A DNA stretch of 64,000 nucleotides, from positions 1 through 64,000 of the forward strand of contig MLAK01000587.1 of the NCBI GenBank assembly GCA_001839685.1, in the 5' to 3' direction. The notes under the pieces are model-generated. The model searched no databases. It had not been told where the DNA came from and saw only the letters and a program-made list of their open reading frames with translations. A program made the translations under genes and the position numbers. Source of the DNA: Tritrichomonas foetus. Lineage: Eukaryota; Parabasalia; Tritrichomonadida; Tritrichomonadidae. Within the stretch, counting starts at the first letter, position 1, and the number at the start of each line of letters is the position of its first letter. This document shows positions 1-64,000 of the stretch, piece by piece.

Positions 1-734
1 TGGTAGGACAAAGGTTTATGGGATGGTCCCACAAAATCTTTGGGGGACCATTTTGTAAACCTTTCATATAGGAGGTTAATCATAATTTCTGGCTTCATTT
101 CGGTCGGGATACTGATACGAGTTTCAAATTATAGATTTTACTCAATTGTACTACTTTTACATCATTTTTTATACCATTATGTTTTACTATTAGGAGATAA
201 ATACGATTGATTGGATATATATGAAAACGATTTTTTCAAATATTCATGAAAAGATTAAATTGATATATGAGTTTAAAATAAGAAGGGAAATAATGATTAT
301 TTCAACTCTGGCAGAACACATGATCAAAGATTAAATGATCAGTACACTTTCTCATTCTGAGAGTATATAAAAAGTTTCAACTCTTTCTATATCATTTATG
401 AAAAAGTCATTGTATTCTGTTATCATGAGCCAATCATTGGCGAACTTGATTTGACCTTTCCAATTTGTCAAAAAAAATAAGAAATCTATTTCTTGAATAT
501 TTCACGTGTTAAAGTGTTCATTTTGAAGGCTATAGTATTCCCTTCTGACCTTCAGTCAGGAAAATCATATTTCATACAGATTAAAAGTTCAGAGTATCTT
601 TTGGGGAAAGTGTAACTTATTCACTTCTTTTCAAAAAGTTTCTTAGCTATGACTTTTTCACATAGTTTTCGTTTATCCATTTCAATTGAATGTGTTCGTG
701 CAATTATCATTTCAATTTCTTATAGCAATCCTTG
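1..734. other. Intergenic region upstream of the Sec24 gene
   Basis: AT-rich, with stops in all frames and no supported gene. It holds an imperfect hairpin at 10-64 (listed separately). Close to the Sec24 gene it contains AAAAAGTTT at 633-641, a motif seen upstream of several other genes in the window, and a TCATTT Initiator-like word near 707. No RNA gene was recognised. Confidence 0.6.
10..64. repeat. Imperfect 21-bp inverted repeat (hairpin)
   Basis: The left arm at 10-30 and the right arm at 44-64 are reverse complements at 17 of 21 positions. The four mismatches are contiguous (TGGG on the left against CAAA in the complement of the right). The loop is 13 nt. GGTCCC/GGGACC makes the stem GC-rich against an AT-rich background. 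It could be a stem-loop in a transcript 3' end, a small element terminus or a chance fold; the window edge is too close to decide. Confidence 0.6.
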
Positions 735-2975
735 ATGTCTCGCTCCAGGCGATATGTCATTCCAGAAATGAATACAGCAGTTGTTGCTCCAACACAAACA
801 ACTCCAGATAATACTAGCTCATACACTCCGAATTTACAAGGTCAACCAGTCCAGCCAGCTTATCCAACAAATTATCAAATTCCTCAACAACAACAAATTT
901 CTGAACCTGTTTTTCCATGGGAAAATCCAGAACTTCTAAATCCGACATTCAAAAACGGATCAACACCATTTCCGCCTTATTTCCGAACAATTTCATCGAT
1001 CTTTCCAGCCACGCCCGAATGCTGTCAACAATGCAAAATTCCATTCGGTATTACAGTTAGTCCTGCTGCAGTTTCTGACGTCCCTGTAGTTGAATACTAC
1101 AAAGATTCAAGAATTCCTAGATGTTCCAATTGTTCAGGCTATATTTGCACTCAATGCCATTCTCAAACAATAAACGGTCAGCCAGCATGGACATGTGCAT
1201 TATGCGGCAAAACTAATGTTTTCAATAATTCATTCGCAAATGGATATGGTTCTTTCAACATGCAAAGCCTAATTGAATTACAAAATCCAGTATATGACAT
1301 TATTGCTTCCAGTGATTATATTCACATGCGCTCACAACAAGCTTTCACCTTTATTATTGATATGTCATTTAATTCATATTCAATTGGAATTACCCGTCAG
1401 TTTCTTGCATCATTAAAAGCTTCACTCGACTCAATTCCAGACTATTGTCGTGTGTGCATTATCGCTATGTCAAGCAATATTTCTGTTTTCGATCTTCGAA
1501 ATGCCCGAGAAATCGTTTTCCCAGATTTAAGCGATCTTTTATTAAATGTCAATCAAGAGAATTTAATGCCACCTTTATCACAATGCAAACAAGCATTAAT
1601 AGATGTTATTGATATGCTTTCAGAACAAGTTCCTCTTCCACATCAGGGACATTGCATTATGTCAGCTTTACTTGTCGCCGAAAAAGTCATGACAGGAATT
1701 GGTGGTATCATTTTGACAGTCTTTTCCAAGCTTCCTAAAGAAGGACCATACAAGTTGTATCCACGAACAGCTGAAAATGAAGCTAAACTTCTTCGTTTGC
1801 CTGAAGATGGATCAGGAAAAGTTTTTCGTGAAGGTGCATTTCGATTAAATCGTGCTTGTATTTCTGTTCATTTGTTTTGTGCATCTGATGATTTCTGTGA
1901 TTTATCGTCAATTGCTATTCCTTCTGGTCTTACCTGTGGTGAATGTCACTTTTATGGACGATTTGATGAAACTCAAAGAGCCAAGATGCACGTTGATATT
2001 TTTGCAACATTAACTAACCAATATTGTTGGGATGCTTCACTTCGTCTTCGAACATCACCTGGAATTAAACTTGTTCGTCCACACACAAATTGTACATTGA
2101 AATCTGGTGATTTAGTTTCATTTCCAGTCATTGCACGTGAAGATGCAATTGTTTTTGAACTTACTGTTGAGAAAGAAATAACTCATGCGCAAGCTTTGTT
2201 CCAACTCGCTTTAGTTCATTCAACATCTCAAGGAGAAAGAAGAATTCGTGTTTTTACATTTACTTCACCACTCTCACGTGATCCTGCAGCAGTGATCAGC
2301 TCAGTTGATGAAGCAACACTCGCTTCAATAATCGCACGCCGTACAATGACAGGAATTTTGGCAAGTGGTCCAGTTGAAGCGTTAGCTCAGCTTCGAAAGG
2401 ATTTAACACAGATGTATTCTGTAAGGAATCCTAATTTCAAGTCTTTATTGTATATCGTTCATGGATTAATGTCAAATTTGGTATTAAGACCTGTTCATCC
2501 ACTTGGCGTTGATGGAAGAATGTCAACGATTATTAAATTGCGTGCAATCAGTCTTATCGACTTACTTTTGTACTTATATCCTAGAATGTATGCCATTGAT
2601 ACCTCTAATTCCCCATTACCACTAAGTTATTCATCTTTTGGTCTTGGCTGTTGTTTTGTCTTCCACACAGTCGACAGAATTTACATTTGGGTGAATAATG
2701 GGGCAACACCAGAATATTTAATGGGTGCATTTGGTGTTAATGCAATTGAACAAGTGCCTTTAGAACTTCCAACATTAAATACACCAGAAAATCAAGCAAT
2801 TCAAGCTTTGATTCAAGACTGCTGCACACTCAGTGGCAGATACTTGCCGAATGAAGTCATGATTCAAGGTAGTCCTCGTGAGTACATAATAAATGAGATT
2901 GTAACTGATGATTCTAAGGTAAGTGGAATAACACTTACTGAATTAATGAATGAATTGAAATACGTCACTCACTAA
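735..2975 (+). CDS. SEC24: Sec24-like COPII coat cargo adaptor
   Basis: COPII inner-coat subunit that pairs with Sec23 and selects cargo at ER exit sites. The protein (746 aa) has a Q/P-rich N-terminal stretch (about 1-65), then a Sec23/Sec24 zinc finger (RCSNC and WTCALC, about 130-160), a trunk domain beginning near PVYDIIASSDYIHMRSQQAF, a beta-sandwich/helical region and a C-terminal gelsolin-like part. Animal Sec24 proteins are longer, mainly in the disordered N-terminus. The ATG at 735 is used; the codon just before it is TTG and is not needed. No intron is seen. The order zinc finger, trunk, gelsolin-like is shared with Sec23, but the finger sequence and the Q/P-rich N-terminus favour Sec24. 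Confidence 0.85.
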   Translation: MSRSRRYVIPEMNTAVVAPTQTTPDNTSSYTPNLQGQPVQPAYPTNYQIPQQQQISEPVFPWENPELLNPTFKNGSTPFPPYFRTISSIFPATPECCQQCKIPFGITVSPAAVSDVPVVEYYKDSRIPRCSNCSGYICTQCHSQTINGQPAWTCALCGKTNVFNNSFANGYGSFNMQSLIELQNPVYDIIASSDYIHMRSQQAFTFIIDMSFNSYSIGITRQFLASLKASLDSIPDYCRVCIIAMSSNISVFDLRNAREIVFPDLSDLLLNVNQENLMPPLSQCKQALIDVIDMLSEQVPLPHQGHCIMSALLVAEKVMTGIGGIILTVFSKLPKEGPYKLYPRTAENEAKLLRLPEDGSGKVFREGAFRLNRACISVHLFCASDDFCDLSSIAIPSGLTCGECHFYGRFDETQRAKMHVDIFATLTNQYCWDASLRLRTSPGIKLVRPHTNCTLKSGDLVSFPVIAREDAIVFELTVEKEITHAQALFQLALVHSTSQGERRIRVFTFTSPLSRDPAAVISSVDEATLASIIARRTMTGILASGPVEALAQLRKDLTQMYSVRNPNFKSLLYIVHGLMSNLVLRPVHPLGVDGRMSTIIKLRAISLIDLLLYLYPRMYAIDTSNSPLPLSYSSFGLGCCFVFHTVDRIYIWVNNGATPEYLMGAFGVNAIEQVPLELPTLNTPENQAIQALIQDCCTLSGRYLPNEVMIQGSPREYIINEIVTDDSKVSGITLTELMNELKYVTH

Positions 2976-3045
2976 TTGTGTATTTTATAAATATTTGATA
3001 ATATAAATCATTATTAATATTTGTTTTTCTTCCGTCAAATTTATG

Positions 3046-3068
3046 AAAAAGTTTTATGAAAACTTTTT
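3046..3068. promoter_or_regulatory. Perfect 10-bp inverted repeat upstream of a kinase gene
   Basis: AAAAAGTTTT, a 3-nt loop ATG, then AAAACTTTTT: a perfect inverted repeat between the Sec24 stop and the kinase ATG, ending 28 nt before the latter. Its half-site AAAAAGTTT recurs upstream of other genes here. It may be a promoter element for the kinase, or a hairpin at the Sec24 transcript end. Function is inferred. Confidence 0.4.
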
Positions 3069-3096
3069 AGATGCATAGTTGGTCGACCATTATCTC

Positions 3097-4023
3097 ATGG
3101 ACGAATTAATTGCTCATCTTGGTGGTCTTGTGAAAAAAATTGAAGACTACGAGATTGTTGAAAAGCTAAGAGCAGGTGGTTTTGCCACAGTTTTTATCGC
3201 AAAAAAAAAAAATACTGGAGAAATATATGCAGCGAAAGATATCAACGCAAAAGGAAAGAAAATGGCCGACGATCAAATGATTTTACGAGAAATAGAAATC
3301 TTTGCAAAAATAAAAGGACCAGGAATTCTTCCATTTCATGGAATTTCTTTGACTAATTTTGAAGGGGAGCCATATCCAACAATATTTACCAAATATATGA
3401 AGAACGGATCACTAGGTGAAATGCTTCGCCAAGAAAAATTACGGAAAGCGCCAACAGAATGGAATAATACCAAAAAAATGATCAACATTTACGGAATTTG
3501 TGTTGCAATGGCTTTTATTCACAAAAATAATGTAATTCACAGAGATTTGAAACCAGACAACATTTTATTAGATGAAAATTGTTATCCATTTTTATCTGAC
3601 TTTGGAATGTCGAAGCTTGTTGATTCAACATCGAATGTTAAAACGATGAATGGCGGTACTCCTGCTTTTATGGCACCTGAGATTTACACAAATAGTCCAT
3701 ATAACTCAAAAGTTGATGTTTATGCGTTTGGAATGCTTTTATATCAAACAATCTGTGCGAAAGAACCTTTTGCTGAATTCAAAAAGAATACTTTTATGAT
3801 TTGGCATAAAATATTGAGTGACCAACGTCCACCACTCACGGATGCATTTCCTGAATCCTTCAAAGAGCTCATCAAGAAGTGTTGGGCAGGCGATATGAAT
3901 GCCCGGCCTTCTTTCGAAGAAATTGTAAAGCTTTTGGACACTGGATCAGTGATGTTGCCTGATGTTAATATTGAAGAATTCGAAGAATACAAAAAATTAG
4001 TTTTGCAAACTTCAAATGAATGA
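3097..4023 (+). CDS. Protein kinase, TKL-like
   Basis: A compact protein kinase (308 aa) that is almost all catalytic domain. Visible elements: glycine loop LRAGGFATVF (about 24-33), ATP-anchoring lysine in YAAKD (K47), C-helix Glu in LREIEI, catalytic loop HRDLKPDN (148-155), DFG (168-170), an APE motif in MAPE, and the C-lobe signature RPSFEEI. All key catalytic residues are present, so it should be active. The CWAGDMNARPSF ending resembles the tyrosine-kinase-like kinases that are expanded in trichomonads. The first in-frame ATG is 3097; the upstream TTG codon is not a credible start. The substrate is unknown. The decayed kinase near 53-54 kb has the same layout. Confidence 0.88.
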   Translation: MDELIAHLGGLVKKIEDYEIVEKLRAGGFATVFIAKKKNTGEIYAAKDINAKGKKMADDQMILREIEIFAKIKGPGILPFHGISLTNFEGEPYPTIFTKYMKNGSLGEMLRQEKLRKAPTEWNNTKKMINIYGICVAMAFIHKNNVIHRDLKPDNILLDENCYPFLSDFGMSKLVDSTSNVKTMNGGTPAFMAPEIYTNSPYNSKVDVYAFGMLLYQTICAKEPFAEFKKNTFMIWHKILSDQRPPLTDAFPESFKELIKKCWAGDMNARPSFEEIVKLLDTGSVMLPDVNIEEFEEYKKLVLQTSNE

Positions 4024-4431
4024 AAAAGTCATCTAAAAACATGATCAAAAATACTACAAATTGTTTTCATTCTGAAAAAATTGATGAATTTTACATTAAT
4101 TCACATTTTGGAATCAGTCGACTTCAAAATGTCAGATTCAATCAAAGCAAACAAAAAAAATTGGATTTCGCAATGAAACAACGACATGCAAAAAGCCGGT
4201 TTACATCAAAACCATTACATTTTAATCATCAAGGTTTGAACGTCAACAGTTAAATTCTTGAATTGATTCAAATGAAATATCTTTGTCTGGCTTAAATAAT
4301 TCGAAAGACATGTTTGCTCGAATTATAATGTTAATAAACAATTTTGAAAATCCTGTTTAAATTCTTGGTGTTTCTCAAATTATTTTAAACTTAAAACTAT
4401 GTTATTGATATTATTTTATTTGGAGAGTTCA

Positions 4432-4805
4432 TTACTTTGGAGAATTCATTACTTTGGAGAATTCATTACTTTGGAAAATTCATTACTTTGGAGAGCTCAT
4501 TATTTTAGAGAATTCATTACTTTGGAGAATTCATTACTTTGGAGAATTCATTACTTTGGAGAATTCATTATTTTGGGGAATTCATTATTTTGGAGAGTTC
4601 ATTATTTTGGAGAGTTCATTATTTTGGAGAATTCATTACTTTGGAGAATTCATTACTTTGGAGAATTCATTACTTTGGAGAATTCATTATTTTGGGGAAT
4701 TCATTATTTTGGAGAGTTCATTATTTTGGAGAGTTCATTATTTTGGAGAATTCATTATTTTGGAGAATTCATTATTTTGAAGAATTGATTACTTTGGAGA
4801 ATTGA
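4432..4805. repeat. 17-bp tandem repeat, about 22 copies
   Basis: Twenty-two contiguous copies of a 17-bp unit, consensus TTACTTTGGAGAATTCA, with C/T and A/G variants at fixed positions. A block of seven variant units (4517-4635) is repeated exactly as the next seven (4636-4754), so the array grew by a 119-bp duplication. Because 17 is not a multiple of 3 and the unit carries no stop on the + strand, all three forward frames stay open and show the same 17-residue period. I regard those ORFs as a by-product. The array lies between the 3' ends of two convergent genes. Confidence 0.95.
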
Positions 4806-4842
4806 TTTTTTGAGATACCAATAAAGGAAAAAAGTGATTTTT

Positions 4843-5286
4843 TTAGGTTGGGTTATTTGCTTCTTGTGCCGCATATTTAAATGGTTCTTTATCTTTTTGT
4901 GACATCATGCACCAAACGTTAGAAATGATAACAGCACGTTGAGAAAAAGTGATATCTTTGTCAATTTCAATTAATTTTTTGTGCATTAAATTTACAAATA
5001 ATGAATATGAACTCACTGGTCCATTTCTGTTGATCAATTTCAATGGAATTTTAATTCCAGATCTAGGCCGTTTCCGTTGGCGAGGGCGATTGTTTCTGAT
5101 ATTTTCTGTGGAAATTGGATTTTTGCGAAGCTGCGACACGATTAAATCGACGGTTTCAGGATTTATATTTTCCATTTGAGAAAGTTTTAAAGACACAAAT
5201 TCGATAATCTTGGGATTTCTAACACCAATTGCGTCAATGATTCGAGCAACTTCAGGTGTCATTTGGATAGGGGTTTGTTCTGCCAT
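4843..5286 (-). CDS. HMG-box-like DNA-binding protein
   Basis: A 147-aa protein. Residues about 90-145 fit an HMG box: a Pro-Val start, SSYSLFVN as helix 1, a basic/hydrophobic middle, then NVWCMMSQKDKEPF, which matches the usual W..MS...K.PY pattern at the end of helix 2. It is preceded by a basic linker rich in Arg/Lys (NRPRQRKRPRSG) that could be an NLS or a minor-groove tail. HMG-box proteins bend DNA and act in chromatin or transcription. Start is ATG at 5286; an immediately preceding GTG is ignored. A conserved upstream motif lies 15-34 bp before the ATG. The match is by pattern only; the box is divergent. Confidence 0.6.
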   Translation of the reverse strand: MAEQTPIQMTPEVARIIDAIGVRNPKIIEFVSLKLSQMENINPETVDLIVSQLRKNPISTENIRNNRPRQRKRPRSGIKIPLKLINRNGPVSSYSLFVNLMHKKLIEIDKDITFSQRAVIISNVWCMMSQKDKEPFKYAAQEANNPT

Positions 5287-5300
5287 CACAAAAAAATCAT

Positions 5301-5320
5301 GAAATGTTATATGAAAAATG
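5301..5320 (-). promoter_or_regulatory. Candidate promoter motif TTTTTCATATAACATTTC
   Basis: Read on the minus strand this site is TTTTTCATATAACATTTC, 15-34 bp before the HMG-box ATG. Nearly identical copies sit at similar distances before the Pam16 and DNAAF4-like genes. Position and conservation suggest a core promoter or activator site; no factor is assigned. Confidence 0.5.
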
Positions 5321-5426
5321 ATTCATCAAGAATTTTTTTTGCTTTTTCGATGAAATTTTAAAAATACTAATTTCAATCTGATTGTTTATTTAAAATACAA
5401 AAAAATAGTTTAAAAGATAAAAATGA

Positions 5427-6401
5427 CTACCTTCTCTTTTTTCGATCCCGATAAAGAGAGAGTCCAAAAGTTCCAATCACAATTGCTGATGTTAATCCAA
5501 CGATCAACAAATTCTTCAATACTGCATTCTCTTTCAATTCAATTGGAATCTTCGGATCAATCGAATGAGCGATTTGTTCATATTCAATTGCTTTCGCATA
5601 GTCTTTTTGAATGCCTTTGCCTTTAGCAACATGTTGTGATAATAATTTTAATGCTTCTGGATTATTCTGTTCAATAGCCATTGGCAAAAGGTAATTTACA
5701 GCTTGTGTTGCATCTTCGTTAGTTCCATTTTTATTAAAAATTGGGGAAATCATTTTTACAAGTTTGATTTTCACTTCTGAACCTGTTTCTGCAGATTCTT
5801 CAAGAACATGCCTTGCTTCAAGCTGGTTTTCTTGTGTTAGAAGTGCATCTGACAGACATATTGTCACTTTTGGTGACCTTCGATTTAATGGAATAGATTT
5901 CAAAATTCTGATAGCCTCATCCACATCTTTTGGAACGTCATATGGATTTGTATCCGACAAAAGTATATCAGCAACACAAAGCTGTGCTGGCAGATAGCCA
6001 CAATCTGAAGCTTCTTTGAAATAATTAAATGCAGATTCTTCATCAAACGTAGATATTTTATAATAGCCAATCATGAATAAAGATTTAGGATCTATTCCAC
6101 GGGATGATGAACTGATAATAAATAAAGGCCAATATTCGTTCATTTCTTTATGCAATATGATTTTTACATTTCCTTTTACATTTTTGACTTCGTGTCGATA
6201 TGATTTAGCGTACATAGTTCCACAGACAGCAGGCGGGAAGCCCTTCATGCCGGCAATAATGGACGAATCGGAATGATCAATATTGATATCAACGAGATTG
6301 GGATCAATTGCAGGAAATGTAATTGTTATCGATTTGTCTGTTTGTGTAAAATTGTATTGATCTTTATATTCGTTAAGACCAAGTATCTGTTCTAAATCCA
6401 T
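5427..6401 (-). CDS. CS/p23-like and Sel1-repeat protein, tail-anchored
   Basis: A 324-aa protein. The N-terminal 100 residues (KSITITFPAIDPNLVDINID ... NEYWPLFI) have the beta-strand pattern of a CS (p23/Sgt1) domain, with the WPL motif typical of the fold. Then come Sel1-like helical repeats (SLFMIGYYKISTFDEESAFN, DVDEAIRILKSI, AKGKGIQKDYAKAIEYEQIA). A single hydrophobic segment near the C-terminus (LLIVGLTSAIVIGTFGLSLY) is followed by the basic tail RDRKKRR, which suggests a tail-anchored protein facing the cytosol on ER or hydrogenosome. CS plus helical repeats is a co-chaperone-like layout. ATG at 6401 is the first in-frame ATG; the 18 residues further upstream start only at a TTG. Stop is TAG. 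It is divergent from another Sel1-type gene. Confidence 0.65.
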   Translation of the reverse strand: MDLEQILGLNEYKDQYNFTQTDKSITITFPAIDPNLVDINIDHSDSSIIAGMKGFPPAVCGTMYAKSYRHEVKNVKGNVKIILHKEMNEYWPLFIISSSSRGIDPKSLFMIGYYKISTFDEESAFNYFKEASDCGYLPAQLCVADILLSDTNPYDVPKDVDEAIRILKSIPLNRRSPKVTICLSDALLTQENQLEARHVLEESAETGSEVKIKLVKMISPIFNKNGTNEDATQAVNYLLPMAIEQNNPEALKLLSQHVAKGKGIQKDYAKAIEYEQIAHSIDPKIPIELKENAVLKNLLIVGLTSAIVIGTFGLSLYRDRKKRR

Positions 6402-6502
6402 ATCAAAAATGATGGAGTTTACTTTTTTGTTTTTTATATCACATTTCCGGTCCAATTTTGAATTTTTTCTTTGGCATATTTGTGCTAAATGTCATTATTT
6501 TT

Positions 6503-6559
6503 TACCGTGAATGTTTGAGGTCAAATAATAAGTCAAATTAACGAAAAGTGTTCACGGTA
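6503..6559. promoter_or_regulatory. Inverted 9-bp motif pair in a divergent promoter
   Basis: TACCGTGAA at 6503-6511 and its exact complement TTCACGGTA at 6551-6559, 39 nt apart, occupy the 190-bp spacer between two divergent Sel1-family genes. One arm faces each gene. A symmetric arrangement like this suggests a shared regulator controlling both. The motif is relatively GC-rich for the spacer. Function is inferred from position only. Confidence 0.45.
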
Positions 6560-6591
6560 TAACTCGTTGCACTTTATTTCACAAAAACATA

Positions 6592-8046
6592 ATGTCAAAT
6601 CCTGCTACAAATCAACAAAAAGATACAAAAAAATCAACAAATGAAAAAGAGCAGGAGGATGAGTATATGAAAAAATTATGCGAGAAAACTTTGAAAATGA
6701 TTGAAGAGAAATATGTCAACAAATATATTTTTCATGAAGAAGTTTTAAAGCGGTATCGAGAATGTGTTCAAAAATATTTCCCAAAAATAGAAGCAACAAT
6801 TAATCCTGTTATTCTCGATTATATTCATAATTGTGAAGCTGTTGATATTTCTGAAAAAAGAGATTTGGATCCTTCAATTGAAGATATATATTCAGAAGTA
6901 GACTATCTCTGCAGCAAATTAAATATAGAAAATATTTTTTCAACCCATGATGATGAGAAAATTGATAATAGTCAAATTCCAGAAATTATCAATACCTTGG
7001 ATCCTTTTAAAATAAGTCCTACTAAATTACATGCCATTGGTGAATTTTATTTGACGACAGATTTTTCAAATGCATTGGATTACTTTTTCTTGGAAATGTT
7101 AAAAAGGCAACAAAGAGAATCATTTGATATTTTAGATGCTCTTAATAATTTAACAGATAATGATTGGAAAGATACAAATATAGCAAACAAAGGATTTTTA
7201 TATACATTATGTATGTTTGATGAGAAAATGCACAAAGTTTCTAAAGTGAAAAAAATTATTGAAAAAGCTGCACTATTTGGTAGTGTTAAAATTGCTAAAT
7301 ATTATTTTGCTAAAATAGACAAATACAATTCATCTTCTAATTTGCGACTTCTTGAGGCTGCACAAAATCCGAATTCTGTAACTGAAGCTAAATACCTCAT
7401 TGGTCGTCGTGTTTATAAAAGAGAATGGATCGATCAATCTAAAAATCTGCCACAACCTGAAGTGTACTTCATTGCAGCTGCTGAAGAAAATCATGTAAAA
7501 GCAATGTGCTTCCTTGCTGAATTGATAAAAGAGAGAAACCCAGAAGAAGCCAAAAGATGGCTCACTAAATCAGCCGATCATGACTATCCTGACGCTTGTT
7601 ATCAAATTGGTTTGATTTATGCAGAAGGGCTATATTCAACTCCACCAGATTGGGAAGTAGTTAAGAAATATTGGGGTAAAAAGTGCACTGATAAATGTTT
7701 TCAAAGGAAAGATGCAACAGGGACAAAATATATTGATGTTTTTAATAAAGAATTAAATCCTTTGTTCATAAAATTTAAAGCTGATCGAGGTTTACAAGAA
7801 GCTTGTAAACTTTATGCAAAATTAATGGAAAAGAGCGGAGATTTGGCAATGGCTGCACTTTATTATAAGGAAATAGATAGTCCAGAAGAACAATTAAAAT
7901 ACGCAAGAATGCTTTTGTATGGAATTGGAATAGACCAAAACCGAAAAATGGCAAAAGAAATTTTACAAAAAATTGCTGGGAAAAAAGACCTTCTGAGTGA
8001 TGAAAATAAGAACCTATACAATACTCTCGTGAAAAGTTATGAATAA
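6592..8046 (+). CDS. Sel1-repeat protein
   Basis: A 484-aa soluble, mostly helical protein. Sel1-type (SLR) helix pairs are visible at about 294-350 (YFIAAAEENHVKAMCFLAEL, EEAKRWLTKSADHDYPDACY, QIGLIYAEG) and again at the C-terminus (AALYYKEI, QLKYARMLLYGIGIDQN, KMAKEILQKIA). The N-terminal 290 residues are charged and helical with no motif I recognise. Sel1 repeats act as protein-interaction scaffolds, for example in ERAD and signalling. No TM segment or signal peptide is seen. ATG at 6592 is preceded by TTCACAAAAACATA, an Initiator-like context. It shares its 5' spacer with the CS/Sel1 gene, which suggests related roles. Confidence 0.7.
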   Translation: MSNPATNQQKDTKKSTNEKEQEDEYMKKLCEKTLKMIEEKYVNKYIFHEEVLKRYRECVQKYFPKIEATINPVILDYIHNCEAVDISEKRDLDPSIEDIYSEVDYLCSKLNIENIFSTHDDEKIDNSQIPEIINTLDPFKISPTKLHAIGEFYLTTDFSNALDYFFLEMLKRQQRESFDILDALNNLTDNDWKDTNIANKGFLYTLCMFDEKMHKVSKVKKIIEKAALFGSVKIAKYYFAKIDKYNSSSNLRLLEAAQNPNSVTEAKYLIGRRVYKREWIDQSKNLPQPEVYFIAAAEENHVKAMCFLAELIKERNPEEAKRWLTKSADHDYPDACYQIGLIYAEGLYSTPPDWEVVKKYWGKKCTDKCFQRKDATGTKYIDVFNKELNPLFIKFKADRGLQEACKLYAKLMEKSGDLAMAALYYKEIDSPEEQLKYARMLLYGIGIDQNRKMAKEILQKIAGKKDLLSDENKNLYNTLVKSYE

Positions 8047-8159
8047 GATCAGATTTGTGTAAACTAATTTTGACACATCTCAATTTCTCAAAAATATATT
8101 TCATTCTATGTATTCTGAGTAATTTACCCCATACACTCGAGTCTCTAAATATTATTATA

Positions 8160-8161
8160 TA
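8160..8161. repeat. TA target-site duplication, left
   Basis: The TA immediately outside the left terminal repeat. The matching TA is at 9427-9428. Mariner elements insert at TA and duplicate it. Confidence 0.75.
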
Positions 8162-8189
8162 TAGGGTGTCCGGAGGCGTGATGTCACTA
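8162..8189 (+). repeat. Mariner left terminal inverted repeat, 28 bp
   Basis: Begins TAGGGTGTCCGG and ends GTGATGTCACTA. It matches the complement of 9399-9426 at all but the four central bases AGGC. Confidence 0.93.
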
Positions 8190-8363
8190 CCCACATTAGA
8201 AGTGAAATCAATACATTATATTTATAAATAATAAACTATGCAATGTTAACATAAAAATTTTGAAAACAATTTTTTTTTCTCTTGACTGAAAATAGAGATA
8301 AAGAATCTTTTTCATAAAAAAAAGAATAATTTATAAACGTACACGATGCACGTTTATTAAAAA

Positions 8364-9350
8364 ATGATTGATCAACATTCAATCATAACTTTTCTGCAGC
8401 TTGAAGGAAAAAGGGGCAAAGAAATATATGAAGAAATGAAGAGTGTCTTGAAAGAAAAATGTTTGTCTCAAAGACAAATCTACCGAGTCATGGCAGAACT
8501 GAACAGAAGTCAAAACACACAGCCTGTGAAAAAAGAGAAAAAGTGCCAAAGTTATGATATTCTTGACTGGAAAATTTTAGATGTTTTAACCGAATTTCCA
8601 CATTCATCGTGTCGATATATTGCTAATGTTTTAGNTCGTTTAACATCAAAATTAATGTATAAACATGTGCATCTTCGATGGGTGCCACATATTCTAACAG
8701 AAAATCAAAAGGCCAATAGAGTTTTATTGGCAAAAAAACTTCTTAAAATTTTGAATGCAGAACAAAAAACTAATTTCACCTTTTTAATAACAGGAGATGA
8801 GTCTTGGTTTTATTCCAAGACTGATTTCAATACACAATGGATTCCTGAAAACTCAGTAATCCCAACTATTCAAAATCCAGGGTTTCAGATCACTAAATTT
8901 ATGGTGACTGTATTTTGGAACCCTCATGGGATAATTCATATTGATGTTTTGCCGCCAAATGAAAAGTTTAATGCTGCATATTATATTACAGCCATTATGT
9001 CAAAAATTGTTGAGTTTAAAAACTCGAATAATTATAAAAAATTATTTGTTCATTATGACAATGCAAAGCCTCATGTGGCAAAAATTGTCAAAAAATATAT
9101 AAATGAAAACTCACTAGAATCAGTTCCACATCCGGCATATTCACCTGATTTGGCGCCTAGCGACTTTTTTTTATTTGGAACTATTAAAGAAAAAGTTAAA
9201 GGAATTGTTTTTGAATCACCAAGCCATTTGATTCAAACAATAGTCCAAATTTTCAATGAAATTCCATCGGAAACTTTGTTTTCAGTTTTTGCAGAATGGC
9301 AAAATAGACTGAAAAAAGTTATTGATGCCAATGGAGACTACATATTTTGA
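8364..9350 (+). CDS. Mariner transposase (D,D34D)
   Basis: Cut-and-paste transposase (328 codons including one unread residue). N-terminal helix-turn-helix region (about 1-95), linker motif RWVPHILTENQK, then the catalytic core: first Asp in ITGDESWF, second in HYDNAKPH, third in LAPSDFFLFG. Exactly 34 residues separate the second and third Asp, which is diagnostic for mariner. No stop or frameshift is seen. The base n at 8635 falls in codon 91, in IANVL-x-RLTSK, where mariner proteins normally have the recognition helix of the second HTH; roughly 8-10 residues seem to be absent there. This may be an assembly collapse rather than a biological deletion. ATG at 8364. Confidence 0.93.
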   Translation: MIDQHSIITFLQLEGKRGKEIYEEMKSVLKEKCLSQRQIYRVMAELNRSQNTQPVKKEKKCQSYDILDWKILDVLTEFPHSSCRYIANVLXRLTSKLMYKHVHLRWVPHILTENQKANRVLLAKKLLKILNAEQKTNFTFLITGDESWFYSKTDFNTQWIPENSVIPTIQNPGFQITKFMVTVFWNPHGIIHIDVLPPNEKFNAAYYITAIMSKIVEFKNSNNYKKLFVHYDNAKPHVAKIVKKYINENSLESVPHPAYSPDLAPSDFFLFGTIKEKVKGIVFESPSHLIQTIVQIFNEIPSETLFSVFAEWQNRLKKVIDANGDYIF

Positions 9351-9398
9351 AATACTTATTAATAAAAAATGACTTATTAGAAATGACTTTATTATACT

Positions 9399-9426
9399 TA
9401 GTGACATCACATTACCGGACACCCTA
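9399..9426 (-). repeat. Mariner right terminal inverted repeat, 28 bp
   Basis: The complement of this segment begins TAGGGTGTCCGG and ends GTGATGTCACTA. It differs from the left repeat only at four central bases (TAAT for AGGC). TA follows at 9427-9428. Confidence 0.93.
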
Positions 9427-9428
9427 TA
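9427..9428. repeat. TA target-site duplication, right
   Basis: The TA immediately outside the right terminal repeat, the partner of 8160-8161. Confidence 0.75.
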
Positions 9429-9574
9429 CTTTTGCATTATGACCAAACTTGAAAAATATTAATACAATAGATGTTTGGTCAATTCGAAAGGTGAATGTGA
9501 ACTTTTGGCTTAAGTTTTGGGAATATAAAATATTATTTCAGAAAATTTCACAATTGTGTGATCTAATACAGTGT

Positions 9575-9925
9575 TTATTCAATTTTATAATTTCTAGAAA
9601 GAATGTGAGCAGCAGCAATAAATCTCTCTTCAAGATAAGGAGATCCACCTTTAGATACATCATTTAATGAAAGCATTCTATCAAGGTGCTCTCTAATCTC
9701 TTGGTGATTTGGATTATTCTGTTCTTCGAATCCTAATATTTGTAAAGCTTCATTTGGAAGCATTTGGGTTGTTGATTCAATGCCGAATAAACAGGCTCCG
9801 ATCTTCTGGAAAATGTTTCCGTTTGGTGCATTGAGCGCAACTGTCTGTTTAATAGCGTTTGAAACAGATCGAACAAATACTTTGGCTGAACTAATTACTA
9901 AACCAGTAACTTCGATTAAAACCAT
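9575..9925 (-). CDS. PAM16: Pam16/Tim16-like import-motor subunit
   Basis: A 116-aa protein matching the Pam16 (Tim16, Magmas) family end to end: an N-terminal hydrophobic helix (VLIEVTGLVISSAKVFVRSV), followed by the degenerate J-like domain with LPNEALQILGF, then HLDRMLSLND, KGGSPYLEERFIAAAH. Pam16 lacks the HPD motif of true J proteins and holds Pam18 at the TIM23 channel to control mtHsp70. HPD is indeed absent here. In trichomonads this complex works in hydrogenosomes, so that location is inferred. Length is close to the family norm. ATG at 9925; the gene is divergent from the histone deacetylase with only 74 bp between the start codons. Confidence 0.88.
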   Translation of the reverse strand: MVLIEVTGLVISSAKVFVRSVSNAIKQTVALNAPNGNIFQKIGACLFGIESTTQMLPNEALQILGFEEQNNPNHQEIREHLDRMLSLNDVSKGGSPYLEERFIAAAHILSRNYKIE

Positions 9926-9945
9926 TTCAGGCGGATTTGAATCCA

Positions 9946-9963
9946 GAAATGTTATATAAAAAA
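9946..9963 (-). promoter_or_regulatory. Candidate promoter motif TTTTATATAACATTTC
   Basis: The minus strand reads TTTTTTATATAACATTTC, 21-38 bp before the Pam16 ATG, inside the 74-bp spacer shared with the HDAC gene. It differs by a single base from the copies before the HMG-box and DNAAF4-like genes. Confidence 0.5.
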
Positions 9964-9999
9964 TGATGCAAAGGTGACCGTTTACAGAAACTTATTTTC

Positions 10000-11220
10000 A
10001 TGCACAAAAGAGTTGTATATTTTTACGACGAAGATGTTGGAAGCTATTCTTACACTGCCAGTCATCCAATGAAACCACATCGTATTCGAATGGCACACAA
10101 TCTTGTCTTAGCTTACGAACTTTTCCCGAAAATGAGAGTTATCCGACCAAAAAGGGCTAAATTTGAAGATATGACGCGTTTTCATACAGATGAATATATT
10201 AAATTTCTATTGACAGCAACTCCAACGAATTCAGCTCAAGAGGAAGATATCACAAATAAATTTAATATTAACGACGATTCACCTGTTTTTCCAGGACTTT
10301 ATGAATTTTGCCAGATTTCTGCCGGCGGTTCTATTTGCGCAGCCCAACAATTAAATGACGGAAAAGCGGACATCGCAATCAATTGGGCAGGAGGCCTCCA
10401 CCACGCCAAAAAATCAGAAGCTAGTGGATTTTGCTATGTTGCAGATTGTGTCCTTGGAATTATTGAGCTCTTAGAACGCTTTGATCGAGTTATGTATATC
10501 GATATTGATATTCACCATGGCGATGGTGTTGAAGAAGCGTTTTACTTAACTGATCGTGTTCTAACGGTTTCTTTCCACAAATATGGCGACTTTTTCCCAG
10601 GAACTGGGTCAATCAATGATATTGGAATTGGAAAAGGACGCGGCTATTCTGTAAATGTTCCTCTGCATGATGGTATGGATGATGACAGTTATCGGGAACT
10701 TTTTAAATCGGTAATGACAGACCTTATTAATTGGTATCAGCCTAAAGCCATTCTTTTACAATGCGGTGCTGATTCTTTAACAGGCGACCGTTTAGGATGT
10801 TTCAATCTCACACTTAAAGGACATGGCGATTGTGTTGAATTTATTAAAAAGTTCGGAATTCCACTTCTTGTAACAGGTGGTGGTGGTTATACTGTGAGAA
10901 ATGTTGCTCGCTGTTGGGCCTATGAAACAGCTATACTTTTGAACGAAGATATTCCAGACGAACTTCCATTTAATGATTATCTATCATATTTTGGTCCAGA
11001 TTATCGTTTGCACCTTCATCCATCCAACATGGAAAATATGAACAAGCCACAAACACTAAATGACATCCACCAGAAAATCAGGGACAGATTACGTGAATTT
11101 CCATGTGCACCAAATGTGGAAATTGGCGGCGGACTAACAAGCGACTCACTGCTGAGCAACACAGATGAAGTAATTTCAACCTACGTTGGACAGAGGTCCC
11201 CTCTCAAACTTTACAAGTGA
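10000..11220 (+). CDS. Class I histone deacetylase (Rpd3/HDAC1 type)
   Basis: Zn-dependent lysine deacetylase of 406 aa acting on histones in the nucleus. Catalytic features are intact: the His pair in AGGLHHAKK (H134/H135), zinc ligands D170 and H172 in DIDIHHGDG and D258 in CGADSL, and the transition-state Tyr in GGGGYTVRN (Y297). The N-terminus [12 protein letters not shown] and [11 protein letters not shown] is typical for class I. The C-terminal extension is short (about 370-406), lacking the long disordered tail of animal HDAC1/2. ATG at 10000. It is divergent from Pam16, so the short spacer must serve both genes. Likely works in Sin3/NuRD-like corepressor complexes (family knowledge). 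Confidence 0.95.
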
Positions 11221-11688
11221 TTCATTCAGCTAATGTGTGTTTCTTATATTTATTTTTTCTATCCTTTTTTTAGTATTTTTAAAAATAAACAAACATATAT
11301 ATGTGTATCAGAAATTTATTTATTTATTTTACATTGATTGGGTTTATATCCTGCTTTTGTGAATGATAATAAATTTTCTTTTTGAAAGCAATCAAGTATT
11401 TTTTAGAGGGGATTAATTTGGTGTGGCAAAGAGTATGTTTCAAAATAAATATTGATTTGCTTATGGGAATAAGATAAGTATGGATGATGATAATAATGAG
11501 ATATCAAATTTGACCAAATAACTTGAGAAAAATTACTTCATTAGGCGAAAAAATTAACCTTACTCTAAATTGAGAATTTTCAGCAAACGTTTTGATAACT
11601 TTTGCGATATTTTACAATTTTTTTTGAAATCTTTCTCTCTATTGTATTTTTGAATTAAGCTTGTCAATTTTACCCAATAAATTAACAA
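11221..11688. other. Intergenic region between HDAC and FKBP genes
   Basis: A 468-bp AT-rich spacer with T-runs and TTTA repeats near 11317-11330. No gene or RNA recognised; it should hold the HDAC 3' UTR and the FKBP promoter. Confidence 0.5.
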
Positions 11689-13440
11689 ATGAGTGGATTA
11701 ATGGGCCTTTTCGGCAATTCAATTAATATTGATTCCGCCGACTTAACATACAATCCAAACAAGCAAAAAAAGCCAGCACAACAGCAATCGCAATTTCCAG
11801 TTCAAGCTCAAGTAAAATTATTCCATTTTGATCAAGCTACAAATGAAAACAAATCATATGGACAGGTTATTCTTCTTGTTCGACCAATTCCGCCCAACTA
11901 TCAACTGATGGCTTATCAACAACAAGCCAATCCAATTATCAACTTCCAAATTACATCCGCAGTAACTTGGACACTCCGCGATAAAATCTATGCATATTTG
12001 AAAGACCCGCAAGGAATCCAATGGACAATCTGCTTCCCCGATGTCCAAATGGCTGCACGAGCAACAATTGCAATGGCATCTATTTTATCGCCAATTAAAG
12101 ACAACCAAGTAGCACACTACGATGTCCTCGTTGGACAAGGTGCCCAAGTTTCAAACGATGATAACGTTACAGTGAGCTATATGGGATATTTAGGTACCCA
12201 ATTGCCTTTCACTGGAGGCCTTTTCGATCAAAACGAGAAATACAGCTTCGTCATTGGTGCGAATACAACAATCAAAGGATATTCCCTTGGAACTGATGGA
12301 ATGAAAATTGGCGGAACTCGTGTAGTTTTAATTCCACCTGATTACGGATATGGAAATCGCGCAATAGGTAATAAGATTCCAGCCAACTCTACTCTAGCCT
12401 TCCTCATCACTTTGAATGACGCTGTTCTTAAAAATCCTCCACAACAACAACAGCAACAGCAACAACCAGTTCAACAGCAACCAGTACAGCAACAACCAGT
12501 ACAGCAACAACCAGTACAACAACAACAACAGCAATATCAGCAACAAGAACCCACTCCACAACCAGCTCAGCCATTCCAGCAACCTCAACAGCAGGCTCCA
12601 CCTCAAATGTCAGAACGTCGACCTTCAACTACACTCGAAAAGATTCAAAAAGCTGGTGGTATAGCAATGCCTATGACTCCAATGCAACAGCAACAGCAAC
12701 AGCAATACCAACAACAACAGCAGCAATATCAACAACCACCTCAGCAACAGCAACAACCTGCACATCAACAATTATTTAATAACGATGATGACGATGAAGA
12801 TGAAGCTGTTGTAAATACAACATTTGTTCCAACAATTGATGAAGAAGATGTTTTGAAGCGAATTGACCAATTAGGGGACTTAATTAAATCCAAATTCGAT
12901 AACCTCGTTTTAGAAGCTCCTGTTTCCTTAAAACCACGCGATCTTGTGTATGAAATTCAAACACTCGCCTCACAAATCGAAGACCAAGAAAGACAATTAA
13001 AAGAACAAGAACAACTTATTGATGAACTCAAGAAATCAAAACAAAATAGTCGTTTAAAGGCTGAATTGGATATTGCACAAACTGAATTACAATCTTTACG
13101 ATCCGTATTAAAGGGTGGTAAAGATTATAGACGTGAAAATGATGAGCTGAAATTTGAATTGAGACAACTTAAAGAAGAAAAAATTCAAACTTTACAAGAT
13201 TCACTTTCTGACCTTCGAACACAGCTTGCTAACGCACATGATATTTCGCAAGCAGCAGCAGGAACAAAAACTAAAGAATTATTCTTTTCTTTCATGGGTG
13301 CAGCAATCGATAAATTGCAGAGTATCTTCGCCGGAAGTGAAAAACTGAACTCGAAAGAAGTGACAGACAAAATTTATGAAGTGTTCCATCAGTGTTCAGA
13401 AGATGTGTTCAAGCAGATCGACGAGCGCGGCATCATCTGA
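11689..13440 (+). CDS. FKBP15-like protein: WH1-like, FKBP and coiled coil
   Basis: A 583-aa protein with the domain order of FKBP15/WAFL. First comes a WH1/EVH1-like region (about 38-135, VKLFHFDQATNENKSYGQVI). Then an FKBP-type prolyl isomerase domain (about 142-248: VTVSYMGYL, GGLFDQNEKYSFVIGA, IKGYSLGTDGMKIGGTRVVL, IPPDYGYGN, IPANSTLAFLITL). Then a Q-rich low-complexity stretch (about 250-365) and a long coiled coil (about 385-520). FKBP12's conserved Trp is replaced by Tyr in IKGYSLG, so isomerase activity may be reduced. FKBP15 links early endosomes to actin in animals; that role here is inference. The Q tract is coded by mixed CAA/CAG and contains QQQPV repeats. ATG at 11689; stop TGA. 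Confidence 0.8.
   Translation: MSGLMGLFGNSINIDSADLTYNPNKQKKPAQQQSQFPVQAQVKLFHFDQATNENKSYGQVILLVRPIPPNYQLMAYQQQANPIINFQITSAVTWTLRDKIYAYLKDPQGIQWTICFPDVQMAARATIAMASILSPIKDNQVAHYDVLVGQGAQVSNDDNVTVSYMGYLGTQLPFTGGLFDQNEKYSFVIGANTTIKGYSLGTDGMKIGGTRVVLIPPDYGYGNRAIGNKIPANSTLAFLITLNDAVLKNPPQQQQQQQQPVQQQPVQQQPVQQQPVQQQQQQYQQQEPTPQPAQPFQQPQQQAPPQMSERRPSTTLEKIQKAGGIAMPMTPMQQQQQQQYQQQQQQYQQPPQQQQQPAHQQLFNNDDDDEDEAVVNTTFVPTIDEEDVLKRIDQLGDLIKSKFDNLVLEAPVSLKPRDLVYEIQTLASQIEDQERQLKEQEQLIDELKKSKQNSRLKAELDIAQTELQSLRSVLKGGKDYRRENDELKFELRQLKEEKIQTLQDSLSDLRTQLANAHDISQAAAGTKTKELFFSFMGAAIDKLQSIFAGSEKLNSKEVTDKIYEVFHQCSEDVFKQIDERGII
12437..12770 (+). repeat. CAA/CAG-rich polyglutamine-coding repeats
   Basis: Two Q-rich blocks in the FKBP15-like gene, around 12437-12550 and 12685-12770. 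The first contains four or five tandem 15-bp units coding QQQPV. Antisense and +1 frames are open across it as a by-product. Confidence 0.85.
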
Positions 13441-13922
13441 AACTGTAAATTTGTATATAAAGTATTGACTTGGAAGGTTGTTGTGAATACAAAATTTTTA
13501 TTTATTTATTTATTTAAAATATATTTTTTTTTTTTTTTTTTATAAATTTTGGTTTGATTAACAATAAATGTATCGCTTGATTATATATATATTCCTCTTT
13601 TGATCATACAACACTCTTCTCATATTGATTACTTTGTTGTTCTTTTGATTTTTTTGAGTCCGTAATGCCCAATAAACGGAAACATCTCGAGATTCTAAAG
13701 GGAAAGCGATTGAATCTTCTGAACCTTGTGTTAATGTGGTTTACAAAAGATTGATAGCCGAAAGATAATATTCAAACAAGTTATTCATTCAAAAATTATT
13801 AATCATTTATTTGATAGTTTAAAGTAAAGAATGTAGAATAATTGATAAACATATAATTAAAGGAATCTGGATTTATTTCGAGTATGTTCTGATGGGAGCA
13901 CGTTTATTTTGTTGTGATAAAA
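13441..13922. other. Intergenic region with T-runs
   Basis: Contains a TTTA microsatellite and an uninterrupted run of about 18 T near 13497-13545. No gene supported. Upstream sequence of the HOOK-like gene. Confidence 0.5.
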
Positions 13923-15266
13923 ATGACGATCAAATCCAATCAAATTTTTATAAAAATGGACAAAGACGCAATTCTTTTCTGGGTAAAAAGTTACGAAGGA
14001 GTGACTGACGAAATGTGCCCAGATTTTGATTCGCTACGTGAAGGTCATGCTATTGCAATTATTTTCAACCAATTAAATGACGACGTAAAAATTGATTTAT
14101 CTACGCTTCAAAATATCGACAGAACGAAAGACGATTGGTTCAATTGCCTCAAAAACCTCAAATGTATCGCTGGAATTATCAAAGATCCATTCGCTGCTGT
14201 TAAATTAACATCGCCGATTGATGTGACAGGAATTGCCAGAAAATCGAAACCAGATGCGCTTACAAATTTAATATCATGGCTTATTTTATATTCCTTAAAA
14301 GGACCAAAGAAAGACGAAAGCGTTCAAAGAGTGAAAAATCTTCCAAAAGAAACTCAAGCCGCTATCAAAGAAATCATCAAAACTCAGGCAACCAAATCAC
14401 CTACGAAGCCAGCAGTACCTTCCTCTCCAACCGCTGGATCAATATCTGCATCATCGTCAACAGCGGAATCACCAACCTTAAAGGCACAGCCAAGTTTAGA
14501 ATCCCTTGAAGTGAAAACACAACGAATAAAACTTGAAAATCAACTGAAACAGCTTGAAAATGAAAAGAATCAACTTTTATCAGAAAATTCAGATTTGAAA
14601 AACGAAAAGCAAAAATTGAATGAACAAAAAGCTGCACAGTCGCCATCAAATGCATCAAATTTAGCAGATATTGAAAAATTGAAAGAACTCACTCAAAAGA
14701 ACCAGAACCAGAACAAGAACCAGAACCAAAAAGACCAAGAAGAAGCTGAAAAATTAAGTCAGCAACTTGATGAAGATTTAGCAAAACTTGAACCAATTCG
14801 TGAACAGAAAACTAAAATGCAAGCAGAATTGGATGCCGTTAATGCCAGGCTTCGAAATTTGAAACAAAAATTGAATCAAGCTGCTCCAACAATTGATGGC
14901 TTTAGAGATTCAACTGATCCAACTGCAATTAAGCTTTTACAAGAAATTGATGAAGCTGAAAAGCTTATACAACCAGAAACAACAAACAAATTGAATCAAG
15001 AATTAAATAAATTTAAGAAAGCTATCCTTCAAATTGCAGCTGATATTAAACAAGCAAAAGAACTGATTGGTGATGCACCTGAAAATGAAGATGATCTTTC
15101 TACTCAGCTTTCAAACGAAATTGACGCTTTAACAGAGAAAAATAATGCAGCAAATGAAGAGATTCTGGCATTGATTGCAAAAGCTGAAGCGATTGAGAAA
15201 ATGAAGAATCAGCACTCTTTCTTGGAGCATATCAGGTCTTCTTCAATTTTCTTGAAACCTGAATAG
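13923..15266 (+). CDS. HOOK-like CH-domain coiled-coil protein
   Basis: A 447-aa protein. Residues about 12-135 (AILFWVKSYEG, DFDSLREGHAIAIIFNQLN, WFNCLKNLKCIAGIIKD) match the divergent calponin-homology domain at the N-terminus of HOOK/CCDC88/NuMA-like proteins, which contacts dynein light-intermediate chain or microtubules. A Ser/Thr/Pro-rich linker (about 163-195) leads to a long coiled coil rich in Q, N, E and K (about 200-430). The layout suggests a cargo adaptor or cytoskeletal linker. ATG at 13923 is used; ATG at 13956 (MDKDAILFW) would be an equally good start just before the domain, and an upstream GTG is rejected. It ends at TAG, followed five codons later by TGA in the same frame. 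Confidence 0.65.
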   Translation: MTIKSNQIFIKMDKDAILFWVKSYEGVTDEMCPDFDSLREGHAIAIIFNQLNDDVKIDLSTLQNIDRTKDDWFNCLKNLKCIAGIIKDPFAAVKLTSPIDVTGIARKSKPDALTNLISWLILYSLKGPKKDESVQRVKNLPKETQAAIKEIIKTQATKSPTKPAVPSSPTAGSISASSSTAESPTLKAQPSLESLEVKTQRIKLENQLKQLENEKNQLLSENSDLKNEKQKLNEQKAAQSPSNASNLADIEKLKELTQKNQNQNKNQNQKDQEEAEKLSQQLDEDLAKLEPIREQKTKMQAELDAVNARLRNLKQKLNQAAPTIDGFRDSTDPTAIKLLQEIDEAEKLIQPETTNKLNQELNKFKKAILQIAADIKQAKELIGDAPENEDDLSTQLSNEIDALTEKNNAANEEILALIAKAEAIEKMKNQHSFLEHIRSSSIFLKPE

Positions 15267-15784
15267 GAAAAAATGCTTGAATGATTTTAATTCATGATAA
15301 TAAAAAAATTATATTCTTTCTAATTACTAGAACCCTTTTTATCATAATAATTAATCATTGTGATCATTTTTAAGATATGTACTACTCAAAGAATCAAACT
15401 CTCAATGATTGTCTTTTTTCGTTCATTTTATTTAGATTATGTTTCAGAGTCATTTTCCCGAATTATTTCTACAAATTTTATAACCTTAAAATATAATTTT
15501 TGTGTGTTCAAGAAATGTCATGAAATTTACATTTTATTTAGGTATATATGTGTACACATATATGTACTGAATTGCTTTTACATGAAAGACTGTTCTCTTG
15601 TGAAATGTGGTAACTATTCATAATTTTATTTCCCCAAGTAAAAAAGGAAAAATTGTGAATTAGCCTCCACGAATAGTTTGAAGTTCACATTATCAATTTT
15701 TAATAATAGTATTTGCAAAAATAGTTTCAAAATCGATTCTTAAATCAGGAAACTTTCATTTATACATCATAATTCATTGGAAAC
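15267..15784. other. Intergenic region between convergent genes
   Basis: AT-rich, 3' ends on both sides. Contains a 20-bp perfect palindrome at 15544-15563. An open frame at 15360-15623 starts only at a non-ATG codon, has no recognisable feature and is not called. Confidence 0.5.
15544..15563. repeat. 20-bp perfect palindrome
   Basis: ATATATGTGTACACATATAT equals its own reverse complement. It lies between the 3' ends of two convergent genes. It may form a hairpin; an AT-alternating palindrome may also arise by chance. Confidence 0.6.
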
Positions 15785-17596
15785 TTACTTTTTTTGGACG
15801 TTGAAAGCGATTTTCTGTTTATTTTCTCTTTTCTCAATAATTATTTTATTTGGTTGGTTTGTATTTTGATCATCATTATTTGGTAAGTTTTTCATCTGTG
15901 CCATCAAATTTTGAGTTGGAGGTGGAGGAGGCTGGAAAAATGGTTGAGCAGAAATATTTTTCTCGATTTTTATTTTTTTATGAACATCTTTTGTAACGTC
16001 AATTTCTTGGTGATTACTTGGCTTTGTCGAAAATAAACTATTCATTGCACTTTGATTTTGTGCAACTTGCGGTGGAATTATCTTGGACAAAGTTTGAGGA
16101 ATTTCATCAAGAACAAGTTTATCTTTAATACTCAAAACTTTTATGGTACACGAATCATTAAAATGGGCATTATTTAACTGTTCCAAAGCTTCTCTATAAA
16201 CATTTCTTTCTGAAAAAGTTATTGTTGCTTCACAGCTTTTATCATCTTCACATGAAATGAGCTTAAAATATGAAAAAATAGGATTTTTTAAGAAATTTGT
16301 ACAAAAGTTCAAAACTTGAGTAGCTGTTACATTGCTTGGTAAATAATACATTTTAATTGTATTTGAAGAAGTTAGTTTATTTTGTAATTCACGATATTTT
16401 TTAATATTTGATGTTGAGTTATAACAAGGTAGAATGCAAAATGGCTGCATAGTAACATTTTCAAAAGTATGAGGATTTTCTTCAATGGAATTCACTACCT
16501 TTTGTACATCTTCAATATCATATAAAGTAACATTAAAGAAAGGCAGATTTTTTTCATCTCCTTCATTTGATAATAATGAAATTTCGCGCACATTTATATT
16601 AATGGTATTCAAATAAGAAAGTACATCATCGGTTGTTACATATGGATGAAAATTATATATTATAGTTCGCGCATTCAAATAAGAAAACTTAGATTCTTTA
16701 ACCAAAAGAATAGCAGATTCTTTTGAAGCAAAAGTAATTGTTGCAAATTGACAATTTCTATTAACAGAAAGTTTAAAAATTTGTCCAAATTTTTCAATTT
16801 CATGAAAATATTCTTGAACATCTAAATTATCAAATTCATCATCAGAAAAAGCAGTTTTGACAGTATATTTTTCTAGTTCTTCAAGAGTCATTTTATCTAC
16901 GTACCAGTTTACATAAATTGGTTTATCATCAACACCAGAAGGTGAAAAATTAAATTGAGAAACAATTTTTCGTGCATTTTCAACCGAATCTACAATTAAT
17001 GAACAAAACACTGTTTGTGAATCTTTACTAACTGATTTTTGAATCTCATAATATTTAACATCAATACCATTGGCATATGTGCTTAAAATATTGTCTCGAG
17101 GAAAAGTCTTAGGGATATTTGAAATTCGAATAATAGGCAAATCAAACCAACTTGTTGATAAAATCATTTCATTTTGTGCTGCTTTAAAAAAGAGAAATAT
17201 TCGTTCTGTATCTCCTGGGTCAAGCTCCCTTAGAATATATACTTTTTCTTTGAAAATGGAGTCAAATTTTAATTTTTTACCTTTTATAAATTTTTGAATT
17301 TCAATTTTAAATGTTTCTGTATTTTCATACTTTTTCGGAATATGACAAAAATATAATCTATCTTGAAATGTAATGGAAGAATTCAGTAAATGAATTGATT
17401 CTTCAGTCAATTCATTTGATAAAGATTCAGAAAGAAGTTTGAACATTTTATGTCTCGAATGTGGTCGAGTTGTTTGAATCAACAAATTATTATTTAAAGT
17501 ATGTAAAAATGGGAAATTTTTACATGACATTCTTTTTATTCGTTGAATGTTCTGTTCGTTTCCAAAGTTTGGAATGAGAAAGTGGACTCCTTTCAT
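15785..17596 (-). CDS. Multi-RRM RNA-binding protein
   Basis: A 603-aa protein with at least four RRM-like beta-alpha-beta units. Unit 1 is about 151-228 (PIIRISNIPKTFPRDNIL). Unit 2 is about 250-310 (YFHEIEKFGQIFKLSVNRN, FATITFASKESAILLVKE). Unit 3 is about 318-385 (RTIIYNFHPYVTTDDVLSYL). Unit 4 is about 415-490 (TIKMYYLPSNVTATQVLNF, CEATITFSERNVYREALEQL). RNP motifs are divergent. The C-terminus is disordered, with a proline run FFQPPPPPT and a basic end. Tandem RRMs suggest mRNA binding as in PABP or splicing-related factors; the exact role is unknown. ATG at 17596, stop TAA. Confidence 0.65.
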   Translation of the reverse strand: MKGVHFLIPNFGNEQNIQRIKRMSCKNFPFLHTLNNNLLIQTTRPHSRHKMFKLLSESLSNELTEESIHLLNSSITFQDRLYFCHIPKKYENTETFKIEIQKFIKGKKLKFDSIFKEKVYILRELDPGDTERIFLFFKAAQNEMILSTSWFDLPIIRISNIPKTFPRDNILSTYANGIDVKYYEIQKSVSKDSQTVFCSLIVDSVENARKIVSQFNFSPSGVDDKPIYVNWYVDKMTLEELEKYTVKTAFSDDEFDNLDVQEYFHEIEKFGQIFKLSVNRNCQFATITFASKESAILLVKESKFSYLNARTIIYNFHPYVTTDDVLSYLNTININVREISLLSNEGDEKNLPFFNVTLYDIEDVQKVVNSIEENPHTFENVTMQPFCILPCYNSTSNIKKYRELQNKLTSSNTIKMYYLPSNVTATQVLNFCTNFLKNPIFSYFKLISCEDDKSCEATITFSERNVYREALEQLNNAHFNDSCTIKVLSIKDKLVLDEIPQTLSKIIPPQVAQNQSAMNSLFSTKPSNHQEIDVTKDVHKKIKIEKNISAQPFFQPPPPPTQNLMAQMKNLPNNDDQNTNQPNKIIIEKRENKQKIAFNVQKK

Positions 17597-17774
17597 CTGG
17601 AAAACTTCAAAATAAAATTGAGAACTGGCTAGCCATTGAAAAGTTGTAATACTCTCACAAATCTAAAATTTCTCTTTGAAAAAAATCATTTGATTTTTCC
17701 TGAAAAAACTTGTATGCCTCTTTAAATCAACTAAAAAAGTTTGAATGATGTTTTTGCCAATTTGATGGATTCAT

Positions 17775-18455
17775 ATGTATTATCATGAAGATTCTATGAT
17801 TTTGTCACCAAAACAAGTAGAAACACCTGTCGAAATTTCTTCACTACTACCGAGCGATTTTGTTGAAGAAATCGAAATCACGCCAAACGATGTTATTCAA
17901 TCAGAAAAAATAATATTAAACCAGCCTTATCGAAATATCAAACGTATTCCTCGAACGAAAACATTAATTGATCCGCAGCCGATGGTTGAACAACCCAGCC
18001 CTCATGAAATCACGAAAGAACCGACTTCATCTTTAAATTGTTTCGAAGTGAAGCTCGCAAATTGCACAGTTTTGGCTTTTTCAATATACGAACATCAAGA
18101 GAATTTTGGTTGCGGAGTTGTTGTTAGAGACGGAGCCTGTTTGAGGTATGGCCGAATATTGAAGCCAATTCCACCCGAAGAAAGCCGGGTTTCTGCTTAT
18201 CAAATTATTGAATTTGATAAAAATAACTTACTGGGAGAGTATGTAACCCAACAAACTGAGATTTCTAAAGCATTAATTAATACTTTCATGAAATCTAAAA
18301 AAACTGCAGCAGAATTGAAGGAAATTGAAATAGTTTCTTATGGTTCAAGAGCAACACTCAGAATTTGTATTACAAATTCAAATGAAGCTTTTAATGAAGC
18401 TCTTGCAAGATTTGTAATATCTGCATTTGCAATCGCAGTAGAAATTATTGAATGA
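17775..18455 (+). CDS. Hypothetical protein, 226 aa
   Basis: No family recognised. The first 90 residues are acidic/proline-rich and probably disordered. The C-terminal 130 residues look folded and alternate strands and helices (FEVKLANCTVLAFSIYEH, GCGVVVRDGACLRYGRIL, ATLRICITNSNEAFNEALAR). There is no signal peptide or TM segment. The ATG at 17775 lies in TTCATATG, giving a TCATA Initiator-like word at the start; AAAAAAGTTTG lies about 40 bp upstream. Codon use resembles its neighbours, so I consider it real. Confidence 0.6.
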   Translation: MYYHEDSMILSPKQVETPVEISSLLPSDFVEEIEITPNDVIQSEKIILNQPYRNIKRIPRTKTLIDPQPMVEQPSPHEITKEPTSSLNCFEVKLANCTVLAFSIYEHQENFGCGVVVRDGACLRYGRILKPIPPEESRVSAYQIIEFDKNNLLGEYVTQQTEISKALINTFMKSKKTAAELKEIEIVSYGSRATLRICITNSNEAFNEALARFVISAFAIAVEIIE

Positions 18456-18750
18456 TTACACATGTTTAATTGACATGTGATATGTTATTTCCAATTCCAT
18501 GATTTTGGGCACAATACTGTGTTATTATTTGATAAAACGGACGCATTTCTATTTTTTACATTTTTTCATTTTATTTTATTTCATTCCAATTCCAGTTGTT
18601 TTATTTTGTTTATTGATGAAGATATTATTCGAATTCATGACTGAAGATGGTTTACAAAAGTTTACAAAATAAAAATGGAAAATCTAAACAAACATGGTGA
18701 AATTGTGTTCAATAAAGGTTAAATAACCGTTTTTTAGAATTGTTCTCGCG

Positions 18751-19614
18751 ATGGATTTCATTAAGGAATACTTAGAGGAATTCGAATTTTCTGAGTTCGT
18801 ATCAGAAGTAGCTTCTAACTTTGACCTGCATGGATTTTTATCAGGTTTAACTTTTGGTTTAATCTTTCTCTTAATAACCAAAATATTTATTTCCAAATTA
18901 CCTAAAATTTTGATGATTATAATTCCACTAATACCAGGACTTGCATTATCTTTTTCTAAAGTTGATACATCTCAAGCTTTGAATTTCTTGGATATTCCGA
19001 TATCAATCACAGCGGCGTATCTATACGTTCGTTTTTCAATGTCTACATCAAGATCCTTTTTGATAGTGTTAAAGCAAGATTCATCAAAGTTTCAAGAAGT
19101 CATTATTGTCACATCTTTTCTTATTGTCTGCCTGACAGGATTTATTCTTTATAATTGTTTTGAGAAATCAAATGAAGCATATGCAGTTTATGGATTATCA
19201 GCAATTACATTTATCATTACTTTAATTTGTGATAATGGTATCATTTTGGATCCATGCTTAATTTCGTTACAATCAATCACTTGTTATTCAACAAGTTATG
19301 ATCTTTCCACATTTATTTCTGTTTTAAGACTTTCTCTTGTTCTTATTTCCTACGTATCAGTTTTATTTAAATTTCCCTCCTATGAAAAAGAAGATCTCTT
19401 CATTTTCTTTAAACTGAAAAAGAAAAGCACGAGAATTATTTTCGCGTTGGTGATGATTTTCTATTTTTATATCTCTCCTTCAAATATGTGGAAGAATGGA
19501 AAGAATGAGCATGTTTTGATGCAGTGTTATTCTGTTCCGATTTTGTACATTGTGTTCATGATTTACGAAAAGTTCAATCTTGATGATCCAATGTTTTATG
19601 GATACTCTACTTAA
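18751..19614 (+). CDS. Multi-pass membrane protein, unknown function
   Basis: A 287-aa protein with an acidic N-terminus (MDFIKEYLEEFEF) and about seven hydrophobic segments. They include FLSGLTFGLIFLLITKIFI (about 30-48), ILMIIIPLIPGLALSF (about 54-69), IIVTSFLIVCLTGFILYNC (about 117-136), VYGLSAITFIITLICDNGII, LRLSLVLISYVSVLFKF, TRIIFALVMIFYFYI and YSVPILYIVFMIY near the end. I recognise no transporter or receptor signature. Predicted integral membrane protein; orientation is not clear. Confidence 0.65.
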   Translation: MDFIKEYLEEFEFSEFVSEVASNFDLHGFLSGLTFGLIFLLITKIFISKLPKILMIIIPLIPGLALSFSKVDTSQALNFLDIPISITAAYLYVRFSMSTSRSFLIVLKQDSSKFQEVIIVTSFLIVCLTGFILYNCFEKSNEAYAVYGLSAITFIITLICDNGIILDPCLISLQSITCYSTSYDLSTFISVLRLSLVLISYVSVLFKFPSYEKEDLFIFFKLKKKSTRIIFALVMIFYFYISPSNMWKNGKNEHVLMQCYSVPILYIVFMIYEKFNLDDPMFYGYST

Positions 19615-20065
19615 TCAAACAGACAAATTGTGTCATATCGTTAGAATAGCTGATAATCATAACTGTAAAATGGTATTATAATATACTTCAAATAATCTAA
19701 GCATATATAATAAACTTGAATCATAAAGTCTTTAAGCTTATTTTTCTATTTCGTAATAATGCATAAGCTCCGACATATTATGTTAAAACCACTGTATCAT
19801 GGAATTTAAAACATTTACAATGAAATTTTGACATTTACAAATCATTACTAATTTCCAACTTTCTTTTCCACCAGAGAAAGTGTAGATTTTTATATGAAGG
19901 TATAAAGAGAGAGTGAGAATTTTGAGCTGTTGAAACTTTATCCTTTCATTGTAAATGTTATAAACATTTGTGAAATGATGAATTGAACGTATTAAAGAAT
20001 TAATAACCTTTTATTAAAATCATATATGCTTGATTACTTTTTACTTACAATAATTATTTATATCT
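19615..20065. other. Intergenic region between convergent genes
   Basis: AT-rich 451-bp spacer between 3' ends. I see no gene, repeat or RNA in it. Confidence 0.5.
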
Positions 20066-21193
20066 TTATTTCTTTTCAGGTGGAGCATCATCCTTCACTT
20101 TCGACATTGCCTCAATCTTAGCAAGAGATTCTTGAAGTTCCTTTGTTTCTTTCAATTTATTTCCTGCTAATTTTATAATCAAGTCAAGATCTTCTTTAAC
20201 TTCAGGAACACCTCTTTCGTATTTCAATATGTCAGCGCACGCTTGGAAACACTCAACGTATCTTTTTTCTTCAAAAAGTGCTTGAACTTTTCTCGACAGT
20301 AGTCGACATTTCATTTTTCCTACTTCTGGAGACACTATTGGATCAGCAATCAGAGCCAAACCTTCATCGCAATCATTCAATGCTAATTTAGCTTGGCCAA
20401 GCTTCAATCTTGCTGCTGCTCGATTACTCAGAGCTGCAACGAATTGACGATCAGAACCATCAACGGCTTCTGTGTATGCATTTATGGCTGATCGGTAGTC
20501 ACCATTTTTATAAAAAGCGTCACCTTGCTGCTTCATCCAGAGTGGAGAAGCATCCCCTTTTTTCGGCACAATGAAATTCCGCTGTGGGCCAGTATATCTT
20601 GCCGGCTGGTCTTTCATTGTAGGTGTATGCATCATTTGTGTAGAAATTTTGCCGCGTGATGGGGCAAATTCTACTGGTGTATATAACGGCTTCGATCTGA
20701 GCTCTTTAGCTGAATCCTCGCCTGTTATATTTGACTGTGCGTATTGCTTATCAAGTTCTTGGGCTTCTTTGAGTGCCTCGCGCTGTTGTTTTTCGAAATC
20801 CCATGCACGTTGCATGGCCTCCTTCTCGGCTGCCTCTTTTGCTATCCGTTCTGCCTCCACACGGGCTCGCTCGGCGTCAACGAGTCTTTGGAATGACTCA
20901 TCTCTCCTCTTTTTGAGTTCATCTTGTTCGAATTTCCATGGCTGAGGTGCCCACTTTTGCTCGACTTCTTTCTTAACGCGAATAATTAATGTGTTGACTT
21001 TGGCTGATGCGCAAACGTTCTTGATAGAAACTTTTTCGGGGAAATCGATCATCAAAAAATATGGACGAAGATTAAATTTGGCATAGAGATCTGCAACAAC
21101 AAGATCACATTTAGATGCCATTCTTCCAGCAAATGTAACAGTCATGACAACTGTATCCTCAAGGTCTTCGATGGTATATTCGGGTGCGATCAT
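20066..21193 (-). CDS. DNAAF4: DNAAF4/DYX1C1-like dynein assembly co-chaperone
   Basis: A 375-aa protein with an N-terminal CS domain (about 1-80: YTIEDLEDTVVMTVTF, LRPYFLMIDFPEKVS), a charged helix (about 85-155, rich in E/R/K/A) and C-terminal TPRs (about 215-345: KQQGDAFYKNGDYRSAINAY, ALSNRAAARLKLGQAKLALN). This order is that of DNAAF4, which works with HSP90 in the cytoplasm to preassemble axonemal dynein arms; the organism is thus expected to have motile flagella. Human DNAAF4 is a little longer. ATG at 21193; a conserved upstream motif lies 30-47 bp before it. A generic CS-TPR co-chaperone is the alternative. Confidence 0.8.
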   Translation of the reverse strand: MIAPEYTIEDLEDTVVMTVTFAGRMASKCDLVVADLYAKFNLRPYFLMIDFPEKVSIKNVCASAKVNTLIIRVKKEVEQKWAPQPWKFEQDELKKRRDESFQRLVDAERARVEAERIAKEAAEKEAMQRAWDFEKQQREALKEAQELDKQYAQSNITGEDSAKELRSKPLYTPVEFAPSRGKISTQMMHTPTMKDQPARYTGPQRNFIVPKKGDASPLWMKQQGDAFYKNGDYRSAINAYTEAVDGSDRQFVAALSNRAAARLKLGQAKLALNDCDEGLALIADPIVSPEVGKMKCRLLSRKVQALFEEKRYVECFQACADILKYERGVPEVKEDLDLIIKLAGNKLKETKELQESLAKIEAMSKVKDDAPPEKK

Positions 21194-21495
21194 TTAAATG
21201 ATTGAAATTTTAAACGAGATTAGAAATGTTATATGAAAAACATTTTCTTACAAACAAGATGTGAAATAACAGTTTTTTTTTTGGAATTCGACAATCTGAG
21301 TTCAATGACTTTATAGACACAGACAAATTTATCTGATTGGGCTGCATGAAATCGAACGCGCATCAAACTCCCGTATTTCTCAAATTCGTTGAAGCTGTCA
21401 CTCAGATGAAATGATGAAAATACGTTGTAGGTGTAACTTTATAAAGTTATGCCAGCAAGCATCAATCAATGCAACTAGTTATAATTTACTCACAT
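21194..21495. other. Intergenic region, 302 bp
   Basis: Holds the DNAAF4 promoter-side motif at 21223-21240. The part near 21340-21380 was inspected for a tRNA; no T-arm or cloverleaf fits. Confidence 0.45.
21223..21240 (-). promoter_or_regulatory. Candidate promoter motif TTTTTCATATAACATTTC
   Basis: The minus strand reads TTTTTCATATAACATTTC exactly as at the HMG-box gene, 30-47 bp before the DNAAF4-like ATG. Confidence 0.5.
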
Positions 21496-22368
21496 TTATT
21501 CTTCTTCTTCACTTTCTTTTCTTTCTACATTCTCTTCACTTACTTCATTTACTTCATTCTCTTCATTTGCTTCATTCTCTTCATTTGCTTCATTCTCTTC
21601 ATTTGCTTCATTCTCTTCACTTACTTCATTCTCTTCATTTGCTTCATTCTCTTCATTTGCTTCATTCTCTTCATTTGCTTCATTCTCTTCACTTACTTCA
21701 TTCTCTTCACTTACTTCATTTTCTATATTTTCTATATTTTTTTCATTTTCTTCATTTTCTTCTTTTCTTTCTTCTTCTTCATCGTCATAGGTGGCATCAC
21801 TATCGAAAAGAACACTATTTTGATTTTCTTCAAAATGATTCATTATGTTTTGATTTATCTGATCTGCAACCATCTCTTCATATGCGATACTGTTTCGATC
21901 AATTTTGGTTGGACGGCTTTCATCCACTAATTGAGGGTATACTTCACCAAAACCAAAAAATTTCTTTTCTCTTCGTTCGAAAGGTTTCTGATTAATGTGT
22001 GCGATCTGAATTTTAACGTTTAATTTACAATCACATGGTGGACTACATTCTACAATCATCGATCTTTTGATAATTTCATATTTTTCAATTTTTCCGGTTT
22101 CGATCTGACACTTTCCAATTTCTTGATCAATGTCTTCTAACACATTAATATTCATTAACTGGAACGATAATGTATCATATTCAGTGGTATAATCAACAGG
22201 AATGTCTATGATTTGTTTCCAAGCTGGATTTTGTGAATTATCGATTATTCGAGTTTTGTAATAATTTTTGTTGGTAGACATCTTTAGAAGAACGTATGTA
22301 TCAATTGTATCAAGTGTTTTAGGACTTGGAACATTAGAAGCAGAAAGCACTTTCACACTGATTTTCAT
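21496..22368 (-). CDS. C2-domain protein with acidic repeat tail
   Basis: A 290-aa protein. Residues 1-125 form a C2 domain (MKISVKVLSASNVPSP, DTIDTYVLLKM, NSQNPAWKQIIDIPVD, DTLSFQLMNINVLEDIDQEI), with Asp residues at the usual Ca2+-loop positions (D20/D23 region and DIDQE), so Ca2+-dependent membrane binding is plausible. A linker (about 130-195) is followed by an acidic low-complexity tail of six-residue repeats, NEANEE/NEVSEE. This layout is common among small trichomonad C2 proteins (recollection, not searched). The tail is coded by an 18-bp minisatellite. ATG at 22368, stop TAA. Confidence 0.78.
   Translation of the reverse strand: MKISVKVLSASNVPSPKTLDTIDTYVLLKMSTNKNYYKTRIIDNSQNPAWKQIIDIPVDYTTEYDTLSFQLMNINVLEDIDQEIGKCQIETGKIEKYEIIKRSMIVECSPPCDCKLNVKIQIAHINQKPFERREKKFFGFGEVYPQLVDESRPTKIDRNSIAYEEMVADQINQNIMNHFEENQNSVLFDSDATYDDEEEERKEENEENEKNIENIENEVSEENEVSEENEANEENEANEENEANEENEVSEENEANEENEANEENEANEENEVNEVSEENVERKESEEEE
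21535..21725 (-). repeat. 18-bp coding minisatellite (NEANEE/NEVSEE)
   Basis: About ten tandem 18-bp units in the C2 gene, coding six residues each in two alternating variants. Units are nearly identical in nucleotide sequence, which points to recent slippage or unequal exchange. Confidence 0.85.
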
Positions 22369-22890
22369 CGATATGAAAGGTGAAACAAGAGGTCAAAAAA
22401 AATCACATCAATTTCAAAGTGAAGTTCATTTTTATTTTTTATGTCCCGGAATCATTTTATGTGATTTATTAAATTTGGATACCAAAGGTTAAAAAAATAA
22501 GAGAGTTTTATTATATTCACATTAATTTTTAAATTGATCTCTTAGGATCATGTCATATGATAATTCCTCAAAAGGAACAATATGACCAAACATCAGTTCA
22601 AATTTTGATGTTGTCAAAACTTTTTCAAAAGAAAAGGATTCCCTTCTCGATGACTTTTGTTAATTCCATGAAAAATTGGATATCATTATTGGACATTCTT
22701 ATTTAGTGATAAATTGCCATCTATTATGACCAAAAATAATCTAAACACAAAATTTGATATTTCATTTTTGCCATTCATCGATCTTTTCATGTGCTAATTC
22801 GAATCATATATATTCTTTAGATGTAACAACAAAAATAATAAGTAAAAATAATTAATAAGCTTTATTCAGAAAGCTTCAAAGGTGATTTTT
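22369..22890. other. Intergenic region, 522 bp
   Basis: AT-rich, with the upstream side of the C2 gene and the 3' side of eRF1. No gene or RNA recognised. Confidence 0.5.
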
Positions 22891-24168
22891 TTAAAAGTCA
22901 TCAAAATCAGAATCAAAATTATTATCATCTTCATCATCATTATCCAAATTATTCTCATGAATGTTAATTGGATTGAAATCTATCGGATATCGTAATATTG
23001 TGCCGATTCCCCCAAGTCCTTTTATGAACTGAGCACCCTCTGGTGATGAATCACCAACAATGTGCAAGATTATTCCAAATTTTTGGTAGTTAGAGATAAC
23101 CCAATCAATCAATTGCTCATTATCAGGCGATTCATAATTTCCATTGGGGAAATATTCAACTTCTTCGTTTTCATTTACATATCTAATGCAGTTTAGATGA
23201 TCGGAAATGAAAAGTTCTTTGATTGCGTTCATGTTCCATGCCATCATAACTTCTTTGACACCAAAAGCGCAATTTCCACCTTTACCTGCATAATCAAATA
23301 ACGATTCAAGTAACTGCTGCTCTTTGATGAGTTCAACATTTTGGAGAAAACTTCTCGACATTTTAATAGCTTCATAGAATCCTTGCTCACCATCATAAGC
23401 AACATCAAAAATTGCCATCACAAGACCTTTCAATTTATCGCCCAATAGTTCACTTGATTGAAGTTCATTCTTTAATTGTGCACAGCCAGCCAAGATAATA
23501 CCAGTGATATTGGGAGTTCCATTTGAAATGAAGCACCTTTTTGCTGATTCAGAAACTCGCACAATTAAATTATGTCTTGTCTCATCTCTTATTCTTTGAA
23601 AACGAAGAGCTGATTGACCTCCTTTTTTCTGTGATTTATTAATTTCAACATGAAATGCATCCAAAATCTTTGATGTGTCACCCATGACATAACCCAAAAG
23701 ACAACGCTGACCACCAACTATTATATATCCATACTTTTCATGTTTGGTAGACATTGAAGCCAGAATATCAACATGGAATCGATGATCACAAACATATAAT
23801 GGTGACTTTAATGGTTTTGGTGGTTCAAAATCAATGACAACTTTCTTTTCTTTTCCATTTGTTGAGGTTATTCCAGAGAATAGACAAATCCCATTGGCAG
23901 GAACTTTCAAGATGCTGCTCAATTTTTGAATAGCCGCTGTTATCGCGATCTATACACTTTGACGATTGATTTTATCCTTGATATTAGCAGCAGCACCATA
24001 TTCTCGTGTGAGCTTTTGTTTCATCTGAGACAATTGAGCTGAACTTCCAGGTATCATTACAGTAAGTAAAGATGTTCCATCTCCTTCTGCAATTTCAAGC
24101 ATTTTAATTGTTTGCTTGAATTTGAATAAGTCAATTTGATCGGTGCAATCGATCGGAATACTTCTCAT
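22891..24168 (-). CDS. eRF1: Release factor eRF1 with in-frame TAG (stop at codon 73)
   Basis: Peptide-chain release factor 1, which reads stop codons in the ribosomal A site. Read straight through, the gene codes 425 residues, near the human 437. Domain 1 has GDGTSLLTVMIP and AAANIKDKINRQSV; the universal NIKS stop-recognition motif is NIKD here (62-65). YVCDHRF (125-131) is the conserved YxCxxxF motif, GGQSALRFQRIR (GGQ 183-185) is the hydrolysis motif, and domain 3 follows. Codon 73 (23950-23952 on the + strand, CTA) is TAG. The same frame continues IAITAAIQKL and VPANGICLFSG, matching eRF1 on both sides, so neither a frameshift nor an intron explains it. The downstream part has no ATG until about residue 138. 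Options: readthrough-regulated gene, inactive copy, or sequence error. Confidence 0.88.
23950..23952 (-). other. In-frame TAG codon inside eRF1
   Basis: The codon reads TAG on the minus strand, between GTA (Val) and ATC (Ile). In human eRF1 the equivalent residue is Leu72. Other genes here end at TAG (HOOK-like, CS/Sel1, BEACH), so TAG is generally a stop in this genome. Confidence 0.9.
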
Positions 24169-25205
24169 TTAGAAATAATGAAGTGAAACTTCCAGAATAA
24201 ACAAAAAACCTAATCACGCCAAATATGGTGAAAAAATTGCCATCTAGAAAATTTTATTCACAAATTTGAGAAAATATTGAAAATTTCTATTACCTGATCT
24301 AACTCTGACAGAGTTAGTTGATGACATTTCAAAATCCACCAAATATAAAAATATAGTATGCATTTGATCTTATCTATTGGAAGATGGACTAATGAATTCG
24401 TAAAATTGAAAATTGTAAAATTTATATTGTCTTTTTTGGACCAGGAAAGATTTCTTTCGGATGAGAATATGAAACCCAGCATTTCTGTTTAATGTTATCG
24501 ATCTCTAACTCTTGTTTCAAATTCATAATGCTTAAACACTGATTGAACATAAAATGTGTTAAGAGCAAAGCTTATAAATAATCAAGTTATTATCAGAATG
24601 ATCATTGACAACTTTTTTATTAATATACAAAATGACATGAAATTGATTTAGAATCTTTAACTTGTTCATTATAGTTTTTAACTCTTCTTCTTAACTTTCT
24701 TCGATTTCTTTATTGTATATAAACAATCATGATTTTGATATCATCATGAATTGTTCACCACACTTTTTGTTCAAATTCCAAAATTCACAGAGGAAAAAGT
24801 ATCATTTTAATGTTGAGAAAATAAATAATAGCAATGACATAGAATCTCCCTTTTAAAAAAGTCATGAGGGGTTTCTCCTTAATGAAAGGAAATCACATAC
24901 AATTGTCCAGAAATAATAGAATAGCATCCAACAATAGAGGGAAAATGGAAATGTCCAGAAATTGTAAAAATGTTGATCATATCCAGACAAAAAGTCATGA
25001 TGACATGTTAATATCTTTTTTCCAACACACAAAGTTCTTTCTATTTCCGGACAATTCATCATGAATCTTTTATTTCCTGACAAGGTCCATTTCTTGATAT
25101 TATTTTCTTCTTTCCAGCGAATATTCTATATAATAACATGTTAAATTAAATAAATTGGATGAGAAAGCAAAAATATGATTCACAATTGCCTTTAATATGT
25201 CATAC
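24169..25205. other. Intergenic region, about 1 kb
   Basis: AT-rich. Short open frames on both strands (24258-24482, 24862-25083) show no domain and poor composition. TCCAGA words recur at about 24905, 24953 and 24981. No gene, tRNA or snRNA was recognised. Confidence 0.45.
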
Positions 25206-25862
25206 TTACTCTTCGAGAGGAATTTCATCAAGCATTCTTTCAGTGTCAACTTCGTTTCTGTCACACGCGATGAAAACTTGAATAATCAAATTTGCATCGT
25301 GGTGGGTTTTTGCCTTGAGGCGAGCAATGACCTCTTTTTCTGCACGCGAGAAAACGGAAGGCGCCTGGGCTTGATCATAATTTTCGACTGGGTTCGTCAT
25401 CTTCATAATCGAGTCGACCGCCGCATCAACGTCATACAGATTGCTTTTGAGTGCATCAATGATGTCAATTTCAGCTGTATTAATGCAAACCTCTTTGACC
25501 AATTTTATTCGATCTGCTAAATCGGCAGGAGCTGGCAAATCTGGGCTTCCGTCGCATCTCTTAATAAATCCTGATCCGCTCGTAACGCGATCGACTTCGC
25601 CTGATGCTGCATTCGATGATGATGAGAACGAACCTAAATTGAGTTTCATAGAAACGCTGTCGCCATCTTTGATGGAAAGTTTTTCGAGTGTCGAAGAAAG
25701 GTCAAGTTCGGTGGAATTATCGGCGCCTGAAAATAATTGATAATTTGAAGGTGGAAAACCATGCTCTTCAATAACTTTATCGATGAGGTCATTTCCTGTA
25801 ATAGTTGGTTCGACAGTTACGACTACTGGGGGCTGTCCCATTACGCTGATATTAAGATTCAT
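25206..25862 (-). CDS. Ubiquitin-like/UBA-like domain protein
   Basis: A 218-aa protein. The first 76 residues have a ubiquitin-like pattern (MNLNISVMGQPPVVVTVEPT, a helix LIDKVIEEHG, YQLFSGADN, then TLEKLSIKDGDSVSMKL). After a Ser-rich linker come two short three-helix UBA/CUE-like units: about 128-152 (EIDIIDALKSNLYDVDAAVD) and about 172-212 (EKEVIARLKAKTHHDANLII, ACDRNEVDTERMLDEI). A UBL plus UBA layout is that of proteasome shuttle factors (Rad23/Dsk2/Ddi1 type); specific orthology is not claimed. ATG at 25862, stop TAA. Confidence 0.6.
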   Translation of the reverse strand: MNLNISVMGQPPVVVTVEPTITGNDLIDKVIEEHGFPPSNYQLFSGADNSTELDLSSTLEKLSIKDGDSVSMKLNLGSFSSSSNAASGEVDRVTSGSGFIKRCDGSPDLPAPADLADRIKLVKEVCINTAEIDIIDALKSNLYDVDAAVDSIMKMTNPVENYDQAQAPSVFSRAEKEVIARLKAKTHHDANLIIQVFIACDRNEVDTERMLDEIPLEE

Positions 25863-26068
25863 TTTTTTTGAATTTCAAAAATTGTCATATTGTGAAGTAT
25901 CAAGTCAATTTTTTTAGTTTACTAAAAATTAGTTAACTAGATATCTCACTCTGTTTTCTTAGAGATGGGTATACTCATTCGAATCTTTTTTGGATATGAA
26001 AATTGGAAAAAAAGAATAATAAGTCAAATTAAGCGCAATTAATAACATTTATTAATAATAATTTATAT

Positions 26069-29000
26069 CTAAAAGTGAGCGAAATTGAGATAATCCATTC
26101 CTTGTGAACAATTTGGACAAAATTCAGCACCGTCATGTCTACAAGCATCACAAATGGGTGTTTGACATTGTACACAAAGTGCTGTTCGAGGGTTTTCACA
26201 AAAAGCGCATTTATAAACATTCGATCTTGGATCAAGTGAATCGATTTCAGTTATTTTTGAAAATCCTTTTTCATCAATTGATATAAAGCGTGGTACAACC
26301 GATGATGATGAAATTGAAATAATTTTGTGACGATGTATGGTTGTTTTTCTTTCAATAACAAAAAACTTATAATTTTCTGTGCTAACTGCTAGAATGGTGA
26401 TACTTCCATCAGTATGACAAACAATTGTCATTTGTTTATCAAATGCAAAATCAAATGAAACTGTTGTCATACAAGTGTTTTCAGAAGGAAGAGTATAGCT
26501 CCTTAGTTCAACAGCATTTAAAGAATATTGAATAAGTTTATCTGTGGATAATACTGATAAAATACCATCAAAGTTTGAAAAAGAAATTTGAATTGGTATA
26601 AAATCAATAAAAATAGTTCTATGGCGCATTTGAGTTGCAAAATTCCAAATTACAATAGAATCTTCATACACTGATGCACATAAATAGTCTTGTGAAAGAA
26701 TAGATGACATTGTGCATCTAGAGTCACCTGTAAATGATGAGGTTTTATTGAGATCGCTTGGTTTTCCATGCTCATAAAGTATTTGAAAAACATCAACACG
26801 ACCAAAAATGTAAGAAATAGCTAAAAAGAAACCATCATCACTTATTGAGAAATTACTGATGTATGCAAAATCAGTCATATACTTAATAAATACAGATTTT
26901 GTATTAGTGATATCAAATAACGAAATTGATTCATTTGATAAATCATAATCAAAATAAAAGTTCGTATTACAACATTTCATCGGAATTAAACATGCTTTTA
27001 GTGGAACAGCTGCAACTTTATTTTCACCAAGCCAACAGCCCCGAAATCGATTAATTTGATTAGGATTTACAATTGAAGCATCTTTGGTATCATAAATAAA
27101 GTCTTTCCATAAACGAACACCTCTAAACTGGCGGCTTGGATGTGATTTCTGGAACAATTGAACCGGACACTGACCAAAGTTCAGAACTTGTGATCGAAAG
27201 GCATCTTCATCCATTTCTACATCTTCTTTCCTACAAGAATGATACGATGATGGATGAAATACATTTTTTGCTTCAATTGCGGCTTCTCCAGTTTGCTTAT
27301 AACCAAATATCAGGTCAATCCAGGCTTGAATATTTTGTGATTCATTCAGCAATCTCATCAAGTTTTCAACAAAGAAGTTTGGACTGTCATTGGACCAATC
27401 AGGAAGTGCAACATTATCTGAAACACTTAGTGTGAGTTTGGATATATTTGTTAATGCTTCTGGTGTCTGATAAAGTGCAGGAATCAGTTCTTTCAAATCG
27501 GATGGATTAGTTACAGCAGCAGAAATATAGGCATCATTCATAGAAACAAAGAGTCTCTGTGAATCATCCCATCCACCATTCAAATCCCATTGGAAAAATG
27601 TAAATGGAGGAGTTCTCATAAGTAACCAGAAAACTGCACCAGGAAGTGAATAGTGAAATCCATAGTAATATTTAGGATCACTTAATTCATAGGTTTGATC
27701 AAAATGTTTGGCTCTATTTTCTCCTAATTGACCCATTGGTAAATTAAGATCACGCAAGTTTAAATTAGAAGGATTAGCAATCCATGGAACGACAGGATAT
27801 TGGGATAAATCTGCAAATGATCTACCACTGAATGCATTCAAAAGTAGTAAATATTCATAATTACTTATTGCATTATTGAGCCATAAAATTTGTGCTGATT
27901 GAACCGATTGTACAGTGAAGAGAAGATGGCTTGGTGGGAAGGAACGCCTTAAAATTTTTTTGCTTAGAAGCTTTGAAGCATTTGTCAAATCATTATGTGA
28001 TGCAAAAATAATAATAAGGTCTGAAGCACTAATTGTTGAAATACACATTCCAATTTTTCGATGAATATAATAATGACGTTGCAATCGAACTATTTTTTCT
28101 AATCGTGTAATAATTACAACATGTCCACAAAATAGTGTTGATTGTGAAAATTCACCTAATGCGACAGATTCAGTAAATGGAAGAAAAGCAACTGGATTTT
28201 GTGGATGTGAAATAAGTTGTAATGCACCTTTTGCAAGAACAACTAAAATTAAAGCACTATTAGTGAAAAAAAGAACACTTGGAAGTGGATGAATGAAATA
28301 GAAGAATTTCACATCAAATGGCTGAGAAAATGGACCAAATTCTTTAAAAGTTATTTCAAATAAGTGTAATAATGATGAAGGTCCTTGTTCGATTACAGCT
28401 GAATATTCAAATGGTGAATAAAATGGTTTATCTGAACCTTGATTAAAATGGCACCATTCGGGTGAACAATTCATTAATCCACGCTGTTCAATTGCTACTA
28501 TACGTTGCTTGTGAATGAAATCTTCGTCTTTTTCACTTGAACCAGGTTTAAAGACAGATTTTGAAACTTTTGTATGAGGATCAATATCTTTTATTTCGAA
28601 TGGTGATGGTGCTAATGCTCGTGACTGTCTAACAGGGAATGATAACGGCGATAAATGATATGATGACGGTTTAAAATCACTTTGTTGCATATCTTTCTTC
28701 CTTGCAAGCAAAGAAAATTCAAAAATTGAACGTTCTTTTAGACGTTGTTTCGAATTTATATTTAGGATTACCAAATTTTGCTCTACTGAAAAGTTGGCAC
28801 TTCTATATATTCTTGCAAGAAGTTCATTTTTAGCAGCAGCTGAATAAGCTTTTTGTTTTGCTTCGATTATATGATCCATACGGGTAATTCTTGCTTCGTT
28901 TTCTGCAGTTGAGTCACTTGTTGATGATTTTGTTTTAAATAAAATCCATTCAGCCTGAATTTCGGTTGGTGAATATGAACTAACAAGTGTATTATCAATA

Positions 29001-32000
29001 ATTTGCATGAATGCAGTCATACATTGAATTCTTTCTGGTGCATTTCCTCCTCTTGGTCGTGTAACATGAAGCCATAATGTACTAAACTTGTTATCATTAA
29101 AAACAACGCTTTTAAAAACAGTCGCCTGATATTTAATTAAGAGTTCAAATAAAGGATGTGAGTCACCTTCAGGAATGAAACAAAATGCATTTAAAAGAAT
29201 ATCTTTATGCATTCGAATGCATTTATCATCAGCTAGAAATAAATCATAATCACGACTTGAAGAGCCTGATAATACTTCAAAAAGTGATGATAATAAAGTT
29301 AAATAATTATCAGAGAAAATGCCAACATTTGAAGCATGATGTACTGATGGATATACCGCTTTTAAATGATTTAATTGGGGATTTTTAGTAATTCTTCTCA
29401 AAGTTTCTAAAATCATTTCTTGAGCAATTAACTTAGCATATGAATTATACATTAATGCTGTTCCATTGGTTATTTCAAGGAGAAAAGAAGAAATGGATTC
29501 AGATTCAAATAAAATCGATACAAAAAAATCTAACAATCGAGAAGATTTCATTAAAGAAAGTAAAGGTGAACAATCTTGAATATTATCAGGGAAATATAAA
29601 ATAGAATCAGATGAAATCGAGTTTGCATCATAACAAAGATTATCAGGAATAATTGGTTGATATAATGTTGATTGTGTAACTAAACAAGAAATTGCTTTGA
29701 TTTCAGCTTTTGATGGTGGCTGAAGTGAAAAGGAACTCCAAACTTTACTTACTCGTTCACTATTTGGATCAGTTGAATATGAATTTGGACAAATTCCAAG
29801 AAAGAATAAAGAATGAAGAACAGGCATGCATTGTTGTTGTGTGAAATGAATATATTGAGCTTTATCAAGTGAAAGCATAATATGAATCACCTTTTCTAGA
29901 AGATTATTTTGAAATTTCAAATTATCTTCACTATTAATTTCTTTAATTCCTTTTGAACTTGGTTCATTGTTTTTTTCATTTTTATTCGAAAAATGATTTG
30001 GATTTAGGTCATTATCATTATTATTATGGTTGCTGTTGTTATCGGTAGTTTCACTTTCGGTTTGTTTCTGATTTTCTGTTGTTTCAATAAGTGAATAGGC
30101 GCATAATGATGTTAATGAATTGAGCATCTCAAGAACAGTACTGAGGAAAACAGGGCGTTTGATTTGGAAGTTTTTAATAAATCTAGGCTGTGGGGGATTT
30201 CCAGATAAAATAGAAAGGGCAGATTTCCATATATTAGGATTTCCAGAGAAATAAGAAAACACATAATTAAGGAGCGGTGATGGAACGACATATTTTGGAT
30301 TCCTATATGAATAAATTGCGATGAGTTCTGATAAACATACAGCTCTATCATCAAGATATAACATCATAAAGGTAAGAATATCTTTCATTTGATATAATTC
30401 AATTTCTGGAATTTGTTTGGCAGATGAAACAAAAACAGTAAGAAGACGATGTTGAATTACTGATGATTTTATTGGCTCTCTAAGTAAATCAACAATGTCA
30501 AAAGTCCAATCACCTAATGAAATAATCGAATTAAAAAATGCTCGTAATTTAGACTCCGTTGGTTCGACATGGACAACTTTAGAAATCAGTGGAACAAATG
30601 CAAGTTTTAATTTCTCGTCTATTCCACTGCGAATAGCAGTCATTAAAGCATTTGTTAAGCCTAATTTATCTAAATATTTCCAATCAATTATTGGGTTTTC
30701 TAAAATCTGATTAAAAAGTTGTTTAATTGATAAAATCGAGAAAACAAAGTATATCTCAACATCGGATATCATTTGAAAGATTGCTTTTGTAAAATCTTTT
30801 GATGAACAATAAAGCGGCACGTATTCGCAAACTATACGATTTAATTCTTCATCTATTAAATCTTTTTTTCTATAAAAGGATAAGATCATTCTACTCCAAA
30901 ATTTCTTGAATTTTGCATGATGAATTGACTGAATTTTCATTAAAGCTGAAAACACCGAATAAAATTCTTCTCGTGATGATACATCTTCAAGTAAACCAAA
31001 AAGTTTTTCAATTTGAATCGATGATCTAAAATATGAAGCAAATCCAAGATAGTTCACGAAAACAGCATGAGGACTTTTATAAGTATGGCTTGCATGCGCA
31101 GATGAATCAGAAGGTCCGGAATTATAAATAGACTCAATTTGTTCATTTGTCATCATGGATTCATTAATAATAATGTTTTTAGAAAGATAAAATGGCGATT
31201 GAAGAGGGTTTTTTTCATCACCAAATGTAATAATCGATGGTGTCGATTGTAAGTCTACTTTTAAAAAACCAGAGTGAACTTTATCTACAATAATCTCACA
31301 TTTATAAGTAATATTTCGCCTCATATGAAAGATTATCACTACATGATGCCAATGATTTTCTCGAGCAGAAATATTTAATTTGTCTCTCGACGTAGTAATA
31401 ATAATATTATCCTCTGATAGCTCCAAAGAAGTAATAGAACAGTTAACTAAGGATAGAGCAGTATTGGTTTTATATGGAATTCGGTACCAAAATGAAAGAG
31501 ATGAAAACTGTTGCTTAAAAGTAATGAACGCAGGTTTTCCAAAAGGAATAAATTCATATAAAGAAAATTGTGATTGCTCTATATCAATGTATTTTGATAA
31601 AAGGCTTTGGTTATTATTTAATAATGATTTTATACTATTAGGATTAATATATCTATTAACAATTTCCGAAATGTGAGGTATTTTATAAATCGGAATACCT
31701 CGCTTCAAACATGCAGGAATTCCATATTTGCTTGCAAGATATAAATTATATGGTGAAGTAATATTAAAATCATCAAGAAAAGGTAACAGTGAAGGAATAT
31801 GAAGCAAATATTGATTATTTGAAATTCCTGTAGCAAATTTCGATAATTCGTCTTTGGGAATCTCAAATAATTTCGAATCAACAGGTTGATTATTGATCCA
31901 ATTGTCAATTTCTTGATGTGGTAAAAACATGGAAAAAGATGCTAAAAGTGTCATCACATTCATGCTAGATGATGTCTCGCCAGTTAAATATTCATCAAGA

Positions 32001-33607
32001 CGTGAAAAACCATTATTTTCGATAAAATAATCAAAAGACTCTTGATGTATTTTAGCTTCGTTTGAAATTATATGTAAAACACATGGAATTCGAATATTTA
32101 TTAATAAAAGCTTCATTATTTTCGATGAAAAATGATGATCAAAAATCTTTGTTAAGAAATCCTCAAAAAAATCAATTTCTTGTAAAGATTGAGAAACTGA
32201 AAGTAGTTTCTTTAAAAGAGGAAATTTAGTTTCTTGGTAAGAATTGGAAATATAAATACAAGTTAAAATTGGTAAAATTGATTTATGCTTTTCATAAAAC
32301 GATGCAACTTCTTTCGTTTGTGGGTTGAATAAAAATGTTGCAAAGAATTTTTCTTTCACTAATAAATCTGCTGTTAATTTTCCAGATTCAATTAAACCAT
32401 TTAAAATCGTTAAATATGAATCAACTGGAATATCTTCATCTTCTGGAAAAGCAATTAACTCTAAAATTGCGTGTAATATTTCATCTATGTTCATTGATCC
32501 ATTTTTTAAAAAACTTGAAATAATACCAGCTAAAGTTTCTAAACTTTGTTTGTTTAAATATGGAGGACGCCTAATAAAAACAGAGAGTGGTGTAACACTT
32601 GTAATTTTTTGATAAGTGTCATTTAAATTATTCGTTTGAACGGAAAGAAGTTGAATTAAAGAAGATCTCAATTCTACATCAATTTCATCATTTATAAAAA
32701 GATCATGAATACTTGATAGTACAATTTTATTGATATTTGTTTCAATTAAGATGATTTCGTAACATTCATGCGCAACCTCAGGACAATTGTGTGCGAAAAG
32801 ACTGTTAAAGAGATCAAATCCACCAAATTCTTGAAATTTATCAATCATTCGTTTGCATGATGGCAAAAATGCAATTATATAATAAGAAATAAAAAGACAT
32901 GAATTTTTAAGAGAATAAGAAACAGAAATTTGAGGTGTAAGAAGGTCAATAAATATCTTTAAATTTTGGATTTTGGATTTCATTTTTGTCCGAAAAAGAT
33001 CCATCGGAACAGTTTTAAATAATAAACGAAGCAAAAGCTCCTGATGTGAATCAATATTCTCTTGAATGAAAAAAGAAGAAAAAATCAAAGAAAATCCATC
33101 ATTATTAAGAAATTCTGGAAAAAAAGGAGTCGATTTAAAAAGTGCCACAAGAAAAGATTTTGATGTTTCAAAAAATGATGGATTCTTTTTGATCACTTGA
33201 ATAACAGAAGCAAATAATGGAAAAAATAATTCCGAATATGGAATCGATCCAAAAAGGCCTGAAATAAATGTCAGTGAATTGAAAAGTACTTCTGATAAAT
33301 TTGACTTATCGTGAAGAACAGTAACTCCCAGTTCTGCGCACGCGTGGCTATATTGGTGAAAAATGAGCTTAATTTCTTCGTCTTCGAGATGTTCGGCTGT
33401 AATGCATTTAAAAGTTGTAGCGAATTGGCTGACTAATCTTGAAAATAAAAGCACGCACGTGGTGTCTTTCGATACTGTTGAAAAAGCGGCAAGATTTTGT
33501 GAAAACATATTGATCAGAAACTTTTCTTCTTGCGGAATGGGCGGAATTTTCTTCGTTTCTTGCTTCTGGACCGTCTTGCGAAAAAAATTGCCGATATTCT
33601 GAAGCAT
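26069..33607 (-). CDS. Giant BEACH-WD40 protein
   Basis: A single 2512-aa open frame. The N-terminal 680 residues are helical, armadillo-like. A concanavalin-A-like lectin fold follows (about 691-800: LSFWYRIPYKT, WHHVVIIFHM), as in LRBA/neurobeachin. A long alpha-solenoid carries an N/D-rich insert near 1175-1220. A PH-BEACH-like segment begins near 1720. The BEACH domain is at about 1895-2130 (WLNNAISNYEYLLLLNAFSG, PVVPWIANP, PMGQLGENR, YGFHYS, AWIDLIFGYKQTGEAAIEAK), then WD40-type repeats (about 2190-2460) and a C-terminal CxxC zinc-finger motif (about 2464-2502). BEACH proteins control vesicle fusion, lysosome size and phagocytosis. ATG at 33607, stop TAG. No intron is seen despite the length. 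Confidence 0.92.
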   Translation of the reverse strand: MLQNIGNFFRKTVQKQETKKIPPIPQEEKFLINMFSQNLAAFSTVSKDTTCVLLFSRLVSQFATTFKCITAEHLEDEEIKLIFHQYSHACAELGVTVLHDKSNLSEVLFNSLTFISGLFGSIPYSELFFPLFASVIQVIKKNPSFFETSKSFLVALFKSTPFFPEFLNNDGFSLIFSSFFIQENIDSHQELLLRLLFKTVPMDLFRTKMKSKIQNLKIFIDLLTPQISVSYSLKNSCLFISYYIIAFLPSCKRMIDKFQEFGGFDLFNSLFAHNCPEVAHECYEIILIETNINKIVLSSIHDLFINDEIDVELRSSLIQLLSVQTNNLNDTYQKITSVTPLSVFIRRPPYLNKQSLETLAGIISSFLKNGSMNIDEILHAILELIAFPEDEDIPVDSYLTILNGLIESGKLTADLLVKEKFFATFLFNPQTKEVASFYEKHKSILPILTCIYISNSYQETKFPLLKKLLSVSQSLQEIDFFEDFLTKIFDHHFSSKIMKLLLINIRIPCVLHIISNEAKIHQESFDYFIENNGFSRLDEYLTGETSSSMNVMTLLASFSMFLPHQEIDNWINNQPVDSKLFEIPKDELSKFATGISNNQYLLHIPSLLPFLDDFNITSPYNLYLASKYGIPACLKRGIPIYKIPHISEIVNRYINPNSIKSLLNNNQSLLSKYIDIEQSQFSLYEFIPFGKPAFITFKQQFSSLSFWYRIPYKTNTALSLVNCSITSLELSEDNIIITTSRDKLNISARENHWHHVVIIFHMRRNITYKCEIIVDKVHSGFLKVDLQSTPSIITFGDEKNPLQSPFYLSKNIIINESMMTNEQIESIYNSGPSDSSAHASHTYKSPHAVFVNYLGFASYFRSSIQIEKLFGLLEDVSSREEFYSVFSALMKIQSIHHAKFKKFWSRMILSFYRKKDLIDEELNRIVCEYVPLYCSSKDFTKAIFQMISDVEIYFVFSILSIKQLFNQILENPIIDWKYLDKLGLTNALMTAIRSGIDEKLKLAFVPLISKVVHVEPTESKLRAFFNSIISLGDWTFDIVDLLREPIKSSVIQHRLLTVFVSSAKQIPEIELYQMKDILTFMMLYLDDRAVCLSELIAIYSYRNPKYVVPSPLLNYVFSYFSGNPNIWKSALSILSGNPPQPRFIKNFQIKRPVFLSTVLEMLNSLTSLCAYSLIETTENQKQTESETTDNNSNHNNNDNDLNPNHFSNKNEKNNEPSSKGIKEINSEDNLKFQNNLLEKVIHIMLSLDKAQYIHFTQQQCMPVLHSLFFLGICPNSYSTDPNSERVSKVWSSFSLQPPSKAEIKAISCLVTQSTLYQPIIPDNLCYDANSISSDSILYFPDNIQDCSPLLSLMKSSRLLDFFVSILFESESISSFLLEITNGTALMYNSYAKLIAQEMILETLRRITKNPQLNHLKAVYPSVHHASNVGIFSDNYLTLLSSLFEVLSGSSSRDYDLFLADDKCIRMHKDILLNAFCFIPEGDSHPLFELLIKYQATVFKSVVFNDNKFSTLWLHVTRPRGGNAPERIQCMTAFMQIIDNTLVSSYSPTEIQAEWILFKTKSSTSDSTAENEARITRMDHIIEAKQKAYSAAAKNELLARIYRSANFSVEQNLVILNINSKQRLKERSIFEFSLLARKKDMQQSDFKPSSYHLSPLSFPVRQSRALAPSPFEIKDIDPHTKVSKSVFKPGSSEKDEDFIHKQRIVAIEQRGLMNCSPEWCHFNQGSDKPFYSPFEYSAVIEQGPSSLLHLFEITFKEFGPFSQPFDVKFFYFIHPLPSVLFFTNSALILVVLAKGALQLISHPQNPVAFLPFTESVALGEFSQSTLFCGHVVIITRLEKIVRLQRHYYIHRKIGMCISTISASDLIIIFASHNDLTNASKLLSKKILRRSFPPSHLLFTVQSVQSAQILWLNNAISNYEYLLLLNAFSGRSFADLSQYPVVPWIANPSNLNLRDLNLPMGQLGENRAKHFDQTYELSDPKYYYGFHYSLPGAVFWLLMRTPPFTFFQWDLNGGWDDSQRLFVSMNDAYISAAVTNPSDLKELIPALYQTPEALTNISKLTLSVSDNVALPDWSNDSPNFFVENLMRLLNESQNIQAWIDLIFGYKQTGEAAIEAKNVFHPSSYHSCRKEDVEMDEDAFRSQVLNFGQCPVQLFQKSHPSRQFRGVRLWKDFIYDTKDASIVNPNQINRFRGCWLGENKVAAVPLKACLIPMKCCNTNFYFDYDLSNESISLFDITNTKSVFIKYMTDFAYISNFSISDDGFFLAISYIFGRVDVFQILYEHGKPSDLNKTSSFTGDSRCTMSSILSQDYLCASVYEDSIVIWNFATQMRHRTIFIDFIPIQISFSNFDGILSVLSTDKLIQYSLNAVELRSYTLPSENTCMTTVSFDFAFDKQMTIVCHTDGSITILAVSTENYKFFVIERKTTIHRHKIISISSSSVVPRFISIDEKGFSKITEIDSLDPRSNVYKCAFCENPRTALCVQCQTPICDACRHDGAEFCPNCSQGMDYLNFAHF

Positions 33608-34106
33608 TCTGCTATTTGAATAATCCGATAAATTTTTACATCATAAACTTTTTGTGAATTTCATATCACGTTCAATTAGCATAAGTATAATTAAATGATC
33701 TTTTTATGATTCGTACATGGGTATTACATCATGCTATACTTTTCCAATATTGGGTCAACTATTTTTTGGCATGACAAAAAATGCTAATTATTGATAAGAA
33801 TCCATTGATCTCGGAAATTCCATTTTGTTCTTGATAATATGAAATCTCTCTTTTTCGGATTCACTAATTCTAGTCTATCTGTTCAGCTTGTATGTTAGAT
33901 TCCAAACCAATTGTAAAAATAATAAGATAATTAAAAAAAGAACAAATTAGTTAAAGAAAGAACAAATTAGTTAAAGAAAGAACAAATTAGTTAAAGAAAG
34001 AACAAATTAGTTATAGAAAGAACAAATTAGTTAAAGAAAGAACAAATTAGTTAAAGAAATAATCAGGAAATAAAAAAAGAATATCATAAATCAATAAAAA
34101 TGAATT
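33608..34106. other. Intergenic region with 20-bp repeats
   Basis: Contains the BEACH promoter side (AAACTTTTT at 33645-33653, 38 bp before the ATG) and the 20-bp tandem array at 33931-34060. No gene seen. Confidence 0.55.
33931..34060. repeat. 20-bp tandem repeat, six copies plus partial
   Basis: Unit AACAAATTAGTTAAAGAAAG at 33941, 33961, 33981, 34001, 34021 and 34041, with one A/T change in the fourth copy and a partial unit before. It lies just past the 3' end of the kelch gene. Confidence 0.95.
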
Positions 34107-35264
34107 TTACATTCGTGACATATACATAAAGGTTTCATATAAATCGCATTGCAAGTGAAGGACAGACAGTGCGTCGCCGCAGCTCACGATTCCGATGTTT
34201 GGTGGCTCTAGCAGTGGTGCTCCAAGGAACAGCACGACTTCCCTCGTCTGCTTGCGGTAAGTGATTGAAGCGGACCAAATACGAGGTACCATGAACATTC
34301 CATTTCGGTCCACAAAGCCATCAGACACGTTCGTTGTTACTCCATCTGGGTGGACATGAAAGATGAACCACCAGTTTCTGACGGTATCGAACCCGTACAT
34401 TAGACAGAAGTTTCTTTTCTCGTATTTTCCACCGAAAAGCAAGAGGTATCTGTCGACCGCTACCATTGATGCTGCTGATAGTTCTGGCGGTGGTGCTGAT
34501 CCTGTATATTTTACAACTTCAAGCTTTTCGGTTGTCCAATTGAACTTCAGGAGTGCATCAGACTTGGCTGCACCAAAAATATAAAGGTTGTCATTATGAG
34601 AAGCATAAGTGGCTGATGTTCGCCCGTTAATTTCAGAATTGACTTCTCTCCAAACCATTGTATCTGTGTCAAGGATCCACAAATCCGATAGCCAATCACC
34701 ATTATAGCCTCCCCAGACCATTATTTTGTTCTGATATGATGCCATGATATGGCCGATACGACCAGCTGGCCCGCCGCCGGTTGTAGCTGGGCGAGAAATG
34801 CCTAGCGTTGGAAGGTAAAGAACATGGAGGTCATCAAGATAAGAAGTCCCGGAAAATCCGCCGAACAAATATATCTTATCCTTGATGAAGCATGCAGTAG
34901 TTCCGTTGCGAGGCGAAACTGTCGAGCTGTCGATGTTTAATTGAGTCCACTTTCTGGTTTCCACGTTTAGAACCCACATGTCGTTTAATAAATTGTCATC
35001 ACCATCAATTCCATATCCAATCACAGCCGATTTTGCGGCTGGAACGTAGGTCATGAAATGTGTTGTTCGAGGTTTCGGCGTCACAGATTCGGGCAAAATC
35101 ATTGAATAGCTTGCTGAAAATCCGGTCGATAATAATCTATGCGTGTTAATTAAGCCATCATTATGCGGTCGTTTTGGTGAAACAGTGATTTCGTCTTCAT
35201 TTGCGTCGAGAACTATATATGGTTCCGCCATGAAAGGTTTCGCTCCACTATTTTCATTCCCCAT
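34107..35264 (-). CDS. Kelch-repeat protein with N-myristoylation motif
   Basis: A 385-aa protein of kelch-type beta-propeller blades: NDMWVLNVETRKWTQL, IYLFGGFSGTSYLDDLHVL, IMVWGGYNGDWLSDLWIL, LYIFGAAKSDALLKFN, LLLFGGKYEKRN, giving five or six blades. It begins MGNENSGA, which fits the N-myristoylation consensus (Gly2, Ser6), so membrane attachment is plausible. Kelch propellers are interaction platforms for actin or ubiquitin-ligase complexes. ATG at 35264 is chosen because the upstream codons start at TTG only and would mask the MG motif. Composition is more GC-rich than most neighbours. Confidence 0.82.
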   Translation of the reverse strand: MGNENSGAKPFMAEPYIVLDANEDEITVSPKRPHNDGLINTHRLLSTGFSASYSMILPESVTPKPRTTHFMTYVPAAKSAVIGYGIDGDDNLLNDMWVLNVETRKWTQLNIDSSTVSPRNGTTACFIKDKIYLFGGFSGTSYLDDLHVLYLPTLGISRPATTGGGPAGRIGHIMASYQNKIMVWGGYNGDWLSDLWILDTDTMVWREVNSEINGRTSATYASHNDNLYIFGAAKSDALLKFNWTTEKLEVVKYTGSAPPPELSAASMVAVDRYLLLFGGKYEKRNFCLMYGFDTVRNWWFIFHVHPDGVTTNVSDGFVDRNGMFMVPRIWSASITYRKQTREVVLFLGAPLLEPPNIGIVSCGDALSVLHLQCDLYETFMYMSRM

Positions 35265-36190
35265 TATGACATATGATATCAAAAAGTTCAAATGTAGCGG
35301 CCAGACATTAATTCAAAAAAATAAAAATAAATAGACCTTTTAAAAAATGGAGGAAACATCGATAAAAGTCTTTTTTTCACTTGACATCTAGCAGAATTAT
35401 GAATGAAAAGCCCTCAAATTATTGTTAATATTCTGAAATACTCATATTTTCAATTCAAAAATCGATCGAATTCTATATATAGCCATTCAATTTTCTATTC
35501 ACACAAAAATCTTTGTGATTGTTTTATACTCATGAGAAAAACACTGGGATTTCTAGAGAATAGATTTCTTTTTTCATTTGATTCTAAATCGGATTGAACA
35601 TTTGGATTTTCATTGAACTTTTTTCAAATAGATGAATATTATGGCAGATCCCTGAAATTCATCAGTTTTTCCTCATCAATCTGAATTAACTGTACTGAAA
35701 TTTTATTGTATTAACAAAAAATATGATAAATGTGGACTTTTTCTGACAGATCGAGTGAGTCATAAAATAATTGGCGGCTATTCATACCGTTAAGGAGAAA
35801 TAATTCGCTAAAATAATGACTACAACAGTTAAAAAGGATATTATGAGAATAACTCCAATATCAACCTCTTAGCAGGATTTCATCATTTTATTTTTCCTTC
35901 ACTTCAAAAATAATGTTTTTAACATTATTATATTCAGTAATTGAAACCATTGTGATTATCTCAAGATCATTTTCTTCAATCAGTACACTTTTTTAATAAT
36001 ATTGATAATATTCCGACAAATCATCTCCAAAAGTATTCGCTTTGAATATAAACAATAAAATTAACACAAGAGATGTTTTATAAAAAAATTCATAAAAATT
36101 AAAGAATAAAAATATTCAATTCATAAATTTATAAAACATATGTTTTGTTATCTACAATTAACACATTCTTTTGTGAATTGTATATTCAAA
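35265..36190. other. Intergenic region, about 0.9 kb
   Basis: AT-rich. AAAAAGTTC lies about 18 bp before the kelch ATG. The short open frame 35403-35597 lacks any recognisable feature. No RNA gene seen. Confidence 0.45.
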
Positions 36191-38329
36191 TTAAATATCA
36201 GATGATACTGTATAACCTGGAATATGGACAGAACAATGGAAAGCCTTAAGCTTTTCATTGAGAAAATCTAAATCTCTCTGAACAAGTTCTCTTTTTGCTT
36301 TTGCGGCAATTTTTGAAACTTCTTGTGAGATTTTTTCTGAAACCTTGCGGAAAATTGCTGTTATTATTTCTGATGGTAAACAATCATTCAAAACATTATT
36401 CAAAGTAGTTACTTCCTGAACAATGTCTAATATGAATTGTGAGGTTTGCTGTTGAGCAAACGATGCATTATTACACCTATTTGTGATCGATTTAGCCATG
36501 ACGTCAATAATTTTTTCGATGATTTGATTCAAATGAGTTTCAAGACTTTTTACAACACTGTTGAATTGAAGGTTAACTACATCATTGGTTGCACCAACTG
36601 CACTAATGCGTGGTTTAATGAATGGAATCAAATTAATAAAGAAACAAATGCCAGAAGCAGATAATGCCAAATTCTTAGTAGTAACTTTCTTCATCTTCAC
36701 TGTTTGTGAAGTACCACCAAGTAAAACCAAATCATGGCATTGAGTATTAAATAATTTAATAGTTTCACACATTTTACATGTTATTTCATCTTGTGTCTTT
36801 GGGAGACGTCTTGCAGCTTGCCAATAACTCCAGGTAACTTCAAGAAGAACGAGCAAAGATGTAGTTGACCCATAATGTTCATTCTTAATAACAAGGCCAT
36901 TTACATCTGCTGCAGTTAATCTTCTAAGCATATCAATGTGATTTGATGATGGTTGTGTCTTTGTGAACTTTTCTTGTGCAAGTGCTTGAGTAAGCCTTTT
37001 CATTTGTTCACAGTGGTAACTTTCAACAAATGATCGACCAAGTGTAATAATTGAAGCGGATATTAAAGTAGTATCAATATCGAATTTATCAAATGATCGA
37101 CTAATTGAAATCATTGCTTCCATTAAAGAGCTGAAATCATTTAATGATGCACTATTTAATGGATGAGATGAGACAACAGTAGTTATTTCTCTAAACACTT
37201 TATCTACTAAAACTTGAGATACTTCAACTAAACCATCTGTTGGAATTCCACGATTTTCGAATTCTTTGGTGATTTTTGAAATAGCATCAGTACTTTTTGC
37301 CAAAATTCGACTTCGAATATTCGGTGAAGCTGCTGAGAGAACTTCAGTAAAGTCATGAACACTTAAAACACTTAATTGTGAACATTTGAACTCTTTTTGT
37401 TCAGCAGCATCATTTAAAATCTTTTTAACTGATTCTACAGCATATTCACCAATGAATTGTTTTGCTTCAACAACAGCTGATTCTATAAGATTGTGCTTTT
37501 GAAGAGTATCGATAATTTCAGTTGATGTTCCAGCTTCGTTGGTGAAGAGTTGGTAAAAAGTAGATTTCGCTTTTCTAGCAATTAATTCTTTTGTGTCTTT
37601 TAATTTTTGGAGCTGTGAACGAAGCGCTTTTATTCCAAGCATTGACGGCAAAAGGCCTATAAGTTCATCAACAAGTTGAAAAGCGGAATCATATTCTTGT
37701 CGATCAGCTAAAGCGATGGCCGTTGGTGTGGCATGTGTGATTCGTTGCATTGTAGCAACAATTTCAGAAAGTTGATTTAGCCTCTCCTTTTGAAGGCGAT
37801 GTTTAGCAATGGTTTCTGATGACTTCGACATATCATTCAAATCATGAAGATCAGATCTCATGTTTTTAACTTGTGGAAGTAAAACCGATAGCTCGTGATT
37901 CATGTCATGAATTGTTGAGAACGATCTGAAAAATTCAAGCGCATGTTGATCTGATGAATGAAATAGAAGAGATTGAACCGCGTCGAGTTGGAGAAGAAGC
38001 TCTTCATGAAAGAGTCTCTTTTTTAGGCAATCTTTTGGGAAAACTTGCTTGAAAATGTCGGAGCGCCTTAAATCAAAATCTTTTTCGAAAAAGATCGGCC
38101 TGACTTTACAATTTTCAATCGACGACATTGAAGGCTGAGACTGTTCTTCGGAGCTTGATGTGAATTCATCTAAGAATGATCCGTTTGCTTGAAGATATTG
38201 GTCAACTGGTGATAAATCGATATTTTGTGAAGGCTTGACATAAATATCTTTGAAATTCAGGTTTTTAGAGGCTTCCTTGGCGAATTCAAATACGAATGGT
38301 TGAACGGGGTATTTTAAATCGCTCGACAT
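36191..38329 (-). CDS. VPS54: Vps54-like GARP tethering subunit
   Basis: A 712-aa helical protein. The N-terminal third has the Vps54 pattern: IFFEKDFDLRRSDIFKQVFP, then a coiled coil (about 110-190: LFHEELLLQLDAVQSLLFHS, LLPQVKNMRSDLHDLNDM), HATPTAIALADRQEYDSAF and LLPSMLGIKALRSQLQKLKD. The C-terminal Vps54 domain contains LRRLTAADVNGLVIKNEHYG. Vps54 joins Vps51-53 to tether endosome-derived vesicles at the trans-Golgi. The human protein is longer (about 977 aa). Syndetin is the alternative partner-family reading, but the FDL and AADVNGLV segments favour Vps54. ATG at 38329, stop TAA. Confidence 0.82.
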   Translation of the reverse strand: MSSDLKYPVQPFVFEFAKEASKNLNFKDIYVKPSQNIDLSPVDQYLQANGSFLDEFTSSSEEQSQPSMSSIENCKVRPIFFEKDFDLRRSDIFKQVFPKDCLKKRLFHEELLLQLDAVQSLLFHSSDQHALEFFRSFSTIHDMNHELSVLLPQVKNMRSDLHDLNDMSKSSETIAKHRLQKERLNQLSEIVATMQRITHATPTAIALADRQEYDSAFQLVDELIGLLPSMLGIKALRSQLQKLKDTKELIARKAKSTFYQLFTNEAGTSTEIIDTLQKHNLIESAVVEAKQFIGEYAVESVKKILNDAAEQKEFKCSQLSVLSVHDFTEVLSAASPNIRSRILAKSTDAISKITKEFENRGIPTDGLVEVSQVLVDKVFREITTVVSSHPLNSASLNDFSSLMEAMISISRSFDKFDIDTTLISASIITLGRSFVESYHCEQMKRLTQALAQEKFTKTQPSSNHIDMLRRLTAADVNGLVIKNEHYGSTTSLLVLLEVTWSYWQAARRLPKTQDEITCKMCETIKLFNTQCHDLVLLGGTSQTVKMKKVTTKNLALSASGICFFINLIPFIKPRISAVGATNDVVNLQFNSVVKSLETHLNQIIEKIIDVMAKSITNRCNNASFAQQQTSQFILDIVQEVTTLNNVLNDCLPSEIITAIFRKVSEKISQEVSKIAAKAKRELVQRDLDFLNEKLKAFHCSVHIPGYTVSSDI

Positions 38330-38577
38330 TGAACTCGTAATTGTTGTGTTACAATTTTTTTATTTTTCACATCATAAGTCCGATTTCAGCTATTTATGAT
38401 TGCTACACAGAAGTGATTTATTTTATATCTTATTTTTTATAAAAATCAAGTCTTTATTGAGAAAATCTTTATATAGTAATATTGACTTTATGACAATATC
38501 ATAATTAGATAATCATAGTTTTATGATGAAATATTTATAGGTCAATTTGAAACAGAGTATGTCAATTTCTCCAAAAA

Positions 38578-39861
38578 ATGGTGAAAGTTGACATCTCTGA
38601 TACGCAATGGGATTTCTTACCACCAAATTCCAAAGTGATTGATGTTCAAGAAATCGGTCCTTTCGCTTATTTTATTTTCTATTTATGGGCAGTGTGGTCA
38701 TTTGTTTGGCTCGCTGGATCAATTCTTTTCATAATCCGACTTTCCACAGGCGACACGAATATTCGAATGCGATCTCCGACTCTCGTTTTATTGTCAGCTT
38801 TCGGAGCCGAAATGGCTTTCAGTTGCACCGCTTGGGATATCGCCGTCACTCGCTCTCGTTTTCCATGTTGTCTCGACCTCTACTACATTCTACTTTTCTT
38901 ACCGCTTTATTTCGTGCCATTTGTACTGCGTTTTGCGAAATATATTTTTACGATGATCCAACTCGAAAAATGGCAGAAAGGTTTAATCAAAGACGTTCAT
39001 AATCATCCATTCGTGAAAGAATCGACATACGTAACAATTCTCGGCTTCGTTATTACGATTTTACTTCTCATTGCAAATTTATTCCAATGGCAATTATTAC
39101 CAGATTGGGTCAATGCTTACGGTTGTCAACTTCGCGATTATACTTTCATTATTCTGGTTATTCTTGTTTCGATTTGTTTCCTTCTTTTCGTTGTTGGTTT
39201 CTTCATCATGGCGAAAATTCCAGATCCTTACAAAATCAAAAGCGAACTTATATCCTGTAGTATTGTTTGGATCTGCTGCTTAGTACCATATTTAGTTTTC
39301 TACAAACTAAATAAGTATTCTAACATTTTAGTGACTTTGATGTTCATTTTTATCGTTGCAGGTTATTTTACGTCGGTTTTATGGCCAATTTACTTATCGT
39401 TCAAGCATCCACCCGAAGAAGAATCAAACGATAACATTTTAGTAACATTCGATCAAATGGTCCTTGATCCAGATGCTTATAAAATTATTGAACAAATTGC
39501 TGCAATCAAAGTCTTCGCTGAAGTTCCTCCATTCTGTCGTGCTGTTTTGAAATACAGAAGATTAGAAAATCCTGAACAATTAAAAGCTAAAGCACAGCAA
39601 ATTTTTGATATGTTTATAAAACCAGGTTCACCTCAACAAAACAACTTTCCTGCTTCAATGGTGAGAGATATTGAAGAGAGACTTCAATTCCCAACAAATG
39701 ACCTATTTAACAGAGTTTATCAGGAAGCTACAAAACTGTTTGTGACTGGAAACTTCTTACGTGAAGTGAGAAATAAACCGGAATTCATCGAACTTGTAAA
39801 CAGGAAGAAAGAAGAAATGCTTCATAAAAATGACGCTGCTGATATACTTGCGTCTAAATAA
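38578..39861 (+). CDS. 7TM-RGS protein
   Basis: A 427-aa receptor-like protein. Seven hydrophobic segments: about 28-52, 65-89, 97-122, 148-170, 187-210, 223-245 and 250-275. They are followed by a cytosolic RGS domain (about 287-405: NILVTFDQMVLDPDAYKIIE, FAEVPPFCRAVLKYRRLENP, AQQIFDMFIKPGSPQQNNFP, LFNRVYQEATKLFVTGNFLR). RGS domains accelerate GTP hydrolysis by G-alpha subunits; the 7TM-RGS fusion is known from plant AtRGS1 and some protists. It implies a heterotrimeric G-protein pathway here. ATG at 38578, stop TAA. The ligand is unknown; the 7TM part has no rhodopsin-family signature. Confidence 0.85.
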   Translation: MVKVDISDTQWDFLPPNSKVIDVQEIGPFAYFIFYLWAVWSFVWLAGSILFIIRLSTGDTNIRMRSPTLVLLSAFGAEMAFSCTAWDIAVTRSRFPCCLDLYYILLFLPLYFVPFVLRFAKYIFTMIQLEKWQKGLIKDVHNHPFVKESTYVTILGFVITILLLIANLFQWQLLPDWVNAYGCQLRDYTFIILVILVSICFLLFVVGFFIMAKIPDPYKIKSELISCSIVWICCLVPYLVFYKLNKYSNILVTLMFIFIVAGYFTSVLWPIYLSFKHPPEEESNDNILVTFDQMVLDPDAYKIIEQIAAIKVFAEVPPFCRAVLKYRRLENPEQLKAKAQQIFDMFIKPGSPQQNNFPASMVRDIEERLQFPTNDLFNRVYQEATKLFVTGNFLREVRNKPEFIELVNRKKEEMLHKNDAADILASK

Positions 39862-40348
39862 GAAGACTTTTTAATTCTTTATTTGACTTATCGTTTCGTT
39901 TTATGTGACTAAATATTTGTTACTTTGCTTTATTGTTGTGAAATCTTTATTGTTGTTTCTTCATTCTTTTTGAGAATAAATGTTGTCTCAGTACATAAAA
40001 TTGTAAATCTCTTATCTTCAAAAGTATGAACACATGTGAGAGCACATTGCTTTAGTTCATGGTATTCTTATTTCTATAAGGTAAAGTAATTTTTAATGGG
40101 TCTTCATCTATCAATGCAAAATCCTGGGAACAAAAGAATCAACAATGTTATGTTGTAATTAAAAGATGCCCTCTTTCTACAGCTTGAAACATTGATGATA
40201 TTACATGATCTCTTTAAACAATGCCCTTCTATAATGAACGAAAATTAAGCAATGGTTTGGAAATTATTAACTTTTATCAATGTGCAAGAAAATATCTGTA
40301 AATGTAGAAATAGTTTAGAAGGAGAGAAATTGAAAATAATTGATAAGT
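39862..40348. other. Intergenic region between convergent genes
   Basis: A 487-bp AT-rich spacer between two 3' ends. Nothing recognised. Confidence 0.45.
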
Positions 40349-40921
40349 TTATTCTTTCATTTTATAAATACAAACATTAATCATAACACCAGGTTTGGAA
40401 GGAAGAGGAATTTCGTACTGGAGAGGTTTTTTCTTGCTTAGAAAATCCGCATTTCGATTTTTCACGAAAGTTCTCAAATCTTCAGCAGCTTTCATTGTTT
40501 TTTTCTTCTGCCATGGAATTATTACCCATCCAAGGAGGCCCCCACTGAATATCAGCAAAAGAACCCAGATCCACACTGGAATGAATGATTTCAATAAACA
40601 AGAATTCAATGCTTTAAGGTCATTTCCCCATTCTTTGTCATCTACATATTGGCTAATAGATCTAAATTTCATTCTTCTGACTGTAGGCGCCCTAAAAAAT
40701 GCGCTGTGATTATATAAAATTTCTATCCGTTTTACAACTTCTGTCTTTTCTGGATTGATTTTGAATGCATTTTTCGTCGATATAAAATCATCGTCGTCGT
40801 CAAATTCTAATGTATATTTTCTTGTTGGCTGATTATAAGCAATATCGTCTTCTAGAGATTCATCCAATTGTGTGTAATCGATGAGTTTTTCTTGAAGGGT
40901 TTTTGAAAGGCGACGAGTCAT
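40349..40921 (-). CDS. Small membrane protein, unknown function
   Basis: A 190-aa protein with an acidic N-terminal region (EFDDDDDFI) and one strong hydrophobic segment (FIPVWIWVLLLIFSGGLLGW, about 112-131), possibly a re-entrant or paired helix. A basic stretch follows (WQKKKTMKAA) and a C-terminal domain of about 55 residues. No signal peptide. I recognise no family. ATG at 40921. It is divergent from the SWI3-like gene with 99 bp between starts. Confidence 0.6.
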   Translation of the reverse strand: MTRRLSKTLQEKLIDYTQLDESLEDDIAYNQPTRKYTLEFDDDDDFISTKNAFKINPEKTEVVKRIEILYNHSAFFRAPTVRRMKFRSISQYVDDKEWGNDLKALNSCLLKSFIPVWIWVLLLIFSGGLLGWVIIPWQKKKTMKAAEDLRTFVKNRNADFLSKKKPLQYEIPLPSKPGVMINVCIYKMKE

Positions 40922-41004
40922 GAATAACTAAATCGAGCAAAAATGTGTAAAAATCTAACTAAGGTCAATTTACTAATCAGAGTAAGGTGAATTTTTTCAC
41001 TTTT

Positions 41005-41010
41005 TCACTA
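41005..41010 (+). promoter_or_regulatory. Initiator-like TCACTA
   Basis: TCACTA, 10 bp before the SWI3-like ATG, fits the trichomonad Initiator consensus TCA-Y-(T/A) known to lie within about 20 bp of start codons. Assignment is from consensus and position. Confidence 0.5.
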
Positions 41011-41020
41011 CAAACTTGAT

Positions 41021-42112
41021 ATGACTGCGGTGAAGCATCCATTCGAAAATTTCGATAGTCGTAAATCTCGCAGGTTCAAAACAGAATCGCTTTTGGATGC
41101 AACTAATTATAAAGTCACCAAATTCTGCCAGACCGCAGTTAATCCGCCACATCATCCTCGACCACCTTTGCCGCACGATCCAAGGCCTTACGCAATCCCA
41201 GCGCACTCCAGATGGTTTTCTTTCCAAAAAATTCATGCGATCGAACGAGCCGAATTCCCTGAACTTTCCGATCCAGCCGAAGCCAAACGATATAAGCGAA
41301 TCCGAAATAAATTCATCAAACTTTTCAGACTTTATCCAACACAAGAAGTAACAACAGCAACAATGCGCCACATCGAAGGGGGTGATTCGACAATAATTTC
41401 GAAAATCCATAAATTTTTATGTTTATGGGGTTTGATCAACTTTACTCCCGGGTTTTGTAATAACCAGCCGAATCAAGTTGACGCGCGTCTTGTTCACGAA
41501 TATTCGAAGATTATCGAAGACCCGCCATTAAACGTTAATACGAATTACAAAGCCAATCAAGCAAAAGTTCAACCTACGATAGACGTTTGTTGCACAGTTT
41601 GTAAAGTTGCTTGCGGTGATGGCCATTTTTGTTCCCGCAAATATCCCGGTGTTGTAATCTGTCCACAATGCTTTTCCCATCAAAGCACCTTAACACAACT
41701 TGAAGTCCCACATGCAGCTTTTGAATTTAGATCACTTCCAGCTCCACCAAACACAAATAATCGAGTTCCTCAAAGATCAAATGACGAAATTCTGATTTTT
41801 GACAAATACGAATCAATGAAAGAAGACTGGACTCAAATTTCTGAGAAAACTGAATCAAAATCACCTTTGGATTGTCTCATTTTATTCTTAAGAAGCTCCT
41901 TAAATGACGTCTCACAGACAAAACAACTGACAAGCCATGAATTCAATGATGAAAATATGGTGCTCGACCTTCTTGAGTTTGCAAACGAGGAAAAAAACGA
42001 AGAAGTTCCGCATCAACAACTGAACTATCAGAACAACTGGGAAGAACTTGATGAAGAATTGCAAAAAATAGAAGAAGAAATTAGATGTTTTCATACTATA
42101 CCAAATTGTTAA
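41021..42112 (+). CDS. SWI3/RSC8-like SWIRM protein
   Basis: A 363-aa protein. A SWIRM domain spans about 58-142 (YAIPAHSRWFSFQKIHAIER, AEFPELSD, YKRIRNKFIKLFRLYPTQEV, ISKIHKFLCLWGLINF). It is followed by a cysteine-rich finger at about 189-218 (CCTVCKVACGDGHFC, VVICPQCF) and a SANT-like segment (about 255-295: EILIFDKYESMKEDWTQISE, CLILFLRSSL). This order is that of the SWI3/RSC8/SMARCC core subunit of SWI/SNF remodellers. It is shorter than yeast Swi3, lacking a long C-terminal region but keeping an acidic coiled end. An Initiator-like TCACTA precedes the ATG at 41021. Ada2 also has SWIRM but at its C-terminus, so SWI3 fits better. Confidence 0.85.
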   Translation: MTAVKHPFENFDSRKSRRFKTESLLDATNYKVTKFCQTAVNPPHHPRPPLPHDPRPYAIPAHSRWFSFQKIHAIERAEFPELSDPAEAKRYKRIRNKFIKLFRLYPTQEVTTATMRHIEGGDSTIISKIHKFLCLWGLINFTPGFCNNQPNQVDARLVHEYSKIIEDPPLNVNTNYKANQAKVQPTIDVCCTVCKVACGDGHFCSRKYPGVVICPQCFSHQSTLTQLEVPHAAFEFRSLPAPPNTNNRVPQRSNDEILIFDKYESMKEDWTQISEKTESKSPLDCLILFLRSSLNDVSQTKQLTSHEFNDENMVLDLLEFANEEKNEEVPHQQLNYQNNWEELDEELQKIEEEIRCFHTIPNC

Positions 42113-42289
42113 TAAATGTTCATCTATGTATACTATATTATCATTTTAGAAACGAAACTCTGCGAGTTATAATATTATTCTTCGAACTATTATATTATTC
42201 TTCGTAGAATATTCTACATCATATATGAATTAATTAATCTTTCTTTTTCTTTTATTTATAGCTCAACCGATAAAAAAGTTATTTTGTTC

Positions 42290-44875
42290 TTATTTATTGC
42301 TGTTGTTGTTGCAATGGCATTTGTTTCTAATTGTTAGAATACAGTTTGAAAGGGCTTCGTCATCTAGTGTACTTGCTTGTAGTGAGAGAAGCTGTTGGAG
42401 GATTGCTGAGGTTGCTGCTTTACCAGACTTTACCTGTTTCTTGGTTTTCTCATTGTTTTTCATAAAATTGTAATATTCTTTTGTGTATTCAATCATTTCT
42501 TGGGGGTAGTATTGTTTAGCTAATTCAATCCCATATCCACTAGTTGAGAATGATCCATCACGAATATGATATAAATATTCATATCCACCTTCTTGCTTTT
42601 CACGAACACACATTTCCTTTAAAGCAACAAGTGGATAAATATCAGCAAGGATTTCAAGTTCAGTAAAATGCGTTGCACAAAGAACAAAAGCGTGAGATTC
42701 TAGAAGTTTTTCAAGACAAGCAAAAGCAAGACCAATACCATCTCTAACAGATGTGCTTATGCATGGTTCATCAATTGCAACAAGTGATAAAGAATTTGCA
42801 TGACATGTGATATGGTTCATTTCACGCATTTCCACAAAAAAAGCAGAAGCATTTCCTTCAATAGAGTCACTAGTGCCACTTCGTGTGTAAATTGATGAAA
42901 ATGGTGAAATTACACAGTGTTCACATGGTACAAAACTTCCACATTGTGCTAAAATTGCAATTTGTACTGCCATTTGAAGATATGTGGTTTTCCCACTCAT
43001 ATTCACTCCTTTTAAGATAGATACAGGTTTAGCCAAAGTAATATCAAGATTATTTGGTATAAATGGTTGATTTGTATCTGAAATTAAAGTGGAAATGGTA
43101 CTTGCCATATTCGAAGCAATCAATCGTTCCATTATTGGATGTCTTGCATTTCTTAAAACATAAATTTGTGTTTTACTTATTTTTGGTTTTGTATAGCCAG
43201 TTAATTCACGTGCAACTGATGCTAATGATAACAGAGAATCAATAAATCCAACAACTTCGCTAATCTTATAAATATCACGAATAAATGGCCGAATTTCATC
43301 AATTTTCCCATCAATAAATTTCTGAGCAAGGGCAATACTATCTTCTTGAGCAGAAACATTCTTTCGATTCAAAATGAGTAAATCAAAAGTTGTTGCGGTT
43401 ATATAATTAGAGTTTTCAGATACATGAATGAATTCATTCGGTATTAAATATCCTGAAGGTGACCTTCCCATTTTTTCAACTGCATCTCGTACAGAAGAAC
43501 TAACATGAATGGTTTCATTTGGTTTTTCCAAGTATTTTTTATTTACTTGTAGAAAATAACGACGACTTTTATTAAATTTAACACTTATTTTAATGTTATA
43601 TTTAGTTTCTAAATCATTGGCATGTGATGAAATATCAGAAAGTGTTTCTTCATAACATTTTCGAGTCATATCTAAAATTCCAACAATTCCATCTTTCAAA
43701 GCATAGATTTGTCTTGATACTTCATTATTCGCTTGATCATTTAAGAGAATATCTGGATCAGGATTTAAATAAACCGAAATTTGTTCGTTGATTTTTGCAA
43801 AATCTGATTGTTCTATTGTTTGTGCCATTGCTTGTGCTAAATCACATTTCATTTCAGAAAAAATGGAATGCATAGTATTTATTTTATCAATGTCGTAAAT
43901 CAATCTTTGAAGGATGTCAATTGCAACTGAACATCCAGAAATTTTAGTTGTTCCTTTTGTGACTAAAAATGTGATGACTGGATCAAGATCGACAATATTG
44001 GAAAAAATAGAAATCAACTGTTCATAGATTTCTGTTGATTCAACGATTTCTGCAATAAAATCTTGTCTATTTTTAATTATACTAGCATTATTAGGTGGTG
44101 CTGCAATTGTAGATCTTAGAAATCTTGTTCCTGACGGCGTGAAACAACGATCAACTAAATTGAATAAAGTCGGTAAACAAAATTTTCGTTTGCTTGTTGA
44201 TAATTTGATCAGGGAGTCCTTCTTGGGAGTTGATATGATTGAAAATTGACGAAGTGCAATTGGATCAATCAGTAACCTCCCTTCAAGAGGTTGGAATGTG
44301 ACTTTCAAAGAATTGGAATAAATGCTAAGTTTATACTCCACTTGTGCAAAGTATAGACAAGCTGCAGCAGATGATAAGGAAAGATAACGATTGATGAGAT
44401 GGTCATCAATATCGGAATTTGCTAAATCTGATAATGTATCTACACCGATAGAGTCAGAAAATCTGGATCTTGAGACTTCAACAACTGAGTTTTCTTCATT
44501 TATTACTTCGTCATTCGAAAGCATTTGTGAAAGAGGAGATTTCGATGATACATTACCAGGTATTAAAATTTTTGTAGGGTTTTGTACTTCGATTAGGTGC
44601 CTAGAATGTGAATATAATGCTGTGTCCGAGTATTGGTAGAGGGTCAGACTTGGAGGATATATTCTGAGGACGGCTGCACCAACCTCTCTCGAGAGGTTTT
44701 CAATAAAGGCAATGAAGCATGTTCTGTTTTCGGAATCTAACCTAGGAGTCGATAAAATTCTGGGAGTTTGAATTCGGGGTGTTTTACTTGAAGAGTCAGG
44801 CGTATCTAAACCAGGAAAGAGTCTGGGAGTACTGACATGCCGTGATGTAGGTGTGTTACATCGTGAAAGAGACAT
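42290..44875 (-). CDS. MSH4: MutS homologue, MSH4-like
   Basis: An 861-aa MutS-family protein lacking the mismatch-binding domain I, as MSH4/MSH5 do. The disordered N-terminus (about 1-48) carries several TPR motifs (Thr-Pro-Arg), possible CDK/MAPK sites. The connector, lever and clamp domains follow, then the ATPase: Walker A GVNMSGKTTYLQ (about 622-633), VEMREMNHI, Walker B LVAIDEP (about 697), and CATHFTEL. MSH4 with MSH5 clamps Holliday junctions in meiosis. The segment after Walker B reads DEPCISTSVRDG, where the family has DELGRGTS; this composite-site signature loss is unusual. MSH4 is favoured over MSH5 by the NMSGK(S/T)TYL motif. ATG at 44875, stop TAA. Confidence 0.85.
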   Translation of the reverse strand: MSLSRCNTPTSRHVSTPRLFPGLDTPDSSSKTPRIQTPRILSTPRLDSENRTCFIAFIENLSREVGAAVLRIYPPSLTLYQYSDTALYSHSRHLIEVQNPTKILIPGNVSSKSPLSQMLSNDEVINEENSVVEVSRSRFSDSIGVDTLSDLANSDIDDHLINRYLSLSSAAACLYFAQVEYKLSIYSNSLKVTFQPLEGRLLIDPIALRQFSIISTPKKDSLIKLSTSKRKFCLPTLFNLVDRCFTPSGTRFLRSTIAAPPNNASIIKNRQDFIAEIVESTEIYEQLISIFSNIVDLDPVITFLVTKGTTKISGCSVAIDILQRLIYDIDKINTMHSIFSEMKCDLAQAMAQTIEQSDFAKINEQISVYLNPDPDILLNDQANNEVSRQIYALKDGIVGILDMTRKCYEETLSDISSHANDLETKYNIKISVKFNKSRRYFLQVNKKYLEKPNETIHVSSSVRDAVEKMGRSPSGYLIPNEFIHVSENSNYITATTFDLLILNRKNVSAQEDSIALAQKFIDGKIDEIRPFIRDIYKISEVVGFIDSLLSLASVARELTGYTKPKISKTQIYVLRNARHPIMERLIASNMASTISTLISDTNQPFIPNNLDITLAKPVSILKGVNMSGKTTYLQMAVQIAILAQCGSFVPCEHCVISPFSSIYTRSGTSDSIEGNASAFFVEMREMNHITCHANSLSLVAIDEPCISTSVRDGIGLAFACLEKLLESHAFVLCATHFTELEILADIYPLVALKEMCVREKQEGGYEYLYHIRDGSFSTSGYGIELAKQYYPQEMIEYTKEYYNFMKNNEKTKKQVKSGKAATSAILQQLLSLQASTLDDEALSNCILTIRNKCHCNNNSNK

Positions 44876-45093
44876 TATGATAAGTTCCTATGATTTGATG
44901 CATCAAAACTCTCATCAAAGGAACATCAAAAAAGTATTGAATGCATATTTGGCTTTTCCTCTCCGACCATTTATCTTATCGTCGTTTTTTACATGTATCG
45001 TACATTTGCCATATGATTTGACCTATGTTCCGAAAATATCGTTAAAACTTTTTCAAAGTAATTGCTGCTGCAACTTTTTCAGATTAAACCAAA

Positions 45094-48000
45094 ATGAATA
45101 ACCCGATTACCCTTTTTGTTGATCGATTAGCATCTCGAGACAATCTCAAAGTACTCATCAATCCAGAAAAGATGAGCGAATTGAAACTCACCGATCAGTC
45201 AATCATCGAAATTAAAAATGGTAAATATTCCACTTTCGCCGCCGTTGCAAAGGATAGTTCATCTACCAATAAACAGTTCATTAAAATTCCACGTTCACTC
45301 CGTGTCAATTTGCGCGTTTTTTTGGGTGAAGCGGTTAATGTTCGAATTTTGCCGAATTTCCCAACAATCGAATCAGTCACTTTTTCTCCGATAGCAGATA
45401 CTGTTGAATTCGTTACAGGCGATTTTAGCCAAGTTTTATTAAATTCCAAAATATCTTTTAATGGAGTCGCTGTTAAACCAAATCTCGTTTTTCCTATTTA
45501 CGCATTAAACAGAATGATTGAATTCAAGGTTGTTTCTTGCACGCCAGCCGAGGGAGGGGTGATTCGAAATAAAAATGTCATTTCAGTCAGCCAGCCAACC
45601 GATCGTGATGGTGATCCACACCTTTCTTATTTATGCTATGATGATGTTGGTGGACTTGACAAATTCATTCAGGCTGTTCGTAATTCTATAGAAATTCCAC
45701 TTCTTCAGCCATCAATGAAAACAAATCAAAAAGCTTATCATGGAATTGTTCTATCGTCTCTACCTGGATCAGGAAAGACACTTTTGGCCAACGTCATCAA
45801 GAGTGAATCACCTGCACATTTTATTTTTATTCGAGGAATGGATTTAATCACACAAACTGTTCAAAAGGCTGTTTCTTTTGTAAACAATTCATTTTCAGAA
45901 GCTCTTTCTCAAGCACCATCAATTATTTATTTCGACGATTTTGATATTGTCGCAAATAATATGATTCCTGCTGAAGGTGAAGTTGATTCAAGACTTGCAG
46001 ATGCTTTGCTGACAGGAATTGACAAAGTTCGTGATTCTGAAAACGTTGTTATTATTGCCACTGTTAATGATATTACTTCAGTTAGGAGAGATTTCTTACA
46101 CCCAATGAGACTTGAAAAAACTTTTAAATTCCAATATCCAACGAAAAAGGCCCTCATTTCAATTCTCAATGTAATTACACAGAGCTACAACTTAGCAGAT
46201 AGTCAAACATTCAATAATCTCATCTGTGCTTGTGAAAAGAAAACTGCAGCAAATGTGAAAAATATTTGCACACAATTAATGACAAAAAGTTTGTTACATC
46301 TTTATGAAGATTCAGATAAAGAATCTTTAACTGTTGATGAACTTTTATCCGTAAGAATTGAATGTCCACCACCACCAAAAGGATACAAACCAAGTTTCGA
46401 AGATGATGAAGACGAAGAGGAAGAAGAAATTGACACAAAAAGAACCAAAAAAGCTAAAAATCCACGTAATTCTGTTGATGACGATGATTATGAAGAAGAT
46501 GAAAGTGAAGATGAAGAAGATGAAAGTGAAGATGAAGAAAAATCAAATGAAGAAGAAGAAGACTTTTTATCACATAAATCAAAAGCTAAGAAGCCTTTAG
46601 TGAAAGATCCATTCGCTAAAACTCAAAAGAAAACCAAAAAGTCTGATTCAGATGATGAATTTCCTCAGAAAACCCAGGGAAAATCTAAAAGAATTGATCC
46701 ATTTGCACAAAAAACTCAAATCAGAAAAGATCCTTTTGCCAAAACAGCTGCGAAGAAAGGTGAGTCTGAATCTGACGAAGAAGAAAAGCCAATCCAAAAG
46801 AAGAAACCAGTGAAAAAGAATCCATTTGAAAAGTCAAAGAAACAACAATCATCATCTGAAGATGAAGAAAAACCAGTGAATAAAAAGAAACCAATTAACA
46901 AAGTTGATCCATTCCGTAAAGTACAGAAAAAGAATGTTGATTCATCATCCTCTGACGAAGAGGATGAGAAACCTGCAAAGAAAAACACAAAACCAGTTAA
47001 AAGAAATCCATTCGCAAATACCAAATCAAAATCCAAGGTCAACTCTTCATCAGATGAAGAAGAAACTCCAAAGAAAAGAAATCCATTTGAAATTTCAAAG
47101 AAATCACGCAATTTCAATGACGATAGTGATGATGAAAAACTAAATCACGAAGAGAAAAAGCCAGTCAAAAAAGATCCATTTGCAAAACAGTCAAATAATA
47201 AGAGATTTAATGAGGATAGTGACGAAGATAGCGAAGAAGTTAAGAAACCAAAGAAGTCGTTAAAACAAAATCCATTCAAGTCTAAAACTAAACAAGATAG
47301 TGAGGATGAGGATGGAGATAATTCTGAAGAACAAAAACCTAAAAAAGCCAAACGTGATCCTTTTGCTGGAATTGCTCCTAAAAAGACAAATGAAAAGTCA
47401 CAACAGCCAGAAAAATCACCAACGCCAACAACTAAACGTGATCCATTTGCAGCAGCAGGTGGAAAACGTGTTCAATTGAATGCAACCGCTAGAAAAAGAT
47501 GGGGAAATGAGTCTGATGAAGAGGAAGAAGAACTTGAAATTCAAAAGAAATCTCAGCCAAAAACTGATGCTTCGAAGCCTAAAAAAGATCCTTTTGGTCA
47601 AGTTGCACAAAAAGAAGTATTTAAGATTCCAAAGAAACAAACAAAATTGAATAAAGAAGACTCAGATTCGGAAAATGATTCTGATGATGATCAAAAGAAG
47701 ACGAAAGCAAAGCAAGAAAAAGCTTTACCAAATAAGGGACTTTCAATTCCAGTAAACAAACGAAAAATTACTCTCGCTGCTGCAGACGATTCAGATTCAG
47801 ATGAACAAGCCGCTGATAATCTACCAGCTAGATCTCCTGAGCCGTTTAATTCCAACAACAACAAGGACAAGAAGAAAAATGATACCCCAGTGAAGAAAAC
47901 CTCAAAGAAAAAGGATGATAGCAGTGATGATGAAAATGATACTGCTGAAACCCAATTACGATCAAAAGCTAATCATAATCCATTTAGTCAAACAGTGAAA

Positions 48001-50067
48001 AAGAATGATCCTTTTGCGAACCAAGACAATGATGATGAAGATGATGTCCCCAATTTGAAAGCTGCAAAGAATAAAAAGAGTCCATTTGGAACTTTTGCTA
48101 CAAAAACAGAAAAAGAAAACACAAATAAACAACAAAAGAAACCCAAACAAAACAATCCATTTGGAAATCAAGCCAATAATTCTGATTCTAGCGAAGAAGA
48201 TAAAGATCAAAAACCAATGAAAAGCAAAGGTAAAGAACAAGTAATGAAGCAAAGAAAGAATCCTTTCGGTGGAAATGATTCTGAAAGTTCTGATGAAGAA
48301 GAATCGAAACCAAAATCAAATCAGAAAGAAGATCCATTCACTAAAAAAACATTTTCAAATAAGAAAGATCCTTTTGCATCAGTGCCAAAGAAACCACAGC
48401 CAAAAGAAGAATCATCAGATGATGAAAAACCTTCAAAATCTACTTCATCATCACAAAAGAAAGATCCTTTTGCATCAGTTCCAAAGAAGCCACAAACGAA
48501 AGAAGACGAATTAGACAACAGTGAAGACGAAAATAACTCGAAGAAATCTACTTCATCATCACAAAAGAGAGATCCATTTGCATCAGTTCCAAAGAAACAA
48601 GAAAAGAAAGAAAACTCTTCTTCAGATGAAGAAAAAAGTCAACCAAAGAAATTTTCTAACTCTAAGAAAGATCCATTTGCGTCAGTTCCAAAGAAGCAAC
48701 AACCAAAAGAAGAATCATCAGATGATGAAAATCCCCAGAAAACCACATCAACATCTTCAAATAAGAAAGATCCATTTGCATCTGTACCAAGGAAGTCAAT
48801 GAATAAAGAAGAATCATCTGAAGAGGATGGAGAAGAAAATCCACCAAAGACATCTTCTTCACATAAAAAAGACCCATTCGCATCAATACCAAAGAAAGAT
48901 CCGTTTGCTTCTGTTCCAGCCAAACAAAACAAAGAAGAAGAACCAGTCGAGGCTGAAGAAGATGAAGAATCTCAACCAAAGAAATCTTCTTCTTCTAAGA
49001 AAGATCCATTTGCTGCAGCTCCAAAGAAGCCACAACCAAAAGAAATATCATCCGACGATGAAAAATCACAAAGCAACAGCTCAACAACAAAGAATGACCC
49101 ATTTGCATCTGTCCCAAAGAAGCAGCCAAATAACGAATCTTCCTCTGATGAAGAAGAAACCCAACCAAAGAAGAGTTCAACATCAAAGAATGACCCATTT
49201 GCATCTGTTCCAAAGAAACAACCAAATAACGAATCTTCCTCTGATGAAGAAGAAACCCAACCAAAGAAGAGTTCAACATCAAAGAATGACCCATTTGCAT
49301 CTGTTCCAAAGAAACAACCAAATAACGAATCTTCCTCTGATGAAGAAGAAACCCAACCAAAGAAGAGTTCAACATCAAAGAATGACCCATTTGCATCTGT
49401 TCCAAAGAAACAACCAAATAACGAATCTTCCTCTGATGAAGAAGAAACCCAACCAAAGAAGAGTTCAACATCAAAGAATGACCCATTTGCATCTGTTCCA
49501 AAGAAACAACCAAATAACGAATCTTCCTCTGATGAAGAAGAAACCCAACCAAAGAAGAGTTCAACATCAAAGAATGACCCATTTGCATCTGTTCCAAAGA
49601 AACAACCAAATAACGAATCTTCCTCTGATGAAGAAGAAACCCAACCAAAGAAGAGTTCAACATCAAAGAATGACCCATTTGCATCTGTTCCAAAGAAACA
49701 ACCAAATAAAGAAGAGCCTTCAGAAGAGGAAGAGGAAGAAAAGCCACAAAAGAAAAGGTCATCATCGAAATCAGATCCTTTTGCATCTGTTCCAAAGAAA
49801 ACTCAAAAAAAGGATGAATCATCATCATCATCATCAGAAGAAGAAGACGAAAATCAGCCAAAGAAATCTTCTTCGCAAAAGAAAGATCCATTTTCTTCTG
49901 TTGCTAAAAAGGATCCATTTGCCTCTGTTCCTAAAAAACCACAAGATGAAGATTCTTCTTCGGGCGAGGAGAATATCAATGTTGTTGAAACAGACAAGAA
50001 AAAGGACCCGTTTGCATCAGTACCAAAGAACACAAAAGAAGAAGAAGAGGAAGATAATGAAGAGTAA
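45094..50067 (+). CDS. Cdc48-derived AAA ATPase with long DPF/NPF-repeat tail
   Basis: A 1657-aa protein. Residues 1-165 match the p97/Cdc48 N-domain (LRVFLGEAVNVR, DTVEFVTGDF, MIEFKVVSCTP). One AAA domain (about 180-420) follows, opening YDDVGGLDKF. Walker A is LPGSGKT (223-229), Walker B IIYFDD (277-282) and sensor-1 N325. The catalytic Glu of Walker B is Asp, and only one of the two usual D1 arginine-finger positions seems kept. There is no D2 ring. The remaining 1200 residues are disordered, with about 36 copies of K-x-(D/N)-P-F (about 29 DPF and 7 NPF) separated by K-rich and acidic SSSDEEE spacers. DPF binds AP-2 appendages and NPF binds EH domains in endocytic proteins; a trafficking role is inference. 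A nuclear or RNA-linked scaffold is an alternative. Confidence 0.85.
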   Translation: MNNPITLFVDRLASRDNLKVLINPEKMSELKLTDQSIIEIKNGKYSTFAAVAKDSSSTNKQFIKIPRSLRVNLRVFLGEAVNVRILPNFPTIESVTFSPIADTVEFVTGDFSQVLLNSKISFNGVAVKPNLVFPIYALNRMIEFKVVSCTPAEGGVIRNKNVISVSQPTDRDGDPHLSYLCYDDVGGLDKFIQAVRNSIEIPLLQPSMKTNQKAYHGIVLSSLPGSGKTLLANVIKSESPAHFIFIRGMDLITQTVQKAVSFVNNSFSEALSQAPSIIYFDDFDIVANNMIPAEGEVDSRLADALLTGIDKVRDSENVVIIATVNDITSVRRDFLHPMRLEKTFKFQYPTKKALISILNVITQSYNLADSQTFNNLICACEKKTAANVKNICTQLMTKSLLHLYEDSDKESLTVDELLSVRIECPPPPKGYKPSFEDDEDEEEEEIDTKRTKKAKNPRNSVDDDDYEEDESEDEEDESEDEEKSNEEEEDFLSHKSKAKKPLVKDPFAKTQKKTKKSDSDDEFPQKTQGKSKRIDPFAQKTQIRKDPFAKTAAKKGESESDEEEKPIQKKKPVKKNPFEKSKKQQSSSEDEEKPVNKKKPINKVDPFRKVQKKNVDSSSSDEEDEKPAKKNTKPVKRNPFANTKSKSKVNSSSDEEETPKKRNPFEISKKSRNFNDDSDDEKLNHEEKKPVKKDPFAKQSNNKRFNEDSDEDSEEVKKPKKSLKQNPFKSKTKQDSEDEDGDNSEEQKPKKAKRDPFAGIAPKKTNEKSQQPEKSPTPTTKRDPFAAAGGKRVQLNATARKRWGNESDEEEEELEIQKKSQPKTDASKPKKDPFGQVAQKEVFKIPKKQTKLNKEDSDSENDSDDDQKKTKAKQEKALPNKGLSIPVNKRKITLAAADDSDSDEQAADNLPARSPEPFNSNNNKDKKKNDTPVKKTSKKKDDSSDDENDTAETQLRSKANHNPFSQTVKKNDPFANQDNDDEDDVPNLKAAKNKKSPFGTFATKTEKENTNKQQKKPKQNNPFGNQANNSDSSEEDKDQKPMKSKGKEQVMKQRKNPFGGNDSESSDEEESKPKSNQKEDPFTKKTFSNKKDPFASVPKKPQPKEESSDDEKPSKSTSSSQKKDPFASVPKKPQTKEDELDNSEDENNSKKSTSSSQKRDPFASVPKKQEKKENSSSDEEKSQPKKFSNSKKDPFASVPKKQQPKEESSDDENPQKTTSTSSNKKDPFASVPRKSMNKEESSEEDGEENPPKTSSSHKKDPFASIPKKDPFASVPAKQNKEEEPVEAEEDEESQPKKSSSSKKDPFAAAPKKPQPKEISSDDEKSQSNSSTTKNDPFASVPKKQPNNESSSDEEETQPKKSSTSKNDPFASVPKKQPNNESSSDEEETQPKKSSTSKNDPFASVPKKQPNNESSSDEEETQPKKSSTSKNDPFASVPKKQPNNESSSDEEETQPKKSSTSKNDPFASVPKKQPNNESSSDEEETQPKKSSTSKNDPFASVPKKQPNNESSSDEEETQPKKSSTSKNDPFASVPKKQPNKEEPSEEEEEEKPQKKRSSSKSDPFASVPKKTQKKDESSSSSSEEEDENQPKKSSSQKKDPFSSVAKKDPFASVPKKPQDEDSSSGEENINVVETDKKKDPFASVPKNTKEEEEEDNEE
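49095..49690 (+). repeat. 96-bp tandem repeat coding DPF units
   Basis: Seven near-identical DPF units spaced exactly 96 bp (32 residues), for example at 49192, 49288 and 49384. The unit includes DPFASVPKKQPNNESSSDEE. Near-identity at the nucleotide level indicates recent expansion; other frames are also open across it. Confidence 0.93.
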
Positions 50068-50358
50068 TTCTGGAATTGTTAATAGAGTTTATAATTTAAA
50101 GGAAACTTGTTTGAATAACTTTTTTTGAAATGTAATTTTTTTCTTTGGTTTTTTTTACAGCTCTATTATCTAATGAATGCCAAAAAGTTTCAAAAATGAA
50201 GAAATTAGAAAAGAAGAGAGACAACTTCAGAATATTGAACGAAAGGCTTTCTCCAATGAAACTTGTTAAAAATGATTATGAAGGAAAAAATGAGATAGGA
50301 AAAATAAATAGGATTTGATAGTTCTATTTAATACAATTTGTGAAATAATGATATCAGA
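50068..50358. other. Intergenic region between convergent genes, 291 bp
   Basis: A T-rich tract (near 50119-50160) follows the ATPase gene. No further feature recognised. Confidence 0.4.
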
Positions 50359-50886
50359 TTAGTGAGAGAAACGAATAATTTTGGAGTTGTAATATGTTTC
50401 CCCTGGCGGGAGGCGCGTTTGAATTAAGTACTCGATTCCCAACTGTGGTATTTCTTTATAAACTTTGGAGCTGGTGTAAATTTTTTCCGCTCGGTTTTTC
50501 ATTAAAACTTTATAATAAATTTTATAATTTCCTTTGTGAAGCTTCATGAAAGAATCAACAATAGAAACTGGCTCAGAGCCATGGCTTGATGACAATTTTT
50601 GTGATTCTGCTTTTTCTTCTTTCTTTTTGCTCGTTTTTTCGGATTTCTTTTGATTTAATTTCTTTTTTTCTCGCAATTTATATTCTTTAATTAGTGATGC
50701 GCACGACAAGTCACTTTCTTTTTCCCACGTTGCGTCGGATTTGGGGTAACCTTTCCATTTGATGAGATATTCTTTAATGCCTTTTTCTGTTCGAAATCCA
50801 ATCACTTTTTCGGGGGTGAAAACAGGTTCGTCTGAAGAAACTTCACTTTCGTAGCTGCCGGAAGAGATGAAATCATCAATCGACAT
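50359..50886 (-). CDS. HP1-like chromodomain protein
   Basis: A 175-aa protein. The chromodomain (about 22-72) reads VFTPEKVIGF, EYLIKWKGYPKSDATWEKES, DLSCASLIKEY; the methyl-lysine cage positions are F23, W44 and Y47 (the first is normally Tyr). A basic, Lys/Glu-rich hinge (about 72-105) leads to a second globular region (about 115-172: YYKVLMKNRAEKIYTSSKVY, PQLGIEYLIQTRLPP) that resembles a chromoshadow domain. The whole is the layout of heterochromatin protein 1, which binds methylated H3K9. ATG at 50886 is used; the 11 codons upstream begin only at TTG. AAAAAGTTT lies about 32 bp upstream. Confidence 0.8.
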   Translation of the reverse strand: MSIDDFISSGSYESEVSSDEPVFTPEKVIGFRTEKGIKEYLIKWKGYPKSDATWEKESDLSCASLIKEYKLREKKKLNQKKSEKTSKKKEEKAESQKLSSSHGSEPVSIVDSFMKLHKGNYKIYYKVLMKNRAEKIYTSSKVYKEIPQLGIEYLIQTRLPPGETYYNSKIIRFSH

Positions 50887-51245
50887 GAAAATCGAATTTA
50901 TCTTTTTCCAAACCGCCAAAAAGTTTTAATGGACGTTTAAAATTTCACAAACAACGCTTCTTTCATCAATTCGCATTCTATTTTTCTGGTGTGAACACAT
51001 AATATTCGACACTGATTTTCACGCTATCGATTTTCCTCCATCATCCAAAACCTACCATTTCATTATATTTGATTAAATCTCACGCGACAAGATTTTTTCA
51101 TTATTTTCCAAAACTTCTCGAAAAAACTATGAAAAATGGAAAACGATTCAAAAAACAAGCGGAAAAAGATGAATCATGAAAAATATTAAAAATTCGTTCG
51201 AATACACAAGATGATGATTTTCGAAATGTTATCAAACGGTTTATT
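50887..51245. other. Intergenic region, 359 bp
   Basis: Holds the HP1-like promoter side. GAAATGTTAT near 51223 resembles half of the candidate promoter motif, but sits too far from the HP1-like start to be assigned. Confidence 0.4.
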
Positions 51246-52685
51246 TCATTTAGCAACTGTGTGCCTGATTGGACAGATCTTATCAATTCTTTTCTCTACA
51301 ACAGTGAGATCTTCCTCGGCCTTCTTTACTTCAGCGCCTGTCAATTTCAGGATTGGCTTTTCATCGAATATCTTGAATCTCTTTTCAGTTCTCCTGATGA
51401 AGTTGTCGAACCTCATGAAATCTTTGACCATTTTAGCGGCGAGTGTTGCTTTTGTGTAATCAGTCTCATCTCCTGCGCCTTTCACAGCCGCCTTCAACAT
51501 TTGGCAGTTCTTCTTCATTCTGTCCACGTTCCTCTTGAGGGAGTCGTAGTGGTCCTGTCGTGCCTGGGCTCCTCCATCGCGGCGATCCTGGTCAGCCTCG
51601 CGGACGTCGCCCAGCTGGTCAACAACTCGCTCGCGGACACGGCCGACTTGTTTACTGATTTCGTTTGCGATTTGTTTACGGATGATATCGATTTGTTCTT
51701 TACGGCGAAGCATATCCTCACCAACTTTATCGCGCTGTTCAACAAATTCGTCTTCTTTATCGGCGAAGTCGTCTGCGACATCCTGACGACGTTTTATCGT
51801 TCTTTCTCGATATCTTTTGAGATCGTCGATTTGCTTCTTCTGAGCATCTGCGATGGCTCGGAGTTCGTCGATTTGCGTTCTGTATTGAGCATCGAGCTCT
51901 TGGTGGTCTTCTTGGCGTCTCTTCTTTGATTCATCATTGGCATCATTTAATTGCTTGGAAATTGCTTCCTCGAGACCGTCAAGAAGGCGAGTGATTTTAT
52001 TGCGAGCAGCGCTACAACTTGATGTTATGAAAAAGCTGAAATTCTGATCGTGGACTTCTGGCGTATCGAATATGATATTGTCTTGCTCTTTCGTGAGCTT
52101 TTCGTAGTTGATTCGAAGAAGAAGAGGAACGGCGGCATGTGGTTTCTTTTGGATAAGCTTTATAACTAAATTGATTAATTTTTCGTCATTGATTCCCGAA
52201 TATTCTGCTGTGAGGATGATTCTGAAAAGTGGCAAAATGTGGATGTTAAGGAGTCTGTCGTCGTCTAAGTATTTGTCAAACTTTTTGGCGACATTTTGAT
52301 AATCTTCTGGTTTGAGCTCACGTCTTTGCATTTTCTCTATAAACAACTCGAGATAGTCTGTATTGTCAGCTTTTTCTGGTCTCTGAAGGCCTTTCGTGGC
52401 GACATAAGAGCTCACAAATTTTTCGAGATTTGTGATTTTCCAGTCAACTGAAAGATCGAGGAGTTCGAAGGCATTCGTTGAAGTGACCTTGAATTGCTTC
52501 AAGTTGCAGGCCGCAATAAAAGCAGTAGCGGCTTCTTCAGATAATTCCTCGTCGATTCTAGCTTCGTAAATTCCATTTCTGATTAATTGGCCGGCTTTTT
52601 TAGAAACTTTGGCGAATGTCCTTACTTTAAATTTGCAGGGTTCTCCGTTTACAATGAGTGTGAATTCTTGTGGTGCTTCAGTCAT
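51246..52685 (-). CDS. BTB-like domain and coiled-coil protein
   Basis: A 479-aa protein. Residues about 1-100 (FTLIVNGEPCKFKVRTFAKV, ELSEEAATAFIAACNLKQFK, NAFELLDLSVDWKI) have a divergent BTB/POZ pattern similar to the one found before ankyrin repeats in many trichomonad proteins. A helical BACK-like region follows (about 110-210), then a long, highly charged coiled coil (about 235-420, rich in D/E/R/K/Q). There are no ankyrin repeats or membrane segments. BTB domains dimerise or recruit Cullin-3; a structural coiled-coil role is as likely. The gene is more GC-rich than its neighbours, often a sign of high expression in this kind of genome. ATG at 52685, stop TGA. Confidence 0.65.
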   Translation of the reverse strand: MTEAPQEFTLIVNGEPCKFKVRTFAKVSKKAGQLIRNGIYEARIDEELSEEAATAFIAACNLKQFKVTSTNAFELLDLSVDWKITNLEKFVSSYVATKGLQRPEKADNTDYLELFIEKMQRRELKPEDYQNVAKKFDKYLDDDRLLNIHILPLFRIILTAEYSGINDEKLINLVIKLIQKKPHAAVPLLLRINYEKLTKEQDNIIFDTPEVHDQNFSFFITSSCSAARNKITRLLDGLEEAISKQLNDANDESKKRRQEDHQELDAQYRTQIDELRAIADAQKKQIDDLKRYRERTIKRRQDVADDFADKEDEFVEQRDKVGEDMLRRKEQIDIIRKQIANEISKQVGRVRERVVDQLGDVREADQDRRDGGAQARQDHYDSLKRNVDRMKKNCQMLKAAVKGAGDETDYTKATLAAKMVKDFMRFDNFIRRTEKRFKIFDEKPILKLTGAEVKKAEEDLTVVEKRIDKICPIRHTVAK

Positions 52686-53020
52686 TAATAAAAAGCCGTT
52701 TATTTGACGGTTAGTGATGATGTAAATTGAAATTCGATTTTCAATGATTATATGACCGATAGAAATATAATGAGGAAATTCATTGGGGAATTATATTTTC
52801 ACAAAGATATGGTTAGAGATTATGTAAATGTGAATCGGAAATTTCTCAAGTGTTTTAATTGATAATCAAATGAACTGGGCATTGGTCGCTTTAATCATTT
52901 TGACAATTAACTATTTCATCTTAATGTTTTTACAGAGTTAATGGTTAATCGAAGCGTACTGGTATTACTTTTTAAGGGTACACTTCTAAATAAACACAAA
53001 TTTAGGAAAATTCTGACAAT
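52686..53020. other. Intergenic region, 335 bp
   Basis: AT-rich spacer between the BTB-like gene and the kinase pseudogene. Nothing recognised. Confidence 0.4.
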
Positions 53021-54060
53021 ATGTCATTTTTTGAATGGATATTCAACAATATTTCCAAGCAATCTTTTGATCAATATGATTTCAAAACTCAAATCAAAAC
53101 TTTATCTGATGAGATAGTTTACAAAGTTTTTGATAAAAGAAACGATCGATTTGTTTCATATGTAAAAATTCATTTTTTCCAGAACTTTAATTTTTCAGCC
53201 TATTTTAACAGAGTAAAATTTGCTGTTCTTCCAGATCTATTTCATTTGGAAGGATTTGAAAAAATTCTTGGCTTGGTCACCCCATTCATTAAACCTGTTC
53301 ATTCATAACAGAATATTATCCATATAACCTCTTGGATATGAACCAATAATATTTTGAAGATACTTCAATACCAAATTACGGCCCAACAGAAAGAACAAAG
53401 ATTATTTTTGGCATTGCTCATGCAATGTCGCTTTATCATGAAATCAACTGCATTCATAACAATATGAAAACAAAATATATTTATCTTGATAAAAAGTAAG
53501 AACCACATATTAGTGCATCTTTTCTCTCAGAATGTTCCAATAGCTTTACTTACATAAATGTGTCAGGAGCAATTTTGTATATGACTCCAGTAAAAAATTT
53601 GTGAAAATGATTTGACTCAATCAGTTGATGCTTATTCGTTTTCTATGATTTTATATGAAATGTTTACAAATAAAATGAAATTTGATGACTGTTTATCATA
53701 TCCTATAAATGCTATTATTTATTTTTCAAAAATAGTTGATGGAGTGAGATTCGTTAAAGATGAAAATATTCCAAAAATTAGTGGGATTTAGTAACCTTGT
53801 GTTGGAGTCAAGATCTTTCATCAAGGCCATCTTTCAAAGAAATTGTATAAATATTACAAGATGATAGTTATGCATTAGAAGAGAAAGGATTTAAATCGGA
53901 TTTAAACCAAATTCATGAATATCAACAGCGTCTTCTTTCAAAAACTTTTATTGATCCCGAATTGAAAAACTATATTCCCACTATTTTAGATCAAGTGAAA
54001 TCTGAAGTGTGCGAACAACCGTTTACTTTGCATATATCTTTGAAAAAGTTTGATTTTTGA
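53021..54060 (+). pseudogene. Decayed protein kinase
   Basis: Starts with an intact ATG and a 95-codon open frame (MSFFEWIFNNISKQSFDQYD, then an N-lobe-like stretch VYKVFDKRNDRFVSYVKI). Downstream, kinase fragments appear in broken frames. The catalytic loop remnant is CIHNNMKTKYIYLDKK, ending in TAA, where HRDLKPENILLD is expected. EPHISASFLSEC stands where the DFG segment should be. Further on come VDAYSFSMILYEMFT (subdomain IX) and CWSQDLSSRPSFKEIV (subdomain XI), each followed by stops. HRD and DFG are both lost and there are at least three in-frame stops plus shifts, so it cannot be an active kinase. The fragments resemble the TKL-like kinase at 3.1-4.0 kb. Confidence 0.8.
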
Positions 54061-54078
54061 TAAAAAGTGACAGTTATC

Positions 54079-54516
54079 ATGAGCTCATGCAAACAAAGGT
54101 TTTTTCCTATATGTGAAGCAAGGCAACGTAAGAAGGAACTCAAAATGAGAAGAAGGGAAATATGTCTTAGGAATCTAAATAAAGGAAAACAAACACCAAT
54201 AGTAGAAAGTGATTTCCACATCGATTTAACCAATGAAGTTCAAAATAATAAAAAGAAGAAAGAAGATGAAATGACAAAATTGCTGAATATTATAAATGAA
54301 ACAGATTTCCATAAGGATGTTGATTTTATTCACGATTTGAAATCATCATCACTCATTGAAATTATTGAAAAATATTCACTTCAACACGAAAGAGCTGATT
54401 TGAAAAATAAGGATCGATTAACTGAAATAATATTAAATAACTGGGATATAATTGGAGGGAGACTCAAAACAGATCTTCTCCTTCAATTATCAAATTCACA
54501 TATTATTACGTTTTAA
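54079..54516 (+). CDS. Hypothetical protein, 145 aa
   Basis: Basic N-terminal half (RQRKKELKMRRREICLRN), then a charged helical part with the alternating pattern HKDVDFIHDLKSSSLIEIIE. No family recognised, no TM or signal peptide. It starts 18 bp after the end of the kinase pseudogene; ATG at 54079 (an upstream GTG is rejected). Could be a real small gene or a fortuitous frame; moderate support comes from length and composition. Confidence 0.4.
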   Translation: MSSCKQRFFPICEARQRKKELKMRRREICLRNLNKGKQTPIVESDFHIDLTNEVQNNKKKKEDEMTKLLNIINETDFHKDVDFIHDLKSSSLIEIIEKYSLQHERADLKNKDRLTEIILNNWDIIGGRLKTDLLLQLSNSHIITF

Positions 54517-55597
54517 GTTTTTGGTGTGATTCACTTTTTCCACAAAAGAAAGTACATATTTGTTTTTTATTTATTTAATTCCTATTCTGTTCGAAATCAC
54601 ACATTCATTTCATATGCACTAATTTTAATTAGAGTTTATCTCTTTGTTCACTAATAGTTTAAATTATTTTATTCAACTATAATCTTAAAAAAACTGAGGG
54701 AAAAAAAGTAGAAGAAAAGATGTGCTTTGAATGGCATTACCAAACTTTTTTAAGCTGCAATGATAGTTCCATATAACTTAATATATTTGTTAATAAATCA
54801 ATACTAACTGGAAAAGTTTCTGAATTTCATTAATCGTTTCGAAAAGAATATTTATTCGAGATTCCTTACAGTGTTTGACAATCAGTCCTTTATATTGTTT
54901 TTGTCTATTCACATATTTGCCAATTCACTAAAGAAAAGGAAAATCAGTTTTGTGGAAGTCAGAGTTAATAAACATATACATTCCTTTTAACAATCGGGAT
55001 GATATCGAATGTGATGTATTTTTTTTACAGAAATAAATATTATGCCATTGTTTTTTTATTTTTAAGTCATTTCTGTCGGCATTCAAAATTATCAAACAAT
55101 TGGGATGATATCATCTGCTGATCTAGCTGGTAGTCTTTTGTTAATAATTTTTCATTTTGGTTTAACTCCATAGACTGACAATAATATAATTTCTTCTTCT
55201 TCTTTACTAAATACACTCTTTTATGAAATATCATTATTAAATTATTTATATTGATAGTGATTGTTGATTTCCATATTAAAATTACTATTTTTTGTTTTTG
55301 AATTTTGGAAACAGTCAAACTGATTGCACTTGTATGATTTTGTGCATTAAAATAGTCCGCTTACTTGATTTTCAATTTTCTGGAAGGTATTCAAAGTATT
55401 TTGGCATTGATGTTTTTGAATACATTCAATACTCAAAAAATCTGATTACGAACTAAAATCATTTTATCTTTTTAAAAAGACTCGTGCAATTAATTAAAAT
55501 CATAGGAAAATGATAAAACTTGATTTATATTATCTAATATTCCACGAATAAAACCTAAATAAGGATAAATCCCGAATTGTTGAAAGTAGTTTACAAT
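54517..55597. other. Intergenic region, about 1.1 kb
   Basis: AT-rich, low complexity. A minus-strand frame at 55067-55318 begins at a non-ATG codon and is not supported. No RNA gene seen. Confidence 0.45.
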
Positions 55598-56929
55598 ATG
55601 AAAAAGTTGATACTTTATATGCATTCAATCCTTATTCGCCCACATTTTTCAATGATCAATTTGACTTTATCTTCGTTATCTTTAATAAGCTCTATTTCAC
55701 ACGCGCCTTTATTTTCTCCACCATTATCAGTAATTAACACCCGACTGTCAATTTCAAATAGCAATTTTGCCAGGTTTTTCGCTCAAAGTTTACTTACCCA
55801 TGCAAATAATATATTATTGTCGTACGAAAATACCAAATTCAGTCATTTTCTAAGTTCAGCATTTATGATTGACTCCATTGACGAATGTAAACAAAACTTA
55901 TATGAAACTTATTATCATCAATTTACAGAAACAATGAACTTCACCAAAAATGAAGTAATAGTTCGTAGTTGTCAGTTTTTAAATTGTCACAGCCAAGAAA
56001 ATGGCGGCGCATTTTCAATCAGAAATTCCCAAAATGTACTTTGGTTAACATTAACTTCACTCTTTCAATGTACAACAGAGGGAGAGTCAGGAGGAGGTTT
56101 CTTCCTTGAAACAAAAACAAACAAATTGAATAGTGTTTGTTTTTATCAATGTTCAGCAAATTTATATGGTGGCGCTTATTTTGCAATTTCGACAATAGAA
56201 CACACTAGCGAATGGGTATCAGTTGTTCAATGTCCATATGATAAACCTATGCTATCACATTGTTGCTTCAATTTGGGTGGAGGACAACTTCATATGTCAC
56301 AAAACATATCATTTAACAAATATCAAAATGTTGGAGGTTTTAGTCGAATCAATGCCAATTTTTCTATGGTTCATTTTGGTGTATATTCTAATAATATTGC
56401 TGGTAACTTTTTATACATTGACAATATTAATAGATACTTAATGCAGAATCATGAATTCTTTAATGTCATAAATAACACATTTGCTGACTTTGGACTTCAG
56501 CAAGAATGGCCACCTTCTTTAATTCTCGCACATAATGCTCAAGTCTTTGTTAAAAATATGATATTCTTAAATAATACCAATATGCCGATCGTTCATTTAA
56601 TTAAAAATGAGACAACATATATGATACCTTTCGTTGAACTTGAAGATTGCTGGTTTGATACAATGGAGAATATGAACATGGTAGAAAATATGAAAGATCC
56701 TGTTCATTATTTAGCTACTGTGAAGAATTGTAATACATTTAATGAAAAAACAGTTTTCCAAACATATGAAATGAGACTACTCAGCACTCATGGTTGTGAA
56801 GCGCCATATGTTGAAACACGAACATTTCTACCACATGAATGGGTTCATGTCTCTGAAGAAGGCCAACAAGCTGTCAACAAATCTTTTCATATGTTTGGAA
56901 AACATCTACCTGGAGAAGTAGACGACTAA
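55598..56929 (+). CDS. Pmp-like beta-helix surface protein
   Basis: A 443-aa protein. Repeated short motifs of the polymorphic outer membrane protein type occur: CQFLNCHSQENGGAFSIRN, ESGGGFFLET, CSANLYGGAYFAIS, GGGQLHMSQN, spaced as coils of a parallel beta-helix. Trichomonads carry many such Pmp-like proteins, some at the cell surface. A hydrophobic stretch near the N-terminus (MINLTLSSLSLISSISHA, about 19-36) may act as signal sequence. No C-terminal membrane helix is seen, so it may be secreted, truncated or an internal family variant. ATG at 55598 is chosen over an upstream TTG. Confidence 0.7.
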   Translation: MKKLILYMHSILIRPHFSMINLTLSSLSLISSISHAPLFSPPLSVINTRLSISNSNFARFFAQSLLTHANNILLSYENTKFSHFLSSAFMIDSIDECKQNLYETYYHQFTETMNFTKNEVIVRSCQFLNCHSQENGGAFSIRNSQNVLWLTLTSLFQCTTEGESGGGFFLETKTNKLNSVCFYQCSANLYGGAYFAISTIEHTSEWVSVVQCPYDKPMLSHCCFNLGGGQLHMSQNISFNKYQNVGGFSRINANFSMVHFGVYSNNIAGNFLYIDNINRYLMQNHEFFNVINNTFADFGLQQEWPPSLILAHNAQVFVKNMIFLNNTNMPIVHLIKNETTYMIPFVELEDCWFDTMENMNMVENMKDPVHYLATVKNCNTFNEKTVFQTYEMRLLSTHGCEAPYVETRTFLPHEWVHVSEEGQQAVNKSFHMFGKHLPGEVDD

Positions 56930-57238
56930 ATTTACTTTTCCCGTTTCCTATTCTTTTGAGAATTTACCCAAAACTCTTTGTGAATTAATTCACAATTAGA
57001 TAAGTCTAATTTTGATTTATCAGATTCACCAAATATCAGCTACTTACACTCTAAGAAGGTTGATAGTAGTTTCTGTTTGTATGCATAATGCATGACAACT
57101 CGTCAGTCACATTTAGTCATCAGATGCCCCTTATGTTAAATATTAAAAGCATTCTAAAAAAAAAAGTGCATGTTTATTTTTACATTTTAACATAATTAAG
57201 TTATATATTCTAAAATAAAATACAAAATATTATATTAA
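56930..57238. other. Intergenic region, 309 bp
   Basis: AT-rich spacer between convergent genes. Nothing recognised. Confidence 0.4.
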
Positions 57239-57697
57239 TCATCCTTGCATTGTGTTCATGTATTCTGTGAAATCATTTTCAAGGATGTGGAACCGATCAC
57301 GAAACCATAAAAGTAATTCTGTTTTGTCTCGCTTTTCATTTCTGTTTGGGTACATTCCGTGCTTAGGCCCAATTGCGCTTGCTATCTTGTTTAAATCGGC
57401 AAGTCGGAATAGTCGATCGTATTTGTTATTTAATTGCAGAGAAAATTCTTTTGCTTCATATAATTTATCATTTCCTTCGACATCTTTTTTCTCTGGCTTT
57501 TTGACTGGGATTTGCGGTTTTGGAAGACTCGGCGAGCTTTGCATTGAAATTTCGGTAATTAATATCGAATTCATAAGCGTTCTTTTTAAAGCGTCAAGCG
57601 ACTGTCGAATAATTTGTTCATGCTCTGGTACAAATTGCACATGGCAAACTAGATCTTGAAGAGCTTTCTTGACACTTTCTCCTTCACTGACTATCAT
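57239..57697 (-). CDS. Hypothetical protein, 152 aa
   Basis: A helical protein with no recognised family. It has a Pro/Lys-rich middle (SLPKPQIPVKKPEKKD, about 56-71) and a C-terminal half with several aromatic residues (LLLWFRDRFHILENDFTEYM). No TM or signal. It is divergent from the Rad9-like gene with 80 bp between starts, which supports a real promoter. ATG at 57697, stop TGA. Confidence 0.5.
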   Translation of the reverse strand: MIVSEGESVKKALQDLVCHVQFVPEHEQIIRQSLDALKRTLMNSILITEISMQSSPSLPKPQIPVKKPEKKDVEGNDKLYEAKEFSLQLNNKYDRLFRLADLNKIASAIGPKHGMYPNRNEKRDKTELLLWFRDRFHILENDFTEYMNTMQG

Positions 57698-57777
57698 TCA
57701 ATTTTGACGTTTACAAATTAGTTAGTTAATAAAAAAAGTATTAACCTCCTTCATGATGATGAGTATTTTTATATAAC

Positions 57778-58785
57778 ATGTCATTAACATCAAAATGTTT
57801 GATACTTCTGATGTTGGCCAAACTGGCAGATGGAATGAAGATACGATGCTTTTGTAGACTAGTCAACTCATTTTGCAAAGGAAAATCTGATCTCATCATG
57901 GTTTGCTGGGCAGATTCCATATCTTTCAGAACAATTAATGATACGCAGAGCGCTCTCCCGATTTTGCTAATTAAAGAGAACTTCTTCGATGAATATGAAT
58001 TCACTCACAATGAAAATAAATTCACTGCCGAAATTCCTGTCTCTTACATCAAATATGCATTAAAGTATGCTCTTTTTCCAAGCTCCATTATCATTAATAT
58101 CAACTCAGAGAACTCAACATTGACAATTGAAATGGTTGACTACTATGAGATCAGCCACAAGTGGGTATTTGCCCTAAATGAAACCATTGTATATAATGCA
58201 GTTTACGATATGACAGAGGTAACTGGCTCACTTACCTGTAGGTGGGACATATTCGATGGTATGGATAAAGCATTCAAAGGAAATGAAATGGTCACTTTAC
58301 ATTTCAACAAAAAGAACAAAAGGCATCCGATCGTCTTTCATACTCAGGAACTTTTTTATAAAGATAAAGTTTCCTGCATTTTAAGGCTTGAAAGCTCAGA
58401 AAATTGTGATTTGAAAGCTTCAGATGAAATGAAGATCACTTTTTCTTTATCTGATTTTATTTTTGCTATTAAAATTTGTTCAGTTTTATCACAAAAAGCA
58501 AACATTTATTGCATTGGACCAGGTTCGCCCCTAATCATTAAGGCGGATATGCCAAACAATATTTCATTTGAAATGGCTCTTGGAACTTCACGTGACGAAG
58601 AAGAAGAAGACAATGAGAATCAGGAAGAAGAAGGAAAAGCAAGCTTATTCAATAAAAAAGGACCCGTAGTTTTTGTACCTAATAAAAATTCATATTTGAG
58701 TGACGAAGAAGAATTTTCTGCAAAAGGTGCAAACACAACACCAACATCAAAAAGAGTCACATTTCCTCCTCCATCTTTTAAATAA
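57778..58785 (+). CDS. RAD9: Rad9-like 9-1-1 clamp subunit
   Basis: A 335-aa protein of the PCNA-like fold. The diagnostic part is ISFRTINDTQSALPILLI, then ENFFDEYEF, matching Rad9's LRTVNSSRSAY...FF..Y segment. A second PCNA-like half follows (about 145-275: CRWDIFDGMDKAFKGNEMVT, IKADMPNNISFEMAL). The C-terminal 60 residues are acidic and disordered (DEEEEDNENQEEE, YLSDEEEF), like the phosphorylated Rad9 tail. With Rad1 and Hus1 it forms the DNA-damage checkpoint clamp. The first 35 residues (MSLTSKCLILLM...) are atypical, and initiation at the Met of ADGMKIRC is possible. Stop TAA. Confidence 0.75.
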   Translation: MSLTSKCLILLMLAKLADGMKIRCFCRLVNSFCKGKSDLIMVCWADSISFRTINDTQSALPILLIKENFFDEYEFTHNENKFTAEIPVSYIKYALKYALFPSSIIININSENSTLTIEMVDYYEISHKWVFALNETIVYNAVYDMTEVTGSLTCRWDIFDGMDKAFKGNEMVTLHFNKKNKRHPIVFHTQELFYKDKVSCILRLESSENCDLKASDEMKITFSLSDFIFAIKICSVLSQKANIYCIGPGSPLIIKADMPNNISFEMALGTSRDEEEEDNENQEEEGKASLFNKKGPVVFVPNKNSYLSDEEEFSAKGANTTPTSKRVTFPPPSFK

Positions 58786-59026
58786 ACTAAACTCTTCTGT
58801 GAAATGATATGATTCTTTTTGTGAAGTGTTTTATTATTGGGGTCAATCAACCTTATTGATGATAGAAATTATTCATCCATTATTTCATTATCTGAATAAT
58901 TCGGAATTGTGGAAGAAAACTCAAGTAACAGAATTTTGTTAGTGAATTCCAAAAAAAATCTGAAAAAGAGCGATAATAACGAATAATTTATACACTTTAT
59001 TTACAAACATGATAGGGAAATAATTA

Positions 59027-60124
59027 TTATGTGTAGTATCTTCCACCTTGTGAAGAATTTGAGTTAGTGTAGAATCCTTGCTGAGAATTTTGTGAAAATG
59101 TGGATGAAGGAGGCTTGTATTGTGTTAGGTAAAAAGCAGTATTATTTGTATCTTGTCCCCTTTGATTCTGATTTCCATAAAATCCGCCTTGATTCTGATT
59201 CTGATTTCGACTTTGATTTTGGTTTCGATTTTGACTTTGGTTTTGACTTCGATTGTCATAAAATCCACCTTGATTCTGATTTTGATTCTGGTTTCGATTT
59301 TGACTTTGGTTTTGACTTCGATTTTCATAAAATCCACCTTGGTTTTGATTTTGATTTCGTTCTCTATTTCTATCTTGGTAATTTTGTTGTTGATTTTGGT
59401 AATATCCGCCATTTTGATTTGCATTTTGATGTTGACTACGATTTCGATCTTGGTTTTGATTCTGATTTCGATCTTGGTAATTTTGTTGCTGATTCTGGTA
59501 ATAACCGCTATTTTGGGTTTGATTTTGATTGTTTTGATCTTGGACAGAGTTATTTTCTGGATTATAATTCCCTCGATTTCTACCTCTTCCGCCTCTCTGA
59601 TTCGAATTTCCGCCTCTCTGATTCGAATTTCCGCCTCTTTGATTAGGATTGTTCCTTCTTGGACCCTGGCTTGGCTGGCGGGTGTCATCGTCGTCATCAT
59701 TATCAAAAATATGAGCTGGCGGTCCGGACGATTTAATTGGTATGTCGATTTTCGGGTTTATTGTTCCGATTACGAAAGGTGAAATATTGTCTGTAAGATA
59801 TGGTTTGTTATTTGGGAGGTTGAGCGATAGTAATTTGGCTGTAAACGCTTCGTTTGTCATTGGATGGCCATATTGAAAGCCACATAATTGAGGTGGTCCA
59901 TACTGAAATCCTGATTTTTCTAGCATTGGTGAGTAATAATCGACTAAAATAGAATTATCTTCTTCGAAATGTTCTTCTTTTGTTTCTTGTTCTGGAAAAG
60001 AGAACTCAATTTCTGGTTGATAGATATTTTTGGGCGCAAATTTTTCACGTGGAATGAATGGGGCGCGGGATCCTGGAAGGATATATTCATCATTCATTTT
60101 TTCGGTATTTGACCTTACTGGCAT
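59027..60124 (-). CDS. Q/N-rich RGG prion-like protein
   Basis: A 365-aa protein. The N-terminal 140 residues are mixed and partly conserved-looking, with two FQYG motifs (SGFQYGPPQLCGFQYGHP). The rest is low complexity: an acidic run, RGG-type repeats (NQRGGNSNQRGG, RGGRGRNRGN), then long Q/N/Y-rich repeats (NQNQGGFYDNRSQNQ, three similar GGFY units). Such RGG plus Q/N/Y content is typical of RNA-granule proteins; no RRM is visible. The repeats leave long open frames on other strands. A 20-bp tandem duplication covers the start codon. ATG at 60124, alternative Met10 (MNDEY). Confidence 0.65.
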   Translation of the reverse strand: MPVRSNTEKMNDEYILPGSRAPFIPREKFAPKNIYQPEIEFSFPEQETKEEHFEEDNSILVDYYSPMLEKSGFQYGPPQLCGFQYGHPMTNEAFTAKLLSLNLPNNKPYLTDNISPFVIGTINPKIDIPIKSSGPPAHIFDNDDDDDTRQPSQGPRRNNPNQRGGNSNQRGGNSNQRGGRGRNRGNYNPENNSVQDQNNQNQTQNSGYYQNQQQNYQDRNQNQNQDRNRSQHQNANQNGGYYQNQQQNYQDRNRERNQNQNQGGFYENRSQNQSQNRNQNQNQNQGGFYDNRSQNQSQNRNQNQSRNQNQNQGGFYGNQNQRGQDTNNTAFYLTQYKPPSSTFSQNSQQGFYTNSNSSQGGRYYT

Positions 60125-60151
60125 AGATTCAACCTTACTGGCATAGATTCA
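60112..60151. repeat. 20-bp tandem duplication spanning a start codon
   Basis: ACCTTACTGGCATAGATTCA occurs at 60112-60131 and again at 60132-60151, with a diverged third partial copy after. Each copy contains CAT, i.e. a minus-strand ATG. The outer ATG (60144) opens a nine-codon frame (MPVRLNLCQ, stop at 60115) that overlaps the main start. Confidence 0.9.
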
Positions 60152-60523
60152 ACCTTAATGGTATAATTGACTAAATATTAATTGAATAATCTTTCCGAAT
60201 TTCTTTTACAGAATTTTTGCGGAACTTTTAGATGTTATCTCCCATCTTTGATTTATTTAAAAATACGATTACGCAGATTTGGAGAATATTGTTCAGAATT
60301 CTTATCATATTTAAATTTTGATGATCACAACTATTCAAAGATTAATTAGCCGGTCATTGTATATTGGTTATTCAATTTTTTTATATAATCAGCAATCAAT
60401 TTGATTAAATATTCAGAATTTTTTTTTAATTATATATTTGTTTATTTATTGAATTTTTACAATTCAAATTTTCAAAAAGTTCTCTTGATATTTGCTATTT
60501 AATAATCTGAAACATTTTAAAAA
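60125..60523. other. Divergent intergenic region, 399 bp
   Basis: Very AT-rich. AAAAAGTTC at 60475-60483 lies about 41 bp before the kinase ATG. Nothing else recognised. Confidence 0.45.
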
Positions 60524-62051
60524 ATGGCGTTAATTGGAGATTACTTATTGAAAGAGCCTATTGGAAATGGTTCTTTTTCTAACGTACGTTTAGGCGAACA
60601 CCGCGTATGCCACACCAAAGTTGCGATCAAAATAATTCCTCGAAATAATTTTTCTGATCCCGAACACTTAAATCGCTTCCACAGAGAGGTTGATTTGATT
60701 AAAGACTTGGACCACCCCTTAATCACAGAATTTTTCGAAGTTTTGGAAGATGACGATAATTTTTATATTATTATGGAATACGTAGAAAATGGAAATATGC
60801 TCGATTTCGTCAATAACGGTGGTGCTCTCACAGAAGAACGCGCAAGACACTTCTTTTGCCAAATCATATCGGTATTGGATTATTTGCATACAGAAAAGAA
60901 TATCATGCATCGAGATTTAAAAGCTGAAAATGTTTTAATTGATAGGCATGATAATATCAGACTAATTGATTTTGGTCTTTCCAATATGTTTTCGAAGGAA
61001 AATCCTTACTTGAAAACAGCTTGCGGATCACCAGGTATGTACTTTTTTTAATCAACTTTTTGAGTCATTCCATCTTTTTCTTTCTGTTTTATTCATTTTC
61101 AAATTAATTTGCAAATTTTGGAATGAATTTCAGGAAGAGAAAAAAATGATGAAAATTGAATCAAAAAGTTGATTTGATGTTTTTTAGATTTACTAACTCA
61201 CAGCTTATGCTGCACCTGAAATGATTAAAGGTGAACAATACACAACAGAATCTGATTATTGGAGTGCTGGCGTCCTTTTATATGCTATGGTTTTTAGTGA
61301 ACTGCCTTTTGAAGATTCAAACACACAAAGATTACTCCAAAAAATTATTTATTCCGAACCATCATTTCCAGTTTTCATATCACCACAGTTGAGAGACCTA
61401 TTAAACAGGATGCTAACTAAAGAGCCATCATCTAGAATCACTTTAAAGAAAATTAAAGAGCATCCCTGGTTTTCACAAGCAAGTTATGCTCAACTGACCG
61501 AAAAAATTTTGAAATCCCAAAAATGGCGCGTTTCAGCAATGAACGCCTTAGATGATCCTGTTGATCGGAGCATCATTCAAAAAATGACTGAGTATGGCTA
61601 TGAGTGCCAAAGCTTAGTATCGTCGATTTTGTCTGGCGAAATTAATCATTTAACAGCTGTTTATCGAATGTTGAAAAAGGATAAAATCACTGACATGATG
61701 GAAGAAATCAGTTTTATAAACCAAAGAATCAAAATTCATGAACCAAAAACACCAAGATTCAAACCAATACCTCCGCCTATTCCAATGAATGCAAAACTAA
61801 GAGCATTGAGGCAGCGTGTAAACTATGAAGATAGTAAAAACGTAGATTTGAAAGAAAATGCTTACGAAAAAATTGCAAATTCTGCAAATTTGAAACTCCA
61901 ACCTCCACCGTTGCCTGTTCAGCCAACTTTGCTTCAGAGTGTTGGAAGCTCTCGGAAAACTGTTAAAAAACCGGTGGTGCCACCTCTCCAGAGAAGGAAA
62001 AGAGTGAATTCTTTTCAAGATGGACAAAGGCATTCTATCGGACCTATGTAA
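60524..62051 (+). CDS. CAMK/SNF1-type kinase with one intron
   Basis: Joined exons 60524-61034 and 61204-62051 give 452 aa. The kinase domain (about 6-258) has glycine loop IGNGSFSNVRLG, VAIKII, HRDLKAEN, DFG and, across the splice, ACGSP|AYAAPEM. Cat-loop KAEN and the C-lobe ITLKKIKEHPWF are typical of CAMK/AMPK-related kinases. A UBA-like segment follows (about 285-330: IIQKMTEYGYECQSLVSSIL), as in MARK/SIK kinases, then a disordered Pro-rich tail with basic end. Splicing restores the frame exactly; without it the first part ends at a stop shortly after the splice site. Joining is needed for activation-loop and APE continuity. Confidence 0.93.
61035..61203 (+). other. Spliceosomal intron, 169 bp
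   Basis: Begins GTATGT directly after CCAG and ends ACTAACTCACAG, where branch-point and 3' splice site are fused, as in trichomonad introns. Removal joins ...TCACCAG to CTTATGCTGCA, giving the expected kinase motif SPAYAAPEM. Confidence 0.95.
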
Positions 62052-62546
62052 ATAAAATAGAATTCTTTCGGACTTTTTTGGTACAACTCATTTTCATTTT
62101 GAGTTATTGGCTGTGAGTAAAATTCTCACAATTCACTAAAATTTTATTTCTGTCAATCTAATATAGAATTTGAGGTATCACTAGAAATATATCTACCTCT
62201 AATTCTATCTATCACATGAGATTTCGTTCGTTAATAATATCTCTGACTGTCGAAAAAACAAAAACAACAATAATAAAAAAAATCAAATTTCTAAATTATT
62301 TCAAAATAATTTTTTTTTTTTGGTTTTCATGGTTTTGATTATACTTAAAATATATTCAGGATTTAGTGGTTTAAGTGATAGAGCCGTTTGTTTTCTCCAA
62401 AGCTTTCCGAATGCAAAGTTAATGTCATTATTTCCAAAAGACGATCATTTTAAACGTATGACTCCACCTTTTTAGATTATGTCAAATCGGATCTGATTTT
62501 GTCACCTCTGGCCAATTATCACATGTGAAGTAAAAAGTTTACACTT
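62052..62546. other. Intergenic region, 495 bp
   Basis: AT-rich. AAAAAGTTT at 62532-62540 lies 6 bp before the START gene ATG. No gene or RNA recognised. Confidence 0.5.
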
Positions 62547-63212
62547 ATGAAGAAAGTTGATCTTACTGCTGAGCAAAAAGCTTCTTTCGATAAAATCGCT
62601 GACGAAACATTAGAAAAGACTATATCGATTCTCGCTGATAAAGCTTCATTCAAAGAAGAAAAGAAAGACGGACCTATTAATTTCTATACACGCAGTGAAA
62701 AAGGATCCTCATTTTCACAAGTTCTAAGCTCAACATCAATTCCAGTCCCAGTTGAACGTGTTCTTGAAGAACTCAAGAAAGTCGAAATTATCGATCCATC
62801 AATGGATAAAAAACTCCGCGATGACACTCTCTATCAAGAATTATACGTGCTAGATGAAAGCGATTCATTCCACGACGGATTCGTTTATTGTGCACTTGAT
62901 ACGCCGACAAGGCTGGTCAGCAAAAGAGATTTCTTAATGTATAGAAAGCACTACGAAAGAGATGGCGTTCATTACTTCGTCCATGTTTCAGTCGATTATC
63001 AAGGCGTCCGTCCAGTTACCAAGGAATACGTCCGTGGTAAGATTTTGCTCCAAATTGATATTCTTGACGCCGACCCAGAAAACGAGGGAGCAGCAAGGCT
63101 CAGGTTCCTTGTCCATGCCGATCCTGCTGGATCAATCCCCGCTTGGGTCTACAACATGACCGCAATATCTCAAGGATATGCAGTGAAAAAGGTCCGCGAT
63201 AGGTTGGTCTAA
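62547..63212 (+). CDS. START-domain lipid-binding protein
   Basis: A 221-aa protein that is one START domain: FYTRSEKGSSFSQVLSSTSI, VERVLEELKKVEIIDPSMDK, YQELYVLDESDSFHDGFVYC, RLVSKRDFLMYRKHYERDGV, ADPAGSIPAWVYNMTAISQG. START domains hold a sterol, phospholipid or ceramide in a hydrophobic pocket and shuttle it between membranes. No signal peptide or membrane helix, so cytosolic. The ligand cannot be deduced. Stop TAA in a TAAATAAA context. Confidence 0.85.
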   Translation: MKKVDLTAEQKASFDKIADETLEKTISILADKASFKEEKKDGPINFYTRSEKGSSFSQVLSSTSIPVPVERVLEELKKVEIIDPSMDKKLRDDTLYQELYVLDESDSFHDGFVYCALDTPTRLVSKRDFLMYRKHYERDGVHYFVHVSVDYQGVRPVTKEYVRGKILLQIDILDADPENEGAARLRFLVHADPAGSIPAWVYNMTAISQGYAVKKVRDRLV

Positions 63213-64000
63213 ATAAAATGAACGTGAAAAAGTTCCTTCATTTGAATATTTTTAGAAACAACATGAATTCGTGATTTTTTCGAATATGAATTTTATTAAT
63301 AAAATTTTCTTTTCTGTAGAGTCACTAATTATTCGTCAGATGTTTCTTCATTAATAATGAAGCTGTGAGAAAAATAAAACTCTTCAACAAAGACAAGCTT
63401 TCGTAAAAATAAACGAAATCCAAAATAAAAGAAAACATCGTATAAAGATCGCCTTTTGACCCAAGATTGATCTCATTTTTTTATATGATGTGCAGGTAAC
63501 TTTCACTAGAATAAATATGCTATTTTTAAGGAATTTCTACCAAGCATTTTCGAAAAAAGCCCTTTTTTATTCGAAAAATTGAAATTGTAAAAAGTGTTTT
63601 TCAGAAAGCTCCACTAGAGTTTTTTAAAAAATTAATTTATTTTTTATATTCATATTATAAAGCTAATAACATAGTAATATTATTTTAACAATAAAGCGAA
63701 TTTTCAAAAATGATGTTGTTTTTTTAGAAGAATTGAATACGTATTCAAAAAGTTAGAATTCTAATATTGAATTTTACTTATTCCATTATTCAGTATTGTT
63801 TGTGATAATTAAAAGTATCATTCAAGAAGATATATTAGAGCATCAATAGCTTCCGATTTTAGGTATTTCTGGAGGTTTACAATCGATTGCATTCCAGAAT
63901 CATTATATTCCATCCACATTTTTTCTCTTAAAATCACTTTGTAATGGAAATTTGAATAGAGTAATATACCAAATAAATGATATTTATTCAAATTCCATCT
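63213..64000. other. Gene-free 3' end of the window
   Basis: About 790 bp of AT-rich sequence after the START gene with no open frame of note, no repeat array and no RNA gene recognised. Confidence 0.45.

Follow-up and report, generated by a model that had tools for sequence, protein, structure and literature searches.

Results

An eRF1 gene with a single in-frame TAG

The window analysed here, a stretch of 64,000 nucleotides of Tritrichomonas foetus DNA, carries on its minus strand an eRF1 gene, termed eRF1-B, whose features are listed in Table 1. The first-pass annotation had described an eRF1 of residues 1 to 425 with a TAG at codon 73, and translation of 24168-22891 agreed with it. It had also held that homology runs on in the same frame on both sides of the TAG, which was borne out: when the codon was read across, eRF1_1, eRF1_2, and eRF1_3 were all found above the Pfam cut-offs and in order, and human eRF1 (PDB 1dt9) gave a single, unbroken alignment through the site over residues 9-404 (E = 2.2e-95). 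In this alignment, the TAG falls eight residues past Ser64 of the human NIKS motif. Codons 74-138 are 65 codons without an in-frame ATG, close to the length first estimated, and the four ATGs located between the TAG and Met139 are in another frame. The GC contents at the three codon positions were alike before and after the TAG, namely 0.44/0.36/0.26 for codons 1-72 and 0.45/0.38/0.26 for codons 74-138. An intron of ordinary length at codon 73 was considered and rejected, as the homology is continuous.

Table 1 Positions of the eRF1-B gene and its features in the window.
Feature	Position	Strand	Evidence
eRF1-B gene, 425 codons, one internal TAG, terminal TAA at 22891-22893	22891..24168	-	translation, domain and structure matches
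Internal TAG, codon 73, at the human Leu72 position, context GTA TAG ATC	23950..23952	-	translation and alignment
First ORF, 72 residues and TAG, with GTS element and NIKD loop	23950..24168	-	translation; database entry P0122
NIKD in place of NIKS in the stop-recognition loop, codons 62-65	23974..23985	-	translation and alignment
Distal part, codons 74-425, same frame, no further stop	22894..23949	-	translation
YxCxxxF, second stop-recognition motif, codons 125-131, past the stop and ahead of any in-frame ATG	23776..23796	-	alignment
Codon 139, first in-frame ATG after the stop	23752..23754	-	translation and alignment
GGQ, peptide-release motif, codons 183-185	23614..23622	-	translation and alignment
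Two adjoining TCAYW matches, at 18 and 13 bases upstream of the ATG	24177..24186	-	motif scan

The NIKS and YxCxxxF motifs have roles in stop recognition and GGQ in peptide release (PMC3521657). By its three eRF1 domains, GGQ, and YxCxxxF, eRF1-B is a member of the eRF1 family, and release activity is predicted for it. The loop itself does not read NIKS: NIKD stands there both in eRF1-B and in the six database ORFs described below. As NIKD also occurs in a Tetrahymena eRF1, this departure narrows the specificity of the protein rather than its family membership.

The initiator consensus of trichomonads is TCAYW. Since a match to it lay within 40 bases of the start in 8 of the 19 window ORFs examined, the two matches ahead of eRF1-B are weak evidence for its start codon. 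Genes for a protein kinase, Sec23/24, a histone deacetylase, MutS, and Vps54 surround eRF1-B in the window, and these kinds of neighbours indicate that its setting is the nuclear genome. An ORF for a mariner-like transposase (Transposase_1 and DDE_3) was also found at window positions 8364-9350.

An intact paralog elsewhere in the genome

A second, uninterrupted eRF1 locus, the search for which had been suggested in the first-pass annotation, was found in the genome (63.7 Mb, 1064 contigs, of which C197 is the window). One of the two IMPDH genes in this genome encodes a protein that agrees at all 503 aligned residues with PDB 1ak5, the IMPDH of T. foetus. This gene, termed eRF1-A, is located at C393:51041-52321, has no internal stop, and is 49% identical to eRF1-B. 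Thus, the interrupted gene is an eRF1 paralog and not the only eRF1 of the cell, which has an intact canonical one and does not depend on eRF1-B for all termination. The annotation would have set its reading aside for an intact eRF1 elsewhere together with silence of this copy and other disruptions accumulating in it; the intact gene exists, but other disruptions in eRF1-B do not.

Because eRF1-A belongs to a different clade of the tree, this phylogeny makes it a paralog of older origin rather than a copy from which eRF1-B recently arose. The loop of eRF1-A reads NIKN, and NIKN in place of NIKS was seen in all four parabasalid-type eRF1-A proteins (T. foetus, P0007, P0008, and P0010); T. foetus uses all three stops. 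Domain 3 is shorter in eRF1-B than in eRF1-A, with an alignment gap of more than 10 residues at approximately codons 330-350. A search of the genome with eRF1 domain 3 indicated four places: eRF1-A, eRF1-B, one 406-aa frame, and one 288-aa frame, the last with its match at C135:100761-101000.

The position of the stop is shared by relatives

The read-through product was searched against 5.8 billion proteins, and the best 120 of the 139 matches were examined. The database entry for the distal part of the window's own gene, P0002, starts after the TAG site. Four other matches listed had more than 60% identity (P0003-P0006, 335-348 aa), and all of them begin past this site. No uninterrupted full-length ortholog of eRF1-B occurred among the best 120 of 139 matches, within the limits of a search in which a full-length protein could have been listed. 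P0009, which has the same start as P0002-P0004, and P0068, which starts without Met three residues past the site, were not counted as showing the stop.

Since gene callers split genes at stops, the 72 residues before the TAG were used as a separate query. Besides the window's own ORF, six short ORFs (P0123-P0128, 71-102 aa) were identified, all of which end exactly in NIKDKINRQSV, the position of the window TAG. The recurrence of this end at the identical residue in six further ORFs places the TAG at codon 73 beyond chance. P0123 and P0124 are one residue apart, so the six ORFs represent five distinct sequences; these are 69-88% identical to one another and 61-69% identical to T. foetus over the aligned residues, and they could include paralogs of one species. 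The query gave 15 matches in total, and eight of these (P0129-P0136, 39-52% identical), which end elsewhere and whose sequences mark them as other eRF1- or aRF1-like fragments, were left out of the stop count. The longest contig behind P0126 and that behind P0006 have the same value, 1817, and the two entries therefore probably derive from a single gene, one half each. From these sequences, we infer that the stop of the relatives is likewise UAG and that their two halves share one frame. The entries listed for close relatives hold either the pre-stop or the post-stop part only, and genes of this kind are thus hidden by gene callers.

Viral and prokaryote genome collections were also scanned for DNA of relatives, and no relative was found in them. 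The same scans yielded one Woesearchaeota aRF1, 40% identical, that reads past the TAG site without a stop.

Conservation on both sides of the stop

In the tree, the eRF1-B sequences (P0001, P0003-P0006, P0009, and P0068) formed one clade with support of 100/100, apart from the four full-length eRF1-A proteins; P0068 had a long branch and an odd composition. The GTS element and NIKD before the stop are kept in 7/7 ORFs, and both YxCxxxF and GGQ in all seven eRF1-B sequences. Over residues 91-138, which are located past the TAG but ahead of the first in-frame ATG, T. foetus shares 58-62% identity with P0003-P0006. This equals the conservation of domain 3 (57-58%) and is below that of domain 2 (81-84%). 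As YxCxxxF lies past the stop and is conserved throughout, selection appears to act on the protein in its full length. The NIKS position before the TAG and YxCxxxF after it both serve stop recognition, which makes a full-length product the simplest reading of the sequences.

Residue 139 is Met in six of the seven eRF1-B sequences and Leu in 4/4 eRF1-A proteins. A shorter form of eRF1-B without the codon-reading domain could start there.

UAG as a terminator in T. foetus

Stop codon usage was counted in 93 ORFs of the retrieved T. foetus DNA that did not overlap and had 200 codons or more; they were defined mechanically (ATG start) as unverified genes and did not include the window itself (L001). 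TAA ended 60 of them, TGA 24, and TAG 9, and UAG is thus a regular stop in this genome. No internal stop was present in 18/18 CCT, 2/2 IMPDH, and 6/6 EF-Tu domain 3 matches in the genome. Reassignment of UAG as a general explanation was therefore rejected. Among the HSP70 matches, 59 of 64 were also without an internal stop, and the other five had one to five stops, the worst (C659) having 1 TGA, 2 TAG, and 2 TAA. Such multiple stops of mixed kinds are what decay looks like in the T. foetus genome.

The pattern of a tRNA with anticodon CUA matched 29 genome sites, compared with 41 for the reversed control. ARAGORN, run on all 29 sites, identified tRNAs at three of them, all Arg-TCT and none with anticodon CUA; intron-bearing and class II tRNAs are outside this pattern. 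Of 3420 candidates for the Rfam tRNA model, 63 were scored.

A backup stop in the same frame followed within four codons at 5/9 of the TAG ends and 19/84 of the TAA and TGA ends (p = 0.046, post hoc and uncorrected), and UAG may be a weak stop in T. foetus. In the window, the 2512-aa ORF at 26069-33607 has TAG as its terminator and a TAA two codons downstream.

Discussion

Proposed readthrough of codon 73 as a feedback device

Here, we propose that eRF1-B is a functional, divergent Tritrichomonas paralog that is kept interrupted by the UAG at codon 73, and that this codon is read through under negative feedback. We assign this reading a probability of about 0.7; the readthrough itself, the insertion of an amino acid, and the regulatory loop are deduced from sequence. 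Most ribosomes would stop at codon 73 and release a 72-residue fragment, and in a fraction of them a near-cognate tRNA would place an amino acid at the UAG to give full-length eRF1-B. Release factor is required for termination at this UAG, and the amount of eRF1-B would therefore track termination capacity, rising as the capacity falls and dropping as it recovers. By analogy with the systems discussed below, eRF1-B is probably under such feedback. Readthrough of the UAG, as first suggested, is supported by five other distinct sequences that stop at this residue, with coding conserved on both sides. Two marks of a readthrough gene are present, namely a conserved stop position (six ORFs, five of them distinct) and coding past the stop without an alternative start. 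The known leaky contexts (stop-CARYYA, or a stop followed by C) are absent at codon 73, where the message reads UAG AUC, and UAG-A also occurs at four of the nine ordinary TAG ends. No RNA structure was found around the stop, the four folds giving z values from -0.67 to 0.75, which were not better than those of shuffles.

A more tentative proposal, which we hold at somewhat below even odds, is that eRF1-B, which bears NIKD in its loop, has become specialised either for UAG, an inferred specificity, or for a subset of stops. The UAG at codon 73 would then be a sensor and the counterpart of the RF2 loop, beside an eRF1-A that bears NIKN.

Alternative explanations

The simpler alternative in the first-pass annotation, a pseudogene or a base-calling error, is strongly disfavoured by the five other distinct sequences, which stop at the identical residue. 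The intact eRF1 elsewhere in the genome speaks for it; nevertheless, eRF1-B carries a single stop over 425 codons with the frame unbroken and keeps its motifs before and after the TAG, whereas some of the broken HSP70 matches have several mixed stops. Given the shared stop position and the lack of an uninterrupted ortholog among the matches listed, we regard sequencing error and a decaying pseudogene as very unlikely, and as the least probable of the explanations weighed here. We consider it unlikely that the gene yields split products, in which case no full-length protein would be made and two products would each function, the peptide of 72 residues and a distal protein translated separately from Met139 or from a non-AUG codon. 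A start at Met139 would produce an eRF1 without the codon-reading domain; the preference for Met at this residue in eRF1-B and its location near the boundary of domains 1 and 2 (residue 145 is the first of Pfam domain 2) are consistent with this. On the other hand, residues 91-138 with their YxCxxxF would lie upstream of such a start and are nevertheless conserved, the four ATGs of another frame precede Met139, and no initiator-like TCAYW is present within 40 bases before it.

A change at the RNA level would explain why the stop is kept in DNA alongside a full-length protein under selection. The UAG could be edited, or a few bases could be removed so that no stop is met, GTATAG starting with GT and ending with AG. 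The residue-by-residue homology after the stop leaves no room for an ordinary intron there in T. foetus, and we know of no precedent for a six-base intron; this explanation seems distinctly unlikely. The last alternative is a dedicated suppressor tRNA, or a lineage-wide partial reassignment, by which UAG would be sense at chosen sites. One conserved, sense-like UAG is what it predicts, and the excess of backup stops after TAG ends, post hoc and uncorrected as it is, would fit a leaky UAG. Against it stand the CCT and IMPDH genes without any stop inside, the 9/93 ORFs that end in TAG, and the tRNA(CUA)-pattern sites, which gave only Arg-TCT tRNAs in a search that misses intron-bearing and class II tRNAs. 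We find it scarcely likely.

Comparison with known systems

The closest counterpart is the class-I release factor of giant viruses, Mimivirus R726 and Megavirus mg280, which has internal stops (Jeudy et al. 2012, PMC3521657). According to that report, the stops are conserved at 47% protein identity, and readthrough was inferred partly from this conservation and then demonstrated for Mimivirus in E. coli; Mimivirus cDNA and RNA-seq were sequenced as a test for editing of these analogous stops. Like eRF1-B, the viral gene is of the eRF1 type and combines an internal stop conserved in relatives with a variant stop-recognition motif. However, it is viral and has one readthrough stop (UGA-C) and one frameshift stop, whereas eRF1-B is a cellular nuclear gene with one UAG, a single frame, and a UAG-A context. 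The genes of Marseillevirus and Lausannevirus, the Acanthamoeba paralog, and other eukaryotic class-I factors are described in the same report as free of internal stops, and the internal-stop feedback loop had been thought exclusive to bacterial factors until the giant viruses (PMC3521657). In bacterial RF2 (prfB), as would be the case for eRF1-B, the factor is made only when ribosomes pass an early stop of its own message, with feedback on its level (PMC3521657). RF2 belongs to an unrelated protein family and relies on a +1 frameshift at UGA, unlike eRF1-B, in which the frame is not changed.

Feedback through release factor messages has also been described in eukaryotes. For viable yeast sup45 nonsense mutants, a feedback-regulated readthrough of the stop in their own frame was proposed (PMC8701342); those stops arose by mutation in the laboratory, in the sole eRF1 gene, whereas that of eRF1-B was fixed by evolution in a second copy. 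In the plant eRF1 readthrough/NMD circuit, readthrough on its own mRNA sets the eRF1 level (Nyiko et al. 2017, via PMC11062462). That circuit acts at the regular terminal stop of the gene and results in decay of the mRNA, while the stop of eRF1-B is internal. Ciliate eRF1s with an altered NIKS, including the NIKD of Tetrahymena eRF1-1, are reported to keep YxCxxxF and GGQ, and some ciliate species are reported to have second eRF1s and some to have altered stop codes (PMC2613156). Unlike some of these ciliates, T. foetus ends genes with TAA, TGA, and TAG.

In the open-licence literature, searched by titles and abstract openings, we found no report of an internal stop in an eRF1 of parabasalids or other cellular organisms. 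Control of a release factor at an internal stop is thus known, and what would be new is its occurrence in a eukaryotic cell, at a single UAG and without a change of frame. If the proposed readthrough is true, control of the RF2 type also arose in cells with eRF1, and codon 73 is a natural site of readthrough that lacks the leaky motifs known so far. T. foetus, which uses all three stops, would also offer two eRF1s whose recognition loops differ, making a division of labour directly testable. The end of eRF1-A (C393; L002:1486-2811, minus strand) reads GTA TAG C and is followed in frame by a TAA four codons further downstream. A stop followed by C has been reported as leaky, and the end of eRF1-A might also be tuned.
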